NCBI RefSeq assembly: GCF_002706795.1
Contig: NZ_CP017705.1
Coordinates: forward strand, 248,001-312,000
Direction of reading: 5' to 3'
Source of the DNA: Brevibacillus laterosporus DSM 25
GTDB lineage: Bacteria > Bacillota > Bacilli > Brevibacillales > Brevibacillaceae
Length of the DNA: 64,000 nucleotides
In this document: positions 1-64,000 of the stretch, piece by piece
How the letters are laid out: every line of letters begins with the position of its first letter
How positions within the stretch are numbered: position 1 is the stretch's first letter
Notes under the pieces: model-generated
What the model saw: only the letters and a program-made list of their open reading frames with translations
Database searches by the model: none
Told to the model about the DNA's origin: nothing
Program-made: the position numbers and the translations under genes

Positions 1-1287
1 CAAAGTAAGAATTAGATCATTTCCCGGCTCTGCGATACGCTTTATGGTTTCATTGACAAATTCCGAATTTCGATTTACCTGTACAGCCATGGCACCATTC
101 TTCCCCCGTAGCTGCGACTCGTAATAATTTTCTAAACCAGCTACACCAACTAATTCATTCCCAGAATATTGTTTAGATTTATACTCCTTGACAAATTGAG
201 GATCAATTGAATTTATATACCCTAAAATGTGTGTCGCAAGTGGCCCTCCGTTCGCATCAGTTTTTACTTTCCTTAGCGGCTCCACCTCTACATAAACACC
301 AGGTAATTCGACTAACCGCTCCTCAATCCGTGCATCTTCAAACGCTGTGATATTTCGCTTTATCTGCCTTGGCATGAAGGCGGGTACACCCATTCCTACC
401 ATACGCTCTAAAACAAGCAGTTTTCGCCATGTCTGCTCGCGTTGTAAAGCAGAGTGGCCTAGCTTTACATCTAGGAAAAAGAAGCGTGCATTTTCAATTA
501 GCTTTCGATCACTCTGCTTAGTAACAGGTGTCTCACGTAAAATCTCCATGGAACTTTTTATTTTGCGAACGAGGTCATCTGCCTGTTTTTTTTCAAAATG
601 ATAAGGAAAAGAAATCTGCTGTTTTATAATCTCGGTAAGTAATACCCGATCATTTGAACCTTGCTCATTCGGCAAGGTCTTCCCTGTTTTTTTTCGTAAC
701 AGTTCTAGGGCCTGAGTTCGTTCTACATCGGTAAAGACATACTTGATGGGTACATGTACTTCTTTTGCTATGCTAAATAATTCAACAGGTTGTAATGGAT
801 CGATTCTCTCTGGTGAAGGTAATGCATCTAATTTTATCTGTATTTGCGTTCGCAATCTCTGACGTTCCTCAGGAGTTAACATGATAGGAAAGCTAGCCTG
901 TAGCTGAATCCCTAAATCAGCAAGCTTCCTATCATCACCTCGCTCCTCTTGCTTCCAATCCAACAAGGTAGCCAGATCCTCAGCTACTTTCTCCTTGTTA
1001 ATTTTCTCTTCTGGTTTGTCCATAAATTTCACAGTGAATACAGGCTTGTTATCAACAAGCACTACGCCATTACGATCTAAAATATGACCTCTTGGAGCCG
1101 GGATCGGAAGTTCTTTTAGACTGTATTTCTCCAATTCTTGTGCAAATAACTCTCCTTGGACAACTTGAACATATGCTAGCCGTAAAATGACAACTACAAA
1201 ACAGATAAAGACAGCTAAAAACATAATATTTACACGGAATAATATTTCCGGGTCTTTTTGTCGCTGTTGGTCTGGTTCAATTTGCAT
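1..1287 (-). CDS. Class B penicillin-binding protein (PBP2-like), 5' part only
   Basis: The minus-strand frame is open from an ATG at 1287 to the window edge, giving 429 codons without a stop. An N-terminal membrane segment lies at about residues 17-40. It is followed by PAPRGHILDRNG, the signature just outside the membrane in class B PBPs of the PBP2/MrdA type, and then by a pedestal/dimerisation region with GVAGLENYYE and QVNRNSE. The transpeptidase domain with SxxK, SxN and KTG must lie outside the window, so activity cannot be checked here. The family crosslinks peptidoglycan on the outer face of the membrane. The Shine-Dalgarno is weak (GGAATGCGG). Which PBP2 paralogue this is cannot be told from the part present. 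Confidence 0.85.
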   Translation of the reverse strand, partial: MQIEPDQQRQKDPEILFRVNIMFLAVFICFVVVILRLAYVQVVQGELFAQELEKYSLKELPIPAPRGHILDRNGVVLVDNKPVFTVKFMDKPEEKINKEKVAEDLATLLDWKQEERGDDRKLADLGIQLQASFPIMLTPEERQRLRTQIQIKLDALPSPERIDPLQPVELFSIAKEVHVPIKYVFTDVERTQALELLRKKTGKTLPNEQGSNDRVLLTEIIKQQISFPYHFEKKQADDLVRKIKSSMEILRETPVTKQSDRKLIENARFFFLDVKLGHSALQREQTWRKLLVLERMVGMGVPAFMPRQIKRNITAFEDARIEERLVELPGVYVEVEPLRKVKTDANGGPLATHILGYINSIDPQFVKEYKSKQYSGNELVGVAGLENYYESQLRGKNGAMAVQVNRNSEFVNETIKRIAEPGNDLILTL

Positions 1288-1408
1288 GACTTCACCGCAT
1301 TCCTTGTCATATATCCCTTCCTTATTAATATACCAAAATATTCCATATATTCCATCAGATTAGTGGAAAAACCTGTAATTCTTGACTAACCTTCACGATT
1401 ACCACATA

Positions 1409-1447
1409 CAAAAAAACAGCTATAAATGATGTTCATTCATAGCTGTC
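1409..1447 (-). terminator. Rho-independent terminator after ynbB
   Basis: On the minus strand ACAGCTATGAATGA pairs with TCATTTATAGCTGT (one wobble) and is followed directly by seven T. It lies about 30 bp after the ynbB stop. Confidence 0.85.
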
Positions 1448-1478
1448 TGCACAATTGTATAAAAATCATAGTAAAATG

Positions 1479-2747
1479 CTATAAATCAAGTAAGCCTTTT
1501 GCAATCATACCATCTAAAGCTGTTAAAATTCCCACTTTTACATGCGAGTAAGTAAGACCACCTTGTACAAAGCCTAAATAAGGCGCACGTAGGGGACCAT
1601 CAGCAGAAAACTCAATACTAGCACCTTGAATAAAGGTACCCGCTGCCATGATCACCTCATCGGCATAGCCTGGCATAGGACTAGGATAAGGTGTTACGTG
1701 TGAATCTACAGGTGCTGCCTTCTGAATACCTTGGCAGAAGGTTATTAATCGTTCAGCACTTCCAAATTCAACCGACTGAATTAAATCAGTTCGTGGTTCA
1801 TGCCACAATGGATCAGTACGGAAGCCCAGCTTTTCCAACATTGCAGACGAGAAGATCGCCCCTTTTAACGCTTCACCTACTACATGCGGAGCTAAGAAGA
1901 ATCCTTGGAACATCTCCAATAAGGAGTATAATGACGCTCCTCCCTCCGCTCCAATCCCAGGAGCTGCCATACGATAAGACGCCATTGTAACCAGATCCTC
2001 ACGCCCCACAATATACCCGCCTGTTTTGACCAAGCCACCACCTGGATTTTTAATCAGCGAACCCGCCATAATATCAGCGCCGACCTGTAGTGGTTCCTTT
2101 TCTTCTGTAAATTCACCATAGCAATTATCTACAAACACGTTTAATTCAGGGCGGATTTCTTTAACAAAAGAAATCATTTCCTCTATCTTAGCAATCGTAA
2201 ACGACGGGCGATCGGCATATCCACGTGAGCGCTGAATACCAATCACTTTCGTTTCGGGACGAATCGCCGTCCTTACAGCATTAAAATCAATGCTTCCATC
2301 CTCTAATAATGGTACATAGTCATAACTAATCCCATAATCCTTCAAGGAGCCTTGACCTTCCCCACGTACCCCTACTACTTCTTCTAACGTATCGTATGGT
2401 TTGCCCGTTATATATAATAAGTGATCTCCTGGGCGCAGCATCCCAAATAAACTAATAGCAATAGCATGCGTACCGGATATGATATGCGGTCGTACTAAGG
2501 CCGCTTCTCCACCAAACACCTCTGCATAAATGGATTCTAATGTAGTACGACCACTGTCATCATAGCCATATCCTGTAGATGGCGAAAAATGAAATTCATT
2601 CACTTCATGCTTTTGGAATGAGCGCAACACCTTTAATTGATTATAATCAACCAAGCGAGACACTTCCTGATGTCGCTTGGCAATCATTTCTTCTACCTCT
2701 TCCACGAGCGGGCGAAATTGCTCTCCGTGTGTAAACAGTTGAAACAT
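1479..2747 (-). CDS. ynbB: Methionine gamma-lyase family PLP enzyme (YnbB, 'aluminium resistance protein')
   Basis: A PLP-dependent fold-type I protein of about 422 residues. Visible are SGTHAIAISLFGML (cofactor phosphate-binding region), FVDNCYGEF and GSLIKNPGGG, whose lysine should form the Schiff base. The gene lies directly downstream of hflX, as ynbB follows ynbA/hflX in Bacillus subtilis, which supports the name. The reaction and substrate of YnbB are not established; methionine gamma-lyase is a similarity label. The ATG at 2747 is preferred because AAGGTGAG lies just upstream, whereas the in-frame GTG at 2759 would sit inside that Shine-Dalgarno. Only about 19 bp separate it from the hflX stop, so the two are probably co-transcribed. 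Confidence 0.88.
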   Translation of the reverse strand: MFQLFTHGEQFRPLVEEVEEMIAKRHQEVSRLVDYNQLKVLRSFQKHEVNEFHFSPSTGYGYDDSGRTTLESIYAEVFGGEAALVRPHIISGTHAIAISLFGMLRPGDHLLYITGKPYDTLEEVVGVRGEGQGSLKDYGISYDYVPLLEDGSIDFNAVRTAIRPETKVIGIQRSRGYADRPSFTIAKIEEMISFVKEIRPELNVFVDNCYGEFTEEKEPLQVGADIMAGSLIKNPGGGLVKTGGYIVGREDLVTMASYRMAAPGIGAEGGASLYSLLEMFQGFFLAPHVVGEALKGAIFSSAMLEKLGFRTDPLWHEPRTDLIQSVEFGSAERLITFCQGIQKAAPVDSHVTPYPSPMPGYADEVIMAAGTFIQGASIEFSADGPLRAPYLGFVQGGLTYSHVKVGILTALDGMIAKGLLDL

Positions 2748-2766
2748 GTTCTTTCTCACCTTTCTC

Positions 2767-4056
2767 TTACCATTCCTCTTCGTTGATAACTGGTGGATTT
2801 ACCATATATGGAATCAAGCGACCATACATTGGCTCATCTGGCTTAATACGTATCGTAATATGATAAGCGGTGCCATCTTCGGAGAATTCCTGCTCCATTT
2901 CCAATCCAGCTCGATGCATCATGGAAATCACATCTCCACGTTCCATCGGAATAATCAGCTCAACACTCTCATATCCCGTCAATACAATTCCTTCTATTCT
3001 ATTTAACAGACGTTGTAAATCTTGCTCGGACAATGCTGATACCTGAATCGAATCTTCAAGATGCGGTAGATACTTGTCAGAATCAAGCAAGTCAGCCTTA
3101 TTATATACGACTAATCGTGGGATGCTTTCAGCTTCTAAATCCTTTAAGACTTTATCTACAACTTCCATATGAACTTCAAAGTCAGGGTGAGAGCAGTCGA
3201 CCACATGTAAAATTAAATCTGCCTCTTGAACCCCTTCTAAGGTTGAACGGAAAGCTGCAATCAGAGCTGTCGGTAGGTCTTGAATAAAACCAACCGTATC
3301 CGTCAACAGTACTTCCTTTCCACTAGGCAAAGCCAGCTGACGTGTGGTTGGGTCAAGCGTAGCAAATAATTTATCCTCTTGCAATGTGTCCGCTTTTGTT
3401 AAATTATTTAGTAAGGTAGATTTGCCTGCATTCGTATAGCCAACCAGCGCGATTTGGTACACGTGGTTTTTCTTCCGACGCTCACGGTGAAGCTGACGAG
3501 TCCGCACGATATCATCTAACTGTTGCTTTAACTCGCTAATTCGACGACGAATATGACGGCGGTCTGTTTCCAATTTGGTCTCACCAGGACCACGTGTACC
3601 AATTCCACCACCCAATCGGGACATTTGGTTTCCCTGTCCGGCAAGTCGGGGTAGTAAATAGCTATATTGCGCTAGCTCTACTTGGATTTTACCTTCTCGT
3701 GAATTAGCTCTACTCGCAAATATATCTAGTATCAACTGTGTACGGTCAATTACTCGACATTCAAATAAAGCCTCCAAATTACGGTTTTGGCTAGAAGATA
3801 ATTCATCATTAAAAATGACAACATCCACATCCAGACTTACTGCTAATTCAGCAATTTCCTGAATTTTACCCGTTCCTAGATACCAAGCTGAATCTACTCG
3901 ATCTCGATTTTGGGTGATAACTTCTAGCACTTCAACACCGGCCGTACGTGCTAGCTCTCCCAACTCCTCCATGGACAATCGCATTCGTTCTTCATCCCGT
4001 TGATCTAATAGACAACCGACTACTATAGCTGTTTGTTGTTTATTCCATTCACTCAT
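2767..4056 (-). CDS. hflX: GTPase HflX (ribosome-associated)
   Basis: A 429-residue HflX. The N-terminal nucleotide-binding-like domain is followed by the glycine-rich linker GGGIGTRGPGETKLETD. The G domain then has VGYTNAGKST (G1), DTVGFI (G3) and NKAD (G4). The family binds the 50S subunit and splits or rescues stalled ribosomes, mainly under stress. The frame runs upstream to 4140, but the ATG at 4056 has a good Shine-Dalgarno (GGAAGG) and gives the normal length; the extra 28 residues do not look like HflX. It sits between spoVK and ynbB, as in B. subtilis. Confidence 0.95.
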   Translation of the reverse strand: MSEWNKQQTAIVVGCLLDQRDEERMRLSMEELGELARTAGVEVLEVITQNRDRVDSAWYLGTGKIQEIAELAVSLDVDVVIFNDELSSSQNRNLEALFECRVIDRTQLILDIFASRANSREGKIQVELAQYSYLLPRLAGQGNQMSRLGGGIGTRGPGETKLETDRRHIRRRISELKQQLDDIVRTRQLHRERRKKNHVYQIALVGYTNAGKSTLLNNLTKADTLQEDKLFATLDPTTRQLALPSGKEVLLTDTVGFIQDLPTALIAAFRSTLEGVQEADLILHVVDCSHPDFEVHMEVVDKVLKDLEAESIPRLVVYNKADLLDSDKYLPHLEDSIQVSALSEQDLQRLLNRIEGIVLTGYESVELIIPMERGDVISMMHRAGLEMEQEFSEDGTAYHITIRIKPDEPMYGRLIPYMVNPPVINEEEW

Positions 4057-4283
4057 ATATGTATCCTTCCTTCCCACGTCCCCAGACGAAAAGAACGGCA
4101 TCCGCCCGCATGTGTCTAGCAAACGTATGCCCTGATTCATTCTTTTACTAACTAGTAATCAATATACCTTCTTTTTTACCCATTTGTCATCCCTTTCATC
4201 CTTCTACCATGAAATCCAGAGGGATGCGGAGCTTGATTCACCAGATTTTAAAACAAATGTTGTAGTCGTTAAACATCAGATTT

Positions 4284-5258
4284 TCAGTTCAAAAACGGAT
4301 TACTTACCTGTAAGTCTTCTGACCGTATGTTCATTAATTCTTCCTTGCTTGGATTAGAGCTCTTTAATAAACGCATAGCTTGTGCTCGAATTGCTTTCTC
4401 CAGCAAATTCCGTATGTAACGAGCATTGCTAAATGACTCCAAAAAAGGATCGGATAGTAGATGGATCAGATGTTGTTTCATTTTTTCTTTTGCCGTAGAG
4501 GTGAGCACATATTGTTTTTCCTCGACCATAATAGAAGCAATCTCCATTAACTCCTCCACCTCATAATCAGTAAAATGAATCTGGATGGGAAAGCGCGAAG
4601 GTAGACCTGGATTAATGTGTAGAAACTCATCCATCTCCTCTGTGTACCCTGCCAAAATGCAAATAAATTCATTTTTATGATCTTCCATCGCCTTTGTTAG
4701 ACAATCCACTGCTTCCTTGCCAAAATCCTTTTCTCCTCCGCGTGCTAACGAATAAGCCTCATCCACAAACAGGATACCACCCAAAGCTTTTTTTATTAAA
4801 TCTCGTGTTTTCTGTGCTGTATGTCCGATGAACTCTCCCACCAGATCGGCTCGCTCCACCTCAATTAAATGCCCCTTGCTTAATATTCCCATCTCTTTGA
4901 GTACCTTTCCAAAAATCCGGGCCACAGTAGTCTTTCCTGTTCCTGGACTACCTTTAAATACCATATGATATACTTGTTGTTCTGTCTTTAATTGATGCTT
5001 TGCTCGTTCACGGTTCGTTCTAAGGAGAGCATAAATCTCGTACATGACAAGCTTTGCCTCATCTAATCCAATCATTTTTTCCAGCTCATTAATAACTGAT
5101 TTGATTTGATCATTAGCTGTAGAGCGTACCGTGTCTGCCAATGGCTCTGGTTCCTTTAGCGGCTGTACCACCGGATGATGAAACACAAATTGAATTCGAT
5201 GTGGTGATTCCGGCGATTCTGTAACGACCGTTTTGGTCATGGTCGCAGCCTGTTTCAT
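4284..5258 (-). CDS. spoVK: Stage V sporulation protein K (AAA+ ATPase, CbbX/SpoVK family)
   Basis: A 324-residue AAA+ protein with Walker A GSPGTGKTT near residue 105, Walker B GGILFVDEAY, and sensor/arginine-finger region GLPSRFPIQIHF. Length and domain order match SpoVK, a mother-cell protein needed late in spore maturation in B. subtilis. AGGTGAT precedes the ATG. Its position upstream of hflX repeats the B. subtilis spoVK-ynbA-ynbB order. The first 50 residues or so are rich in Pro, Glu and His and poorly conserved. About 230 bp separate it from hflX, so it may be a separate transcription unit. Confidence 0.93.
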   Translation of the reverse strand: MKQAATMTKTVVTESPESPHRIQFVFHHPVVQPLKEPEPLADTVRSTANDQIKSVINELEKMIGLDEAKLVMYEIYALLRTNRERAKHQLKTEQQVYHMVFKGSPGTGKTTVARIFGKVLKEMGILSKGHLIEVERADLVGEFIGHTAQKTRDLIKKALGGILFVDEAYSLARGGEKDFGKEAVDCLTKAMEDHKNEFICILAGYTEEMDEFLHINPGLPSRFPIQIHFTDYEVEELMEIASIMVEEKQYVLTSTAKEKMKQHLIHLLSDPFLESFSNARYIRNLLEKAIRAQAMRLLKSSNPSKEELMNIRSEDLQVSNPFLN

Positions 5259-5357
5259 GTCCCATCACCTGCCTTCCATAATCGTCTCTACAGTATACGC
5301 AGCATGCTTTAAAATCCTGTACAGAAAATCCAAAAATAAATAGCTTGATTTATAAAA

Positions 5358-5396
5358 AAATCCCGTCTCACCTGTTACAGTGATCCGGGAATACTT
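5358..5396 (-). terminator. Rho-independent terminator after the YcdB-domain gene
   Basis: On the minus strand TTCCCG pairs with CGGGA through an inner GATCAC/GGTGA step and is followed by TTTTTTT. It begins within a few bases of the stop codon at 5398. Confidence 0.8.
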
Positions 5397-5397
5397 C

Positions 5398-6714
5398 CTA
5401 TCTGTCAACTAAAACGGCTTTACCTGTGGTCGCATCAATAAAAACATTTTTATCTACCCTTTTTTCCACAAGTTGGTACACCAACCTAGGGTCCTTTCCC
5501 CCACCTACAAACTCATACACTAGCTTTACTGGATTATGACGAAGCCACTCACTAGCTCCCACTTTCGTTGACATAATAGCATTTCGATCCGGGAGCTTGA
5601 CTTGCTTATTAGGTACATAAGGTTTTTCAATTGAATCTTTTATAAATGAGATTCCTTCTCCTGTAGCTGAATCTATTTTAACCGAATAGCTGATATATGA
5701 ATCAACCGTCGGTAGAACCGGAATGCCTTGATAGCTTTTAAAGAAACGGAATTTATATGAGTATTCATCCTCATTACTGTATGTGAGTTGTACTTCCTTG
5801 TCCCAGGAATCAAGGTATTTCTCCAGAAAACGAATCGCTTTCTCTTTAGCATTCTCTTTAGAAATTTTCCCTTTCGCTTTAGGAGTATCCTTGGTAATTT
5901 GTAAGACACGCCCAGAACTTAATTCAGTGAAAACCGTATATTCACCCCTTTCTCCAAATTGATAAACCGCCTCGTTCTCTTTCTTACGTTGTTTATGATC
6001 ATCCCAATTATTTGAATAGACTTTTAATGGCCCCTTTATTTCATACTCCCGTTTAATGAGTAGCTCTGCTTCTTGTTGAGTGCGTGCAATTACAGGCTTA
6101 TTCGGTGGATCCATTTGAATCAAGGTCGGAGGATCATAATCGTAGTATGTATGATAGATCGGTTTACCCGTTATTGCGTCGAAATTATACATATCCAGGA
6201 TACCTGGTGTGTATTCTAGAATCGGGCGGTCGTTTTTCGGATCAAAATGTTCTACATACCTTAATTTTATATATTTTTGTAAATAATCCCCTAATTCATG
6301 TGAAGGAATTACTTTTGATGGAAGCGGAAAAGCTGCTTTATCTACAAAAGAATCTAAACTACCCTGTCTCCAATACCCATCTAACTCGCCTTTTTCATTA
6401 ATATCAATCCCGATGTAATCTCCCGATACAGGAATTTTATTAACAAATCGCTGGAAACTAATTGATCTATCTAACCCAATTTGCTTATACTCATTACTCT
6501 TTTCTCCTAGCATCTCTTGGAGAATGGCAGTTCCCCTTTGTATAAGAACAGATTTTGTTGCCCTGATCCTCTCCTCTCCTAATACGTCGAGTTTTTCCAA
6601 CTCTCCACTCGTCCGATCGATCCGAATTTCTGCTGACCATCCCTCACCTTTTTCTTTTTTCTTTTCTTTCATATAAATATCGTATCTATCACTATTATCT
6701 ATCGTATCTATCAC
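5398..6714 (-). pseudogene. YcdB/YcdC-domain extracytoplasmic part, cut off from its N-terminus by a 22-bp duplication
   Basis: A 438-codon frame opening with GTG. It carries two tandem regions of the YcdB/YcdC type (predicted secreted sensor modules), rich in Tyr and charged residues, with no signal peptide or membrane segment of its own. Deleting one copy of the tandem repeat at 6678-6721 fuses this frame exactly to the upstream 125-codon frame and gives one 550-residue protein: cytoplasmic N-terminus, one TM, extracytoplasmic YcdB domains. The GTG lies inside the duplication and overlaps the upstream stop, so some coupled translation is possible, but the product would stay in the cytosol. 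Scored as a disrupted gene; an off state of a variable locus is an alternative. Confidence 0.75.
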
Positions 6715-6721
6715 TATTATC
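6678..6721. repeat. Exact 22-bp tandem duplication (two copies) causing a frameshift
   Basis: Positions 6678-6699 and 6700-6721 are identical 22-mers (unit begins TATCGTATCTATCAC). As 22 is not a multiple of three, the second copy shifts the frame. It puts a TAA at 6695-6697 in the upstream frame and starts the downstream frame from a GTG in the repeat. Confidence 0.97.
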
Positions 6722-7072
6722 GCTCAGCTTTGTTACTTGGCCATTTTGCAGATAAGGCGCAAATTTATAAAGTGACTGTACCGTTTTTTTCGCTTCTGGA
6801 GACAATCCTTTTAATTCGGTTTCATGCTTTATAATTACTGGATGTAAAGTAACCTGCGATGTTTCCCCGATCCATGCGGACCGTGTTCCTAGCACGACCA
6901 AAGCAAAGCCACATGCTAAAGATAGGGAAGTAAACACACGACGGTTTTTCAGCTTTTTCTGACGAATCCCTTCCCAAATTTTAGCTTCCATTTGAGGAGT
7001 GAAGGGAAGCATATCTAAATTGGCCGCTCTAAACTCTTGTACTATTTTTTTATCGAATGAATCTACACCCAT
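6695..7072 (-). pseudogene. N-terminal part of ECF-associated membrane protein (probable anti-sigma/YcdB fusion)
   Basis: 125 codons. About 45 cytoplasmic residues are followed by one membrane segment (FTSLSLACGFALVVLG) and a short extracytoplasmic tail that stops in the duplicated repeat. The start overlaps the sigma-factor stop by 10 bp, the usual arrangement for an ECF sigma gene and its cognate membrane-bound regulator. With one repeat unit removed it continues into the YcdB-type domains. The truncated product would keep the cytoplasmic segment and TM, so it could still hold the sigma factor but without its sensor part. The anti-sigma role is inferred from position and topology; no zinc-binding HxxxCxxC motif is visible. 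Confidence 0.7.
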
Positions 7073-7590
7073 GACTCTCCCCTACTTTCCAGCATCTGCT
7101 TGATCTGTTGACGAGCACGCGAAAGTCTTTTCCGTACTGCCTCTTCTTTCATCTGCATAATAAATGCTATTTCTTTCATTTCCAGCTCTTGATAATAACG
7201 TAAAATAATGACTTGGCGATAATCTGGGGACAAAGACATTACCAGCTTTTTTAATTCAGTTGCTCGATTTTGCTTAAAAAATACACTTTCCGTATCATCC
7301 GTTACCTTATTTTGCGCTTGTTGTTGACTTTGCAAGGTAAGCTTTGAAAAAATCGTTCGAAACGACCAGGAACGGACATACTTCTTCGTTTCATTGATCG
7401 CAATTCGATACAACCATGTCTTAGGCTCTGATTCCCCTCTAAAACAATCCCAATTCATGTAAGCCTTCATAAACGTTTCCTGTGTAATGTCCTCTGCAAT
7501 CTTTTGGTCTTTTATCATGAGATACACCATATTTAAAATCTTTTGGCCATATTCATGCATAAGAGACTCGAAAATAATCTCTTTAGACAT
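7063..7590 (-). CDS. ECF-type RNA polymerase sigma factor
   Basis: Region 2 (KIAEDITQETFMKAYMNWDCF, then KTWLYRIAINETK) and region 4 (LSPDYRQVIILRYYQELEMKEIAFIM followed by VRKRLSRARQQIK) are both clear. The family directs RNA polymerase to stress- or envelope-type promoters under control of a membrane partner, here the gene that overlaps its end by 10 bp. The frame is open up to 7764, but a terminator hairpin at 7716-7748 lies inside that extension. The ATG at 7590 gives 175 residues, the normal ECF size. No strong Shine-Dalgarno precedes any candidate start, so this one is provisional; GTG at 7626 is the alternative. Confidence 0.88.
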   Translation of the reverse strand: MSKEIIFESLMHEYGQKILNMVYLMIKDQKIAEDITQETFMKAYMNWDCFRGESEPKTWLYRIAINETKKYVRSWSFRTIFSKLTLQSQQQAQNKVTDDTESVFFKQNRATELKKLVMSLSPDYRQVIILRYYQELEMKEIAFIMQMKEEAVRKRLSRARQQIKQMLESRGESWV

Positions 7591-7715
7591 CGTTAAAGCG
7601 ATTTCCGCTTTTTCCAATGTGTTCACCCGCTTTATGTATTCTTTTTCCTCTATAAAATTAGATTCTGCTAAACAATTTTTGTGACAATGATTTTTATAGA
7701 AATACTTCCATTCAA

Positions 7716-7748
7716 CATGAAAAACCGCCCTCATAGGAGAGCGGTTTA
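7716..7748 (-). terminator. Strong rho-independent terminator upstream of the ECF sigma gene
   Basis: On the minus strand AACCGCTCTC pairs with GAGGGCGGTT around the loop CTAT (10 bp with one wobble), then TTTTT. It would end a short transcript from 7870-7757 before the sigma gene. Confidence 0.85.
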
Positions 7749-7756
7749 CATCGAGC

Positions 7757-7870
7757 TCAGTCATTTGGGGTACTAGCGGTACTGTTCTTTAACACATCTA
7801 CCTCCATTATAGAGTTAGATCATCAAAGCGAACCGGATACCACAATCTGGGTAATCATTTCATCGTCCAC
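7757..7870 (-). other. Two micro-ORFs with good ribosome binding sites (15 and 12 codons), possible holin-like gene relic
   Basis: GTG at 7870 preceded by AGGAGG opens a 15-codon frame (VDDEMITQIVVSGSL). A second GTG at 7795 preceded by GGAGGT opens a 12-codon frame ending STASTPND. Both are in the same reading frame and the terminator at 7716-7748 follows. The first peptide resembles the N-terminus of BhlA/UviB-type holin-like proteins, and the second could be the tail of the same protein after an internal deletion. That reading is from memory of the family; real leader peptides are the alternative. Confidence 0.35.
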
Positions 7871-7970
7871 GGCACATCAACCTCCTATAAAGACTGTTGC
7901 GCGTTTCTAATTGGTGACCACCGAGCTCGATGATTATAGTGTAGCCACATTGAACATTTCTATACATGAC

Positions 7971-8792
7971 TTACACATTTTTTCTAAAATCGCTAGCTGA
8001 AACTCCATATTGTTGCTTCCATACGCGTTGAAATGAGCTGACACTACCAAACCCAGCTTCAAAAGCAATTCGTGTGATTTCCCAATCAGTTGTACGTAGT
8101 AAATAAGCTGCCTCTTTTATTCGTAATTGTTGCAGATATTGTCCAGGTGTCATTCTTTTATTTTTTTTAAACTGATGAATAAAATGATATTTACTACTAC
8201 CAGCGATACCTGCTATCTCTTCAAGCGTTAAGGGGTGTTTAAATTCATCATGCATATAGTCAATCGCTCTTTTGACTCCTGGATGTTCATACAGTGAGGT
8301 CACTTTAAGCTCAGTGCATGTATTATTTTTTGAATGAAGGGTAAGGAATAGTCTTGCTACCTCCCACTCCTGCTCCATTTGAAGCAATTCATCCATCGGC
8401 TCAAACAACGATCGCTGAAAAGCACGTTGGACGGTTTGCTGAAAAAGGGGGACAATCTCCGTAGATAAACTTGTGTATTCAAGTGAATGTTTTGCTCTTG
8501 CAGGCTGTTCATTTTCCCAAACTTCTTGTAAAAAATCACACTGTAAGCTAACTAACATAATAGTAGCAGGACCATAAGTAGCAAGATGGCGATGTTGTTC
8601 ATCTGGTTGTACCAACAGCCTTTGCCCAGAAGCCACTCTTTGGTATCGTTTATTCCATTGAATCTCTACCTCGTTGTCGAGCGGCATGCTTACTTGCAAG
8701 TAATTGCCATGATCATGTAATTCATCGCTTTCACCTTGTTGCAAGGTAAACAGTCGAAAACCACTGTTTTTCCATTCTAGAAGCATATCCAT
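7971..8792 (-). CDS. AraC/XylS-family transcriptional regulator with cupin-type sensor
   Basis: 273 residues. The first 100 form an AraC-type cupin (ELHDHGNYLQVSMPLDNEVEI, then LVQPDEQHRHL). The last 100 carry the double helix-turn-helix: LEEIAGIAGSSKYHFIHQFK with GMTPGQ-like RMTPGQYLQQLRIKEAAYLL, then ITRIAFEAGFGSVSSFQRVWKQ. The ligand cannot be deduced. No adjacent co-directional target gene exists. A sequence block upstream (8829-8907) recurs before the GNAT gene at 13786 and could be a shared control region. Single gene, probably autoregulated (inference). Confidence 0.9.
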   Translation of the reverse strand: MDMLLEWKNSGFRLFTLQQGESDELHDHGNYLQVSMPLDNEVEIQWNKRYQRVASGQRLLVQPDEQHRHLATYGPATIMLVSLQCDFLQEVWENEQPARAKHSLEYTSLSTEIVPLFQQTVQRAFQRSLFEPMDELLQMEQEWEVARLFLTLHSKNNTCTELKVTSLYEHPGVKRAIDYMHDEFKHPLTLEEIAGIAGSSKYHFIHQFKKNKRMTPGQYLQQLRIKEAAYLLRTTDWEITRIAFEAGFGSVSSFQRVWKQQYGVSASDFRKNV

Positions 8793-9209
8793 TTATTTAT
8801 ATTTCCCCCAACACAATAAATGCTAGCTAATACACAATTTTTAATGTGCACCATTTTCTGAAACTTAAAAGTATCTTTACTTAATTATGCAAACATAACG
8901 ACGTCATAATAGGAAAGTAGAAGCTTTTACAAATAGTCTAACATAATGAAAAAAATAGAAAAGCGTTAATCTGTATACACTGTACTAACATATTTATCTA
9001 TCCATCCCTGAACATATTCAATCACATCTCGTATGGATCTGCTTTTCTGGATTCTTGTTTGATTGAGTATTTCTCTCTCGTACTCCATAACGATCAATTC
9101 TATTCAAATTTTGTATTTTTAGCCACTGGTATTTACCCTTTCAAAAATAGAAGAGTCACCATATAATACATTAGCTCTAATAAACCTATTTATGGAAGTG
9201 GTGATTTAA
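8793..9209. other. Intergenic region: AraC promoter side, repeated regulatory block, relic frame
   Basis: Positions 8829-8907 hold a block resembling 13672-13738; the best stretch is 8832-8851 against 13675-13694, 17 of 20 identical. A 40-codon minus frame at 8966-9088 (MEYEREILNQTRIQ, no Shine-Dalgarno) looks like a gene relic. The collagen-gene promoter lies at 9139-9168. Confidence 0.5.
9139..9168 (+). promoter_or_regulatory. Candidate promoter of the collagen-like gene
   Basis: TATAAT at 9162-9167 lies 17 bp after TTTCAA at 9139-9144. The overlapping CATATAATA (9160-9168) also fits the sigma-K -10 consensus CATANNNTA, as would suit a spore-surface gene, although no good sigma-K -35 (AC) is seen at the right distance. 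Confidence 0.45.
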
Positions 9210-12026
<2,817 letters not shown>

Positions 12027-12190
12027 TCTTATAGTGTGATTAATTACGATTAAATCAACTTTTTCTCCTCGTATTTACGTTCTATTTTGATTGATTCCGA
12101 AACATGTTAACGGATTTGGTCAACAGTTCGTCAACAACTCCCCTTTATATTCATTTACGTCCCTTGAAATTGTTTGCAATGTTTGCATAA

Positions 12191-12229
12191 GAAAAAGTCG
12201 TTTCCTTAATTAAGGGAGACGACTTTCTT
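12191..12229. terminator. Hairpin downstream of the collagen-like gene
   Basis: AAAGTCGTTTCC pairs imperfectly with GGGAGACGACTTT around TTAATTAA. The T-run on the plus side is short (CTTTCTTC); on the minus side TTTTTC follows, so it may act in either direction. Confidence 0.6.
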
Positions 12230-12564
12230 CATTAATTGGAAGACAAGTTACAATACGTGGAAAAGCAATTAAGATGGCTAAAGAAATCAATGCCAAAGAC
12301 TTCTTAAATCGCGGAACCGTAGCTCGAGCAATAACTTTAATTGACAAACAAAATTCAATATTAGAAAAGCAAAGTGATTTCAATGACGCTCTAACCAAGC
12401 AACTCCATAGTATACGTCAGAATCCAACTTTAGTGTCTCCCTCTTGGACTTTGTATAGAGTTATTGCAGAAGAAGTTGAATTTTGGCAAGCAGATGAAGA
12501 ATGAAAGCATATTAGACTAAAGTATAACTTAGAGGAAAATAAATGGGGTAAAAAAACTGTTATG
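12214..12564 (+). pseudogene. Pyridoxamine 5'-phosphate oxidase-like relic (5'-truncated, in-frame stop)
   Basis: The plus frame reads IGRQVTIRGKAIK, then a divergent middle, then VSPSWTLYRVIAEEVEFWQ, the C-terminal FMN/PLP-binding region of the PdxH family. After DEE a TGA (12502-12504) interrupts, but homology resumes in the same frame (KHIRLKYNLEENKWGKK), matching the family's ERxHxRxxY ending. The TGA is most simply an Arg codon CGA changed to TGA. The N-terminal half is missing and an in-frame TAA lies at 12211. A 76-codon frame from an internal ATG (12274) remains but is unlikely to be functional. The TnpB relic abuts the 3' end. Confidence 0.75.
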
Positions 12565-12568
12565 GGCT

Positions 12569-12862
12569 TAGTTGGTATTATTCCATACCAAGCTGCTTTG
12601 TATTCTATATGGTTCTAAATGCTGACCATGACGCATCCGCAATTCTTTTCGCAAGCTTGTGGTTCTTGATCATGTTTTCCACACGTAAGCCTTCCAAGCA
12701 AATCGTTTGATTTTCACGAATCAGTTGAGTTGACAGTTTCTGTTGCCAAGTAGCAAGCCTCTTTTCGTATTGACGAAGAATCCCGGGATTGGCTATTTTC
12801 AAACCTGTCAAAAGAATGGCAAAGTATTTGCCAGAAGGATTTTTTCTAACGGTAGCCTTCAA
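12569..12862 (-). pseudogene. TnpB (IS200/IS605 OrfB) relic with internal deletions
   Basis: The minus strand reads KATVRKNPSGKYFAILLT, then LKIANPGILRQYEKRLATWQQKLS, then TQLIRENQTICLEGLRVENM and KLAKRIADASWSAFRT. These are recognisable segments of IS605-type TnpB, but the stretches between them, with the RuvC catalytic residues, are missing. After a stop at 12605 the frame can be resumed one base off (EYKAAWYG). The zinc-finger C-terminus is absent. The element probably landed at the end of the PdxH-like gene and then decayed. No TnpA or intact ends are seen. Confidence 0.8.
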
Positions 12863-12937
12863 GTTAAAGGCTGTTTTGGGTTATTCAGACAGCACAAACA
12901 GCCGCCTCGTACAGAATGCTGGGTTTTCAATCCTCAG

Positions 12938-13234
12938 TTACTGTCCCTTTGTTTTTAAATATAAATAAAGACCATAATCTGTCGTGATAGAAGCGTAACC
13001 TATTTGTCGTAACATAACTGTGATATTGCCACGATGATATGTTCCATGATTCACAACATGGGGTATTAATTCGGATACACTAGTTTTCATTAAGTAAACT
13101 TCTATCCACCCAAGATCAGAAAGATAAATATGGGCCAATGCATTAGATATCGATGAAAACACACTTTTAACCTCTTGACGATAAACATCCTTTGGAAGCT
13201 CTTTTAGTCGGTTACAAATTTGTTTATTGCCCAT
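12938..13234 (-). pseudogene. DinB-family protein with internal deletion
   Basis: 98 codons. The first half (SSISNALAHIYLSDLGWIEV) and last half (PHVVNHGTYHRGNITVMLRQIG, then TDYGLYLYL) match the four-helix DinB/YfiT fold, including the metal-binding histidines AHIY and NHGTYH. Normal members have about 150-165 residues; roughly 50 from the middle are missing around residue 50 (EVYLMKTSVSELIPH), removing about one helix. The family contains metal-dependent thiol transferases. The frame is open and could be translated, but the fold is probably broken. It sits among other relics, which supports decay. Confidence 0.7.
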
Positions 13235-13281
13235 ACGTTATATTCATACAACTATCTAATAGACTTTTCCCAATTGTTATA

Positions 13282-13457
13282 GGCTCTGAAATTAGCTATG
13301 ATAGTTGTCCATTGACCGTTGTAATTCTTCGGTTGGAAAAAATACAAAAAGAGCCGAAAATAGTATAGCGGTAATGTAGCAATAACAAAGGTCATATCCC
13401 ATCATTTCCCATCCTTATGCTTTTGGGAACGTCCTGATTTTCCTTCAGTTCAGAGCC
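13282..13457. mobile_element. MITE-like element, 176 bp, with short terminal inverted repeats
   Basis: GGCTCTGAA at 13282-13290 is matched by TTCAGAGCC at 13449-13457. Both ends are flanked by TATA (13278-13281 and 13458-13461), which could be a 4-bp target duplication or part of a longer inverted repeat. No transposase is encoded. Confidence 0.45.
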
Positions 13458-13697
13458 TATAATTCTCATAATAGACTTAGGTACTATCCGCTCCCATCCC
13501 ACGCGTACCACATCGGCTGTTACACTTATTCATGTGTGGTAACACATCCACAAAAAAAGGACTCCAAGAGTCTGTCAGACAGCGTCAAAAATTTTGCAAT
13601 AATGGGTAAAAACTCAAATACACAACCATCTGTGTAAGCAGTAAAATCAACGTTCGCAATTTATGCTACATAACACGCAATTTTTAATGTGCGTAAT

Positions 13698-13726
13698 TTT
13701 CAAATTCTTTTATACTTAATTATAAT
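13698..13726 (+). promoter_or_regulatory. Promoter for the double-GNAT gene
   Basis: TTTCAA (13698-13703), 17-bp spacer, TATAAT (13721-13726), about 60 bp before the start codon. An inverted repeat ACGCA-N10-TGCGT (13675-13694) lies just upstream and could be an operator. Confidence 0.55.
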
Positions 13727-13785
13727 ACGTTAGCGTCAAGAATCATTTATATGTAGCTAGCAGTACTCGAAAGGTGTGAATAAAT

Positions 13786-14718
13786 GTGCTAAGACAGCCA
13801 AACGGCGTTTATGCCGCTGCAGGACTTACAGCAACAGAACTTACTCAAATAAAGGAGCTTTTACAGGTTTGTAATAAATATGACCAAATTGAAATTAAGT
13901 TAAATCTGGACATGCTTAACTGTAGACCTACTGACCAAATTCAGGATTTTTATTTTGCAAAAGATAACCGAATCATTGGCTATCTTGCCTTGTATATTTT
14001 TAATAGTCGGGAGGTAGAAATCAGCGGAATGGTAGATCCGGCTCATAGACGTAATGGCATCTTTTCTTCTTTGCTTCGACTCGCTTACCCAGAAATTGAA
14101 CGTCGTCAGTTGCCAAAACTTATTTTCATGTCACAAGAAAAATCTGCATCTGGTAAGGCATTCTTAGAAGCACTGGGAAGTGCCTATTCCTTCTCAGAAT
14201 ATTGGATGGAATTAGAAGCCTCTCCCACTGAGCCAATAGTACCCTCTCTTCTTCTTAGAGAAGCAACGAAAGATGACCTTCCCTTACTCGTCCAAATTGA
14301 TATGGAGTCCTTTGGGTTATCGAAAGAGGATGCAAAAGAATATGCGTCAACAGGAGTTGAAGAACCTGATCGACATCTTATAGTGGCTTTTCATCATAAC
14401 GAATTTATAGGAAAAATTAGTCATCAACGAAGTGAGGATATAGATTTTATTTACGGCTTTGCAGTCATGCCAGCCTTACAAGGAAAAGGATATGGGAGAG
14501 AGATTTTGACAAGAGTGGTAAACAAATTAATCCAAGAACAATCACCTTCAATCGTCCTAGAGGTAGAGACGAAGAACAAAAATGCGCTTAAACTATATAA
14601 CCGTTGTGGTTTTAAAGAAGTAACTGCCAATGATTATTATATCCTGGCCACTTCGCAACTTGGGGGCTTGTTTCAGCTTTCGCATGAAGAGTTAGGTGAC
14701 CAGGAAACAAAAATGTAA
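13786..14718 (+). CDS. Tandem GNAT N-acetyltransferase (two domains)
   Basis: 310 residues with two acetyltransferase domains. The first (about 40-150) has MVDPAHRRNGIFSSLL, an acetyl-CoA-binding motif A. The second (about 160-300) has GFAVMPALQGKGYGREIL with the R/Q-x-x-G-x-G/A signature and VLEVETKNKNALKLYNRCGF. Substrate unknown. GTG at 13786 is used because the nearby ATG (13784) is in another frame and stops after two codons; AAAGG lies 9 bp upstream. It is convergent with the DeoR gene, ending 4 bp from that stop. Single-gene transcript. Confidence 0.9.
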   Translation: MLRQPNGVYAAAGLTATELTQIKELLQVCNKYDQIEIKLNLDMLNCRPTDQIQDFYFAKDNRIIGYLALYIFNSREVEISGMVDPAHRRNGIFSSLLRLAYPEIERRQLPKLIFMSQEKSASGKAFLEALGSAYSFSEYWMELEASPTEPIVPSLLLREATKDDLPLLVQIDMESFGLSKEDAKEYASTGVEEPDRHLIVAFHHNEFIGKISHQRSEDIDFIYGFAVMPALQGKGYGREILTRVVNKLIQEQSPSIVLEVETKNKNALKLYNRCGFKEVTANDYYILATSQLGGLFQLSHEELGDQETKM

Positions 14719-14722
14719 AAAA

Positions 14723-15517
14723 TTACAAATAATCAGGAACAGCGACCGGGTAGCTTCCTTTGGCTACCGTTACCTCTAGTCCTTGCTTTTCAATTTGATC
14801 TCGCAACTCTTTTGGTGTTCCCTCGTCAGTGATTAGTAAATGAAAGCTGTTGAGGGGACCTATTTTAGAAAAGGCATCATGCCCCATATTCTCATGAGAC
14901 GCTAAAATAAAACGACGTCGAGAAACCTCCAAAACAGCACGGCTAAAACTAGCTACTTCTGGTGTTGGAGTGCTAACACCTTGTAAACTGATGGCTCCAG
15001 CTGTCATGAAACAAAGATCAATTGTAAATTGTTTTACCATTTCATTCGCGATGATATCAGAAATTAAACCTGTTTTCTTAACTTGTCCACCGATCAAGTA
15101 AACGTCAGTATTTTCAGATTCACGCAATTGTTCTGCAATTTTAATCGAGTTAGTAACCACTGTTATTGGCATATGTTGAGGTAAATATTTTACCATATGA
15201 AAATGCAGGTTTGTTCCACTCAAAAATATGGTATCGTGCTCTTGTATGTAGGATACGGCTGTTTTGGAAATGGCAGTGATATGACTAGGACCATCTTTAA
15301 TGCGTACAGCTGATGGTACAACGGGCTTGCGCACAGCTGATACAGGGATAGCTCCTCCATGTGTTTTTTTCAATAATCCCTGCTCTTCCATAATGGATAA
15401 ATCTCTCCTGATAGAATCAATAGAAACGTGAAATTGTTCTGCTAGCTCCTTCACCAACACCCGTTGCGCTTCATGAAGGATCTCCAGAATCTTGCCTCTT
15501 CTCTCTTCAGCAAACAT
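14723..15517 (-). CDS. DeoR-family transcriptional regulator of sugar metabolism
   Basis: 264 residues. N-terminal winged HTH FAEERRGKILEILHE with the DeoR signature VSIDSIRRDLSIMEEQGLLKKTHGG. The C-terminal DeoR sensor domain follows, with TNSIKIAEQL, DVYLIGGQV and LITDEGTP; in this family it binds sugar phosphates. The frame extends 25 residues further upstream, but ATG at 15517 has AGGCGATGAG before it and starts at the typical motif. No sugar operon is adjacent, so the target is unknown. Confidence 0.9.
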   Translation of the reverse strand: MFAEERRGKILEILHEAQRVLVKELAEQFHVSIDSIRRDLSIMEEQGLLKKTHGGAIPVSAVRKPVVPSAVRIKDGPSHITAISKTAVSYIQEHDTIFLSGTNLHFHMVKYLPQHMPITVVTNSIKIAEQLRESENTDVYLIGGQVKKTGLISDIIANEMVKQFTIDLCFMTAGAISLQGVSTPTPEVASFSRAVLEVSRRRFILASHENMGHDAFSKIGPLNSFHLLITDEGTPKELRDQIEKQGLEVTVAKGSYPVAVPDYL

Positions 15518-15619
15518 CTCATCGCCTGCCTTCATCATGTAATACTTCCATTTTATTCCGTTATACGCAAAAAAGTCAATATTTACCTGCAAAAATCTTC
15601 TTGTTTATGCTTTTTTCAG

Positions 15620-15656
15620 CAAAAAAATCAGGATTCCCGAAGAAACCCTGATTTTC
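15620..15656 (-). terminator. Rho-independent terminator after hfq
   Basis: On the minus strand AATCAGGGTTTC pairs with GGAATCCTGATT around a UUCG tetraloop, then TTTTTTT. It begins 11 bp after the hfq stop. Confidence 0.93.
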
Positions 15657-15666
15657 TTGTCTGCTA

Positions 15667-15909
15667 TTACAATTGTTGTGATTGGCTTTCCGACATCAAA
15701 GATACCGGACGTTGTGGAGTAAATGTTGAGATCGCATGTTTATAAACCAATTGTTGTTTGCCCTCTGTATCAATAACGATTGTGAAGTTGTCAAACGCCT
15801 TGATATAGCCTCTCAATTGGAACCCGTTTACCAAATATATGGTAACTGCGATATTTTCTTTACGTAAATGGTTTAAGAACGTATCTTGAATATTGATCGT
15901 CTGTTTCAT
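15667..15909 (-). CDS. hfq: RNA chaperone Hfq
   Basis: 80 residues with Sm1 ([20 protein letters not shown], then [15 protein letters not shown]) and Sm2 ([13 protein letters not shown]; the YKHA core is diagnostic). It forms a hexameric ring that assists sRNA-mRNA contacts. The ATG at 15909 is chosen over the TTG at 15915 because AGGGGG is 8 bp from the ATG but only 2 bp from the TTG. It follows miaA as in Bacillus. Confidence 0.97.
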
Positions 15910-15938
15910 GGACAATACCCCCTAAAAGGACTTGTAAG

Positions 15939-16892
15939 TTATATATTCGGCGTTGAATGGAACTTTCCTTCCAACGCACTGGTAATTGTTTCAACCACTT
16001 GTTCATAAGAATCGGAATCAGTCATATCATACCATTCCAACTGAGGCATACGTCTAAACCAAGTTAACTGGCGCTTAGCAAAATGCCTGGTTCTTTGTTT
16101 AATATCAGCTATCGCTTTGTCTAACGTAATCTCACCATATAGATAAGGAATGAGCTCCTTGTAGCCTAACCCCTGCATCGCTACTAGATCGGCGGAATAG
16201 CCTTGATCAAGCAAAACGCGAACTTCTTCTACCAATCCAGCCTCAATCATTAAATCGACTCGTTGATTTACTCTTTCATATAGTTTCGCCCGATCCATTG
16301 TTAAGCCTATGATTTTCAGGTTGTAAGGGGAATAATCGGCCTGATTTTGAAAATCAGACATACGTTTTCCAGTCAACTCGTATATTTCTATAGCACGTAT
16401 AACACGGCGGACATCATTAGGATGCAACCGATCTGCTGTAATAGGATCATGCTCGCGTAAGCGCCTGTGAAGAGCTTCTACTCCTTCCACATCGGCAAAT
16501 CTCTGCAAACGCTCTCGCATTTCCTCATCCTGATCCGCCTCAGAGAATTGATAAGCATGAGTAACTGACTGTATGTAAAGTCCCGTTCCACCCACGATAA
16601 TAGGTAGATGATTACGCTGATTGATTTGGGTGATTAGCTGTTGTGCCTGCTGTTGAAAGATAGCCACAGAGTATTCCTCATCTGGATTCATGATATCAAT
16701 TAGATGATGGGGAACAGTGGCTCTCTCTTCCTCGGAAGCTTTAGCTGTACCTATATCCATACCACGATATACTTGCATAGAATCACCAGAGATGATCTCT
16801 CCGTTAAATTGCTGTGCTAATCGGAGGCTTAAAGCAGTCTTACCTACTGCTGTAGGGCCTGCAATTACCACTAAGTTCTCTTTTTGTTTCAT
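15939..16892 (-). CDS. miaA: tRNA dimethylallyltransferase MiaA
   Basis: 317 residues. P-loop AGPTAVGKTALS, SGDSMQVYRGMDIGTAK (substrate Asp), GGTGLYIQS, LHPNDVRRVIRAIEIYELTG and the C-terminal RTRHFAKRQLTWFRR are all family signatures. It transfers the dimethylallyl group to A37 of tRNAs reading UNN codons; MiaB (33382-34893 in this window) then methylthiolates that base. Its ATG overlaps the upstream methyltransferase stop by 4 bp, so the two are translationally coupled. Confidence 0.97.
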   Translation of the reverse strand: MKQKENLVVIAGPTAVGKTALSLRLAQQFNGEIISGDSMQVYRGMDIGTAKASEEERATVPHHLIDIMNPDEEYSVAIFQQQAQQLITQINQRNHLPIIVGGTGLYIQSVTHAYQFSEADQDEEMRERLQRFADVEGVEALHRRLREHDPITADRLHPNDVRRVIRAIEIYELTGKRMSDFQNQADYSPYNLKIIGLTMDRAKLYERVNQRVDLMIEAGLVEEVRVLLDQGYSADLVAMQGLGYKELIPYLYGEITLDKAIADIKQRTRHFAKRQLTWFRRMPQLEWYDMTDSDSYEQVVETITSALEGKFHSTPNI

Positions 16893-17680
16893 CTCTCACT
16901 CCCCTCCAATACTTCGATATAACTATAAATCACTTGATGATCACGTTTTCGATAAGGTGTAAAACCCAATTGCTCGTGCAAGGTACCTGTTGTCCCCTCT
17001 TTTAAAACGACTCGTCGTTTAGCTACCCGACGAGCTTGAGCAATCGTTTCCTCAGTCAGCACCTTATCATTAGCCAATTGACGCAAGGTAGAAATACCAT
17101 GTGACTCAAAGACAGCTTGTTGGAACATAGGATCAAAATAAACTACGTCAAACGAGTTATCAGGCAACGCTTGTAGTTTTTTAAGATGATCTGATTGTTC
17201 CACCTGTACACGCCTCATCGCCTCGATTAAGACTTGCGTTCCCGTGTTCCAATGAGCAAGACCATCTCGGACTAGTCTAGCAATCACAGGCTCCGATTCA
17301 ATTCCAACCACTTGCCCTGCTTCACCTGTGGCATAGGCAAATACGATCGCATCCGCTGCCAATCCCATCGTGGCATCCAACACCTTATCACCTGGTGAAA
17401 TTTGGCAAACAGAAAGCATAGTATCATTATCGCCGCGTTCCAGCCTCTTTATACGGAATGAAGCTGTATTTGGATGAAAAAAGAAAGCTTGTTGACCTCT
17501 TCGTTCCAACCTAGCTCCCTTAGCAGTTACAATTAAAATATCATTCGTCTGGTATTTATCTCTGAGTTTTTCAATTGAATCCTCTCCACGTGAAACTAGT
17601 GGAGCGGAAAAGATAGTAGCCAGTTCTTGCGCATGAGCCAGAACAGCTGATTTTGGCTCATTTCCTGTTGTTACAATCAT
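16889..17680 (-). CDS. Class I SAM-dependent methyltransferase, RsmJ-like
   Basis: 263 residues. The SAM-binding motif VLDATMGLAADAIVFAYATG and the catalytic-type motif VVYFDPMF resemble the RsmJ group of small-subunit rRNA methyltransferases, as does the DPMF spacing near residue 185. An N-terminal extension of about 95 residues (VLAHAQELATIFSAPLVSRGEDS) precedes the Rossmann core, as in Firmicute members. The 4-bp overlap with miaA suggests an RNA-modification operon. The target nucleotide is not established. Confidence 0.82.
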   Translation of the reverse strand: MIVTTGNEPKSAVLAHAQELATIFSAPLVSRGEDSIEKLRDKYQTNDILIVTAKGARLERRGQQAFFFHPNTASFRIKRLERGDNDTMLSVCQISPGDKVLDATMGLAADAIVFAYATGEAGQVVGIESEPVIARLVRDGLAHWNTGTQVLIEAMRRVQVEQSDHLKKLQALPDNSFDVVYFDPMFQQAVFESHGISTLRQLANDKVLTEETIAQARRVAKRRVVLKEGTTGTLHEQLGFTPYRKRDHQVIYSYIEVLEGSER

Positions 17681-18281
17681 TTCATCACTCGTTTCCTACT
17701 CATACTAAGTCCGCTCTCTTGGATTCCTGTGTGAATTTTCTCCTGCCTTGGTTGCTATCCTATTATACTAACAAAAGCAAGCTGGCAACAGCAACGAAAT
17801 TTGACTAAGAAATGGCTTGAAATCTAGGTTATTCACGATGTTGCCTCTTTTCCTCTCGTCACTTCACCATCAATAAAAAGAAGAACACCCCGCCGTCTCG
17901 TAATCATACGTTCGAGATGTTCCTATATGCACATGCCAATTGAAAATATCAATTTAGCTCTACATAACTCGTTTAATTATTACTTTACACATAAGATGAA
18001 TGAAGCGCAACTACGCTATTTTATTGAAGTTAACAATGAATATTTTTAGCTTTTTTGCTTGTCATTTACTTCATTGCGTTGTCAATTTGGTTGTCAATGT
18101 TGTCAGCCTTCTATCTTCTCTATTCTTGAGCATAGTTCGTGCTGCCAGTCCGTATCGTTCGTCATACTGGCGATTAAGGATAAGTTTTTGAGTTTTGCAA
18201 TCTCCAAAGCTCTGCCATGCGTTGGTGAATGATCCACATTTGCACCAGCTCCTTAATCTTAATGGTACAGTGTATGCACAG
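17681..18281. other. Gene-poor start of the accessory island
   Basis: A bulged inverted repeat (GAACA...TCTCG / CGAGA...TGTTC, 17882-17925) with a T-rich minus side may be a terminator. A minus frame with AAGGAG codes for 21 residues (MWIIHQRMAELWRLQNS) and breaks up afterwards. Repeated TTGACAAC motifs occur near 18075-18100. No convincing gene. Confidence 0.4.
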
Positions 18282-18536
18282 TTAACTTTGATTTTGCATG
18301 TCCAACTGTGATTTTTTTCTATCCCAAATTTGCTCAACCGTCCATAGTTTTTGTAACCCTTGTTCAGCAGCTCGGTCGTTCAAAGCATCCACTATGTCAT
18401 AAGCCAACATTAGATTAGGTACTGACTTATTCCTCGCAAGGCTTGTGATCGTATTTCGGCTAACTCCAAGTGTATCAGCTAACTCCTGCTGTGACATGTC
18501 CAACATGACCAGTATTGCTTTCAGGTAGCAGATCAT
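18282..18536 (-). CDS. Small XRE-type helix-turn-helix protein
   Basis: 84 residues. MSQQELADTLGVSRNTITSL is a complete XRE helix-turn-helix (about residues 14-34), followed by ARNKSVPNLMLAYDIVDAL. The C-terminal 35 residues are unassigned. GAGGTG lies 6 bp before the ATG. Such short Cro/C1-like proteins are common in plasmid and phage remnants; its target is unknown. It is the first clear gene of the island after the rsmJ-like gene. Confidence 0.75.
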   Translation of the reverse strand: MICYLKAILVMLDMSQQELADTLGVSRNTITSLARNKSVPNLMLAYDIVDALNDRAAEQGLQKLWTVEQIWDRKKSQLDMQNQS

Positions 18537-18740
18537 AAAATCACCTCATTGCTCACTTCACTACTGCCCTTGTCGAATCCTTTAGCGAGTAAATGGAGGT
18601 TTTGACGAAAAAAGACCCCGCTTGGTCGATATTGGCGGGATTTGCTGATGTAAACCACTAGTTTACATGCATTGTTACCAATGGTTTCTTTACTAATTAT
18701 TTCTTTATATGCAATGATGATACAAAAAAGGATGAATGAA

Positions 18741-19148
18741 ATGAGTTTAGGTCAGCAATTGAAAAAGTTCCGTGAATTAAAGTCTCTTTCACAAGAAGAT
18801 ATAGCTCAAAAAATTGGTGTGACTAGACAAGCTGTCTATAAATGGGAAAATGACAAAAGCTATCCTGACATTGATAATTTGATTTTACTTAGCGAGTTAT
18901 ACAATGTAACACTAGATGACTTAATAAAAGGAAACGAGAGCTTCAAAAAAAAGATAATCATCGCCGATAACAAAGATACTGGTTTGTACGTAGGATTTGT
19001 TATTATGTTTATAGGGTTGTTTATTAATGCTGGATCAATTTCAGCATTAATAACAATATTAGGAGTTCTGACAATGGTTTTTTATGATGACTTTAAAAAA
19101 ATAATAAAATCCATTTTTAGTTGGTGGGATAGCCAGAAACTTAGTTAA
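18741..19148 (+). CDS. XRE regulator with C-terminal membrane segments
   Basis: About 135 residues. The HTH (SLSQEDIAQKIGVTRQAVYKWENDKSYPD) is followed by LYNVTLDDLIKG, typical of chromosomal XRE regulators. Two hydrophobic stretches then follow (TGLYVGFVIMFIGLF and SISALITILGVLTMVF). The longer frame from 18672 is not used: ATG at 18741 has AAAAAAGGA 8 bp upstream. Membrane-tethered XRE proteins of this build often sense envelope signals (inference). A bidirectional terminator follows. Confidence 0.8.
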   Translation: MSLGQQLKKFRELKSLSQEDIAQKIGVTRQAVYKWENDKSYPDIDNLILLSELYNVTLDDLIKGNESFKKKIIIADNKDTGLYVGFVIMFIGLFINAGSISALITILGVLTMVFYDDFKKIIKSIFSWWDSQKLS

Positions 19149-19166
19149 GGCTACTCGACAATAACA

Positions 19167-19204
19167 TAAACACCCCATCATAAATCTTATTGATGGGGTG
19201 TTTG
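19167..19204. terminator. Bidirectional rho-independent terminator
   Basis: AAACACCCCATCA pairs with TGATGGGGTGTTT. It lies between the convergent XRE gene (+) and YolD-like gene (-). Confidence 0.9.
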
Positions 19205-19258
19205 CTGTATCCCTGTTCCCACAGGCTATACATTCTATGTAGTTGTAAGAGGCACTGC

Positions 19259-19597
19259 TTAGGCTTCTATATTGACCACATCTTCTACAGGAATCCACCA
19301 GAAATACTCGTCGTTTTTTAGCTTGATCTGTTTAAATTGGGAATCAAACCTATCTACCCATCCCCAAGCAGATTCTATCACGCCTCTACCCTCTTTTGTT
19401 TCTTTCCACCAGCTAATGGTTAAGGCATAGTCATACTGACGTGAGTCAGATATCTTGTAGCAAAACTCGGCCAGCTCATCCTCTTCAATGATCGGTTTCT
19501 CAATTAGTTTCTTATCCTCATGATACTGACGTAACATTTCTGCATGTTCTGGCAAAATAAATTTTGTTACAAGTGGATCAAGAATTTTGCTAGCCAT
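19259..19597 (-). CDS. YolD-like family protein
   Basis: 112 residues. FILPEHAEMLRQYHEDKKLIEKPIIEEDELAEF and the WW/WxWVDRFD C-terminal half fit the YolD-like family, found in Bacillus prophages (SP-beta yolD) and next to Y-family DNA polymerases. No polymerase gene is nearby here. ATG at 19597 is preferred to the TTG one codon earlier. Function unknown; its phage association agrees with the mobile nature of the surrounding region. Confidence 0.75.
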   Translation of the reverse strand: MASKILDPLVTKFILPEHAEMLRQYHEDKKLIEKPIIEEDELAEFCYKISDSRQYDYALTISWWKETKEGRGVIESAWGWVDRFDSQFKQIKLKNDEYFWWIPVEDVVNIEA

Positions 19598-19707
19598 CAA
19601 AACATCTGCTTAAAATACGAATATGTGTTCTTATTTTATTTGATGATGAGGAGATTATGTAATGGGTAAAATTACATGTTTATCTTCAGGCTAGGTGCGG
19701 TATTTGC

Positions 19708-19749
19708 TGTATCCTGTATCCTGTATCCTGTATCCTGTATCCTGTCTCC
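19708..19749. repeat. Heptanucleotide tandem repeat (TGTATCC)n
   Basis: Five exact TGTATCC units (19708-19742) and a sixth with one change (TGTCTCC). The preceding 'TTTGCTGTATCC' also occurs once near 19201. It lies about 150 bp before the secreted-protein gene. Confidence 0.95.
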
Positions 19750-19895
19750 TATCAAAATCAAAAATACAGTAATTTTATGTCATTTTTTGAAAAAAGCGTT
19801 TGTATTTCGTGGGTTATATGGTAACATTTAACTTCAAATACAAATATTTTAAAAGTTTTGAGTTTTAACATTAAAACTAAAGGAGATATGATGTT

Positions 19896-20582
19896 ATGAA
19901 AAAAACGTTTCTCGCAACTGCATTGTCTTTAGCTACTATTATGGGAACCGCCACTACTGGACTAGCTGCTTCCCCCGTTGAGGTATCTAGTTCATCGTCA
20001 CAAGCTCAATCCTCTATTGAATCTAAATTACAGGAACAAGTTATTGGAAATATTACTGTAATGTCGGATTATGTTAAAGTAGGCAAGGATGGCTTGGTAC
20101 ACGTTGATCCTGCTGCTAAAGAGATAGTGGGGAAAGAAGTTTACGAGGTATACGTGAATGGTGCCGCATCTGTTAATAGTGCAATAGAGTCTGGCGACAT
20201 TAAAGTAAAAGATGGCGAGCTCTCAGTAGATAAAAAAGATTTATCTGCCCCTACTGAAAAGGATTCGAAAGTTGCGTCACTTGGATCTTTCGGAAACTAC
20301 TACTGGTGGGGATATGCATTTACTATGACAGATAGGGATACTAGAGACGTAGCTAACGCTTGGGCACAAGCAGGGACAGTTACTGCAGGTGTTACTGCAA
20401 TTTCTGGGTTGATTCCTTCTCCGCCAACAAAACTTGTACAAGCTATTTCATATGCCTTGTCAACTGGAATGGTAGCCATTGCAAATGATATTAACTATAA
20501 AAATGAAGGTTATGGGGTTACAATAAACATTCATTATGTCGGTTATTTTACAATTTCGACAAACCCTAAAGGTACATGGTAA
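19896..20582 (+). CDS. Secreted protein of unknown function, bacteriocin-like layout
   Basis: 228 residues. A Sec signal peptide (MKKTFLATALSLATIMG..GLAA, cleavage near residue 25) precedes a Ser/Gln-rich and charged pro-like region (about 26-125). A distinct C-terminal part of about 95 residues starts at SLGSFGNYYWWGYAF. It contains an amphipathic/hydrophobic stretch (TVTAGVTAISGLIPSP and SYALSTGMVAIAND) and ends in beta-type sequence. AAAGGAG precedes the ATG. No family is recognised. The order leader, spacer, hydrophobic C-terminus, then a small membrane protein next door resembles bacteriocin/immunity pairs, but this is inference only. Confidence 0.8.
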   Translation: MKKTFLATALSLATIMGTATTGLAASPVEVSSSSSQAQSSIESKLQEQVIGNITVMSDYVKVGKDGLVHVDPAAKEIVGKEVYEVYVNGAASVNSAIESGDIKVKDGELSVDKKDLSAPTEKDSKVASLGSFGNYYWWGYAFTMTDRDTRDVANAWAQAGTVTAGVTAISGLIPSPPTKLVQAISYALSTGMVAIANDINYKNEGYGVTINIHYVGYFTISTNPKGTW

Positions 20583-20665
20583 AATATTGATTAGATCAAC
20601 ATACACTATTCCATCAAGGTATTACAGAGGGGTGTTGACTTATCGTATTCGGTGTATTTAGTATA

Positions 20666-20878
20666 ATGCTGTTTATTATATTAATAGGTGCTGTTGTAAC
20701 TTTATTCCTGTTAAAGTCTGTGTTTTCAAAAAACATAGCCTATATTGTTTTCTCTTTGCTTCTTATTTCAATTTTAGTTTGGCAACAAATAACAATGGAG
20801 CATGCAAACAATTTGTTCGTTATTACTTTAATTTTGGCTTTCACTATTAAAGTAATAGCTGACCAAAGAAAAGGATAG
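20666..20878 (+). CDS. Small two-TM membrane protein, possible immunity partner
   Basis: 70 residues with hydrophobic segments LFIILIGAVVTLFLL, NIAYIVFSLLLISILVW and NLFVITLILAFTIKVIA and a basic end (DQRKG). The start is uncertain: the best Shine-Dalgarno (GAGGGG near 20628) lies well before ATG 20666, and the intervening in-frame codons contain no ATG, GTG or TTG. It follows the secreted-protein gene by 83 bp and is followed by a strong terminator, suggesting one operon. Confidence 0.6.
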   Translation: MLFIILIGAVVTLFLLKSVFSKNIAYIVFSLLLISILVWQQITMEHANNLFVITLILAFTIKVIADQRKG

Positions 20879-20894
20879 AACACTAATACCACAG

Positions 20895-20948
20895 AAATAA
20901 AAAAAAGCCCTCTGACGTTTTATAACTTTCCGTCAGAGGGCTTTCCCG
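20895..20948. terminator. Strong bidirectional terminator
   Basis: GCCCTCTGACG pairs exactly with CGTCAGAGGGC, flanked by AAAAAAAA and TTT. It separates the secreted-protein operon from the convergent toxin gene. Confidence 0.95.
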
Positions 20949-20989
20949 TTATCTTTCCATAGTTGTTTATAATAATTCAGCTCATTTTT

Positions 20990-21048
20990 TTCCGTTTTGG
21001 GGAACAACCAATTTCTTCACTTGATTGCAATGTGGTGCTACCCCTAGT
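20990..21048. mobile_element. Degenerate IS end, related to the IS4/IS231-like end at 22704-22757
   Basis: CGTTTTGGGG, 33 bp (ending in TTGAT.GC.ATGTGG), then TGCTACCCCT. Spacing and sequence follow the copy upstream of the transposase relic, in the same orientation. The IS body is absent. Confidence 0.6.
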
Positions 21049-21073
21049 AGACGGATAATCAAAAAGTGACTTA

Positions 21074-22027
21074 CTATATTTCAGTTCTAATTAGTGGAAC
21101 TTTAATCTCTTGAACGACAGTTCCACTCCCGTTATTGTTTCGTAACTTTGAATCTGTGATGTCTTCAATTTTTAAAATGAAGTCCGTTCCATAATTAGAT
21201 GTGAAAGTACCTTGGCCTTTAACGATTACATCTCTTCCACTAGGTTGAAAGTTTCTGAAATCTCCCCATCCTTTTTGTTGGCATTTGGTAAGTACAGCAC
21301 CTATATTTACTCCTCCGCCATTGGGATAACCTGGTAAAACCCCCCAAGCTATACCCCCAACATTTGCGTAAAGGTTAGCTTCACCTGAAATAGATCCAGT
21401 ATTTAGGTATGCTAAAACTCTAAAGGTTTTACCTGCTGGTACTTTAATCTTTTGTGATGGGCTTTTATATGATACTTGTTTAGTTTTAGTATCAGTGGAA
21501 GAATTTTGAAAGTTATATTCAGTAGAAGCTTCCATGCTACCCTGAGCAATCGGGAATTTCATGGTAGCAGTGGTTTTGACTCCTAATTTTAATCCATGAG
21601 TTGTTGTATTTGAAGTGCTTTCCGTATAGGTATAGTTAAACTCGGGTGTTAACAGCTCTTGATCGCTTGTTCCTTTTGAGTTATCTAATACGTTTTTTCC
21701 CGCATATAAAGGTGTCCCCGACATTTCGGTTGGACTTCCTTCTAATGTAGCCCATGCATTATTTACTTTATACTGTGAAATTCTTCTTTCGCCAATAACA
21801 TTTTTAGGTGGTGTTAAGAAAACAATACCTTCAGTTGGACTATAAGAGAATTGTTGTTCATCACTGGGTTTGAAGTTAGTATTCCATGCTTCATTAAGGG
21901 TTCCAGCTTCATTTTCTCTTGCCAAGTCCCGTAATCTTTCTTGAACATCTGTGGATGACGCATGAACAAATTGCGTACTCGAAAAAAGGAACACACTTAT
22001 AAGAATTAAACTTGCAAATTTTTTCAT
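21074..22027 (-). CDS. ETX/MTX2-family beta-pore-forming toxin
   Basis: 317 residues with a 23-residue Sec signal peptide ending FVHASS. The mature part has the long beta-strand pattern of the epsilon-toxin/Mtx2 (Mpp) family: Ser/Thr-rich amphipathic strands NYTYTESTSNTTTHGLKLG and AQGSMEASTEYNFQNSSTDTK, then KSPSQKIKVPAGKTFRVLAYLNTGSISGE, the family's central motif. Members oligomerise on target cells and insert a beta-barrel; several are insecticidal or mosquitocidal. GGGAGGG lies 5 bp before the ATG. It is bracketed by IS remnants in a strain-variable island. Target host unknown. Confidence 0.9.
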   Translation of the reverse strand: MKKFASLILISVFLFSSTQFVHASSTDVQERLRDLARENEAGTLNEAWNTNFKPSDEQQFSYSPTEGIVFLTPPKNVIGERRISQYKVNNAWATLEGSPTEMSGTPLYAGKNVLDNSKGTSDQELLTPEFNYTYTESTSNTTTHGLKLGVKTTATMKFPIAQGSMEASTEYNFQNSSTDTKTKQVSYKSPSQKIKVPAGKTFRVLAYLNTGSISGEANLYANVGGIAWGVLPGYPNGGGVNIGAVLTKCQQKGWGDFRNFQPSGRDVIVKGQGTFTSNYGTDFILKIEDITDSKLRNNNGSGTVVQEIKVPLIRTEI

Positions 22028-22112
22028 AAAAACCCTCCCGTTAATATTTTATTATGTGAATATATTCACATACAAAATCATACAATTAAATTCCACTATT
22101 TTCATTATGTAA

Positions 22113-22757
22113 TCAGATATGTTCATAAATTCTCCATTTTCCTGGTCCTGCTTCAACGTGTAGGAACTGTCCACTAAGAAGGTCATATTCTAACTGAATT
22201 TTAACACCGGCTGTATGGCTACTTCCCCCAGATCCTTTATAAGCAGAAGCAAAGATATCCGGAAGCTGAAAAGTAGTGGAGTCTAGTATGCGGATTCTAT
22301 GAAACAAAGTCGCGTAACCATGAGGTAATGTATCGGTAGCGTATAGCTTTTGAATAGAAGGTGTGAAAAAATTCGTTAAAGAAATTGTACGGCTTCTCTA
22401 TTAAATCGCTTATTTAGCCCTTCCGGACTCATTAATATCCCAGTGTATGCCTCTAAACGACTACATAATTTCATTAAAGATGTGCTTGCAACCTTTTGAC
22501 TTAACCATACACAAAGTGCAACTAACTCCTGAGACTGATTACTTACTTTTCCGTTTGGTAAAACCAGCTTCTCTGGCAAGCTCTTCAAGAGCTTCAGGCA
22601 CTAAGCAACGCTGGAGCTCTTGAGAAAAAAGCTGCAGATCGTCTAAGATTTCCATAAAAACCGCCATCCTCTCCTATAAATCTACGGAAAGAATAGCGTA
22701 TTTTTCGTTTTGGGGGTACTAAATTATTTTAAGTTGATGGGCATGTGGTGCTACCCC
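22113..22757 (-). mobile_element. Decayed IS4-family (IS231-like) insertion sequence
   Basis: Transposase pieces on the minus strand: an N-terminal piece from ATG 22657 (EILDDLQLFSQELQRCLVPE) ends in a TAA. A frameshift leads to SQELVALCVWLSQKVASTSL at 22588-22376. After a further break comes LDSTTFQLPDIFASAYKGSG with its IS4-type catalytic Asp (22307-22113). The C-terminus after GPGK is missing. The end upstream of the gene includes TTTTAAGTTGATGGGCATG, whose complement resembles the IS231-type inverted repeat as I recall it. Not functional. Confidence 0.8.
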
Positions 22758-22765
22758 TCAAAGAA

Positions 22766-22816
22766 AAAAACGCTATCCATTCGTTTTAAATTCATCACGA
22801 GAGGACAGCGTTTATA
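22766..22816 (-). terminator. Terminator after yxeA
   Basis: AAACGCTGTCC pairs with GGATAGCGTTT on the minus strand, followed by TTTT; about 35 bp after the yxeA stop. Confidence 0.8.
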
Positions 22817-22850
22817 TAGAGCCTGTAAACTTAGGGGATATATTTTCTTG

Positions 22851-23216
22851 TTATTTTTTTAGTATTTCTTTAGCTTTTTCAGGAACTTCTTTTTCTTGCA
22901 CTTCCTCAAATCCGTAAACATACTTTCCTTTTACATGAACTTTTAAATAACAATCTTGATACTCATCTTTACCAGAAAGCCCTACTTTAATGGTATTTTC
23001 ATTACCCGATTTATCAACTCCGTTTAACATGTAAAAATATCTCTTTCCCTTGTGTTCAGTATCTGGTTCTGCTTCGCCCTTCGTAAGAACGTATACATCT
23101 TTTTCTTTCACTAACGGATTAAATCTGTCTATGTTCTCATTTTCGATAAATGTCAATCCCCATAACCCAATAACTAGTCCAGCAATCCCAAATACAAAAA
23201 ATTTTACCTTCTTCAT
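22851..23216 (-). CDS. YxeA-family small secreted/membrane-anchored protein
   Basis: 121 residues: an N-terminal hydrophobic anchor or signal (FFVFGIAGLVIGLWGLTFI), then VYVLTKGEAEPDTEHKGKRYFYML and GYFEEVQEKEVPEKAKEIL-like ending (GFEEVQEKEVPEKAKEIL). These fit the YxeA/DUF1093 family, OB-fold-like proteins of unknown function common in Bacillales. AGGAGAAAGGTG lies upstream. It is isolated between the IS relic and degraded DNA. Confidence 0.78.
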   Translation of the reverse strand: MKKVKFFVFGIAGLVIGLWGLTFIENENIDRFNPLVKEKDVYVLTKGEAEPDTEHKGKRYFYMLNGVDKSGNENTIKVGLSGKDEYQDCYLKVHVKGKYVYGFEEVQEKEVPEKAKEILKK

Positions 23217-23590
23217 CTATACTTTTCACCTTTCTCCTCTATAGTTAATTTCACCTACATTTAAATCTTTAAATTTTAATAAGAATAAATATGATTTATA
23301 AGATATTTTTAAGTATAGGGAGTGTTCCTTAACAAAAAATTAGGGAATTTCTTAAGTTTTTTTAAGCCTGTCATTGGTTAAGAGTACAAACTGCGATTTA
23401 GAAATCGGAAAAACGAACACCGTAAGGAGTTTACGTTTTCTATACGGACAATTAATAAGTATCCTTCTTTGTTCCTCCCCATCAAGAAGAAACGAGAATT
23501 CGATAACTTGATAGGCATTTAACGGTACCCTTTTAAGAGTTATTGATTTTGTATTTCCTGCCCACTAGCCACCCTCAACTCATCTGCTAA

Positions 23591-23941
23591 TTACCCACCA
23601 ACGATATTTTCGATGCTTCGATAAAGGGTAAGCTTTATACAGCACTAGGTATTTGGCATAATACTATTGAGGGAGATATTACTACTAAAGTAAGTAGCGG
23701 AAAACCAACTGACTATAACACAGATGTTCGAATTATAGGATACGGTGCCGTGGGCACTAGTGGCACAATTGTTGGTAAAGCTGTTGACGAGACATATTCT
23801 AGTGGTTGGACTAAAAGCAAAAAAAAGTCTTGGACTTATAGTTTAGATCGAGACTTTTATGGTAGTGTGGCTTGGCTAACAATTGATGTTACTGCTTCAG
23901 TAAAAGGTCCAGACGGCAGCTTAGAAATACCAAATGACTAG
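23591..23941 (+). pseudogene. 5'-truncated fragment of an unidentified, probably secreted, beta-rich protein
   Basis: From just after an in-frame TAA (23588) the frame reads 116 codons: NDIFDASIKGKLYTALGIW, KVSSGKPTDYNTDVRIIGYGAVG, SSGWTKSKKKSWTYSLDRDF and VAWLTIDVTASVKGPDGS. It has no start codon with a Shine-Dalgarno; the first candidate (GTG 23750) lies in the middle. Composition suggests an extracellular beta-sheet domain. Likely the 3' half of a gene broken by the rearrangements around it. Family not recognised. Confidence 0.5.
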
Positions 23942-24508
23942 TTGACGATTAAAACACTATCAAACTAAATTTATTCTATGGATTTCATTTACAATAGTCT
24001 ATGGAATCATGCTTTTGTGGGCTGATAGGGCATTTCTAATGAGACGAACGAACTTTATTTTGTTTATACAGGAAAAAGCAATATATGCTTTATAAGAGTT
24101 TTGCTTTCGAAGATGATCTGATAAAACCAATTACAAAAAAGCCTGACACAGATAACGAGTATATACAGTCGAATGTGTCCATAGTGAAAGTATCGAGGCT
24201 GTAGGTATGGTATGTGGAAAGCGTATAAAGCTATTACATACTGAGTATGAAGTAGCTAAACCTACAGGAGTTGTAGAGAAATTATACTAAAACAGAATGT
24301 TTTTGTTATCGCTATGTTATTACTGGATCAAACTGAAATTGCTCCGATACCAAATATCAAAAAAACCTCCAACGGATAACCGAAGGAGAGTTGTCTCATG
24401 TATAGAAATAGTTATAGCTGTTTAAAATTTGGATTTGTAGTACGCTGATAAGGAATCCAGGCAATGGGAAAATGTAACTTATATAACAGAGGATAGGAGT
24501 GCTGCTAC
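23942..24508. other. Degraded coding DNA without an intact gene
   Basis: Short plus-strand frames (40 codons from MLYKSFAFEDDLIKP near 24084, and another ending GKRIKLLHTEYEVAKPTG near 24289) look like parts of one gene broken by frameshifts. No family recognised. The 385 bp at 23217-23590 likewise show nothing beyond A/T-rich sequence. Confidence 0.4.
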
Positions 24509-25284
24509 ATGCTGACGCCACTGAAGGATAAGATGGTCGTAGTGACCGGAGCCAGCAAAGGAATCGGCAAAGGAATTGCGAGAACCTTCGCCGCACAGGG
24601 GGCGAAAGTCGCGGTCGTCGCACGCAGCCTGACGAAAGCGGAGGAAACCGCGGTGGAAATCCGGAAGAACGGAGGCATTGCTCATGCCTTCCAGGGCAAT
24701 GTCGCCGATTTGGAGTCGATGAAGTGCGTTGCGAGACGGCCGGTACTTTCGGGGGGATCGACGTGCTGTGCGCCAATGCCGGTATTTTTCCGAATGCGCC
24801 GATCGAGGAGATGACCGGCGAGCATTGGGATCAGGTGATGAACACGAATGCTCGCGGGACTCTGTTTTCCCTTCAAGCCTGCCTGCCCTTTCTGAAGAAG
24901 GCGGAATACGGCCGGATCATTGTTACCTCTTCGATTACGGGGCCGGCCACCGGCTATGCCGGATGGTCGCACTACGGCGCAAGCAAAGCCGCTCAGCTTG
25001 GATTCATGCGCAGTGCGGCGCTCGAGCTCGCGCGTTACAGCATTACCATTAACGCCGTCATGCCCGGCAACATAATGACGGAAGGCTTGGATGGCCTTGG
25101 AGATCATTATCTGCAGGCGATGACGGCGTCCATCCCGCTCAAGCGGCTCGGAAGCGTCGAAGATATCGCTTACGCCGCTCTTTTTTTGGCTTCGAAGGAG
25201 GCAGGTTATATTACGGGCCAAACCATCATCGTTGATGGCGGTCAGATTATTCCAGAGAGTCTGGAAGCGATGGGGCAAACCTGA
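24509..25284 (+). pseudogene. Short-chain dehydrogenase/reductase (FabG-like), single-base frameshift, GC-rich
   Basis: The first frame (from ATG 24509, after GGATAGGAG) gives VVVTGASKGIGKGIARTF, the NAD(P) Rossmann motif. The second (to 25284) gives CANAGIFPN, the catalytic SSITG and YGASKAAQLG (Tyr-x-x-x-Lys), and PGNIMTEG. The frames join if one G is restored after 24733 (GCGAG to GCGGAG), giving about 258 residues. Base composition is clearly more GC-rich than the neighbours, with codons ending in G or C, which points to transfer from a higher-GC donor. Substrate unknown. A sequencing error at one base is possible. Confidence 0.85.
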
Positions 25285-25675
25285 TTCGATTACGATAGGA
25301 CACCATATCGATACCCCGAGAGAGAAGGCAAGCGCATGTCTTTGTCTTTTGAAGAGCGAAACATTTCATTATGAACCTCTGCTGGCCGAGCTCAATGTAA
25401 TCATCATAACCTATGTATAAGGGACATCCGTTTTAGAAGAACGGTTATGTCCACTTTTTTGTGAAGGTGAAGGTGGAAGTAGGGGCCCTGGGAGGTTGGC
25501 CAATAAGTATCCTATATTACCGGAGATGCCTTGCAAAGCCTTGAAAAATTAGTTGGGGATAATAAGGGGGCCCGCCACATCGCCATCAAGTTAAGGGTAC
25601 TAAGAGGGTATACGTGAGAGTTATTTTTTAAAATTTCTACGACTGTACTAAAGATGGGCATAACAAATAAACCTA
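25285..25675. other. Intergenic end of the accessory island
   Basis: Apart from the terminator at 25421-25461 no gene is seen. A run starting MSLSFEERN near 25335 is in a non-homologous short frame. This is the junction to mutL. Confidence 0.4.
25421..25461 (+). terminator. Rho-independent terminator
   Basis: GGACATCCGTT pairs with AACGGTTATGTCC (two-base bulge) followed by a T-run (CACTTTTTT). About 140 bp after the SDR gene. Confidence 0.8.
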
Positions 25676-27934
25676 TTACATAACTCGTTTAAACATTTTT
25701 TCTAATTCATATGTTGAAAAGTGAATAGCGATGGGTCGACCATGCGGACAAGTAAATGGACTGGTCGTTTGGCGAAGCCTGTTTAAAAGAGCCTCCATCT
25801 CGGCGTGTGTCAAATAACGATTAGCTTTTATAGAAGCTTTACATGACATCATAATGGCAGCCTTTTCTCGCATCTTGCTCACTTCAACTCGCTCATTTTC
25901 ACTTGCTTCTTGTACAAACTGAATCAGTTCATTAATAATCTCTACTTCACTTCCTTGAGGGAACCACTGAGGATGAGCCCGTACAAGAAACGTCCGGTTA
26001 CCAAACCATTCTATATCTAACCCAAATGATTGTAGCAACTCAAGTCGATCCAATAATTTCGCTTCTTCCTGCATCGTGCATTCCACTGTATGTGGAAATA
26101 AAAGCATTTGACTCGAAACCTTTTCTTCTTGCAATTTTTGCATGAAGTACTCATAAAAAATCCGTTCCTGAGCAGCATGCTGATCAATTAAATACATGCC
26201 TGAATCATTCTGAGCAATGATGTAAGTCCCATGAACTTGACCTACTGGATATAAGACTGGGACAGCAGTTCCATCCTCGTCTGAGTGCGCTGAATCATCA
26301 AGATTGCTTGCCGTTAGTATAGATGTATTCTCAGTATGTTCTTCAGCTGTTGAGTTACTCATATCACCCATTGTCTCTGAACGTTCTACTATATATGAAC
26401 TCAACCTATTACGATCTTCCTCGTCTGTTATGCTTTTGTCATCTTCTATAAAATCGTCCCATACGACCTCTTGTGTTTTAACGCTTTTCCTAGAATCGGT
26501 TATATCATATTCAGTTGATGACTTTTCTAGCTCACAAGAATCAATTTCATTATCAGCATCATTTTGAACAGAACTATTACTAGAGCCTTCTACTACAGGC
26601 TGTCTCGAAATACTAGAAGGATAACCGGTCTTGTTGTTACCTGTGTACATCCACTTGCTCTCGTGTTGTTGATCTGGCTGTACGGGAACCTCTGCTAGAG
26701 GCTCCTGATCTCTCTGCTGTTCAACTATTTTTTTTGCCGTCAATTCAAAAGACGCAGGCTCCACTGTTCGTTCTACGTAGGTCGACCGTTTCTCTCTGAG
26801 CGGTACATCAAAAGCGGTCAATAATCGATTCATCTGCTGTTGCTGTTCGTCTGAATGGTGTTCACCAAGATTAAACTGCGGCTGATACGGTTTTTCCAGC
26901 TTAATTTTGGGTTTACTGCTTGTCTGTAATGGTTGCACGATTCGTAAGCCTGCTTGTAGTGCCTCTTTCACTGATTGTTCGACCGCTGCACACAATTCTT
27001 GTTCCTTACTAAAACGTACCTCTAGTTTAGCTGGGTGAACATTCACATCAACCAAAATAGGGTCCATCTCAATATGCATAGCAACTATCGGAAACCGCCC
27101 AATCGGTAAAAAGGTATGATACCCTCGCATAATCGCCTGAGACAGTGGATAATTACGTACATAACGACCGTTAACCAGAGTCGAGATGTACGTGCGATTC
27201 GCTCTCGTAACCTCCGTCTTAGATAATAGACCACTCCAGCGAAAATCTAACGTCTCCCCTTCAAACGGCAACAATAGCTTTGCTACCTGAACCCCATAAA
27301 TGGCTGCCATCACATGTAATAGTTTACCATCGCCTGACGTTTGGAGGAGGTTTTTCCCATTATGAGTTAGGGTAAAAGCAATTTTCGGATAGGTAATCGC
27401 TAAACGGTTTACATAATCTGAGACATGTCCTACTTCTGTAGAAATAGAGCGCATATATTTTAAACGTGCTGGTGTATTAAAAAATAAGTCACGTACGACA
27501 ATTTCTGTTCCTTTTACCCTAGCGAAATCCTCAACGCTTTTCATATCTCCACCGTCGATAACGACCTTAGTTCCTACTTGTCCGCTATCTTCAGCACTCA
27601 TCAATTCGATTCGAGATACCGAGGCGATAGATGCCAAGGCTTCCCCGCGAAAACCAAGAGAGCGAATATGGAATAAATCACGTGCTGAACGAATCTTACT
27701 CGTAGCATGCCGCTCAAAAGCTCGTAAGCAATCGTCTCGATCCATTCCTGCGCCATTATCAACGATGCGGATTAGCTGTAAACCGCCTTCCTCAATGTGA
27801 ATTTCTACTTGAGAGGTACCTGCATCAATGGCGTTTTCCACCAGCTCCTTCACCACAGAGGCTGGGCGTTCTACCACTTCACCAGCAGCAATCATATTGC
27901 TTACCTGCTCTGTAAGCACTTGAATTTTCCCCAT
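25676..27934 (-). CDS. mutL: DNA mismatch repair endonuclease MutL
   Basis: 752 residues. The N-terminal GHKL ATPase has VVKELVENAIDAG, VDNGAGMD and GFRGEALASIASV. The variable linker (about 380-560) is very acidic and Ser-rich. The C-terminal dimerisation/endonuclease domain contains DQHAAQERIFYE (the DQHA-x2-E-x4-E metal motif) and SCKASIKAN, CPHGRPIAI. With this motif it should be a nicking MutL, as in organisms without MutH. GGGGGAGG precedes the ATG; 29 bp from mutS, clearly an operon. Downstream synteny to the rsmJ-like/miaA/hfq genes is broken by the island. Confidence 0.97.
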   Translation of the reverse strand: MGKIQVLTEQVSNMIAAGEVVERPASVVKELVENAIDAGTSQVEIHIEEGGLQLIRIVDNGAGMDRDDCLRAFERHATSKIRSARDLFHIRSLGFRGEALASIASVSRIELMSAEDSGQVGTKVVIDGGDMKSVEDFARVKGTEIVVRDLFFNTPARLKYMRSISTEVGHVSDYVNRLAITYPKIAFTLTHNGKNLLQTSGDGKLLHVMAAIYGVQVAKLLLPFEGETLDFRWSGLLSKTEVTRANRTYISTLVNGRYVRNYPLSQAIMRGYHTFLPIGRFPIVAMHIEMDPILVDVNVHPAKLEVRFSKEQELCAAVEQSVKEALQAGLRIVQPLQTSSKPKIKLEKPYQPQFNLGEHHSDEQQQQMNRLLTAFDVPLREKRSTYVERTVEPASFELTAKKIVEQQRDQEPLAEVPVQPDQQHESKWMYTGNNKTGYPSSISRQPVVEGSSNSSVQNDADNEIDSCELEKSSTEYDITDSRKSVKTQEVVWDDFIEDDKSITDEEDRNRLSSYIVERSETMGDMSNSTAEEHTENTSILTASNLDDSAHSDEDGTAVPVLYPVGQVHGTYIIAQNDSGMYLIDQHAAQERIFYEYFMQKLQEEKVSSQMLLFPHTVECTMQEEAKLLDRLELLQSFGLDIEWFGNRTFLVRAHPQWFPQGSEVEIINELIQFVQEASENERVEVSKMREKAAIMMSCKASIKANRYLTHAEMEALLNRLRQTTSPFTCPHGRPIAIHFSTYELEKMFKRVM

Positions 27935-27963
27935 GTTCCTCCCCCTTTCTGTGTGAAGTAAGC

Positions 27964-30744
27964 TTACTTATGTTTACGTAAACGTGCATTCCAGTTAGAT
28001 AACTGAATGAGTGCTTGTAGAGGCGTCATTTGATTTAAATCTATATCACGTAATTCTGATAGGACTTCTGCCTCTGTAGGGTTTGCGGAAGGTTCAGATG
28101 GATTCAGAGGCATTGCCACCCTCATAGCATCTTCCGTATGGCTAGAAGTAGCTGTAGATTGAACCACCTCTGCGACTTCTACTACAGCATCGGTCCTGTC
28201 CGTTTTACCTTCTGTTTCTACGTTTGATTCAGTAGAAACGTCTACTTTATTCTTTTTCTTATGAGTAGGTACAGATTGACCTGAAGCAACTTGCTGTAAT
28301 GCTGATGGAGCTTGTCCCCAAAGCATATCAAGTGAAAGTTGCTCTAACGGCGCTTCTCGATCCTTCCCTTCTAATCCCTGTAAGATTTCACGTGCACGAC
28401 TGATTACCTCAAGAGGCATTTCTGCTAATTCGGCAACATGAATACCATAGCTTTTATCAGCTCGCCCCTCTTCGATCTTATGCAAGAATAAGAGTTTGCC
28501 ATCACGTTCTTCACAACGTGCATGGACATTCACCACTCCAGGAATTTTCTCCTCCAAATCAGTCAGTTCATGATAGTGTGTAGAGAATAGTGTCTTTGCA
28601 CCAATATGCTCATGGATATATTCAATGACAGCTTGCGCTAAAGCCATACCGTCATAGGTGGACGTTCCACGACCAATCTCATCTAATAAGATCAAACTAC
28701 GTGGAGTCGCCTTTACTAGCGCGTTACGAGTTTCTAGCATTTCCACCATAAAAGTAGAGAATCCACCTACTAAATCATCGGCAGCACCAATTCGTGTAAA
28801 AATCTGATCTACTAAGCTAATACGGGCTTCACTAGCCGGAACAAAACAACCGATCTGAGCCATAACCGTGATCAACGCCATTTGACGCATATATGTACTC
28901 TTACCCGCCATATTAGGACCTGTAATGAGTAAAATATTACGATCTTTTTGATTCATCGTCACGTCATTTGCAACATACTTCTCTTGATTTAATACTGCTT
29001 CCACTACAGCATGGCGACCATCTTTTACATAAACCTCACCATCCGTAGATAATGTTGGACGGATAAAGCCACGTTCTTCACTCACGGTAGCAAAGGCTTG
29101 CAACACATCAATACGCGCAATTCGTTCTGCTAATTTTTGAATGCGAGGGATGTGCTTAGCTACTTCCAAACGAATTTGAGTAAATAACTGATATTCTAAT
29201 TCCACTAGCTTCTCTTCAGCTTCCAGAATTAGTGCTTCCTTCTCTTTTAACTCTGGCGTGACATAGCGCTCCGCATTCGTTAATGTTTGCTTACGCTCGT
29301 AACGTCCCGCTGGTATATGGGCAAGATTAGCCTTTGAGATTTCGATATAGTAACCAAAGACTTTATTGAAGCCCACCTTCAAGGAGCGAATTCCTGTTAG
29401 CTCCCGCTCGCTTTTTTCGAGTTGTGCGATCCAGCTCTTACCTTGGCGACTAGCCAGTCTGAGCTTGTCCAGATATTCGTCATGACCATCTTGAATTAAA
29501 TTACCTTCACGAACACTCACAGGTGGTTCTTCTACGAGCGTTTCTGCTAGAAATTGGGCAATATCACTACAGTCATCCATATCTGAAGCAATCGATTGTA
29601 AGGCTTCCTCCCCACTGTTAACCAACAAATGTACTACACTAGGAATGGCCTCGAGAGAATGGCGCAGTTGCACCAAATCTTTTGCATTTGCATTGCCATA
29701 AGAAATTCGTCCCGCTAAACGCTCCAAATCATACACCCGATCAAGACCTTCACGTACATCGGAGCGCAATAATAAATCGTGACGAAATGCTTCTACCGTG
29801 TCATAACGATTACCGATTTCCTCAGGATTCAAGAGAGGTCGTTCAATCCAGCGACGTAACAAACGTCCTCCCATTGCCGTCTCCGTTTTATCCAGAAGCC
29901 ACAATAGAGAGCCTTTTTTGGACTTGTCCCGAATGGTTTCAGTCAGCTCTAAATTTCTGCGCGAGAAATGGTCCATTTGCAGAAATTCATCTGCCACATA
30001 ATGTTGTAAGGAACGCATATGTGTTAATGCTCGCTTTTGTGTAGATCCTACATAATGCAAGAGACCATTCATCGCTAGGCGGACTGCATCCTCTAACTGA
30101 GCAGCTTCCTTTGGATACAGCTCATCTATGGCTGTTTGCGACACTACATTGGTAGCTAGGCAGGTAATAGACATATGTGGTGATAATCCTTTGCCTCGAA
30201 GCTCATCTTCAGCGATATCACATAGCAATAGCTCGCTCGGCCGATACTGCATCGCTTCCTCTACTGCTGCATACATGGTTGATAATGAAGTTGTATACAT
30301 TTCACCAGTACTTAAATCACACGCTGCTACCGCCGCTTTTCCAGACAAAGCGGCAATAGCAACCAGATAATTGTTCTCTTTATCGTTTAACCATTTTCCT
30401 TCAATCATGGTCCCAGGTGTAATCATTCGTGTTACTTCGCGCTTTACAACACCTTTTGATGCTTTAGGATCTTCTACTTGTTCACAAATTGCTACTTTGT
30501 ATCCTTTTTTTAACAATTCAGCAATGTAGGTCTCAGCTGCATGATGAGGAACTCCACACATTGGGATGCGCTCTTCCGCTCCTCCTCCACGACCTGTTAA
30601 CGTAATCTCTAGTTCACGTGAAGCCAAAATTGCATCTTCAAAAAATAGCTCATAAAAATCGCCTAAACGGAAAAACAAAAAAGCATCTGTATATTGACGC
30701 TTTATCTCTAAATATTGTTGAATCATCGGGGTGTATTGTGCCAT
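27964..30744 (-). CDS. mutS: DNA mismatch recognition protein MutS
   Basis: 926 residues. Mismatch-binding FFRLGDFYELFFEDA (the Phe-x-Glu-like motif), connector and lever/clamp domains, then the ABC ATPase: GPNMAGKSTYMRQ (Walker A), STFMVEMLETRNAL, LILLDEIGRGTSTYDG (Walker B/D-loop) and STHYHELTDLE. The tail from about residue 800 is long, low-complexity and Thr/Glu-rich before the final helices, which gives a slightly larger protein than most. AGGAGT precedes the ATG. It works with MutL encoded next. Confidence 0.97.
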   Translation of the reverse strand: MAQYTPMIQQYLEIKRQYTDAFLFFRLGDFYELFFEDAILASRELEITLTGRGGGAEERIPMCGVPHHAAETYIAELLKKGYKVAICEQVEDPKASKGVVKREVTRMITPGTMIEGKWLNDKENNYLVAIAALSGKAAVAACDLSTGEMYTTSLSTMYAAVEEAMQYRPSELLLCDIAEDELRGKGLSPHMSITCLATNVVSQTAIDELYPKEAAQLEDAVRLAMNGLLHYVGSTQKRALTHMRSLQHYVADEFLQMDHFSRRNLELTETIRDKSKKGSLLWLLDKTETAMGGRLLRRWIERPLLNPEEIGNRYDTVEAFRHDLLLRSDVREGLDRVYDLERLAGRISYGNANAKDLVQLRHSLEAIPSVVHLLVNSGEEALQSIASDMDDCSDIAQFLAETLVEEPPVSVREGNLIQDGHDEYLDKLRLASRQGKSWIAQLEKSERELTGIRSLKVGFNKVFGYYIEISKANLAHIPAGRYERKQTLTNAERYVTPELKEKEALILEAEEKLVELEYQLFTQIRLEVAKHIPRIQKLAERIARIDVLQAFATVSEERGFIRPTLSTDGEVYVKDGRHAVVEAVLNQEKYVANDVTMNQKDRNILLITGPNMAGKSTYMRQMALITVMAQIGCFVPASEARISLVDQIFTRIGAADDLVGGFSTFMVEMLETRNALVKATPRSLILLDEIGRGTSTYDGMALAQAVIEYIHEHIGAKTLFSTHYHELTDLEEKIPGVVNVHARCEERDGKLLFLHKIEEGRADKSYGIHVAELAEMPLEVISRAREILQGLEGKDREAPLEQLSLDMLWGQAPSALQQVASGQSVPTHKKKNKVDVSTESNVETEGKTDRTDAVVEVAEVVQSTATSSHTEDAMRVAMPLNPSEPSANPTEAEVLSELRDIDLNQMTPLQALIQLSNWNARLRKHK

Positions 30745-30797
30745 TATTTCTACTCCTAATACCCATAATCATTTCGTCTATTATAGCATGGTTCCTA

Positions 30798-32102
30798 CTA
30801 GTTGTTGAGTTGAAATGGGGGTAACTTCCAAGCTAGCTTCATATCTTGGTTGCATTGCCACTCCCCATCCGTAAAAATACTATGAAAAAGGGGAGTTATA
30901 TATTTTCGATACCTTTTGTATAAAGGTAAAACGGTTAACTCCAAATACAAATCCTTGACTAACGAAGCAAGTTTTTCCTTCTCCCCTCGATAGTAGGCAA
31001 GCTGCATGGATATATCTGTACTTACATCTTGCTTGAGAAGATATTGGGATTCAGCAATTACTTTGGTAAGAGCCAAAACTCCTTTGGTGATTCGTGGCGA
31101 AACCAGCCAACTAGGTAGCGTCCTGTATTCAAATCCTCCATGCGGCTGTTCTCGTACATCTCCTAAAAAGCCATAACGCGGTCGTCTTTTAAGACAACCA
31201 TGATCTTCTAGTAAACATAGAGGTAGTGCTAAATAAGTATCTAATTTACGTATTAAATCGAAATGCAGAGTAGTCCCGCTAACATGAATATGACCACCGA
31301 TTGGATAACCATCGAAGGGCATTCCCCCCGCTAACCAACTAATGGAATCATCAGATATCCGACGTTGAGCTAAATGAAGGGCTCTATAGATATTTTTGAA
31401 GACGATTTCTGGCTCTGTTGAAGGATCTGGTCGAACTTCAACCAATGGATGCTGATTGGATGGAAACTCTGTCTTTAATCGGACACCATCATATCCAATG
31501 ATACCATTTTTCGTTAAATATTCAGAAGCAATTGCCATCTGTCCAAACTGATCACGCAAAGCAAATTCTGGATCGGCTCCTAACATCACCTGTGGAGCGG
31601 CTACTTGATCCAAAAGAATTTGCTGTTCACGTTGCTTCATAAACAACTGTAAACGTTCCCGTAACGAAACATCTATCGGTAGTTCCGCTTGACAGTCAAT
31701 TATTCGCATTCTTGTTGGGGAATGCACTCCAACTGTCACTTTCCCGTAATCTAATCCGAGAGCGTAAATGGTACGCATTGCCAGAGCAATGATCCGATTT
31801 TTTTCCGTCTCGTCTAAAGTTTGGCTTACCTCTTCTTTACGGGTTTTGCCAATCGTTCGTGCTTCCTGTAAAATCCAAACAGTACGTTCTTCTATCCGAT
31901 AAATGGCAGCGACCTGATGTTGAAACAGATGTACCTCAAACGTTTGCATTGGAATTACTCCAACGTACGTCTGAATTGGCACTCCGTGTAACTTCAAAAT
32001 GGCTATCATTTTCTCTCGATGATGCGTATGTTTTATGGCGCTCTCCCTATTCCACTTCTCAATCGCAGAGGCGGTGACTTTACTCATTACCATGTTAGAC
32101 AT
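30798..32102 (-). CDS. Putative amidoligase (COOH-NH2 ligase type 2 family)
   Basis: 434 residues. The C-terminal half has MLGADPEFALRD, FPSNQHPLVEVRPDPS, GYPIGGHIHVSGT and FEYRTLPSWLVSP. This is the pattern of the phage phiEco32-like / glutamine-synthetase-fold amidoligases, in which Asp-Pro-Glu-Phe, Glu-x-Arg-Pro and Gly-Gly-His-x-His bind ATP and metal. The N-terminal 150 residues are specific to this group. GGGAGG is 6 bp upstream of the ATG. It lies between cotE (own terminator) and mutS, so a role in spore coat peptide crosslinking is an attractive guess from context only. Confidence 0.75.
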   Translation of the reverse strand: MSNMVMSKVTASAIEKWNRESAIKHTHHREKMIAILKLHGVPIQTYVGVIPMQTFEVHLFQHQVAAIYRIEERTVWILQEARTIGKTRKEEVSQTLDETEKNRIIALAMRTIYALGLDYGKVTVGVHSPTRMRIIDCQAELPIDVSLRERLQLFMKQREQQILLDQVAAPQVMLGADPEFALRDQFGQMAIASEYLTKNGIIGYDGVRLKTEFPSNQHPLVEVRPDPSTEPEIVFKNIYRALHLAQRRISDDSISWLAGGMPFDGYPIGGHIHVSGTTLHFDLIRKLDTYLALPLCLLEDHGCLKRRPRYGFLGDVREQPHGGFEYRTLPSWLVSPRITKGVLALTKVIAESQYLLKQDVSTDISMQLAYYRGEKEKLASLVKDLYLELTVLPLYKRYRKYITPLFHSIFTDGEWQCNQDMKLAWKLPPFQLNN

Positions 32103-32218
32103 ACGCTTACCTCCCTTACTTCCTTACTTACACGCTATGCATGATTAAAAGGTATGGTGCATGGTCTAACACGGTCACATTTTTAACTTTGATGCAATAT
32201 TGTCTATTCGTAAAAAAT

Positions 32219-32254
32219 ATAAAAAGGCCGTCGTACAGGCCGACAGCCTTTCTT
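32219..32254 (-). terminator. Terminator after cotE
   Basis: AAAGGCTGTCG pairs with CGACGGCCTTT around GCCTGTA on the minus strand, then TTTT. It lies just after the cotE stop. Confidence 0.85.
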
Positions 32255-32262
32255 GCTACCAT

Positions 32263-32817
32263 TTAATCTAAATCATCTAGTAAGCTTGATGAGTCGAATT
32301 GATCGTACTCTTCGGTTGAGTCATCAAAGTCATGCGAGTAGGAGTCTTTATCCTCACAGTTGTGGCAAATTACAACACACACCTTGGTTTCTCCAACAAC
32401 TTCCACAGAATACTCCTGTTCAACTCGTACATTAACTGTACTACCGCAAATTTCTGCTCTGACGCATTTTGGTTGTTCAATGCACTGGCAAATAATTTCT
32501 AAATCACCGCGGCAATGTTTGTCAAAATAAGAGAGGGGAACATCTAGAGTATACTGTACTTCTTCTTTTTTGACTTCTGTTTGAGTATTATCCTCATAAG
32601 AATACCAGAGATTGACATCATACGTTCCACTGATAACGACCGATTCTAATACTTTTTCTGCTGAAAAATTATTGTTAATAATCCAGCATCCTAGGATAGT
32701 AGTCGGCGTCTGAGTAGGTGAGATTGTATGTGTCGTTTGCGAGAATCTATGTCCTCTACCGCAGACAGCCTTGGCAATCAATTCTCGACACTGCAAATCT
32801 TTATCAGGACCAGACAT
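32263..32817 (-). CDS. cotE: Outer spore coat morphogenetic protein CotE
   Basis: 184 residues: LQCRELIAKAVCGRGHRFSQ, then PTTILGCWIINNNFSA and SGTYDVNLWYSYEDNTQTEV are hallmark CotE sequence. The tail is strongly acidic with repeated Asp/Ser/Glu (HDFDDSTEEYDQFDSSSLL), as in Bacillus CotE. It directs outer coat assembly on the forespore. The ATG at 32817 follows GGAGGAGG; the 29 upstream codons of the frame are not CotE-like. Order ricA-cotE-mutS matches B. subtilis apart from the inserted amidoligase gene. Confidence 0.95.
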   Translation of the reverse strand: MSGPDKDLQCRELIAKAVCGRGHRFSQTTHTISPTQTPTTILGCWIINNNFSAEKVLESVVISGTYDVNLWYSYEDNTQTEVKKEEVQYTLDVPLSYFDKHCRGDLEIICQCIEQPKCVRAEICGSTVNVRVEQEYSVEVVGETKVCVVICHNCEDKDSYSHDFDDSTEEYDQFDSSSLLDDLD

Positions 32818-32922
32818 ATTGTAACCTCCTCCATACATCGTTTCTGTACATTTGTATGCAGGTGATTCGCTCAGAGTGCAAGATAAAGAGAACTGTTGCG
32901 GCAATAATTAATCTTTCATACT

Positions 32923-33375
32923 TTAGTGGCCACAACCACAGCCTTCATCATCATGATGACCGGCTTCAGGGCCACCTGTTTTACCTGTAAGAGGATTACC
33001 ACCAGTATCTAGGATGATTCTATCGGACACGGTATTGGTAATAACATGTGTCACCATTTGCAATAGATCGTTTACATCTGTTTGAGATTGCTTGAATTCC
33101 GTTACCAGCGGAATTTCGTCTAATTCTTCCTGAAGAGCATCGAATTCAGCTTGTACTTTTTCGACAAGTTTCGCATTGTTCATGCTCTCATACATGACTA
33201 GTTGCTTTTGTTTTGCTTTCAGACTGGAAATCAAATCTTGAACGCGTTTATTTTGCTTTACCTGTGATTCTGCTCGTTTGAAAAAGTCTACTTCTTTTGT
33301 ACGAGAAATCATGTTAGCTAATTCACGCGCTTTTGCCAAAATTTCTTGATCTGTGTAAACCGGTGTTTCTGCCAT
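32923..33375 (-). CDS. ricA: RicA (YmcA), Y-complex subunit
   Basis: 150 residues, helical YlbF/YmcA family: VYTDQEILAKARELANMISR, FFKRAESQVKQNKRVQDLI and EFDALQEELDEIPLVTEFKQSQ. The C-terminus GCGCGH supplies cysteines that in B. subtilis help the RicA-RicF-RicT complex bind Fe-S clusters. That complex speeds mRNA maturation by RNase Y and affects sporulation, competence and biofilm. The ATG at 33375 is taken rather than the TTG two codons earlier (GGTG spacing). It lies immediately after miaB with a 6-bp gap. Confidence 0.92.
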   Translation of the reverse strand: MAETPVYTDQEILAKARELANMISRTKEVDFFKRAESQVKQNKRVQDLISSLKAKQKQLVMYESMNNAKLVEKVQAEFDALQEELDEIPLVTEFKQSQTDVNDLLQMVTHVITNTVSDRIILDTGGNPLTGKTGGPEAGHHDDEGCGCGH

Positions 33376-33381
33376 CTCCAA

Positions 33382-34893
33382 TTACACCTCAACTTTAGTC
33401 ACTAATTCACCGTATGTGGTAAATGTTTTTGCATCTGTAATTGTAACATGTACCAGTGTACCAATTAAAGATTTATCAGCTTTTACATGCACTAATTTTC
33501 CAGTTCGAGTGCGCCCAGTTAATACTTCAGGGTTTTTTCGACTCTCTCCTTCGATCAGCAACTCATAGGTTTTACCAATCATCTGCTGATTTTTCCGCAA
33601 AGAAATATCATTCTGTACAGCCATCAATCGTTGCAAACGATCCTTTTTCTCCGCTTCAGCTACATTATCCTCCATAGAAGCTGCCGGTGTACCCTCGCGA
33701 GGGGAGTAAATGAAAGTGTAGGCTGAGTCGTACTCCACTTCTTTCATCATGGAGAGTGTTTCCTGGAATTGTTCCTCAGTTTCACCCGGAAATCCAACTA
33801 TAATATCTGTAGTTAGCGAAACATCAGGAATAGCAGCCTTAATTTTACGTACTAACTCCATGTAATGTTCACGTGTATACTTACGTGCCATTTTTTTCAA
33901 TACTTCTGAGCTACCAGACTGCGCAGGCAGGTGAATTTGCTCCACCAAATTTCCGCCTTTTGCTAAGACTTCAATTAAATGGTCATCAAAATCCCGTGGA
34001 TGACTTGTTGTAAAGCGAATACGTGGAATATCAATCTTACGAAGTTCGTCTAACAGATCCCCTAGTCCGTATTCCCGATCTTCAAAGTCTTTCCCATATG
34101 CATTTACGTTTTGTCCAAGTACCATGATTTCTTTAAACCCTTGACGTGCCAGTTCACGCACCTCGGCAATAACATCCTCTGGACGACGACTGCGTTCTTT
34201 TCCACGTGTATAGGGCACGATACAGTACGTACAGAACTTATCACAGCCATACATAATATTTACCCACGCTTTGATATCACCTGTGCGTGTTTTCGGCATA
34301 TTTTCAATGATATCGCCTTCTTTAGACCATACCTCAATTACCATTTCTTTGCTAAACATGGCATCTCGCAATAATACTGGTAGACGATGAATATTATGCG
34401 TTCCAAAAATCATATCTACTTCCGAATAGGAGCGCAGTACTTTATTTACTACCTTTTCTTCTTGTGACATACAGCCACATAATCCGAGAATGAGATTAGG
34501 ATTGTTACGTTTCAGATGCTTCATGTGACCAAGTTCACCGAAAACCTTATCCTCTGCCCCTTCTCGGATCGCACAGGTATTAAACAGAACGACATCAGCT
34601 TCCATCGTATCTTCTGTCGCTGTATAACCCATAGCCTCAAAAATTCCAGCCATGGTCTCAGTGTCATGTTCGTTCATTTGACAGCCATACGTACGAATCA
34701 AATAGTGAAGGCCTTTTCCTATCTGTTTCATTTCTTCAGGTATATTGAAGTCGTAATGCACTTCAATCTCTTCTTTTCCACGTTTCTTGGCATCTTTTAA
34801 GCTAGGTGCCTGAAAATATTTTGCATAATCTGCTGTGGATTTGCTAGACTTTCCGGATTTTAAGTCCGTTGTCGCCTCTTTTTTATCAATCAT
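33382..34893 (-). CDS. miaB: tRNA-2-methylthio-N6-dimethylallyladenosine synthase MiaB
   Basis: 503 residues. An N-terminal extension of about 60 residues, MTTase domain [13 protein letters not shown] with further cysteines NTCAIRE and LGLCGCMSQ (auxiliary 4Fe-4S), radical-SAM [19 protein letters not shown] and a C-terminal TRAM domain ([11 protein letters not shown]). It adds the methylthio group to the i6A37 made by MiaA. AGGTGAATATAGAA precedes the ATG. It heads the miaB-ricA(-cotE) unit. Confidence 0.97.
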
Positions 34894-35288
34894 TTTCTAT
34901 ATTCACCTCATAAAATGCTGTTTTTTTCTACTACCATCCAGATATTATAGCATATTTGTCCTTTGAGAATAAAAGGAAAAAGTTCTCTAGGAGTACCTCC
35001 GATTGGTGATACTTGCCGTTCATTTCAAGATAAGGCTCACTTTTCGATATTTGTTTGAGACTTCATCCCTCGATTGTAAAGTCAGCTCTATATAGAGAGG
35101 TTACACAAAGAATGGTATACGCGAAAAAGAGCCCTTCTTGGTTAAACACAAGAAAAGCTCTTAATCAAAGCAGGTGTACTACGTCAAAAGATCATTTCAC
35201 TTGAACACGGAAAATACTATGCCCCGTACGTACTTGCCCATACACTGACGCAAGTTTTTGGTTGCCTCAGCAAGGAGCTGTTTCACTT
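34894..35288. other. Intergenic region between miaB and the FhuF-like gene
   Basis: A terminator at 35122-35163 serves the FhuF-like gene. The rest shows no coding features. Confidence 0.5.
35122..35163 (-). terminator. Terminator for the FhuF-like gene
   Basis: On the minus strand a 14-bp stem AAGAGCTTTTCTTG / CAAGAAGGGCTCTT (two wobbles) is followed by TTTTT. Confidence 0.75.
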
Positions 35289-36104
35289 TTATGCATTCGC
35301 TTGTATGATTTCAGCTCGATGTTTTGTTCTTCTTGCCGCTCTGTCCTCTTCTTTCATAAGAGGACAGGTGTAGCAATACTGGGCACCCTCGGTTCTAAAA
35401 TATCTGCAGCATACATTTTTCATTCTCATTTGTTTTGTTGGGTCCTCTATATGTTCGATGAATCGCACCTTCACATCAAACGGATTCTTGCTACGCCCAA
35501 TGACACTTGGACTAAACTCATGCTGTAAAAAATGATAATCATCAATCACTCGCTGTTTTTCTTCTGAGTTCGTTGTTTGTTCCATAAGATTTTCTATAAA
35601 ATAATGGAATTTAGTTGGCAACTGCCCCCACATCTGGCCAACGTTACATCCAGAAACCACAGACATACATTCCAAGAGCGGACGCAATGTTTCACCGTAT
35701 AAACGGGAAAGAACATCTTTTCTCCATTCCTGTCTCTTCTCGTCACTCTCTGGTGCTTCCGTTTCTGTCCACGAACGTAGTTGGAAAGAGATCCGCGTGT
35801 ACGATCCCTCAGATTTTGGGCTCATATGTATTATTACATTCGTTAAAGAAAGATCCAAAGCCTTATTTTGCACCGACACCATATACTGAAGCCCAGTAGC
35901 CATCGCAAGAAACCAGCTAGCAAGGTATGCTGCCGTAGCCGTATCATCTAATGCCTTTATCAATGGGGCGTATTGATCAATAAAATTTCGCATGTACCCC
36001 TCGTTAAGTAAGTCAGTGGCAGGCATTGAACGATAAGCTCCCTTAGGTTCTAGCAAATGAATATTAAACATCTCATCAAGCAGGTCAGCATATTTCTTTT
36101 TCAT
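35289..36104 (-). CDS. FhuF-like ferric-siderophore reductase with [2Fe-2S] motif
   Basis: 271 residues. The C-terminal CCRYFRTEGAQYCYTCP gives the exact spacing C-C-x10-C-x2-C of FhuF-type [2Fe-2S] proteins, which release iron from ferric siderophores. Bacillus relatives are often annotated as IucA/IucC C-terminal-domain proteins. The N-terminal 200 residues are helical (YLASWFLAMATGLQYM). GGAGG lies upstream. A Fur box at 36160-36178 lies 56 bp before the start, supporting iron-repressed expression. No siderophore biosynthesis or ABC transporter gene is adjacent. Confidence 0.82.
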   Translation of the reverse strand: MKKKYADLLDEMFNIHLLEPKGAYRSMPATDLLNEGYMRNFIDQYAPLIKALDDTATAAYLASWFLAMATGLQYMVSVQNKALDLSLTNVIIHMSPKSEGSYTRISFQLRSWTETEAPESDEKRQEWRKDVLSRLYGETLRPLLECMSVVSGCNVGQMWGQLPTKFHYFIENLMEQTTNSEEKQRVIDDYHFLQHEFSPSVIGRSKNPFDVKVRFIEHIEDPTKQMRMKNVCCRYFRTEGAQYCYTCPLMKEEDRAARRTKHRAEIIQANA

Positions 36105-36159
36105 TATGTTTCCCCTTTTCCTCCATTTAGTTATGAGGCCCCAAACGGTTCTAAAGTCC

Positions 36160-36178
36160 GAGAATGATTTTCATTATT
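36160..36178 (-). promoter_or_regulatory. Fur box upstream of the FhuF-like gene
   Basis: GAGAATGATTTTCATTATT matches the classical 19-bp Fur consensus at 15 of 19 positions. Confidence 0.75.
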
Positions 36179-36352
36179 TGTAATTGTAAAACACAAAACA
36201 CGAGCATTCAACTCAAAAAGGCTAACCAAACGTTCTCTTATAACGTTGGGTAGCCATTCTTTATTTGACATAGCAATGTGCTTCTTCATAAATTTCTGCT
36301 CTCCTGTGTTCAATTTTCTAAAATTGTTGCTTACGCTTGTTCGACAAAAAAC

Positions 36353-36367
36353 TTGAAGTTATTTCAA
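36353..36367. promoter_or_regulatory. XRE operator copy 1
   Basis: TTGAA-GTTAT-TTCAA, a perfect inverted repeat about 240 bp before the XRE start codon. Confidence 0.6.
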
Positions 36368-36488
36368 ATGAAAGGATGTAAAAATCTATCTTTTCAACTT
36401 ATAATTAAGTTATTATTTGCCATAGTAAATGGTAACTAGCTACTGCTAAGATATCCATGACGGTTATCTTAGTCTTAATACGAAAAAC

Positions 36489-36503
36489 TTGAAATAACTT
36501 CAG
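36489..36503. promoter_or_regulatory. XRE operator copy 2
   Basis: TTGAA-ATAAC-TTCAG; one arm base differs. Confidence 0.6.
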
Positions 36504-36521
36504 GAAAAACATTCTTTATAC

Positions 36522-36536
36522 TTGAATTTTCTTCAT
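36522..36536. promoter_or_regulatory. XRE operator copy 3
   Basis: TTGAA-TTTTC-TTCAT; one arm base differs. Centre is 33 bp from copy 2. Confidence 0.6.
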
Positions 36537-36541
36537 GTTTC

Positions 36542-36570
36542 TTTTGAAGATACTTCAACTGTCGTATAAT
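36542..36570 (+). promoter_or_regulatory. Promoter of the XRE gene overlapped by operator copy 4
   Basis: TATAAT at 36565-36570 with a 17-bp spacer after TTTTGA (36542-36547). The perfect inverted repeat TTGAA-GATAC-TTCAA (36544-36558) covers the -35 and spacer, as expected for autorepression. Confidence 0.7.
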
Positions 36571-36595
36571 TGTTAGAAAAAAATGGGGTGAGAAA

Positions 36596-36985
36596 ATGTC
36601 GACATTTGGTCAACGATTACAGAAATCTAGAAAAAAAGCAAAATTAACGCAAGAACAAGTGGCCAATAAACTCGGACTTGACTACTCCACTATCTCCAAA
36701 TATGAGAATGATCACTCGCAACCCGATAATGATACTCTTATAGCACTAGCAGATCTCTATTTTGTTACGGTAGATTATCTTCTCGGTCGATCAGGTGAAC
36801 AAGCAGATCACGATCTCTCTTTAGTGGATGAGTACCTACCTAAGGAAAAATTAGAAAAATTAACTCCAAAACAAATGGAAAAGATTAACGATTTTTTATC
36901 CTTACCGGAAGACATCCAAATGAATATCGGTACAATGATTGAAGCGGCTGTTGAAATCGTAAAAAACAAAAACCGTCCTGATTAG
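36596..36985 (+). CDS. XRE-family transcriptional regulator
   Basis: 129 residues. The N-terminal HTH (KLTQEQVANKLGLDYSTISKYENDHSQPD) is followed by LADLYFVTVDYLLGR and a helical, Lys-rich C-terminus (LTPKQMEKINDFLSLPEDIQ). GGGGTGAG precedes the ATG. Four copies of an inverted repeat lie upstream, one over the promoter, so it is probably an autorepressor (inference). It lies between the FhuF-like gene and a small convergent gene, not far from the agr-like operon; whether it controls that operon is unknown. Confidence 0.88.
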   Translation: MSTFGQRLQKSRKKAKLTQEQVANKLGLDYSTISKYENDHSQPDNDTLIALADLYFVTVDYLLGRSGEQADHDLSLVDEYLPKEKLEKLTPKQMEKINDFLSLPEDIQMNIGTMIEAAVEIVKNKNRPD

Positions 36986-37149
36986 TAATCGAACTGATTA
37001 TGGCGTTTTTTCGCATCTTCAATAATTTTCTCTATAAAACAAATAATGGAATTTATACTATAGTCTTTATTTTCGATTAAGTAGAGTTCGGCTAATTCAA
37101 CGGCTTTCATTTTGGTATAATCTGTGAGTTTTACCGCTTTTATCTCCAT
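36982..37149 (-). CDS. 55-residue protein of unknown function
   Basis: ATG at 37149 after GTAGGTG gives 55 residues: EIKAVKLTDYTKMKAVELAE, then LYLIENKDYSINSIICFIEK and a basic tail. Its TAA overlaps the XRE stop tail-to-tail by 3-4 bp. Predicted mostly helical with no membrane segment. No family recognised. Length, Shine-Dalgarno and tight convergent packing support a real gene; conservation would have to decide. Confidence 0.6.
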   Translation of the reverse strand: MEIKAVKLTDYTKMKAVELAELYLIENKDYSINSIICFIEKIIEDAKKRHNQFDY

Positions 37150-37297
37150 TTTTTTCACCTACTTTAAAATTCTTTGCTTCTAAAAATTTATCATTAAATT
37201 ATAGAATTTTTTGTCGAAAAATGAAGATAAAGCCTGTCTGTTCTACCCCCTTCAATTTTTCTTTACATTCAGTAAAAACAAATGTATAATTATATGC

Positions 37298-37340
37298 CAA
37301 AAAAGAAAGAATCATCCATTTAATCTGGATGATTCTTTCT
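37298..37340 (-). terminator. Terminator of the agr-like operon
   Basis: GAAAGAATCATCCA pairs exactly with TGGATGATTCTTTC, followed on the minus strand by TTTTTT. The LytTR gene stop lies in the loop, so the stem also encodes the last residues. Confidence 0.93.
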
Positions 37341-37694
37341 TTTCAGATGTTTAACTAATTCATACTTAGACCTAGAAACTGTTGTATAAGAACCATCGTC
37401 GAAGTAAGCTCTGATGAACAACGCATTCTCCACTACATAAGTAATGTTTTCGAGATTGACAACATTTACAGCATCTAATGAAACAAAACCGTATTTCCCC
37501 CAAGAAGCGCGAATCCCTTCTAAGGTAGTCACTCCGAGAAACACACCTTTATTAGTATGAAAACGTAAAATGCTAGCTGAATTCTTTTTTGGTCTGAAGA
37601 GATCTACATAATTAACCTCTTCCACTCCAAATTCTACAAAATCTGACTCATCGTACTTCCTTTCGATTCTAATCCCTGTTAACCTTGGTTTCAT
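37320..37694 (-). CDS. Stand-alone LytTR DNA-binding regulator of the agr-like operon
   Basis: 124 residues covering only a LytTR domain (about residues 20-118): YVDLFRPKKNSASILRFHTNKG, FVSLDAVNVVNLENITYVVE and YTTVSRSKYELVKHL. No receiver domain or phosphorylatable Asp precedes it, unlike AgrA. Its ATG overlaps the AgrD-like stop (ATGA), so translation is coupled. Free LytTR proteins paired with a membrane protein are known from streptococcal LytTR regulatory systems (HdrR/HdrM), where the membrane protein inhibits the regulator; the multi-TM protein here may play that part (inference). Confidence 0.85.
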   Translation of the reverse strand: MKPRLTGIRIERKYDESDFVEFGVEEVNYVDLFRPKKNSASILRFHTNKGVFLGVTTLEGIRASWGKYGFVSLDAVNVVNLENITYVVENALFIRAYFDDGSYTTVSRSKYELVKHLKRKNHPD

Positions 37695-37825
37695 TTTGCT
37701 TCACTTTGCTTTGTTAGTTCTTCTGGCACGACTGGACTACCGATACTAGCTTTGAAGGAAACAACAAAGGCCCTAGCCACAGCGGTAAGCATAACCGAAG
37801 TAGTTTCTGCTATAAGTTTTTTCAT
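37691..37825 (-). CDS. agrD: AgrD-like cyclic autoinducer precursor without cysteine
   Basis: 44 residues. An amphipathic N-terminus (MKKLIAETTSVMLTAVARAF), a core VVSFKASI, and the conserved acidic C-terminal signature GSPVVPEELTKQ matching VPKELTQ of Staphylococcus AgrD. There is no cysteine anywhere, so a thiolactone cannot form. Ser23 (VVSFKASI) would allow a Ser lactone, as in the serine-lactone autoinducers of Enterococcus faecalis (GBAP) and Staphylococcus intermedius. GGGGGGTGAG lies upstream. Start and stop both overlap the neighbours by 4 bp (ATGA). The mature peptide ends are inferred. Confidence 0.85.
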   Translation of the reverse strand: MKKLIAETTSVMLTAVARAFVVSFKASIGSPVVPEELTKQSEAK

Positions 37826-38346
37826 TTGATACTCACCCCCCTTTTTGGAATTAATAACAACGATTGAATAAAGAAAGATAATGCTATTATAGGAGAGCCG
37901 AAGACGAAATTCGTGCTTACGATTAAAACAGAGCTTAATTTTAAGATCAGCACTTTTCGAGGTACGGTCAGATTTTCATATGTACTATTAGGAGCAAGAC
38001 AGAAAACTAGAATAACACTGATAGCTGTTAGTAGATATACAACAATATAGTTTACAGGAATATGTGGAACTACTGCAATAATTGCGGTAGTTACGATGAC
38101 ACACTGATCTAAGGATTTTAGATGATAGCCCCCCGAAAAAAAACGTAGGGCCACAAAAGACATCAATGCTATAAAGCTATCCTGTAAACTATCTGTCAAA
38201 ATTCCGATTAAAAGCAAAAAGAAACAAATAAAAAAGAAATTAAGTAAAATAGAAAGAGCGTATGATAACACAGCTACGCTATTCGTACGCTCTGGACTTG
38301 CATTTTTTATTTTGATAGACATAGCTTCAGATAATCTTTCAATCAA
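37822..38346 (-). CDS. agrB: AgrB-like membrane endopeptidase
   Basis: 174 residues with several membrane segments and the AgrB active-site region RFFSGGYHLKSLDQC, whose His and Cys form the cysteine-protease pair that cuts and cyclises AgrD. TTG at 38346 follows AGGAGGG, itself inside the end of the upstream gene (8-bp overlap). Its stop overlaps the agrD start by 4 bp. The catalytic residues are intact, so processing should be possible even with a Ser-containing substrate. Confidence 0.92.
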   Translation of the reverse strand: MIERLSEAMSIKIKNASPERTNSVAVLSYALSILLNFFFICFFLLLIGILTDSLQDSFIALMSFVALRFFSGGYHLKSLDQCVIVTTAIIAVVPHIPVNYIVVYLLTAISVILVFCLAPNSTYENLTVPRKVLILKLSSVLIVSTNFVFGSPIIALSFFIQSLLLIPKRGVSIK

Positions 38347-39010
38347 TAATTTTGTCCCTCCTATATAACCAGCGAAGTAAAAGTAACAGAGGGGCCAAAA
38401 TAGGCAATATCAACACCCACATATCGCCTTTAAAAATAAAAATCCAATAAGCATTAGCAGAAATAGTTAATATCCCTAGCACTAATCCACAAATGATTCT
38501 TATCTTTAAAGCGTCTAGCTTTCCTTTTTGGTATAGATCATGGGGTGGTTGCATAATGAAGGAAAACCCAAAATTAAACATACCAATGAGCCAACCTATC
38601 AGCAAAACGGTCACATCGGTGATAAGTTGAATCAAGAAAGTTCCCCACTCTACAAGACTTTTACCATCACTTAAGGTCACCCATCCAAAAGATAGAAGAA
38701 CAGGATAAATAACAAATTGTATCCCTATGTAACTTAGATAACCAATTGCAGTAATTAAGGCTGATTCATATACTCTTATCTTAAACAAAAGTCTAAAAAA
38801 CACTACAATCAGAAAAAATTGTGCCCCAACATCAATCTGGTCTACTTCTAGTACAACTCGATTTACAAATGATGTTATGGACAATGCAGTAGCCATGATT
38901 GAGAAGTCCCTCAAATACATAGTTACTGGTAGCCTAAATGCTTTGAAGGTTAAAAATAAAATGGTAAATGAATCAATGAATCCAAACAATACATACAAAA
39001 AACTTTTCAT
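38339..39010 (-). CDS. Multi-TM protein heading the agr-like operon (kinase-less sensor or inhibitor)
   Basis: 223 residues with about six to seven hydrophobic segments (VLFGFIDSFTILFLTF, FFLIVVFFRLLF, ALITAIGYLSYIGIQFVIY, LITDVTVLLIGWLIGMF, IICGLVLGILTISA, WVLILPILAPLLLLL). It looks like the N-terminal peptide-sensing domain of AgrC-type kinases. However, it ends in a short basic tail (RWLYRRDKIID) with no DHp or ATPase domain and no kinase elsewhere in the operon. AGGGG precedes the ATG. Overlap of 8 bp with agrB indicates coupling. Role as receptor or as a LytTR-sequestering membrane protein is inferred. Confidence 0.75.
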   Translation of the reverse strand: MKSFLYVLFGFIDSFTILFLTFKAFRLPVTMYLRDFSIMATALSITSFVNRVVLEVDQIDVGAQFFLIVVFFRLLFKIRVYESALITAIGYLSYIGIQFVIYPVLLSFGWVTLSDGKSLVEWGTFLIQLITDVTVLLIGWLIGMFNFGFSFIMQPPHDLYQKGKLDALKIRIICGLVLGILTISANAYWIFIFKGDMWVLILPILAPLLLLLRWLYRRDKIID

Positions 39011-39077
39011 AATATATCCCCTATTTAGCCAAGATCAAAATGGACTGACCCAGGTTAATGAGACATTGAAAAAACAC

Positions 39078-39935
39078 CTATGCTACCTGTTTTCCATACT
39101 CGTATGGGGACAGGTAGTTTAATTTTTCCTGAATTCGTTCCTGATTGTAAAAACAGATGTAATTTTCTACTTTTTGTAATACCATTAGATTTGTTAGGAA
39201 CTCTCTCTTCGGAGAGGCGAATTCTTCCGACTTTAGCGAGGAGTGGAAGGATTCAATGACAGCATTATCATGGCAATTTCCCTTACGGGACATGCTCGTG
39301 GTAATGCTGTTTTCTTTTGCTTTATTTTGAAAAGCGTATGAGGTATAAACTGAACCTTGGTCACTATGGAGAAGGACACCTCGCGCGTCTCTAGTTTTCG
39401 TGGCTTGTTCAAGCGTCTCTAGAACGAGAGAAACATCTTGTCTGTCACTTATTCGGTAAGCAATGATCTCGTTGTTATATAGATCCATTATCGAAGATAA
39501 GTACAACATGCTTTGACCGTAAGGTAAATACGTAATATCCGTTACCCACTTTTCATTTGGCTTTAAAGCTATAAATTCCCGGTTCAGCTTGTTTGAAACA
39601 ATCATTTTACTCTCGCCACTACTAAACGTCTTGCGCTTTACTTTTACACGACATTGTAAATTTTTCCTTTGCATAACCCTCTGCACTGTTTTACGATTCA
39701 CTTTTTTATTATAAATACGACCTAGTAAAGCAGTTATCTTGCGATGACCAAAACGATAGTGATACTTCAAGCAGAGTTGTTCAATTAGGTATTCAAGTTC
39801 TGTACTTGTGTTTTGAAACTTCGCTTTCCAGCGATAATACGTTGCTCGTGGTACAGCAAACAATTTTAGTATCTCCGTAATAGTAAACCGATCTTTAAAG
39901 CTCTCTACAACGTCAATTAGGCTCGATTTTTTCAC
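39078..39935 (-). CDS. IS3-family transposase OrfB (DDE integrase)
   Basis: 285 residues. An HTH_21-like N-terminus (YHYRFGHRKITALLGR) and an rve core with DDE residues in VTDITYLPYG, LHSDQGSVYTS and NAVIESFHSSLKSE, then YNQERIQEKLNYLSPYEY. It starts at GTG overlapping the OrfA stop by 4 bp (GTGA); a fused OrfAB could arise by -1 frameshifting in this overlap, as is usual in the family. Confidence 0.95.
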   Translation of the reverse strand: MKKSSLIDVVESFKDRFTITEILKLFAVPRATYYRWKAKFQNTSTELEYLIEQLCLKYHYRFGHRKITALLGRIYNKKVNRKTVQRVMQRKNLQCRVKVKRKTFSSGESKMIVSNKLNREFIALKPNEKWVTDITYLPYGQSMLYLSSIMDLYNNEIIAYRISDRQDVSLVLETLEQATKTRDARGVLLHSDQGSVYTSYAFQNKAKENSITTSMSRKGNCHDNAVIESFHSSLKSEEFASPKREFLTNLMVLQKVENYICFYNQERIQEKLNYLSPYEYGKQVA

Positions 39936-40240
39936 CTCCTTTGAAATTCCTGATACTTTTTTAGGACTTCTATCTGCAACTCTAATTGACGAATTCTCAG
40001 GTCTTTGGTAGCTATCTCGTCTAGCTGATCTTGTCCGTATTTTCCATACATATATTGTTTGCCTACCTGTTGAGCAAACCGATACGTTTCTCCATTACGA
40101 AACCACTTCATCCATGTCTTTATCTGAGATTTATCCTTGATACCAAGTTCATCCATAATCTGTTTATTCGTATAACCCTCTTGCTTCATCTTTACGACTT
40201 GCCACTTCACCTCTTCTGGATAAGAAACTCTTGTACCCAT
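39932..40240 (-). CDS. IS3-family transposase OrfA (DNA-binding)
   Basis: 102 residues. HTH region YPEEVKWQVVKMKQEGYTNKQIMDELGIKD, then a leucine-zipper-like heptad (DLRIRQLELQIEVLKKY). ATG at 40240 follows GGGAGGTG; the seven codons upstream are not needed. Confidence 0.93.
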   Translation of the reverse strand: MGTRVSYPEEVKWQVVKMKQEGYTNKQIMDELGIKDKSQIKTWMKWFRNGETYRFAQQVGKQYMYGKYGQDQLDEIATKDLRIRQLELQIEVLKKYQEFQRR

Positions 40241-40424
40241 GAAAGAAGCACCTCCCATCAAATCATATTGTTTAATACGATTCAGGAGGTGCTTTTTCCT
40301 TGTCTCAATTTACTGGGTCACTTCAAAACGATGTAGGTGTTTTTGTACTCACGACCATGCAATAGACTATCTCTTAGAGAGTGTAGCTCGCTCATAACTT
40401 CTAGATGAAAAATGATCTCCTCGC

Positions 40425-40526
40425 CTAATCAGCCCAAGGGAGGTTTTTTATGTTTAAGTAAGTAACCATCAAGGCTAAAAAGAACATGCCAAACATGGAA
40501 ATCGAGAACAACTCCTGATATTCCAA
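40425..40526 (-). CDS. Putative holin-like toxin, 33 residues (type I toxin candidate)
   Basis: TTG at 40526 with AAAGG 6 bp upstream. The peptide MEYQELFSISMFGMFFLALM, then VTYLNIKNLPWAD, has one membrane helix and the Y-x-x-L-x-x-S-x-x-FG-x-F-x-x-AL-x-TY pattern of the small holin-like toxin group (TxpA/BsrG-type, Firmicute plasmids and prophages). A stronger Shine-Dalgarno (AAGGAGGTGAG) lies 20 nt upstream, so start choice is open. An extended -10 (TGCTATAAT) at 40620-40628 could drive it. A weak hairpin with TTTTT follows. An antisense RNA on the plus strand would be expected but cannot be seen with confidence. Confidence 0.6.
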   Translation of the reverse strand: MEYQELFSISMFGMFFLALMVTYLNIKNLPWAD

Positions 40527-40908
40527 TGTGTACCTTTATGTACTCACCTCCTTCCCAATTGGGATAAAAGAGAGTGTGCTGATCATCTGTTAAGTAGCCG
40601 CATTCTATTGTACCTCGCTATTATAGCATGGATTTTTTACGTATTCTCTACTTTCATAAAATATCAATGAAAAGCATGTGAATCCTTATTAAATCAAGTA
40701 TTTTCTTGTAAAATCACGCAAAAAATAACATAAAAAATACCCCAAAATCTGAATGATAAACCTTGTCTTCCCTCTGTTACTACTTTTGCCCAAAACAAAA
40801 GAATGTAATGCCCTACGTCAAATATTTCGGAACGAATGATTTACCATAATTTTAAAATGTCAGGGCATACTAAGATGACATTTATCTTAATACAAAGGAT
40901 AGGTACCT
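40527..40908. other. Intergenic: toxin promoter side and FAD-oxidoreductase upstream region
   Basis: TGCTATAAT on the minus strand (40620-40628) is an extended -10 without a good -35. The plus-strand part before 40909 is A/T-rich; ACAAAGGATAGG provides the Shine-Dalgarno of the next gene. No other gene seen. Confidence 0.5.
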
Positions 40909-42117
40909 ATGAATTTAAAAACCGGCTCATTATTTTGGTTTGATACACTACCATCCCCTTTTATTTATCCAAAACTTTCCAAAGACATTCAATGTGATGT
41001 TCTTATTATTGGTGGTGGGGAAGCTGGTTCACTTTGTAGTTTTTATTTAGTTAACAGTGGTGTAGATACTGTGATAGTAGACAAACGAAAGGTAGCCCAT
41101 GGTAGCTCTTGTGCTAACACTGGTCTTTTGCATTTTGCTAATGATAAATCACTGACGTCGATGATTGCTACCTTTGGAGAAGAAAAAGGGGCACGATTCT
41201 ACTGGATGTGTAAACAAGCTGTGGAAGAACTACAGCATATCACCTCACAGCTAGAATTCTCACCCGATTACATACAACGACCAAGCCTTTACTACGCTTC
41301 GCAACCAGGGGATGTACAAAACTTGCAAACAGAATATGAATGGTTATCCAAATACGGTTTCCCTGTAACATTCCTCCAAGCAGATGAAATAGCAGAGCGT
41401 TACTCCTTTAGCAAACCTGCTGCCCTTTATTCTGAAGGTAATGCGGAATTTAATCCTTTTAAGCTGGTACATTCACTTCTTCAGCATGCTCACAGAAAAG
41501 GAATGCGCATTTATGCGGAAACTGAGATAACACATCATATCCTAGAAGGTGATACCCTTCTTTTCTTTACGGCAGAAGGTAACTACATCCGCTGTAAAAA
41601 AGCAATCTTTGCTACTGGATATGAGACACAACAAATCAAACGAAATAAAAATGCAGTGCTCTCTAGTTCTTATGCTTTGGTCACTCAACAGCTCCCTTCA
41701 TTCACGGGTTGGCATGAGCGATCCCTTATTTGGGAAACAGCCCGTCCCTATCTTTATCTTCGTACTACCGCGGATAATCGAATTGTAGCGGGAGGTTTAG
41801 ATATTACCAGCTACGACGAGCAAGAGCGCGATTCTCATCTACAACATAAAGCCAAGCTCTTGCTTCAGCAGGTTCAAGACTTGTTTCCCAGCATACCTGA
41901 TATGCGCATTGAATACTCCTGGGCTGCAACATTTGGTGAAACACATGATGGTCTGCCTTTAATTGGAACACAGCCTGATTTCCCACAATGCTATTTTTTG
42001 CTTGGTTACGGCGGAAACGGAACTGTCCTCACTATGGTTGGAGCACAAATTATTCACGACCTCGTTGTAAAAGGCTTTCACACGGATGCCCATTTAGTAG
42101 ATTTTGCCCGTGTTTAA
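40909..42117 (+). CDS. FAD-dependent oxidoreductase (D-amino-acid oxidase/glycine oxidase-type fold)
   Basis: 402 residues. FAD Rossmann motif CDVLIIGGGEAGSLCSFYL at about 30, then VDKRKVAHGSSCANTGLL, the conserved region near the flavin in DAO-fold enzymes. KAIFATGYET and the C-terminal EYSWAATFGETHDGLPLIG, YGGNGTVLTMVGAQII follow. Substrate amine is unknown; the family includes sarcosine and glycine oxidases and YurR/OrdL-like proteins. Own promoter region and terminator, so monocistronic. Confidence 0.88.
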   Translation: MNLKTGSLFWFDTLPSPFIYPKLSKDIQCDVLIIGGGEAGSLCSFYLVNSGVDTVIVDKRKVAHGSSCANTGLLHFANDKSLTSMIATFGEEKGARFYWMCKQAVEELQHITSQLEFSPDYIQRPSLYYASQPGDVQNLQTEYEWLSKYGFPVTFLQADEIAERYSFSKPAALYSEGNAEFNPFKLVHSLLQHAHRKGMRIYAETEITHHILEGDTLLFFTAEGNYIRCKKAIFATGYETQQIKRNKNAVLSSSYALVTQQLPSFTGWHERSLIWETARPYLYLRTTADNRIVAGGLDITSYDEQERDSHLQHKAKLLLQQVQDLFPSIPDMRIEYSWAATFGETHDGLPLIGTQPDFPQCYFLLGYGGNGTVLTMVGAQIIHDLVVKGFHTDAHLVDFARV

Positions 42118-42275
42118 TTCTTTCTTTCAAAAGGTATTTTTTCAACACCCTACGCATAATGAGTGTAAGGAAATCATGTAGAGAGAGGCGTTTAAGCTTA
42201 AATAATATTTTATAATTGGTGATCTCATGCTGAAATTGATTTTAAAATGATTAAAAAAAGCCGGGGAACAAAAGA

Positions 42276-42314
42276 AAAACGCCACAGCTTTACTATAAGC
42301 CATGGCGTTTTTTT
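42276..42314. terminator. Bidirectional terminator between the convergent FAD oxidoreductase and azoR
   Basis: AACGCCACAGCTT pairs with AAGCCATGGCGTT (inner mismatch) with A-run and T-run on either side. Confidence 0.85.
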
Positions 42315-42384
42315 GCTGAATGGATTTTGTTTTGAAATATCTCTTTCTTTATAAACTGGTCGTTTATTGTATGCTTCTTGCTAT

Positions 42385-43026
42385 TTATTTACCAAACGTT
42401 TTAGCGATTTCAGTGGCACGCACTTTCGCTTTTGCCTTGATATTTTCCGCCTCAGCAGGAAGTGCATTCATACCTTCTACTGCCAATGTTTCATATTCAG
42501 TGATACCGATAAAGTTCATTACTGCTTGTAAATATTTATCACCAAATTCAAAGTCAACAGCAGGACCTTCTGAGTACATACCACCACGCGCTTGAATATG
42601 GAGAACTTTTTTTCCACTTAGTAATCCTGCTGGGCCAGCTTCTGTATATTTGAAGGTTTTTCCAGCAATCAATACATTGTCAATATATGCTTTCACTACA
42701 GGAGGGAAGCTCAAGTTCCACATTGGTGTTACAAATACATAGCGATCTGCTTCCAAGAACTGCTCCAAGACTTCACCCATACGGCCTACTTTAGCTTGAG
42801 CTTCTGGAGCTAAATCCCCGAACGCAGTTCCCTGACCCAATTTGTTCCAAGCGTCCAATACTGTCCCATCAATTGTTGGGATATCTTCTTTAAATAGATC
42901 AACACGAACTACCTCATCTTGCGGGTTTGCTTGACGATATGCCTCCACGAAAGTTTCTCCCACACTTAGTCCAAATGATTCCTCTACAGATTTCGGATTT
43001 GCTGTAATATACAATACTTTTGCCAT
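42385..43026 (-). CDS. azoR: FMN-dependent NADH:quinone oxidoreductase / azoreductase
   Basis: 213 residues, flavodoxin-like fold. [24 protein letters not shown] (FMN phosphate loop), [19 protein letters not shown] and [15 protein letters not shown] are typical of AzoR/AzoJ. It reduces quinones and azo compounds with NADH, in thiol/quinone stress defence. ATG at 43026 is preferred to 43038 by spacing to AAGGGATGAT. Divergent from tetR. Confidence 0.93.
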
Positions 43027-43253
43027 TGTTGTAATCATCCCTTCTGTTGTATGTACCTTATTATTTCCTTACTAGGTGTACAGCATGTAATACATTAATA
43101 TTTATTTACTTACCTTATACAAGTATAGTACTTTTTGATAGAAATTTTGTCAACACATTTATATAGAAAGTATTTTTCCATATTTTTCTGTATATTTTTT
43201 GATCTCTTGGAGCATTCTTTATTTGACACGGATAAAATCTTGTGAGATGCTTT

Positions 43254-43271
43254 ACCTAACGAACGTTAGGT
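43254..43271. promoter_or_regulatory. TetR operator before the SMR operon
   Basis: ACCTAAC-GAAC-GTTAGGT, perfect 7-bp arms, lies just upstream of GGAGG and 15 bp before the tetR start. TTGACA at 43223-43228 is a good -35; the -10 is weak. Confidence 0.75.
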
Positions 43272-43286
43272 AGGAGGTTTAGTCTT

Positions 43287-43874
43287 ATGACTGCCAACAA
43301 GATAAAAGAAGCTGCATTGCAGTGTTTTGCTCAACACGGCTATGAAGGAACGTCGCTTGCTCAAATTGCAGATGCGGTTGGGATTAAAAAACCTTCCATT
43401 TATGCCCACTTTAAAGCAAAGGAAGATCTTTTTTTACACCTGATTCATGATGTATTTGCTAAAGAAACAGCCATTATTCAACAATTTTTTGTGGTCAATC
43501 AGAATCAACACCTATCAGTCTTGTTACCCCAGCTTTTGAACCATTACAAAACAAATTTTACTAATGATGGCACGTTTACATTTTGGCTCCGGATGGCTTT
43601 TTTTCCCCCATCTAGTATGGTAGAGACGGTTAGTGATGTGACCAATCAGTTTTTGGACGAACTGGAGGCTATGCTAGTCCCCTTCTTTAAGCGTGCAAAG
43701 GAATTAGGGGAAATTCAGGTTGATGATCCTCAAGATGCCGCGATTGCCTTTCTTTGTTTAATGGATGGTCTATTTGCAGAATTATTGTTTGGTGGGTCAG
43801 AGCGATATGAGAAACGTTGGGCCTCCTCATGGAAAATTTTCGCTGAGGGGATTCACCTTCAGTTACACAAGTAA
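43287..43874 (+). CDS. TetR-family repressor of the paired SMR pump
   Basis: 195 residues. HTH IKEAALQCFAQHGYEGTSLAQIADAVGIKKPSIYAHFKAKEDLF is canonical TetR. The C-terminal ligand domain (FTFWLRMAFFPPSS) is specific. It lies 21 bp from the first SMR gene and has its likely operator over the 5' leader, so it probably represses its own operon and is released by cationic drugs (inference). Confidence 0.92.
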   Translation: MTANKIKEAALQCFAQHGYEGTSLAQIADAVGIKKPSIYAHFKAKEDLFLHLIHDVFAKETAIIQQFFVVNQNQHLSVLLPQLLNHYKTNFTNDGTFTFWLRMAFFPPSSMVETVSDVTNQFLDELEAMLVPFFKRAKELGEIQVDDPQDAAIAFLCLMDGLFAELLFGGSERYEKRWASSWKIFAEGIHLQLHK

Positions 43875-43895
43875 CAGGTTTGGAGGCAACATGCG

Positions 43896-44252
43896 ATGAA
43901 TCGGAATTGGACATACGTACTAGTTGGTGGATTATTAGAAATTATTTGGGTCTCGGGGATTAAACACTCCTCGACCTGGTATGAATGGGCTGGAACTTTG
44001 ATTACGATTACTCTTAGTTTCGCCGTGCTTATCCGTGCAACCAAAAATCTCCCAATTGGGACGGTTTATGCTGTTTTTACTGGAATCGGTACTGCTGGTA
44101 CTATTTTGACAGAGATGTTGTTGTTTGGTGAACCGTTCCATTTAGCTAAAGTAATCCTTGTTGCTTTATTGCTGGTAGGTGTTATCGGATTGAAATTGAT
44201 CACAACTGATGATTCAGGAACCAGAGAAACGAAGCTGAAAGGAGCGAGCTAA
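43896..44252 (+). CDS. SMR-family multidrug efflux subunit, first of a pair (YkkC-like)
   Basis: 118 residues, four TM helices. YVLVGGLLEIIWVSGIKHS carries the essential membrane Glu in TM1 and VYAVFTGIGTAGTILTEMLLFGE the SMR signature. The tail (DDSGTRETKLKGAS) is longer than in its partner. GGAGG lies 9 bp upstream. Paired SMRs (YkkCD, EbrAB) form heterodimers with opposite topology and exchange protons for toxic cations or guanidinium-type compounds. Confidence 0.92.
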   Translation: MNRNWTYVLVGGLLEIIWVSGIKHSSTWYEWAGTLITITLSFAVLIRATKNLPIGTVYAVFTGIGTAGTILTEMLLFGEPFHLAKVILVALLLVGVIGLKLITTDDSGTRETKLKGAS

Positions 44253-44254
44253 AC

Positions 44255-44569
44255 ATGGGCTGGGCTTTCTTATTTTTTGCAGGATGCTTTGAAATTGTTG
44301 GCGTGCTGGGGCTAAAAAAGGTCTCATTAAAACAAAGCTTAGCCTCTTATCTTATTTTAATTGGTGGATTCGCTCTTAGTTTTACTTTTTTGAACCTGTC
44401 CATGAAAAGTATTTCAATGGGTACAGCTTACGCAATCTGGACTGGTATTGGTACAGTTGGGAGCGCCTTATTGGGCATGCTTGTTTATAAGGAACCAAAA
44501 GAATGGCGGCGGATTTTATTTATTATGATGATTGTGTCCGCAGCAATTGGTTTGAAAATGATATCATAA
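44255..44569 (+). CDS. SMR-family multidrug efflux subunit, second of a pair (YkkD-like)
   Basis: 104 residues, four TM helices: WAFLFFAGCFEIVGVLGLKK with the TM1 Glu, then AYAIWTGIGTVGSALLGMLVYKE and WRRILFIMMIVSAAIGLKMI. It begins 3 bp after the first SMR stop, with AAAGGAG at the end of that gene. Works as a heterodimer with its neighbour (family knowledge). Confidence 0.93.
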   Translation: MGWAFLFFAGCFEIVGVLGLKKVSLKQSLASYLILIGGFALSFTFLNLSMKSISMGTAYAIWTGIGTVGSALLGMLVYKEPKEWRRILFIMMIVSAAIGLKMIS

Positions 44570-44599
44570 CAATACATGGGACAGCTTACAAAACTGATC

Positions 44600-44672
44600 A
44601 AAAAAGCACAGAAGGTTGATAATTGCGGGGATGATCAACATTTCGCAATGATACCTCCTGTGCTTTTTGTAT
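44600..44672. terminator. Terminator after the SMR operon
   Basis: AAAAAGCACAG pairs with CTGTGCTTTTT, with inner pairing AATTGCG/CGCAAT. It can serve both directions towards the GH4 gene. Confidence 0.8.
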
Positions 44673-44714
44673 TAGCAAAACCACTACCTAGTTTCTATTA
44701 TTTTTTGGTTTCAT

Positions 44715-46070
44715 CTAAGCATTACCAACTTCTGCGGTCACTTTACCTGTCTCCGATTTGAAAAACTGCGGCAGATATGCCTTATGAGCTTCCAACATTT
44801 CATCTAAAATCGTTTTAGCGATGGTATCTGATGGAATTAATGGATTAATGCTCATTGCTAACAACGCCTTATGGTAATCACCTGTCACCGCTGCTTCAAT
44901 CGCCACTCGTTCAAAGGATTTAATTTGTTGAACTAAGCCGTTTACAGCGATTGGTAGTTCACCGACTGAGATTGGCACAGGCCCTTCTTTTGTGATTACA
45001 CAGTTCACTTCTACAGCTGAATCTGGGGAAATACCTGCAATTGCACCGTTGTTTCGAACGTTAACCGGCTGGATGTCACGTACATCATTATAAATCGAGT
45101 AAATTAGGTTACATGCCGCATCACTGTAGTATGCGCCGCCTCGTTTCTCCAGCTGCGGTGGCTTGATGGCCAACTCAGGGTCTTTATACAGCTCAAACAA
45201 TTCAGCTTCTACCTTCTGAACTACTTCTGCTCTTGTTCCTTCTTTTTTCGCCGCTTCTACTTCATGTTCAAGCATTGGTCCTGTTTGGTAATAATAGCGA
45301 TGATACGGACACGGCAATAAACCTAACGCACGAATGAACTCTTTTTCCCAGCCCATATCTACAATATTTTTCACGGAAGGACCCGTTTCTTCGTCACTTG
45401 TCAGCTTTTCGATTATTTGCTCCGTTACTTTCCTACCATCCAGATAGACGTTTGTCCCAAAAACCATATGATTTAATCCTGCAAAATCAATGTGCACACG
45501 GCTACCATCTACATCTAGCATCTTGGCAACAGCCATCTTCATGCCGACTGGAACATTACAAAGACCTACTACTTTTTTAATATTGCTGTGGCGTAGAACC
45601 GCCTCCGTCACCATTCCAGCTGGATTCGTAAAATTAATGAGCCATGCATCTGGACATAGTTCCTCCATATCCTTACTAATGCTTAAAATAACTGGGATTG
45701 TACGCAATGCCTTAAACAAACCACCTGCGCCGTTTGTTTCCTGGCCAATGCATCCATGCTTTAATGGTATGCTTTCGTCTAATCCACGAGCCTTTAGTAG
45801 ACCTACACGTAATTGAGTCGTAACAAAATCAGCCCCTGGCAACGCTTCTCTGTGATCCAATGACAAATGAATTTGCATTGGGACACCAGCCTTCTCCACC
45901 ATGCGTTTTGCTAAATTTCCTACGATTTCCAACTTTTCTTTTCCTTCTGGAATATCGACTAGCCAGAGTTCGCGCACAGGTAATTCCTCATAACGCTTGA
46001 TAAAGCCTTCAACTAACTCTGGTGTGTAGCTAGAGCCACCGCCAATGGTTACAATTTTAATTCCGCTCAA
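44715..46070 (-). CDS. celF: 6-phospho-beta-glucosidase, glycoside hydrolase family 4
   Basis: 451 residues. NAD-binding [54 protein letters not shown] (metal-binding Cys) and [11 protein letters not shown] (metal His) are GH4 signatures. NAD+ and Mn2+ are required for cleavage of the phosphorylated disaccharide delivered by the PTS. Starts at TTG (46070) after AGGGGG, overlapping the IIA gene by 14 bp. Last gene of the PTS operon. Whether cellobiose-P or chitobiose-P is preferred is not decided by sequence; the ChbG neighbour favours N-acetylated sugars. Confidence 0.92.
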
Positions 46071-46392
46071 CTGTAAGTCCCCCTTCGATGTTTATTTTTG
46101 CATAAAGGTCAATGAACTCATTTGCTAAGTCTTTAACGGTGATTGCATTCATTAAATGGTCTTGCGCGTGGATCATTAATAAGGTTAACTCTGTCTTGCG
46201 CCCACCAGCTTCTTCCTGAATTAAAGAAGTCTGAATATGGTGGGCTTCGCGTAACTCTGTGGTTGCTTCGTCCATTAATTTGCGTGCTTCCTCTATCTCT
46301 CCGCGCTTTGCTGCTGCAATTGCCTCCATCGCAAAGCTTTTGGCGTTACCACCATGTAATATAATGTGAAAAGCTACATCCGTAATTTCCAT
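46057..46392 (-). CDS. celC: PTS lactose/cellobiose-type EIIA
   Basis: 111 residues, all-helical trimeric IIA. The phosphorylated His lies in [38 protein letters not shown] is the N-terminal motif. ATG at 46392 follows GGAGG; the extra nine upstream codons are not needed. Receives phosphate from HPr and passes it to the IIB at 48573. Confidence 0.93.
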
Positions 46393-46421
46393 ATGGTTGC
46401 CTCCTATCCCATGACCCACTG

Positions 46422-47165
46422 TCAGCCAAGTTGTTCAAATGTAATCAATTGTATATCTCGGCAGTTCAGCCGTTCTTTAACATGCGGGTCAGTCAAAATC
46501 GCCAATTCGTTCATACGTTGAAGCGCATAGCTACTTCCTTGGTAAAGAGGTTGGTCGATAAAAGCGGGATGTGTCATAATTTCAAGCGATTCAACTCCAA
46601 CATACTTATCCAAGATTTGTTCCAAAGACTCAAGGGAAAGTTCATCCCCATAAAAAGTATGATCGAAAGCAACAGTGCTCCGTACCCCTGCTTGTAACCT
46701 ATTAGTCTCATCATTTGTGTGGAAGAGACGAAGCGGTACATTATACCGCTCCGCTAATTTCAACACGATAGGCAATATTTTCTCATGCCCATGTACATGA
46801 TGATGGCTATCAATATGGGTTGGTTTCTTCCCGAATGAGAGGAATGCTTCTAATTGACGTGTAAATTCTTTTTCCACATCTTCTGTATTCATTAGATGAA
46901 ATACATCCCGCAACGAGTGAAATCGACCTGATTCATTTACTAAGGAAGGTACATCGTCACTGAGTGGTTTCCCACAGGTCAGAACCAAATGAATCCCTAC
47001 TCCTAAACCTGAGTGCTGTTCCGCCAGCTGAAAGGCATGCTCTACCTCAGGCATATTCATCATCATCGTGGTCGATGTAACAACACCACATGCATGGGAA
47101 GTAATAATTCCATAATTGACTCCTCTTGAGTAACCAAAATCATCTGCGTTTATAATCAGTTTCGT
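46422..47165 (-). CDS. chbG: ChbG/YdjC carbohydrate deacetylase, probable ACG start
   Basis: Extending the frame above the first ATG (47066) adds 33 codons reading [20 protein letters not shown], the expected N-terminus of the family with its catalytic Asp-Asp; the metal-binding [11 protein letters not shown] follows further on. No ATG, GTG or TTG exists there. The codon at the position of the family's initiator Met is ACG (47163-47165), placed 8 bp after AAAGGGG. Full length is then 247 residues, normal for ChbG. It removes an N-acetyl group from chitooligosaccharides. Either ACG initiates at low efficiency or the gene is damaged by one T-to-C change. Confidence 0.82.
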
Positions 47166-47207
47166 AACGATTACCCCTTTCTATATATCTGCAAAACACA
47201 ATTTTAC

Positions 47208-48557
47208 TTATGCTTGTAATGTGTTGACAGCTTGATTTTTTGTTGCCTCCTGCTCTTCTTTGCATTTTTGACGATCCCACAGACGGAAGAATGGATAGTA
47301 AATCGCAAAAGCTAATATAAAGTTAATGAGTTGAAGTATTAATCCAGACGCTTTAGCACCAGTCGCTAGATAACCGCTGATTAACAATGGAGTCGTCCAA
47401 GGCACGGATATACCGCTAGGTCTCGCTACAAGTCCCGTGGACATTGCAAAATAAGAGACACACAATAGAACAACAGGCGTTATTACAAACGGAATAATTA
47501 ATAGCGGGTTCATTACGATCGGCATCCCGAAGATCACCGGTTCGTTGATGTTAAATAGCCCTGGTGCAAGTGAGAGTCTACCTAAGCTTTTCATCTGTTG
47601 ACTCTTCGCCAGAAATGCCATTGCAACAACCATCGCAAGTGTTGTGCCTGACCCACCAATATAGAGCCATAGATCAAAGAATTGACTGGTGATGACATTG
47701 GGTAATTCTGCATTAGGATTGCTCATGTAAACAGCTCGGTTTGCATCCATCAGAGTTAACCAGATTGGACTCATTACACTACCAACCAAATTGGCTCCAT
47801 GTAGACCGCAAGCCCATAAAAGATGAATCAAAATAACAGCGATTAAAGCGCCTGCAAAGCTGGAGCCTAATGCTTGTAACGGAACTCCTAACAGCGTTTT
47901 AACAATATTGTGTACGCTTTCAAAAGTGGTCGCTTCCATAATCAAACGAATAATCCAGCAGGCTCCAAGTACAATAAAAGCTGGAATGAGAGCGACGAAG
48001 GATTTTGCAACCGCTGGTGGCACACCTGGCGGCATTTTTACTACAATGTCCTTTTGTATAACAATACGGAAAATTTCAGTTGATAGAAGAGCCATAATCA
48101 TGGCAACAAACAAGCCTTGGCTACCCATCAATGTTACAGGTATGACACCGCTAACCTGTATGGCTGTTTCTGTCCCAGGCGCAGTAAACATGGTATTGTA
48201 TGGCGTTACCAACAAGAAGGAGGCAACAGATATGGAAGCTGCCGATAAAGGGTCCACCTTATACTTCTCCGCTAACCGATACGCTACACCAAAACTAGCA
48301 ATGAGTGCCATAATATCAAAAGTAGCGCCTACCGGGTATAAAAGCTTTGTACGCCATAGCTCACCAAAAATTCCTTTCATAAAGTCATCATAACCGTCAA
48401 TTGGAATAAACCCAATAACCAAACATAAGGACCCGACAATTAGCAGGGGAGTTGTTAAGACGATACCGTCACGAATGGCTTGTAAATGCTTCTGCCCCGC
48501 GATCTTCCCTGCAATGGGCATCAGCGCTCTCTCGAATAATTGAACGAGTCTGTCCAT
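47208..48557 (-). CDS. celB: PTS cellobiose-type EIIC permease
   Basis: 449 residues, about ten TM segments, EIIC lactose/cellobiose type: RDGIVLTTPLLIVGSLCLVIGF, LHGANLVGSVMSPIWLTLM, LYIGGSGTTLA and APGLFNINEPVIFGMPIVMNP (the NEPVIFG substrate-site loop). ATG at 48557 follows GGAGTGATAACA. It lies 15 bp from IIB, in one operon. Confidence 0.95.
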   Translation of the reverse strand: MDRLVQLFERALMPIAGKIAGQKHLQAIRDGIVLTTPLLIVGSLCLVIGFIPIDGYDDFMKGIFGELWRTKLLYPVGATFDIMALIASFGVAYRLAEKYKVDPLSAASISVASFLLVTPYNTMFTAPGTETAIQVSGVIPVTLMGSQGLFVAMIMALLSTEIFRIVIQKDIVVKMPPGVPPAVAKSFVALIPAFIVLGACWIIRLIMEATTFESVHNIVKTLLGVPLQALGSSFAGALIAVILIHLLWACGLHGANLVGSVMSPIWLTLMDANRAVYMSNPNAELPNVITSQFFDLWLYIGGSGTTLAMVVAMAFLAKSQQMKSLGRLSLAPGLFNINEPVIFGMPIVMNPLLIIPFVITPVVLLCVSYFAMSTGLVARPSGISVPWTTPLLISGYLATGAKASGLILQLINFILAFAIYYPFFRLWDRQKCKEEQEATKNQAVNTLQA

Positions 48558-48572
48558 TGTTATCACTCCTCT

Positions 48573-48875
48573 CTATTTCTTCATGTTTAGAGCAGATTCT
48601 AGAACCTTTTGGCCATTGACCATGCCATAATCAACAGGTTTTATGACATCAACTGGTATATTTCTCGCTTCGCCTTCCTTTTTGAATTCTGCTAATTTAT
48701 AACGAATTTGGGGTCCGAGTAGCACGACCTCTGCTTTATCCCAGTTATCACGCATATCATCTGCAGAGATAGCCCAAATCGTTGCCTCAATTCCTAACTC
48801 CCTTGCTGCCTCCTCCATTCGAGTTACGAGTAGGCTAGTTGACATTCCTGCTGAACAACACAGTACAATATTCAT
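48573..48875 (-). CDS. celA: PTS cellobiose-type EIIB
   Basis: 100 residues. The phosphocysteine loop [19 protein letters not shown] is present (second Cys is the P-site), then [16 protein letters not shown]. First gene of the PTS operon, with AAAGGGGG upstream and a sigma-54 promoter at 48923-48940. Confidence 0.95.
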
Positions 48876-48922
48876 CTTTATATGCCCCCTTTGATCATGT
48901 AAGTGTTTACATTTTATTTATA

Positions 48923-48940
48923 TTGCAATTGCTATGCCAA
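48923..48940 (-). promoter_or_regulatory. Sigma-54 (-24/-12) promoter of the PTS operon
   Basis: On the minus strand TTGGCATAGCAATTGCAA gives GG-N10-GC with both flanking consensus parts (TTGGCA and TTGCA). It lies about 48 bp before the IIB start. The adjacent activator is a sigma-54-dependent LevR-type protein. Confidence 0.88.
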
Positions 48941-49005
48941 AACACTAATTCTTTTATGTGTAGGCTGTCATCTCTTAATTCTTCTATTAGTGTATTGCTC
49001 ATCCA

Positions 49006-49046
49006 TAAAAAAACGAAACACTAATGAGATAGTGTTTCGTTTTAAG
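49006..49046 (-). terminator. Terminator after the LevR-type activator gene
   Basis: AAAACGAAACACTA pairs exactly with TAGTGTTTCGTTTT around a 5-6 nt loop, followed on the minus strand by TTTTTTT. Confidence 0.93.
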
Positions 49047-49062
49047 CAAAGCGAGTGTTTAC

Positions 49063-51891
49063 TTATGATTGAGGCTGGTTTTCTTCACTCATCAGGAAAA
49101 ATTTAACAAGGTAACAGATTTCATTTTCCTCCACCATAATGCCATAAGTCAGTTCAATTGGCTGCATAAGCCTTTGTATAACAGTAAGCATCTCCTTATA
49201 ATTTTGCTTGTACGCTTCCTTTTCTTTAAATACCGCTACTTCTTCTCTACCTTTTAACCGATCAATCATGCAGCACATATGCAATGTAATTCCCATCAGT
49301 TCATCCTGATATAGATCCTGCTGTAGCTCCTTCTCCATACATTTAATAGTAGCACGAACATCTGCTAGGACTTGTTCACCGGAGAGGTATTTTAAATGAG
49401 ATTCTAGTGTTTCACCCATTTTTATATAAATTTCTTCCTGGTTGATAATCTGCTGAATCTCTGGAATTGCCTGTAAGCTTAAGACCTGCTCAATATTGTA
49501 TTGAGGTGCTTCAATATCCAATCGAAAATTGCTCACAACACACAAAATCTGGCGTTTTTCCTTTAGGTCTTCCAATTCCTGTTTGGCCTTGGTTTGATCT
49601 ACACAAGTAATCGGTATAATTTGTAATGATTCATTATGAAACCGCAGATAATTTTTCAACAAATTTTTAATTACAAGTGCGCTTCCTTCACCTGTCAAAC
49701 ACGCCGTTACGATCACTTGTTTTGGTAGCTTATTACGTTCCCGTTTAACAGACTGCTCTTGTATTTCATGACTTGATACAGCTAACACACTTTGATAAAT
49801 CTCGTCTAAAGTAGAGCCTGATATCGCTTTGCGCGTAGCTTCTAAAACATGAGTGGTACTAACTAACGGAATAACTTTTACGGGTATTCCCAATTCTTTT
49901 TGGACAATTTCCCCAAAGGTAAGCAAAGAGCCCATATCTACTAAAAACAACAGTCCTTCTTCGTTACCAATCGTCCTGGCGATTTCTTTGGCTTTCTCTA
50001 ATAATTCATGGGGTGTCTTTTCTAAGGGCATATCCAATGAGACAGCGTGATCTGTACCCAGCAGGCGGTTTGTCACCTCTACCATAGAAGTAGCACTGGA
50101 ATTACCGTGCATCATGACGAGAATACCAACATAATTTTTCATTTCTTCAGGTTGTGCTTCATCGAGTACAAAGAACATGCAGAGAAAACCAGCTTCATCT
50201 AGTGGTATGTCGAGATCAAAAGCCTCTTCTATCTTGCTCACACATTCAAGAGCCACCATGAATTCAGCTTTATGTAGCTTGCTAATTTGATTCAACTGCG
50301 GATTCGAGATTGTTTTACCCCTTCCAATACGATCAATCAGTGTCTGAATATGTAAGGACATTCCCAGTAGAACATTACGTGTTAATTTTCTATTCAAAAT
50401 AGTCTCGGCATACTTGACGATGTCTTCGACCAGATTGACAATATCGGGATGGACGATTTTTAATACATCCTCCTGATTAAAGCTTTTTCGTACATTAGTC
50501 AGATAATTAGTAAAATATTTCTCAATCTCACTAGTCAAAACTGTGTACAACTCTGTATCAGATACTCCTGTAGCTCGTAGCTGAACAATCTTTTGTTCCA
50601 TTCGTTCATAGATATTATTATCAATCACAGATGAATCTTCTAAAATATATGGCTCTTGATCTGGATGAAACAGAAAATATTTTTTCTCTCCAATAAGCTT
50701 CTCGATATTTTGTCTATTCTGCTCCACATGTAGCACGCCCTCTTTTACATGAGGGGGGAGATCAGCTGTAGTAATTTGCATTTCTGTTTTCCGTAAAGAA
50801 ATAAAATCGGCATATGCCTTTGCGCAGGATAGTCGAATATCCGTTTTCAATTGACCGATGTTGTTCGGACAGTGGTACAGTAAAAGAGCACGGATAGAAT
50901 TCCCTGAGACATGAATATCCTTCCCTAATCGATAAGACTCTTCTTGAAAAAACTGCTTGATTAGCTGTAGACGCTCCTCCAGTCCTCTTTCTTTTAAGGA
51001 GGGCAGAGAAATCATCATAGGAATCCGTCTGGTAAAAGTAGCTAGCAAGGCAGATGTAGGATTCTCTGTTGTTGCCGCAATTAATCTGACAGTAGCCTGA
51101 CGCACTCCATCGGTTTCACCTACACGTCTGAAGAAGCCTTTATCAATGAAAGTAAATAACATCTCTTGCCCTTCTGAAGGCAAGCGATGCACTTCGTCTA
51201 AAAATAGAATGCCATTATCAGCGGCTTCCATTAGTCCTGGACGATCTTGATCAGCGCCAGTGTATGCACCCTTTTTCACACCAAATAATTGACCTACCAA
51301 TAACTGAGCATTATGAGCGTAGTCTGCACAGTTAAATGTGATAAACGGAGCAGTAGCTGCTAAAATTCCTTTTTCCACAGCATATTCGTACATGAGCCCA
51401 GCAAACATGGTTTTCCCTACACCCGTCTCACCAAAGAGTAGTGTATGCATGCCATGGGGCGGATAGAGCAAAGCGGCTTTAGCTTGTTCAATGAGTGCTG
51501 TTAAGCTTTGACAATCTTTAGCTAACTGGTCCATCACGCTATCTTGTAGCTGATTTACTCCCTGATGATTATTTCTCTTGGGTTCCGTTGAAAAAGAGCC
51601 TGCACTATTACGTTCCCAAGTCCGTTTTCCTTCAGCTTTTCTTTGTTCAAATGCTTTCGCTTCCACTTTCTTTTCATTCATCAAAGCAGTAGGTTGAGTA
51701 CCAGGCAAGGAGAATCGTACAGGCCGGGTTGTACTTTTCTCTATACGCCCTTCTCTCCATAGCTGGTTTAAATCAGAACTCACATTGGCTCGACTTAACG
51801 AGAGGAGCTCAGCCAACTCTTGAGCACTGCTTGCTTGTCCTTCACGTGAATTGGATACAATCTGTTGCATAATCAGCTCTATGCGTTTCAT
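49063..51891 (-). CDS. LevR/CelR-type sigma-54 activator with PRD and PTS EIIA domains
   Basis: 942 residues. N-terminal winged HTH (SSAQELAELLSLSRANVSSDLNQL). AAA+ with LLFGETGVGKTMFAGL (Walker A), VKKGAYTGADQDRPG (GAFTGA loop) and GILFLDEVHRLP (Walker B). A first PRD (about 455-560), an EIIA-Man-like domain (VGILVMMHGNSSATSMVEV, with phosphorylatable His) and a C-terminal second PRD (about 830-930). PTS phosphorylation of these domains reports sugar flux. It should activate the sigma-54 promoter just downstream. AAGGTGATGAA precedes the ATG. Confidence 0.95.
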   Translation of the reverse strand: MKRIELIMQQIVSNSREGQASSAQELAELLSLSRANVSSDLNQLWREGRIEKSTTRPVRFSLPGTQPTALMNEKKVEAKAFEQRKAEGKRTWERNSAGSFSTEPKRNNHQGVNQLQDSVMDQLAKDCQSLTALIEQAKAALLYPPHGMHTLLFGETGVGKTMFAGLMYEYAVEKGILAATAPFITFNCADYAHNAQLLVGQLFGVKKGAYTGADQDRPGLMEAADNGILFLDEVHRLPSEGQEMLFTFIDKGFFRRVGETDGVRQATVRLIAATTENPTSALLATFTRRIPMMISLPSLKERGLEERLQLIKQFFQEESYRLGKDIHVSGNSIRALLLYHCPNNIGQLKTDIRLSCAKAYADFISLRKTEMQITTADLPPHVKEGVLHVEQNRQNIEKLIGEKKYFLFHPDQEPYILEDSSVIDNNIYERMEQKIVQLRATGVSDTELYTVLTSEIEKYFTNYLTNVRKSFNQEDVLKIVHPDIVNLVEDIVKYAETILNRKLTRNVLLGMSLHIQTLIDRIGRGKTISNPQLNQISKLHKAEFMVALECVSKIEEAFDLDIPLDEAGFLCMFFVLDEAQPEEMKNYVGILVMMHGNSSATSMVEVTNRLLGTDHAVSLDMPLEKTPHELLEKAKEIARTIGNEEGLLFLVDMGSLLTFGEIVQKELGIPVKVIPLVSTTHVLEATRKAISGSTLDEIYQSVLAVSSHEIQEQSVKRERNKLPKQVIVTACLTGEGSALVIKNLLKNYLRFHNESLQIIPITCVDQTKAKQELEDLKEKRQILCVVSNFRLDIEAPQYNIEQVLSLQAIPEIQQIINQEEIYIKMGETLESHLKYLSGEQVLADVRATIKCMEKELQQDLYQDELMGITLHMCCMIDRLKGREEVAVFKEKEAYKQNYKEMLTVIQRLMQPIELTYGIMVEENEICYLVKFFLMSEENQPQS

Positions 51892-52006
51892 TTCATCACC
51901 TTGTGCCGATTTTTAACTGACAGGTTCACTATGAAAACTCTTTCATCATTCATTATCCATCATCTCATATTTATATCTATTCATCCATGGATCATTTTTG
52001 TGAAAG

Positions 52007-53209
52007 CTAAATTCGCTTGGTCCGAGCCCGATCTACTTCTGGAATTTTGATTACCAGATAACCGAGAAAGACTGCAAGGAGAATACCCTGAAATAAAATA
52101 GCGAAAGAAACGGAGCCACCCATATAGGCTACCGCATAGTAAATAGCAGTTCCTCCTAGCATTAAGCTATTCTCCACAAAATTTTGGACCGCAATCGTTT
52201 TGCCTGATCCAATGATTTGAAGTCCCTGCTCCTGAATGACTGTGTTCATCGGAACGATAAAAACCCCACCCATAAAACCAACGGCAAGCAACATCAGGAT
52301 CGCAATGAATGTAGAATGAATCCAGGGAAACAGCATAATACAGCCCGTCATAAGAAACCCATAGAAAATGGCTTTGGTAAATCTAGATAAGGGAATAACC
52401 TTGGGAGCAAAGAAAGCTCCTCCAATAATCCCAATAGAGGTAGTCGCTAGAATAAGTGATACTCGAAAGTCATTCTCTGCAAAGCCTAATGTAAGCGGAA
52501 TCCAAGCAAGTACAGCAATCCGGAGTACCGCCGAACTCATCCAGAATGCTCCTGTTCCGATCAATGCGTAATGCGTAGTCGGATGACGGTACAGCAAACG
52601 AAAATTTTCAAAAAACAAGCGAATTTCTTCACTAATTTTAATATGGGGATTGCCTCGTTGCATTGGAATATAAAAAGTCATAGCGATAGAAGCCGCAAAG
52701 AGAAGCAAGCAAATGCTAGAGGAAACAGCTACACTAGTAACGGCTGCAATCGCCCCTCCTCCCCCAATCCCCAACAAAATGGCAAGTATCGTATAGGCTT
52801 CAATCCGCGAATTAGCTTCAAATAACTCCATTTCATTCTCAGTAAGCTCTACTAATATGCCATACTTGGCAGGTGAATAGACAACAGCTCCTATTCCTAC
52901 TGTAAAGTAACTAGCCATCAACGCCATAATACTATGGTGGTCCACTGACATTAATAACACGATACCAAGTAGCTTCAAAAAATTACCTGCAAGTAAAATT
53001 TCTGTTTTGGAATACTTATCAGCTATGGGTCCTACCACAGGTGCCATTAAAATAAATGGCAAGAAAAATGCCATGGAAACTAAGGCAAGTGCGACAGGAG
53101 AAAAGCCATTTTGTCTTAACAGATTGGCAATCACAAATAATGCCATGTTATCAGCAAATGCAGATAAAAATTGAGTGATGTATAGATACTTCAAGGCTTT
53201 ATTTTTCAC
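52007..53209 (-). CDS. lplT: Lysophospholipid transporter LplT (MFS)
   Basis: 400 residues, about 12 TM segments. LYITQFLSAFADNMALFVIANL, FLPFILMAPVVGPIADKYSK, GIGAVVYSPAKYGILVELT and GFMGGVFIVPMNTVIQEQG are LplT-like. It begins at GTG after GAGAGGAG and follows the Aas gene by 19 bp. In Gram-negatives LplT flips lysophosphatidylethanolamine inward for re-acylation by Aas; the conserved pairing suggests the same here. Confidence 0.88.
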   Translation of the reverse strand: MKNKALKYLYITQFLSAFADNMALFVIANLLRQNGFSPVALALVSMAFFLPFILMAPVVGPIADKYSKTEILLAGNFLKLLGIVLLMSVDHHSIMALMASYFTVGIGAVVYSPAKYGILVELTENEMELFEANSRIEAYTILAILLGIGGGGAIAAVTSVAVSSSICLLLFAASIAMTFYIPMQRGNPHIKISEEIRLFFENFRLLYRHPTTHYALIGTGAFWMSSAVLRIAVLAWIPLTLGFAENDFRVSLILATTSIGIIGGAFFAPKVIPLSRFTKAIFYGFLMTGCIMLFPWIHSTFIAILMLLAVGFMGGVFIVPMNTVIQEQGLQIIGSGKTIAVQNFVENSLMLGGTAIYYAVAYMGGSVSFAILFQGILLAVFLGYLVIKIPEVDRARTKRI

Positions 53210-53228
53210 GAATGCCGCTCTCCTCTCC

Positions 53229-55355
53229 TTATCGATTAGATGGGTTTCCTTGTTCTGCCCATTGTTTTAATGTTACATAGTCCACCTTGCCACTACCCAG
53301 CATAGGGAGTTCCTCGATCTCTACAATTTTGGAAGGAACCAACAGTGCTGAGAAGCCTTTAGCTAGTACATATTCCTTAATCTCACGCATTGTAATGGGA
53401 ATTGAGGTAAATAGATAGATGCGTTCCCCTTTTCGTGGATCACCTGTCGTCACAGCGGCAAGCCTTGTATCTTGCGCCACTTCTGTAACCAATTGCTCGA
53501 CTAAATTTAGTGAGACCATTTCACCTGCAATTTTTGCAAAACGTTTTTTGCGAGCTACGATAGAAATGTACCCCTCGTCATCCACCGTTACGATATCTCC
53601 ACAATCATAGTAGCCTTCTCTAGGTTCAAACCCTTTTCCATGAAATAAATAGCCTTTCATGACATTCGCTCCATCAACCCAAAGGTTACCGCCTTCAGAT
53701 ATGCCTTCAATCTTCTCTAGTTCATAACGAATACCTGGCAGAAATTGGCCTACTGTTCCCTTTTTATGCTGTAGCGGGGTGTTCAGTGAAAGAATAGGAG
53801 AAGCCTCAGTCGTACCATATCCTTCCATCACTCTTATACCGAATTTGTCCATCCAGAGCTGTCGGACCTCTTCCTTTAATTTTTCTGCTCCCGCCACTAC
53901 ATGCCGCATGGCGTAAAAATCGTATGGTTTGGCAGTGCGAGCATAACCTGCGAGAAATGTAGAGGTTCCAAATAACACTGTACAATTACGATCATAAGCA
54001 ATCTCAGGAATCACCTTATAATGGAGCGGCGAAGGGTAAAAGAATACAGGTATTCCTGTCACAATTGGCAAAATCGTACCTACCGTTAAACCGAAGCTGT
54101 GAAACATTGGCAGGGTATTTAAAAACTTGTCTTTCGACGTCATATCCATCATGCTCAAGACCTGCTGAATATTGTTATAAATATTACTATGGGTGAGCAC
54201 CACCCCTTTTGGCTTGCTCTCACTTCCAGATGTAAATAAAATAAGTTCACTTTCCTGTTTTGAATTCTCTTTTAAAGCACGCTGATTGCTCATATAAGCA
54301 AACATGGCCTTTACTTTGTCAGTTGTGCTAATAGAAGCTTTTACGTCTTCTAAGTAAATAACCTGTATATGTTTTTCAAGCGCATCAGCCATGGGCTGTA
54401 AATTAGCCTTCTGAATAAATTCTCTGGAGGTTAAAATGATGGAAATGCTTGCGGTTTCACATGCATCCAACACCGTTTGCACTCCCATGCTAAAGTTGAG
54501 TAGGGCAACTGACTTATCTAAATAAAACAATGAAAATAAAGCTACTGCATGGCCTAGTGATGTAGGTAATAGAGTACCAATACGTTGCTCATTGCGAACA
54601 AGAGCTTGTAATTTATTACCTAATGCATATGAACTTATCGCCAACTTTTTGTAAGTAATAGACTGTGTTAATTCTTCACCAATCATCCGGTTGGGACCAT
54701 TAAGACGACATGCATCCAGCAATTCATTAAATAATTGCACATGATGCTTCTCCTTGGAATAAAATAACTCTGTTTGCATCGTTCTCAGGACTAAACTACC
54801 GGCCTTTTCCTTTTGAATGCGCTTAGATACTCCCGCTTCTACTGGAATTGTATAAGGCTCTCCAATACGGATACGCACTTTGGGGAATAGCTTCGTTTTC
54901 CACTTATCCGTAATGTAAGAGAATGGTGTACGTTCAACTCCCAGCAATGTAACGGGATAAATAGTGGCACCTGTACGAAGTGCAATATAACCGAGCCCAC
55001 TATATATTTTCATTATTCCACCAGTCGTTGTAATCCTGCCTTCAGGAAACAACACCAAAGGTACGCCAGTCTTGACTTCACGTACAATTTTACGAATGGA
55101 ATAGGAATTAAAAGGATCTACCGTTATAAATTTTCGCTGCGATAAAAAGCTGGCATATTTCTTTGCAATATCCGTATTCACTACATAGCATACCTCTTTA
55201 GGAAGATTGCAAGCCAGCAATATCGCATCTAAGATTGACACGTGATTTGGTGCTAAAATAACCGGCTTGGAAAAATCAAGTTTTGAGAGTCCCTCTATCT
55301 CGACTCGATAACTCGCATTTACCACCGTTTTTAACAAACCATCTACAATACCCAC
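53229..55355 (-). CDS. aas: Aas-type acyltransferase / acyl-ACP synthetase fusion
   Basis: 708 residues. The N-terminal PlsC-like acyltransferase has ILAPNHVSILDAILLA (HX4D) and LVLFPEGRITTTGG. The C-terminal acyl-adenylate synthetase has ELILFTSGSESKPKGVVLTH (P-loop), VMEGYGTTEASPILSLN and YDCGDIVTVDDEGYISI. GTG at 55355 after AAGGGTGG is preferred to the frame start at 55400, because the GIVDGLLKTV region is where Aas proteins begin. It re-acylates lysophospholipids; partner LplT follows. Confidence 0.9.
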   Translation of the reverse strand: MGIVDGLLKTVVNASYRVEIEGLSKLDFSKPVILAPNHVSILDAILLACNLPKEVCYVVNTDIAKKYASFLSQRKFITVDPFNSYSIRKIVREVKTGVPLVLFPEGRITTTGGIMKIYSGLGYIALRTGATIYPVTLLGVERTPFSYITDKWKTKLFPKVRIRIGEPYTIPVEAGVSKRIQKEKAGSLVLRTMQTELFYSKEKHHVQLFNELLDACRLNGPNRMIGEELTQSITYKKLAISSYALGNKLQALVRNEQRIGTLLPTSLGHAVALFSLFYLDKSVALLNFSMGVQTVLDACETASISIILTSREFIQKANLQPMADALEKHIQVIYLEDVKASISTTDKVKAMFAYMSNQRALKENSKQESELILFTSGSESKPKGVVLTHSNIYNNIQQVLSMMDMTSKDKFLNTLPMFHSFGLTVGTILPIVTGIPVFFYPSPLHYKVIPEIAYDRNCTVLFGTSTFLAGYARTAKPYDFYAMRHVVAGAEKLKEEVRQLWMDKFGIRVMEGYGTTEASPILSLNTPLQHKKGTVGQFLPGIRYELEKIEGISEGGNLWVDGANVMKGYLFHGKGFEPREGYYDCGDIVTVDDEGYISIVARKKRFAKIAGEMVSLNLVEQLVTEVAQDTRLAAVTTGDPRKGERIYLFTSIPITMREIKEYVLAKGFSALLVPSKIVEIEELPMLGSGKVDYVTLKQWAEQGNPSNR

Positions 55356-55684
55356 ACCATTCCACCCTTCTTCTTTTCTCCAAATTACTTGTATTCTCAA
55401 AAAATCATAACAGACTTGTCAACTAATATATACGACATATCTCTACACCTAACCATCCATCTTCTGTAATGCTGGTTTTTTCTATCTTTTTTCATAGCAT
55501 ATTTTATTCTTCTCTGTACAAAACAAGTCTATTTGGCCAATTAGAATCCAAGCTAAGGAGATTAGCCCTACTCAATTCGCCCTATTTTTTGTTTTTTCTG
55601 ATAAACACTGAAACTAACTTATTGTTTTCCACGTCAAGAAAATTGACAAACATCACACATGAAAAAGAATATGAGGAGGAAACC

Positions 55685-56935
55685 ATGAAAAAGATATCTG
55701 CTTTACTGTTGTCGTTCCTACTGCTGTTTTCCATGATGCCCCTGCTTGCACAAGCTAAAAACACAATTTTTTGGGACGTTCCGCGAGATCATTGGGCTTA
55801 TGAAGCAATTACAGATATGGCCAACAAGGGAATTATTGATGGTTATAGCGACGGTTCATTCCGTCCAAACTCAAAAGTTACCCGTGCCGAGTTTGCTAAA
55901 ATTATGATTGCAGCCTCTGGAGTCCAATTGGGGGATAAATGGGGTATTTCTCAGACCTTTAAAGATGTACCACGCAGTCATTGGGCATTTACGTATGTCG
56001 AGTATGCAAAGCCTTACCTGACTGGCTACAAATCAGGTTCGACCTACAGCTACAAGCCTGATCAAAATGCGGTACGTGAAGACATTGCCGTTGCTTTGGT
56101 ACGCCTGCTAGGTTATGACCAATCAAAATCAGCAAAAATAACATTATTAAATCAATTCAGAGATAAAGAAAAGATTTCTTACAATCTTCGTACCTTTATC
56201 GCAATCGCCTTAGATAATGATCTTATTAAAGGCTTCAACGATGGTACTTTCCGTCCACAAGATGCCATCACTCGTGCTGAAGCTGCATCTTTATTGTACC
56301 GTGCTAAATTAGATGAACAAAAAGTGGTTTTCCCAACTGATCCTACTTCTCCTGTCCCACAACCAAAGCCTGATCAAAAAACAAGAGAAGTGACTGATGA
56401 TTTTTCAGATAATCAATTGAAAAAATGGAACAGTCCACGAGGAACTGGATCGTGGGTGGTTTATGATAAACGTGTAACAGCTTATAGCAATGACAGCGAT
56501 CTAAAACATTATCTTCTGCCTCTACAAGAAAAGGTAAACAAAGATGATACAGAATGGGAAATAGAAGTAGATATTAATCCAGTAAAAACAGATGGTGAAG
56601 CTGGTATATTTTTTAATGGTGAAGACGGAGAAGCAGATATCGTTTATTTGACAAAAGACTCCCTGCAAGTTCGTCACCTTACTGATCCAGAAAAGAAAGA
56701 GACAAAAGCAATTGCAAGCATTGCCACCAAGCTAAAAACAAACAACAACCTGAAAATAAAAGCAAAAAATGATACATTATCCGTTTATTTAAACGGCACA
56801 AATATCTATACGCTGCAAAAGGTGAAGTGGGATCATTCCGAAATAGGATTGTACATGAGCAAAGATGCTTTTAAACAAATTCCATCAAAGACTACTTGGT
56901 TTGACAATTTCACATTTACAGCTACGAAAAAATAA
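55685..56935 (+). CDS. SLH-domain surface protein with C-terminal laminin-G/DUF1080-like domain
   Basis: 416 residues. Sec signal peptide (KKISALLLSFLLLFSMMPLLAQA, cleaved near 24). Three S-layer homology domains: FWDVPRDHWAYEAITDMANKG, then FKDVPRSHWAFTYVEYAKP, then ISYNLRTFIAIALDNDLIKG with FNDGTFRPQDAITRAEAASL. A Pro-rich linker precedes a C-terminal beta-sandwich (TDDFSDNQLKKWNSPRGTGS, then WFDNFTFTA). SLH domains anchor proteins to pyruvylated wall polymer. The ATG at 55685 has GAGGAGG; the 72 codons upstream lack any such features. Ligand of the C-terminal domain unknown. Confidence 0.88.
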   Translation: MKKISALLLSFLLLFSMMPLLAQAKNTIFWDVPRDHWAYEAITDMANKGIIDGYSDGSFRPNSKVTRAEFAKIMIAASGVQLGDKWGISQTFKDVPRSHWAFTYVEYAKPYLTGYKSGSTYSYKPDQNAVREDIAVALVRLLGYDQSKSAKITLLNQFRDKEKISYNLRTFIAIALDNDLIKGFNDGTFRPQDAITRAEAASLLYRAKLDEQKVVFPTDPTSPVPQPKPDQKTREVTDDFSDNQLKKWNSPRGTGSWVVYDKRVTAYSNDSDLKHYLLPLQEKVNKDDTEWEIEVDINPVKTDGEAGIFFNGEDGEADIVYLTKDSLQVRHLTDPEKKETKAIASIATKLKTNNNLKIKAKNDTLSVYLNGTNIYTLQKVKWDHSEIGLYMSKDAFKQIPSKTTWFDNFTFTATKK

Positions 56936-56936
56936 A

Positions 56937-57045
56937 AAAGAAGCTGGTCTCCTTGAACAACATTTCATTTTAAGATAAAGGTACAATTGTTGAAACTGTG
57001 GTACCTTTGGCGAAATGTTCTTGGAAACCAGCTTTTGTTTTATAG
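56937..57045. terminator. Long bidirectional terminator region
   Basis: AAGCTGGT with GAACA/ATTTC steps pairs with GAAATGTTC and ACCAGCTT across about 100 bp, T-run after. A shorter inner hairpin (GGTACAATTG / CTGTGGTACC) lies in the loop. Confidence 0.65.
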
Positions 57046-57510
57046 ATTTTTTTTTAAGATCACCATATCTAAAGCACGAATTCCATTTTCCCAAATTGGA
57101 TAGGGATACTGTAAAAAGAAATCAGCTTTGATTCCAGTAATTCGAAACCCTACCTTTTGATAAAACGCTAGGTTATCCAAGCTAGAATTAGCTGTTCCTA
57201 CAACCATCACCTTATAGTTTGCTTCTTTAGCTTTTTCTTCTAAACACGAAATAAATTGTTTACCGTAGCCTTTTCCTTGTTCGCCTCTACATACTGCTAT
57301 ATTTTTAATTTCGACCATTTCCTCTGTACATGGAAGCAAAATTGCTATACCAAGCAAACGCTCCTCCGTATAGGCAGCGTACATATCACCACGATGCTTA
57401 TAACGTGCAATCATTTCTTCTGATTCATCAGCCTCTAACAACAATCGATCATATTCACCTTTATCTCGTTCTTCCATGGGTACAAGGACTACAGTTACCT
57501 TCTCTGACAA
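57040..57510 (-). CDS. GNAT N-acetyltransferase (YvbK-like)
   Basis: 156 residues. IKNIAVCRGEQGKGYGKQFI carries motif A (R/Q-x-x-G-x-G), then VVGTANSSLDNLAFYQKVGFRI and YPYPIWENGIRALDMVIL, the ending of the YvbK-like group. Start TTG at 57510 follows AGAGGAAG; an internal ATG at residue 12 is an alternative. Substrate unknown. Convergent with the SLH gene. Confidence 0.87.
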   Translation of the reverse strand: MSEKVTVVLVPMEERDKGEYDRLLLEADESEEMIARYKHRGDMYAAYTEERLLGIAILLPCTEEMVEIKNIAVCRGEQGKGYGKQFISCLEEKAKEANYKVMVVGTANSSLDNLAFYQKVGFRITGIKADFFLQYPYPIWENGIRALDMVILKKNL

Positions 57511-57686
57511 ATCGCTCTTCCTCTCTTACATGGACTTCTTTGACTTCTCCTCATATATTAAACAAATCAAACCGAAAAATCCATCTTTTCTGAATACTCC
57601 TTTTACCTAGCAGAGATTTTCATGACATGTGTATAATGGAGAAAGACACCTCTCTTACAGGAGGGTATTTGGGAAGGGGTTTTACT

Positions 57687-58541
57687 GTGTATTCTGAACT
57701 ACTGCACTCTCCATTTACCTGGATTGATTCCGGCATCTATCGACAATCTCCGGTAGAACCGATTGCGTTGGATGAAGCATTAGCTACTGCTATGAAAGAG
57801 CCTAATGCAAAACCGATTATCCATTTATGGATTTATGATAAAGCTTTTTGGTTGGGTCGCCGTGACGCCAAGCTACCACACTTAGAACAAGCATTGAAAT
57901 CATACAGTCATAAAGGGTATTCGGCTCTACTCCGTTCCTCTGGTGGCGCATGTGTTCCACTAGATAGCGGTGTTTTAAATATGGCTATTTTATTCCCCCA
58001 GTGTAATTTGACAATTGATGATTTTTATAAGCTAGCTGCCGAAATTCTATCAGTCGGGCTTGCTGACTACGGAAAGATTGAACTGGGAGAAGTCGTAGAT
58101 TCCTATTGTGTAGGTGATTATGATTTTGCGCTTGCTGGTAAAAAAATTGGTGGGATGGCACAACGCCGAACGCGCTATGGTTCCATTTTGCAACTCTGTA
58201 TCAATATTGAAGGAAGTGGATTAGAACGTGGAGCGCTGATGGAAGACTTCTATCATCAAGCTGGATTATATGAAATGGAAGTAGCCCAACGTCCCGTTCC
58301 AGCCGTCCGAAAAGAGACTATTGGCAGTATCTCCGAACATATTGGACGTGCCATCTCTGTAGATGAAGTAAAAGAGCAGCTTTATCTTGCCATTACAAAA
58401 AAATGGACAGCACCTAAAGGAACCTTGCCTTTGACAGAAACAGATAAAGAAGTGGCAATCCAGCATCTAACGGGTCGTCTTGGTCTTTTCTCTTTTACAG
58501 CAGCAGAGATTCAACGAGCTGATTGGCAGTTATTAAAATAG
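57687..58541 (+). CDS. lipL: Octanoyl-[GcvH]:protein N-octanoyltransferase
   Basis: 284 residues, biotin/lipoate ligase fold. LLRSSGGACVPLDSGVLNMAI, the catalytic-type EVVDSYCVGDYDFALAGKKIGGMAQRR (in B. subtilis LipL the Cys of SYCPGSYDLSIGGKK is the acyl acceptor) and ILQLCINIEGSG. The split RxSGG / GKK-x-G-G-x-x-QRR motif arrangement is LipL rather than LplA. It moves octanoyl from GcvH to E2 subunits in lipoate synthesis. GTG at 57687 has GGAAGGGG 7 bp before and gives the family length; the ATG at 57627 has no good site. Confidence 0.88.
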   Translation: MYSELLHSPFTWIDSGIYRQSPVEPIALDEALATAMKEPNAKPIIHLWIYDKAFWLGRRDAKLPHLEQALKSYSHKGYSALLRSSGGACVPLDSGVLNMAILFPQCNLTIDDFYKLAAEILSVGLADYGKIELGEVVDSYCVGDYDFALAGKKIGGMAQRRTRYGSILQLCINIEGSGLERGALMEDFYHQAGLYEMEVAQRPVPAVRKETIGSISEHIGRAISVDEVKEQLYLAITKKWTAPKGTLPLTETDKEVAIQHLTGRLGLFSFTAAEIQRADWQLLK

Positions 58542-58596
58542 ACACATAAACGAAGACATGTGTTGCATATCTATAAAAGAGACATCTTCTCACTCA

Positions 58597-58629
58597 AAAA
58601 ACCTGAGGATTCATTGTCTCAGGTTTTTT
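58597..58629. terminator. Terminator after lipL
   Basis: AACCTGAG pairs with CTCAGGTT, flanked by A6 and T6. Confidence 0.92.
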
Positions 58630-58634
58630 CTTTA

Positions 58635-58808
58635 TCACCTATCCTTTGGTAAAGTAACTGTTATGATTGTCCCGTTACCTAATTCACTCTTTACCTACAG
58701 ACTACCATTGGAAATTTGTATAATTTTTTTGACGATGGCAAGTCCTAACCCACTTCCCGTATTGATCCGATTACATCCCTTATCCCCTTTATAAAAGTGG
58801 TGCTTCAC
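58635..58808 (-). pseudogene. C-terminal relic of a sensor histidine kinase
   Basis: The minus strand reads HFYKGDKG, NTGSGLGLAIVKKIIQISNG, then SL, TAG, then VKSELGNGTIITVTLPKD. This is the G1/G2 end of a HATPase domain with a CAG-to-TAG type stop. Nothing of the rest of the kinase is found upstream (58809-59058 is A/T-rich without a frame). Confidence 0.8.
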
Positions 58809-59058
58809 ATGTACCGTTCACCATTTGATTTATCTCAAGCTATGGAAAGTAATATAGCAACTAAATATGAATGATAGATGAACAAACCTCGACAAAAACA
58901 GGACAATAGCTATTCATCTGTATCTGAAATCATAGGGAGCTACTGATAAGTTATTTTTCATCTTATTTCAAATAGAGAAAAAAATGCATTTTTGCTTAAT
59001 TTTTTATACAATAAAAGAAGAATGTCCATTAACAATGAAAGGTAAGGAGGATCTTGCA

Positions 59059-59499
59059 TTGATTAATCCTCAAGCTAAGCATATTTTCAATTACCCAATT
59101 ATGGATTTAATATTGCCCGCCTCAAAAGTAGCTCATGTTCAATTGGGCAATTCTTTGGAACACGCTTTACTGGTATTGGTGAAAAGTAGATATTCAGCCA
59201 TTCCTGTATTGGATTCTTCCTATAAAGTGATGGGACAAATTAGTAAAACAATGATACTGGAATCAATTCTAGGTTTAGAGCGTGTGGAGTATGAAACATT
59301 GCACGAACATCATGTAGAAAAGGTAATGGAACGCAACATCCCACGTTTGCATCCTACTGACACTTTTCAACGTGCTCTAGAGTTGTCCATTAATCACCCA
59401 TTTGTATGTGTTGAGGATGAGCAAGGTGTCTTTGAGGGGATTTTGACCCGTAAAGCAGTTCTTGCCCTCGTATACCACCATTTCCGTAACGCCGAATAA
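59059..59499 (+). CDS. darB: CBS-domain protein DarB/CbpB (YkuL), c-di-AMP-binding family
   Basis: 146 residues with two CBS motifs: SLEHALLVLVKSRYSAIPVLDSSYKVMGQIS, and TDTFQRALELSINHPFVCVEDEQGVFEGILTR. Starts at TTG 59059, 8 bp after AAGGAGG, giving the size of B. subtilis DarB (YkuL), which binds c-di-AMP and, when free, activates Rel and pyruvate carboxylase. That role is transferred by family similarity. Single gene with a terminator after it. Confidence 0.85.
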   Translation: MINPQAKHIFNYPIMDLILPASKVAHVQLGNSLEHALLVLVKSRYSAIPVLDSSYKVMGQISKTMILESILGLERVEYETLHEHHVEKVMERNIPRLHPTDTFQRALELSINHPFVCVEDEQGVFEGILTRKAVLALVYHHFRNAE

Positions 59500-59544
59500 G
59501 ACAGTCTCAGTTTACACACACCATGTTATTGTTAGAAATGAATA

Positions 59545-59582
59545 AAAGGCCCGCATCCAACATGGAGCAGGCCTTTTATTAC
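59545..59582. terminator. Bidirectional terminator between darB and the YheC/D gene
   Basis: AAAAGGCC-C-GC pairs with GC-A-GGCCTTTT around a short loop. Confidence 0.9.
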
Positions 59583-59608
59583 GCATAGGTGTCTCACATC
59601 TCATCTAA

Positions 59609-60670
59609 TTATTTTTTCTTCCTGTATAGAGTAGCTCCAAATTCTAGTGGGGTTTCATAAGTTTGATAAAACATTGCCTTTTCACCTGCTTTAAAAAATG
59701 AGTACCTTTGATCTCTAACATTCGCCTCAATGAAATAAGGTAATCCAAACTGGTCAATCCCCATGTCTAACCCCAAATCAACAAGTGAGGATTCGTTGAG
59801 TTCTAGCTGCTCTACAATAGCAAAGCAGGCAGTCTGCAAACGCCTCACAACGATGGGAATACTTTGAGTAGCAAAAAGAGAGCCTAGAACGGTTTCCAGT
59901 TGTTCTGCACTGCCACCTTGTGCTAAGTTGCTTAATTTATTATCGAGATTTGCTAGCTTTGCTACCATACCCGATATTTTCCATTCGTGTAGTTGATCTT
60001 TTTGAATAGAGACACGCACATCGAAAGTACGATCCTGATACTTACAAAGCGGGATACCTTGTTGAATAATGTAGGTTTTATTTTTTACCCATTTTTCCAC
60101 AAATTGTACTAGTTCTTCTAGATGTTGAAAACTTTCGCTTGTTTGTGATGAGTAAAAAAAATATCCATCTGGCTTTTGTTCTATGCGAGCTACACCTGCA
60201 CCTACAGATCCAATGACTGGTTTGACGTATATAATGTCATACTTATTTAGCATGTCAGTAAAGGCTCGGTTACGAAATAATTTGGTTTCTGGAAGATAAT
60301 GACGTAAATTGTCCTGTGTCCAAAGCCTCTTGTGCACTATCCATTTATTGCGTGTTACAATTCCATTGTACACCCGGCTTACTTTTTCTAATTTTTTAAT
60401 TCGTTTAATCGTATCTTTCTTACCAGAAAGCACTCGATTGTGAATGACTTTTGGGATTATAAAAGTGGATGGTACCAGCTTCTTATCTCTCCACACATAG
60501 CCTTTAATTTTATTCGTGGCAAAGTTAATTTGACTTGAATGAAAAAAAACAGTTTCTAGTCCAAGCCTAGCGCCAATCTCTACATAAAAGGCAAGTCGCT
60601 CATAAGTGTGTCGTCGCCGTTTGTTCAAAGAAATAACTTTCTTATTGAGCATTATTCCAATTTTCTCCAC
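59609..60670 (-). CDS. YheC/YheD-family endospore coat-associated ATP-grasp protein
   Basis: 353 residues. GIMLNKKVISLN at the start, VIHNRVLSGKK, LFRNRAFTDMLNKYDIIYVKPVIGSVGAGV (ATP-grasp lysine region), YIIQQGIPLCKYQDRTFDVRVSIQK and the metal-site IEANVRDQRYSFFKAGE fit the YheC/D family of ATP-grasp proteins found on spores. Substrate is unknown. AAGGGATTAATGTGGAG precedes the ATG. Expected in the mother cell during coat assembly (family inference). Confidence 0.88.
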   Translation of the reverse strand: MEKIGIMLNKKVISLNKRRRHTYERLAFYVEIGARLGLETVFFHSSQINFATNKIKGYVWRDKKLVPSTFIIPKVIHNRVLSGKKDTIKRIKKLEKVSRVYNGIVTRNKWIVHKRLWTQDNLRHYLPETKLFRNRAFTDMLNKYDIIYVKPVIGSVGAGVARIEQKPDGYFFYSSQTSESFQHLEELVQFVEKWVKNKTYIIQQGIPLCKYQDRTFDVRVSIQKDQLHEWKISGMVAKLANLDNKLSNLAQGGSAEQLETVLGSLFATQSIPIVVRRLQTACFAIVEQLELNESSLVDLGLDMGIDQFGLPYFIEANVRDQRYSFFKAGEKAMFYQTYETPLEFGATLYRKKK

Positions 60671-60776
60671 ATTAATCCCTTCCTACATCATTTCTTTAGT
60701 ACATTTTTCCTCTTTATCACTCTATGTAGGCTATAGGCAAATGGGGTGCCTATTTTTCATCTGCTTCCTCTCTAAT

Positions 60777-60822
60777 AAAAAACCGAGTAAAGGATTCTAC
60801 GAACATGTCCATTACTCGGATA
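60777..60822 (-). terminator. Terminator after mnmM
   Basis: CCGAGTAA pairs with TTACTCGG, then TTTTTTATT on the minus strand. Confidence 0.88.
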
Positions 60823-60843
60823 AGGTTGTTATTTGTTTTGTTC

Positions 60844-61398
60844 TTAGCGTTTTTCAATTGCAATGATAAAAGGGGCTTGGTTTTGTTGATTCATATATTG
60901 GTATCTGAGCACAAGGTACTCTGACTGCGGTAATTTTTCACAATAGGCTACTACTGCATCTTTCTCAATAGTACCTGCTTCGTGACCCCAATAAATAATG
61001 ATAGTCATTATTCCGCCTGTTCGTAGCTTATCCAAGCCGGCTTCAATTGCACGAATGGTGGTATTAGCCTGTGTGGTAATATCCTTATTTCCGCCCGGTA
61101 AATATCCTAAGTTAAACATAACGGCTCCAAGATCAACCGGAATCTCTTTAATTTGTTCGTGACTGGTTAATAACAAATTTACCCGCTCTACTACCTGTTC
61201 ACGTTCTAAGCGTGCTCTAGTCTTCTCAATCGCTTCTGCTTGAACATCATAAGCGTACACTTTTCCTCTTTCCCCAACTAATTGAGCAAGAAATAATGTA
61301 TCATTTCCATTGCCCATAGTAGCATCCACTACAGTCTCTCCCTCTACTACTCGCTCTCTAATATATTGACGTACAACTTCTAAAACATTTGGAAACAC
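60844..61398 (-). CDS. mnmM: tRNA methyltransferase MnmM (YtqB family)
   Basis: 184 residues. SAM motif ETVVDATMGNGNDTLFLAQLVG, YAYDVQAEAIEKT, then AVMFNLGYLPGGNKDITTQ and MTIIIYWGHEAGTIEKDAVVAYCEKLP are the YtqB signature. In B. subtilis YtqB methylates nm5U34 of tRNA to mnm5U. GAGAGAATCAACGTG lies upstream of the ATG. It follows the MBL gene by 16 bp, probably co-transcribed. Confidence 0.92.
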   Translation of the reverse strand: MFPNVLEVVRQYIRERVVEGETVVDATMGNGNDTLFLAQLVGERGKVYAYDVQAEAIEKTRARLEREQVVERVNLLLTSHEQIKEIPVDLGAVMFNLGYLPGGNKDITTQANTTIRAIEAGLDKLRTGGIMTIIIYWGHEAGTIEKDAVVAYCEKLPQSEYLVLRYQYMNQQNQAPFIIAIEKR

Positions 61399-61414
61399 GT
61401 TGATTCTCTCCTTT

Positions 61415-62152
61415 TTATATCTCTATCTGTAATCCTATCTGTGCTACGTAGCATAATTCCCCATATGAGCTGGCCTGTTCGTAAACATCCTCTTCCTTTG
61501 TGTTATGGAATAGATGCGTTATCAATAATGATTTTGCTTTTATATCATTTGCAATCTGAGCCGCTTGGCGCACAGATAAATGACCACTCGGCTTGTTTGG
61601 CTCAAAACCGTCAAGATACGTGCCTTCACATATAAATAAATCGGGTTCCATAACCTTCTCCCAGTGCATCTGCATTCCTGTGTCAGCACCATACAGAACT
61701 TTTTTCCCATTATGCGTAAACATCATAGCATAACATAAAATGGGGTGATCTGTTCTGATAAAACGAACAGCTATGTCTCCTAGAATCACTTCTGTCTGCT
61801 CGGTTATGGGCTTATAAATTGTTGCTTCTTTATATACCATTTGACTGCTATATTCGGCTGGCTCTGTCGGGGCATAAATTGGTACAGGTTGATTAGTGCG
61901 TATTCCCTCCACTCTTTGATGCACATTCAAACCATACTGCAAAACCCCAACATCAGCAATATGATCTTGATGATAATGTGATAAGAAAACCGCATCTAAC
62001 TGATGAATTGGTATGTATTTCGTTACTTGGCTGATTACCCCACTCCCACAGTCAATTAATATATTCATTGATTCTGTTTGTAGTAAATAACCAGGGGTAG
62101 CTCCTCCAGGTCCTGGATATGGTGATTGAAAGCCTAACACAGTGATACGCAT
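61415..62152 (-). CDS. MBL-fold metal-dependent hydrolase (YhfI/RNase Z-like)
   Basis: 245 residues. FLSHYHQDHIADVGVLQYG is the HxHxDH zinc motif; further ligands are in TDHPILCYAM, LYGADTGM, EGTYLDG, GHLS and ITHLFH. The long exosite of tRNase Z is absent, so a YhfI-type phosphodiesterase/hydrolase is more likely. ATG at 62152 follows GGAGAGTG; 19 codons above are not conserved. Divergent from the YkvI gene with only 51 bp between the start codons. Confidence 0.85.
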   Translation of the reverse strand: MRITVLGFQSPYPGPGGATPGYLLQTESMNILIDCGSGVISQVTKYIPIHQLDAVFLSHYHQDHIADVGVLQYGLNVHQRVEGIRTNQPVPIYAPTEPAEYSSQMVYKEATIYKPITEQTEVILGDIAVRFIRTDHPILCYAMMFTHNGKKVLYGADTGMQMHWEKVMEPDLFICEGTYLDGFEPNKPSGHLSVRQAAQIANDIKAKSLLITHLFHNTKEEDVYEQASSYGELCYVAQIGLQIEI

Positions 62153-62203
62153 GTTTTCACTCTCCATTTCATAGGATGTAGTATGGTGGACAGGAGGTAC
62201 TCG

Positions 62204-63262
62204 ATGCAAAAGTCATGGAAAGCTATTTTGCAGATCGCCTTTACTTATATCGGAACGGTTGTAGGTGCTGGATTTGCTTCAGGTCGAGAGATTCTTGAAT
62301 TTTTTGTACGTTTTGGACCGTACGGTTTACTTGGAATTGGCATCGCTAGTCTATTATTTGTCTGGTCTGCTATACAGGTCATGCTGGTAGCACAGCGCAT
62401 ACAGGCCAAATCCTATCAGGAAGTTAGCTTCTACCTATTTGGCAAAACGATCGGCACTTTTTTTAATACAATATTACTTCTGGTCTTAATCGGGACAACT
62501 TCAGTTATGCTTGCCTTTACTGGTTCCCTTTTTAAAGAATCGTTCCATTTACCAGCTCAGATAGGAATTTGGGCAAGTATGATACTTATTTTCCTGGTAA
62601 CGGCTAGAGGTATGGGAGCTATCCACACGGTAAATAGTATTTTTGTTCCGATCCTTATTGGATTTACACTGCTTGTCTTCTTTTACACGAAGCCATGGGA
62701 TAGTACTGCCACCGTAACCGGCTTGCCTCTTGATGAACTAGAGAGTGACGGATGGCTCCAATCCCCCATCTATTATGTATCGCTTAATGTTGCATTAGCA
62801 CAAGCAGTCCTAATCCCTATAGGGCGAGAGTGCTCTTCTAGGCGTACTTTAGTTTACGGAGGCTTAGTTGGTGGATTAGGTATTGGCTTCCTTCTCTTTC
62901 TCGCGTATGCATCACTACTCGACAATATGCCCCACGTTCAATTTGTAGATACTCCTACGATTTTCATTTTGTCTGGGCTAGGCAAAACGATTACCTTCCT
63001 GTTTGCGTTATTGGTCTATGCAGAGGTTTTCTCCTCGCTTGTTGCCAATCTGTTTGGCTTAGTTGAACAGGTAAAAAGCTATATTAATCTGCACTTTTCA
63101 CTAATCCTATTGATCATACTGCTAATCTGCTATGGGGTTAGTTTTGTAGGGTTTAGTTCTTTGCTTACTATATTGTACCCGCTTTTTGGACAGATTGTCG
63201 TGTTCTTTTTAGTGATGCTATTTTATCGCCAACTGATGGATCGATCCAGACGATGGAACTGA
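62204..63262 (+). CDS. YkvI-family membrane protein (amino-acid-transporter-like)
   Basis: 352 residues, ten or so TM segments. FTYIGTVVGAGFASGREILEFF is the hallmark unwound TM1 motif of the APC/LeuT-like YkvI family; VSLNVALAQAVLIPIGREC is also conserved. Substrate unknown. ATG at 62204 follows GGAGG 6 bp upstream; the seven codons above include this Shine-Dalgarno. Confidence 0.88.
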   Translation: MQKSWKAILQIAFTYIGTVVGAGFASGREILEFFVRFGPYGLLGIGIASLLFVWSAIQVMLVAQRIQAKSYQEVSFYLFGKTIGTFFNTILLLVLIGTTSVMLAFTGSLFKESFHLPAQIGIWASMILIFLVTARGMGAIHTVNSIFVPILIGFTLLVFFYTKPWDSTATVTGLPLDELESDGWLQSPIYYVSLNVALAQAVLIPIGRECSSRRTLVYGGLVGGLGIGFLLFLAYASLLDNMPHVQFVDTPTIFILSGLGKTITFLFALLVYAEVFSSLVANLFGLVEQVKSYINLHFSLILLIILLICYGVSFVGFSSLLTILYPLFGQIVVFFLVMLFYRQLMDRSRRWN

Positions 63263-63266
63263 TATT

Positions 63267-63306
63267 TGCAGGTGCAAAAGCTGATTCTGTGTTTTTTCTA
63301 GAATCA
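63267..63306 (+). terminator. Terminator after the YkvI gene
   Basis: AAGCTGATTCT pairs exactly with AGAATCAGCTT, then TGTTTTCG. Confidence 0.85.
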
Positions 63307-63337
63307 GCTTGTTTTCGTTATCTGCTTATTTGCCAAC

Positions 63338-63415
63338 AAAAAAATCATCCCCTCATAAACACTAGTTTAGCAAAAGAAATCCTTGCTTTCAGTGTAGATG
63401 AAGGGATGTATTGTT
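63338..63415 (-). terminator. Terminator after the korB-like gene
   Basis: On the minus strand CATCCCTTCATCTACACT pairs with AGTGTTTATGAGGGGATG (small bulges), then TTTTTTTG. Confidence 0.8.
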
Positions 63416-63447
63416 ATGAGGTAAGAATAGTTATTCTAGCATTTGAC

Positions 63448-64000
63448 TTACGCAAATTCCGCTTGTAATTGATTAAAGAGTTCTTCACCAAGATGCAAAT
63501 CTTTTTTCACAAGAGCTTCTTGATCAAATCCTTTTACCAAATCCTCGTAGCGCTGTTGCTCTGTATTTTGGTACACAATGCCCGTTAGCAAGCCTTTGTT
63601 CGCCATCGAGTGGGACATTGCCATAATCTTATTGTGTTTGTCATAGCCTTCAATACTATCAACTGGTACGATATTTTGTTTGAACCAGTCATATGTGTTC
63701 ACTTTATTAAAGGTTACACAGGGGCTAAATACGTTAATTAACGAGAAGCCTTTATGTTGTATCCCCTTTTCAATAACATCCGTCAGCCCTTTTAAATCAC
63801 TAGATACGGACTGTGCGACAAAAGTAGCTCCCGCTGACAAGGCTAATTCGATAGGAGAAATAGCTTGTTCAATCGCACCAGCAGGGGTAGATTTAGTTAC
63901 AAAACCTGCCGCAGAGCGAGGCGAAGTTTGACCTTTAGTAAGTCCATAGATCTGGTTATCCATAACAATATACGTAATATCCATATTACGTCGAATCGCA
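63448..64000 (-). CDS. korB: 2-oxoacid:ferredoxin oxidoreductase beta subunit, C-terminal part
   Basis: 184 codons; the frame runs off the window edge (AIRRN precedes the first internal Met). MDITYIVMDNQIYGLTKGQTSP contains the TPP-binding NxxYGxTGGQ-like motif of the beta subunit. SLINVFSPCVTFNKVNTYDWFK is typical of KorB. With the alpha/gamma subunit it decarboxylates 2-oxoglutarate (or another 2-oxoacid) using ferredoxin. The partner gene must lie outside the window. Confidence 0.9.
   Translation of the reverse strand, partial: AIRRNMDITYIVMDNQIYGLTKGQTSPRSAAGFVTKSTPAGAIEQAISPIELALSAGATFVAQSVSSDLKGLTDVIEKGIQHKGFSLINVFSPCVTFNKVNTYDWFKQNIVPVDSIEGYDKHNKIMAMSHSMANKGLLTGIVYQNTEQQRYEDLVKGFDQEALVKKDLHLGEELFNQLQAEFA

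Follow-up and report, generated by a model that had tools for sequence, protein, structure and literature searches.

Gene organization of the locus

The window, a stretch of 64,000 nucleotides from Brevibacillus laterosporus DSM 25 (contig NZ_CP017705.1, positions 248,001 to 312,000), carries on its reverse strand a compact operon of four genes. The first encodes a membrane protein of 223 amino acids with seven helices (38339..39010), hereafter called the sensor, and is followed by the gene for AgrB (37822..38346; 174 amino acids, TTG start codon), by that for an AgrD-like signal precursor of 44 amino acids (37691..37825) and by that for a stand-alone LytTR DNA-binding protein of 124 amino acids (37320..37694). 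The genes overlap by 8 bp (sensor/AgrB), 4 bp (AgrB/AgrD) and 4 bp (AgrD/LytTR), which agrees with the order and the 4–8 bp overlaps given in the initial annotation. The closing terminator that had also been proposed there corresponds to an intrinsic-terminator-like hairpin on the same strand (37300..37344), whose stem overlaps the 3' end of the LytTR gene and which folds with −25.9 kcal/mol (z −6.5, none of 200 shuffled sequences being as good), though a consensus scanner listed no terminator.

AgrB was assigned by Pfam (PF04647, E 4.1e-17) and its His/Cys site is intact, as annotated, with His75 and Cys82 in place. These two residues, together with Arg68 and Gly73, are kept in 174 of 174 distinct AgrB sequences, the one of the window included; this collection is a non-random set, many of its loci having been retrieved by searches with the sensor, and each sequence having been kept only once. 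The 124-aa protein matches PF04397 with an E value of 3.5e-4 and 21.2 bits, slightly below the curated cut-off of 22.6. Its AF2 model (pLDDT 88.2) finds LytTR domains as its best PDB matches in Foldseek, namely 3d6w (E 1.5e-4) and AgrA (4g4k, E 4.3e-4), and a LytTR fold is supported for this protein at the level of the predicted model. Among the PHROGs it falls in phrog_15081, labelled 'peptidase'. Compared with the receiver-LytTR architecture of AgrA, the receiver is missing and the 124 residues correspond to LytTR alone. None of the open reading frames between positions 35000 and 41500 resembles a kinase; the Pfam scan covered the seven main ones, a set that leaves out a 402-aa oxidoreductase-like frame. 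Kinase core and receiver are thus missing, as had been claimed, and phosphotransfer inside the operon is therefore impossible.

Downstream of the operon lie a 58-aa open reading frame (36982..37158, reverse strand), which has no PHROG match and has a counterpart beside a B. laterosporus copy of the operon (L009), and an XRE-type, phage-repressor-like regulator on the forward strand (36596..36985), transcribed towards the operon; the phage copies described below likewise have XRE genes as neighbours. In L009 the four genes are found in the same order, the sensor being 91% identical to that of the window, and the FhuF-like and oxidoreductase-like neighbours are common to both loci. On the other side, an IS3-family element (approximately 39041..40324, reverse strand), with AAAA at both ends, occupies a site that is empty in L009. 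The native promoter of the window copy has probably been cut off, because this element sits 30 bp before the start codon of the sensor; its expression is probably altered owing to IS3 at the 5' end, and the copy may be silent or driven by the insertion sequence.

The lysine peptide lacking a ring Cys/Ser, the link with phages, the IS3 element just upstream and the spread beyond this locus come in addition to what the initial annotation had described.

The membrane protein and the AgrC sensor domain

No family in Pfam or NCBIfam, at E values up to 1, was found for the 223-aa sensor, and a kinase core (DHp, HATPase) is absent. Seven long helices fill its AF2 model (pLDDT 87.3), and none of the PDB structures was convincingly similar to it. 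The comparison of profiles with HHalign was more informative. Short sensors of the Ser/Cys type matched the membrane domain of AgrC from the Brevibacillaceae lineage at 97.0% (E 7.9e-11), and those of the Lys type did so at 94.5% (E 8.1e-8), the types being those of the accompanying peptide. Residues 1–240 of 20 long proteins represented this domain, and both of the proteins scanned (L140 and L143) have HATPase_c. The membrane-protein control, AgrB, gave 0.3–0.4%. Matches of the short sensors to the kinase group of the Paenibacillaceae reached only 1.0 and 15.4%, and those to degenerate long proteins, which were chosen by their match, 98.2–98.9%. By profile comparison, the membrane protein is the membrane (sensor) domain of AgrC minus its kinase core.

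A sensor search across the class gave matches in 33 of 398 Bacilli genomes. Three of the weak ones, all in one genus, were to proteins of 406–450 aa encoded immediately 5' of AgrB (L081–L083). Proteins of this kind look like degenerate kinases, because their C-terminal halves give no match to HATPase; at one locus of the type that was scanned further (L099), a receiver-LytTR gene is found downstream (Response_reg 3.4e-14, LytTR 9.7e-11).

Positively charged residues are unevenly distributed over the sensor. In 33 sensor sequences the mean number of Lys and Arg residues is 2.5 in loop 1–2, 2.6 in loop 3–4, 3.5 in loop 5–6 and 2.3 at the C terminus, and 0.4–0.6 in the remaining loops, a charge pattern that places these three loops and the C terminus on the cytoplasmic side. 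The invariant residues of loop 5–6, Gly148 and Pro155-Pro156-His157, are predicted to be cytoplasmic because the same pattern puts this loop inside, and the motif is a candidate docking site for LytTR.

In the initial annotation the operon was viewed as a hybrid between agr and the LytTR regulatory systems (LRS) of the HdrRM/BrsRM type. The pairing of a receiver-less LytTR with a membrane partner, common to both, stands, and the excerpts available of the LRS source describe these systems as operating outside known phosphosignalling (PMC6193735). The hybrid does not stand: the membrane protein is homologous to the AgrC membrane domain, which makes an HdrM/BrsM-like inhibitor joined to AgrBD an unlikely description of it, and the operon is therefore to be regarded as a truncated agr. 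In the LRS of the same excerpts the regulator gene lies upstream of the membrane-protein gene, whereas here the membrane protein comes first and LytTR last (reversed 'LRS-like' operons occur in Bacteroides; PMC6193735), and an AgrC-derived membrane protein with a dedicated AgrBD peptide sets the present module apart. Direct repeats of the LytTR kind, about 12 bp apart and in LRS located just upstream of the operon promoter, were not enriched upstream or downstream of the operons in a scan of period 20–22 bp with at least 8 of 9 positions matching (134 upstream stretches), which weaker repeats could escape and in which the window copy is cut by IS3. With its opposite gene order, the lack of repeats found and an AgrC-derived membrane protein against it, a true LRS that adjoins AgrBD by chance is quite unlikely.

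The arrangement for which the initial annotation had suggested a search, AgrB beside a short membrane protein and a LytTR-only protein with no kinase, is widespread in Paenibacillaceae. Of the 174 AgrB, 134 are encoded next to a short sensor and 36 next to a long protein that was taken as AgrC, the other 4 having no such neighbour; a locus was counted as kinase-less when the neighbouring sensor match is at most 330 aa within the fetched stretch (about 3–16 kb), so that a distant kinase could escape. A LytTR match is missing from the fetched stretch in 25 of the 134 short-sensor loci, and eighteen loci have a tandem double LytTR. At one related locus (L086) a short sensor lies beside a full receiver-LytTR protein, so that phosphorylatable partners may still serve part of the short sensors. 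A less biased subset, built from the better-scoring AgrB matches of the Paenibacillaceae (65 distinct AgrB from 70 stretches), comprises 52 short-sensor loci, of which 43 adjoin a LytTR-only gene, besides 11 loci where AgrB has a long neighbour and 2 where it has neither. AgrB itself is matched in 127 of 197 Paenibacillaceae genomes and in 37 of 39 genomes of the Brevibacillaceae, the family of the window. On the AgrB tree (FastTree, 174 rows, 170 with known status) kinase status changes a single time, and the kinase-less side has a support of 98/96 under a mixture model (81 chosen rows). Because of this single change, the loss of the kinase looks like one old event, which would have been followed by spread onto mobile elements.

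Two other explanations can be set beside this one. AgrBD could produce an antimicrobial or interference peptide, with the membrane protein conferring immunity and LytTR merely autoregulating the operon; cargo genes of phages are often weapons, and the sensor belongs to phrog_15604 (E 4e-61), placed in the category moron, auxiliary metabolic gene and host takeover. The homology of the membrane protein to AgrC sensors, and the fact that sensor, AgrB and LytTR stay linked across Paenibacillaceae and phages, make this explanation unlikely. That the operon is a functionless, decayed remnant of agr, as the absent kinase and receiver and the nearby IS3 might suggest, is very improbable in view of the open frames in the 134 short-sensor loci, the catalytic residues found in every AgrB, the tight gene overlaps and the recurrence in phages.

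The AgrD-like peptide and its core lysine

The signal precursor (phrog_36013, E 5.3e-5) adjoins AgrB and carries the P-x-E-L recognition tail. Numbered from the P of P-x-E-L, its core reads K-A-S-I | G-S-P-V-V-P-E-E-L, with Lys at −9 and Phe at −10. Thus, neither Cys nor Ser occupies −10 in the window peptide, the position of the ring-forming residue in agr, whereas this branch has Lys at −9. Judged from its sequence, the operon combines an intact AgrB, an AgrD with an agr tail, an AgrC-type sensor devoid of kinase and a LytTR devoid of receiver. With Staphylococcus aureus agr and its relatives it shares AgrB, the P-x-E-L tail of AgrD, an AgrC-derived sensor and a LytTR output domain within one operon, and it differs from them in having no histidine kinase and no receiver and in the sensor gene being first.

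Of the 174 loci, 75 have the usual ring nucleophile at −10 (43 Ser, 32 Cys), the class of AgrD having been assigned by eye for 31 loci and for one AgrB of L197, and six of the 174 being left unclassed. A second class of 71 peptides, in which identical cores were counted repeatedly, has Lys at −9 in every member and in a single register; after this Lys come two variable positions, one that is mostly aliphatic and one occupied by Gly or His. Residue −10 of these peptides is Glu (13), Met (12), Arg (11), Phe (10), Leu (9), Ala (8) or another (8); Ser is never found and Cys once (L030, beside the Lys). Lys at −9 in 71 AgrD of this branch, 70 of them without Cys or Ser at −10, is the new observation here. 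The class falls into two clades of the tree, K_I (Lys in 50 of 52 rows, AgrD being unrecognised in the other 2) and K_II (21 of 21 rows). A separate Brevibacillaceae agr lineage with a long AgrC has Lys and Cys interchanging at one column (17 Lys, 5 Cys). Two gains of Lys rather than three are supported by these trees, because K_I and K_II as a single clade are not rejected in an AU test (p 0.458).

The partner enzyme shows a related pattern. At position 120 of AgrB, Asn occurs in 54 of the 71 Lys-class sequences and in none of the 75 Ser/Cys-class or 22 Brevibacillaceae-lineage ones, because of which AgrB may have adapted to the K_I and K_II peptides; shared descent would give the same pattern.

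Two forms of the mature peptide can be considered. In agr, a 16-membered thiolactone arises as the Cys of AgrD attacks the AgrB thioester, according to the excerpts available of a review (PMC4979651). By arithmetic, a Lys side chain closed on residue −6 gives 7 + 6 + 3 = 16 ring atoms, equal to the known thiolactone size. Cleavage of AgrD by AgrB, through a thioester on Cys82, would follow the aliphatic residue −6 (K-A-S-I | G-S-P in the window), and the Lys, at a distance of four residues from this site, would close a 16-atom lactam, or the product would stay linear. We infer such a Lys lactam in the mature peptide, and a linear product fits too; the peptide of L030, with its Cys beside the Lys, also counts against the lactam. 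At the Cys position of the kinase-bearing Brevibacillaceae lineage, Lys would give a 19-membered ring and not a 16-membered one, so that the ring-size argument becomes weaker and the idea of a nucleophile swap stronger.

A linear signal produced by the same system, with the AgrB thioester hydrolysed for want of a Cys or Ser and the conserved Lys serving as a recognition residue for AgrB or the sensor, is a serious contender that falls somewhat short of an even chance. It draws on the composition of position −10 in the 71 peptides, with no Ser and one Cys (L030), and on the general knowledge that Lys is the poorer nucleophile at neutral pH; a Lys fixed within an otherwise variable core, in a register that fits the known 16-atom ring, and the Lys/Cys swap at one column of a separate kinase-bearing lineage speak for the lactam. 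Among the open-access matches listed, no title or abstract dealt with a natural autoinducing peptide having a Lys ring.

Copies on chromosomes, plasmids and phages and the proposed mode of action

The genome of the window holds a second full copy of the four genes (L003). The 13 kb around it can be aligned with phages Jimmer1/2, Osiris, Powder, Davies and Abouo at 89.8–93.5% over 25–48% of the stretch, and contain an integrase and several regulators, all of phage type. L003 lies inside a prophage of this genome, and the window copy is chromosomal and related to the modules of the phages. These two copies hold the only AgrB matches of the genome, both beside short sensors, and a LytTR family search found one other place among the matches listed. 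Both results stand against a mixed dimer of the short sensor, in trans, with an AgrC-type kinase of the host, in which LytTR would act as a dominant-negative competitor at AgrA sites. Such an arrangement, for which an agr with a HATPase-bearing AgrC (L004) in another genome of the same genus (G002) could be invoked, is very unlikely here.

Among 72,556 plasmid records the sensor search gave 3 matches, all from Paenibacillus and all with the four-gene order kept. Among 50,697 phage records it gave 8, and AgrB was matched in the same 8; the carriers are Abouo, Emery and Davies, phages of B. laterosporus, and the P. larvae phages Harrison and Paisley, some of them being represented by two records. 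In the four phages that were opened (Abouo, Emery, Davies and Harrison) it occupies the lysogeny-control region, with genes for integrase, XRE proteins and repressors nearby. IMG/VR returned 32 loci for the sensor, with an AgrB match in all 32 and a LytTR match in 30, and the families of the module are present in the PHROGs under no useful name. The four-gene arrangement is not due to chance: it recurs in the same genome, in L009, on three plasmids and in four phages.

The operon is best explained as a phosphate-free agr quorum-sensing module in which the AgrC remnant, on binding the peptide, would act on LytTR without an intermediate, a reading that we consider probable. The mature peptide would be exported and then bind the seven-helix sensor, whose loop 5–6 (Gly148 and the Pro-Pro-His motif) would hold LytTR and free it upon peptide binding, or the reverse; LytTR would in turn control the operon that encodes it as well as genes nearby. 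That the membrane protein would control LytTR directly is the interpretation best suited to the arrangement. In phages the module would probably report infection or the density of lysogens to the lysis-lysogeny decision, because its neighbours there are integrase, XRE and repressor genes. Taken as a whole, the most likely account is a truncated, phosphate-free agr gone mobile with a Lys-core peptide, in which the transfer of the signal and the ring chemistry are the parts that we infer.

Were this so, agr, the textbook two-component quorum-sensing system, could run without phosphotransfer, in a form widespread in Paenibacillaceae and mobile, and a second testable system of peptide communication in temperate phages would stand besides arbitrium. 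In arbitrium (AimR/AimP), which is found in the lysogeny-control region of Bacillus phages, an imported linear peptide is bound by a cytoplasmic receptor of the RRNPP family. The phage copies resemble it in placing peptide communication in the lysogeny-control region of a temperate phage, which is untrue of the window copy, and differ in their seven-helix membrane sensor and AgrB-made peptide; the AimR family gave no match on any of the four genes of the operon. A more specific version joins an AgrB-closed, 16-membered Lys lactam (K-x-x-[ILV]) to a kinase-less AgrC contacting bare LytTR, has phages use the pair in an arbitrium-like way for lysis or lysogeny, and has Lys replace Cys/Ser at least twice, once in the kinase-bearing Brevibacillaceae agr. 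We hold this combination only tentatively. If the lactam is real, it would be a new kind of natural signal peptide, probably stable to hydrolysis, made by a small peptidase and of use to chemistry and to engineered circuits.

Components of these phage cassettes were noted earlier. For phages Davies, Emery and Abouo, Hargreaves et al. reported AgrB and AgrD in 2014, together with membrane proteins that have no HATPase domain (PMC3901668), and these cassettes are direct relatives of the present module; the available excerpts of that article mention neither the LytTR gene of these phages nor the Lys core, and say nothing of plasmid copies or of a wide kinase-less lineage. The same excerpts describe the agr3 locus of Clostridium difficile phage phiCDHM1, likewise an agr in a temperate phage, with a HATPase-bearing AgrC and no response regulator found (PMC3901668); the present module instead has LytTR and no kinase. 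A Brevibacillus genome paper cites clusters of agrB and cyclic lactone autoinducer, with no kinase-less or Lys detail in its available excerpts (PMC9867215), and among the open-access matches listed no title or abstract dealt with a kinase-less agr-LytTR lineage.

At the site corresponding to that of the module, phages Jimmer1 and Osiris carry a different cassette, followed by the same downstream regulators according to their annotation. In Jimmer1 this alternative cassette encodes one lipoprotein-like and one secreted-looking protein.

Upstream region of the module

An IS3-family element (window 39041–40324) is placed 30 bp upstream of the start codon of the kinase-free agr operon, and the corresponding site is empty in the B. 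laterosporus locus L009. An inverted repeat of the CTATAATA-CCA-TATTATAG type is conserved ahead of the module in its phage copies, located at position 7814 in locus L023, 1458 in L018, 7860 in L017 and 5073 in L003, the prophage-like second copy in the genome that contains the window. No repeat of this type was found at the window copy of the module. The repeat is possibly an operator. In several phage copies (L013, L014, L015 and L018) the sensor gene is also directly preceded by a short, conserved leader ORF whose apparent end lies near the sensor start codon; the evidence for this ORF comes solely from the alignment of the upstream regions.

Variation in regulator, sensor and cassette

The LytTR regulator of the module (window 37320–37694) corresponds to phrog_15081, a PHROG family labeled 'peptidase'. 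Eighteen loci (L011, L027, L031–L041 and L044–L048; 17 IMG/VR contigs and one plasmid) encode in place of the single LytTR a tandem double LytTR protein of about 228–278 aa, which raises the question of whether this arrangement is a built-in dimer reading direct repeats. Locus L086 combines AgrB, a Ser-type AgrD and a short kinase-less sensor with a full receiver-LytTR regulator, with a recombinase-like ORF close by, and may represent a step on the way between agr and its kinase-free version.

A single AgrB-AgrD pair is accompanied by two tandem sensor paralogues in phages Emery and Davies (L014 6268–7669 and L015 6265–7669) and in genome G004 (L005). In phages Jimmer1 (L220 2428–4685) and Osiris (L221) the position of the agr module is taken by a different cassette, with the same regulators downstream; the Jimmer1 cassette contains a lipoprotein-like protein, a secreted-looking protein and an XRE gene.

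Lysine and cysteine in the AgrD core

Among L135–L157, Brevibacillaceae agr loci whose AgrC is long, a kinase-bearing lineage shows at one AgrD column Lys instead of the ring Cys in 17 loci and retains Cys in five. The Lys-class AgrD of an IMG/VR contig (L030) lacks the P-x-E-L tail and has a Cys at −10, immediately preceding the Lys at −9, and is possibly a transitional or double-nucleophile peptide.
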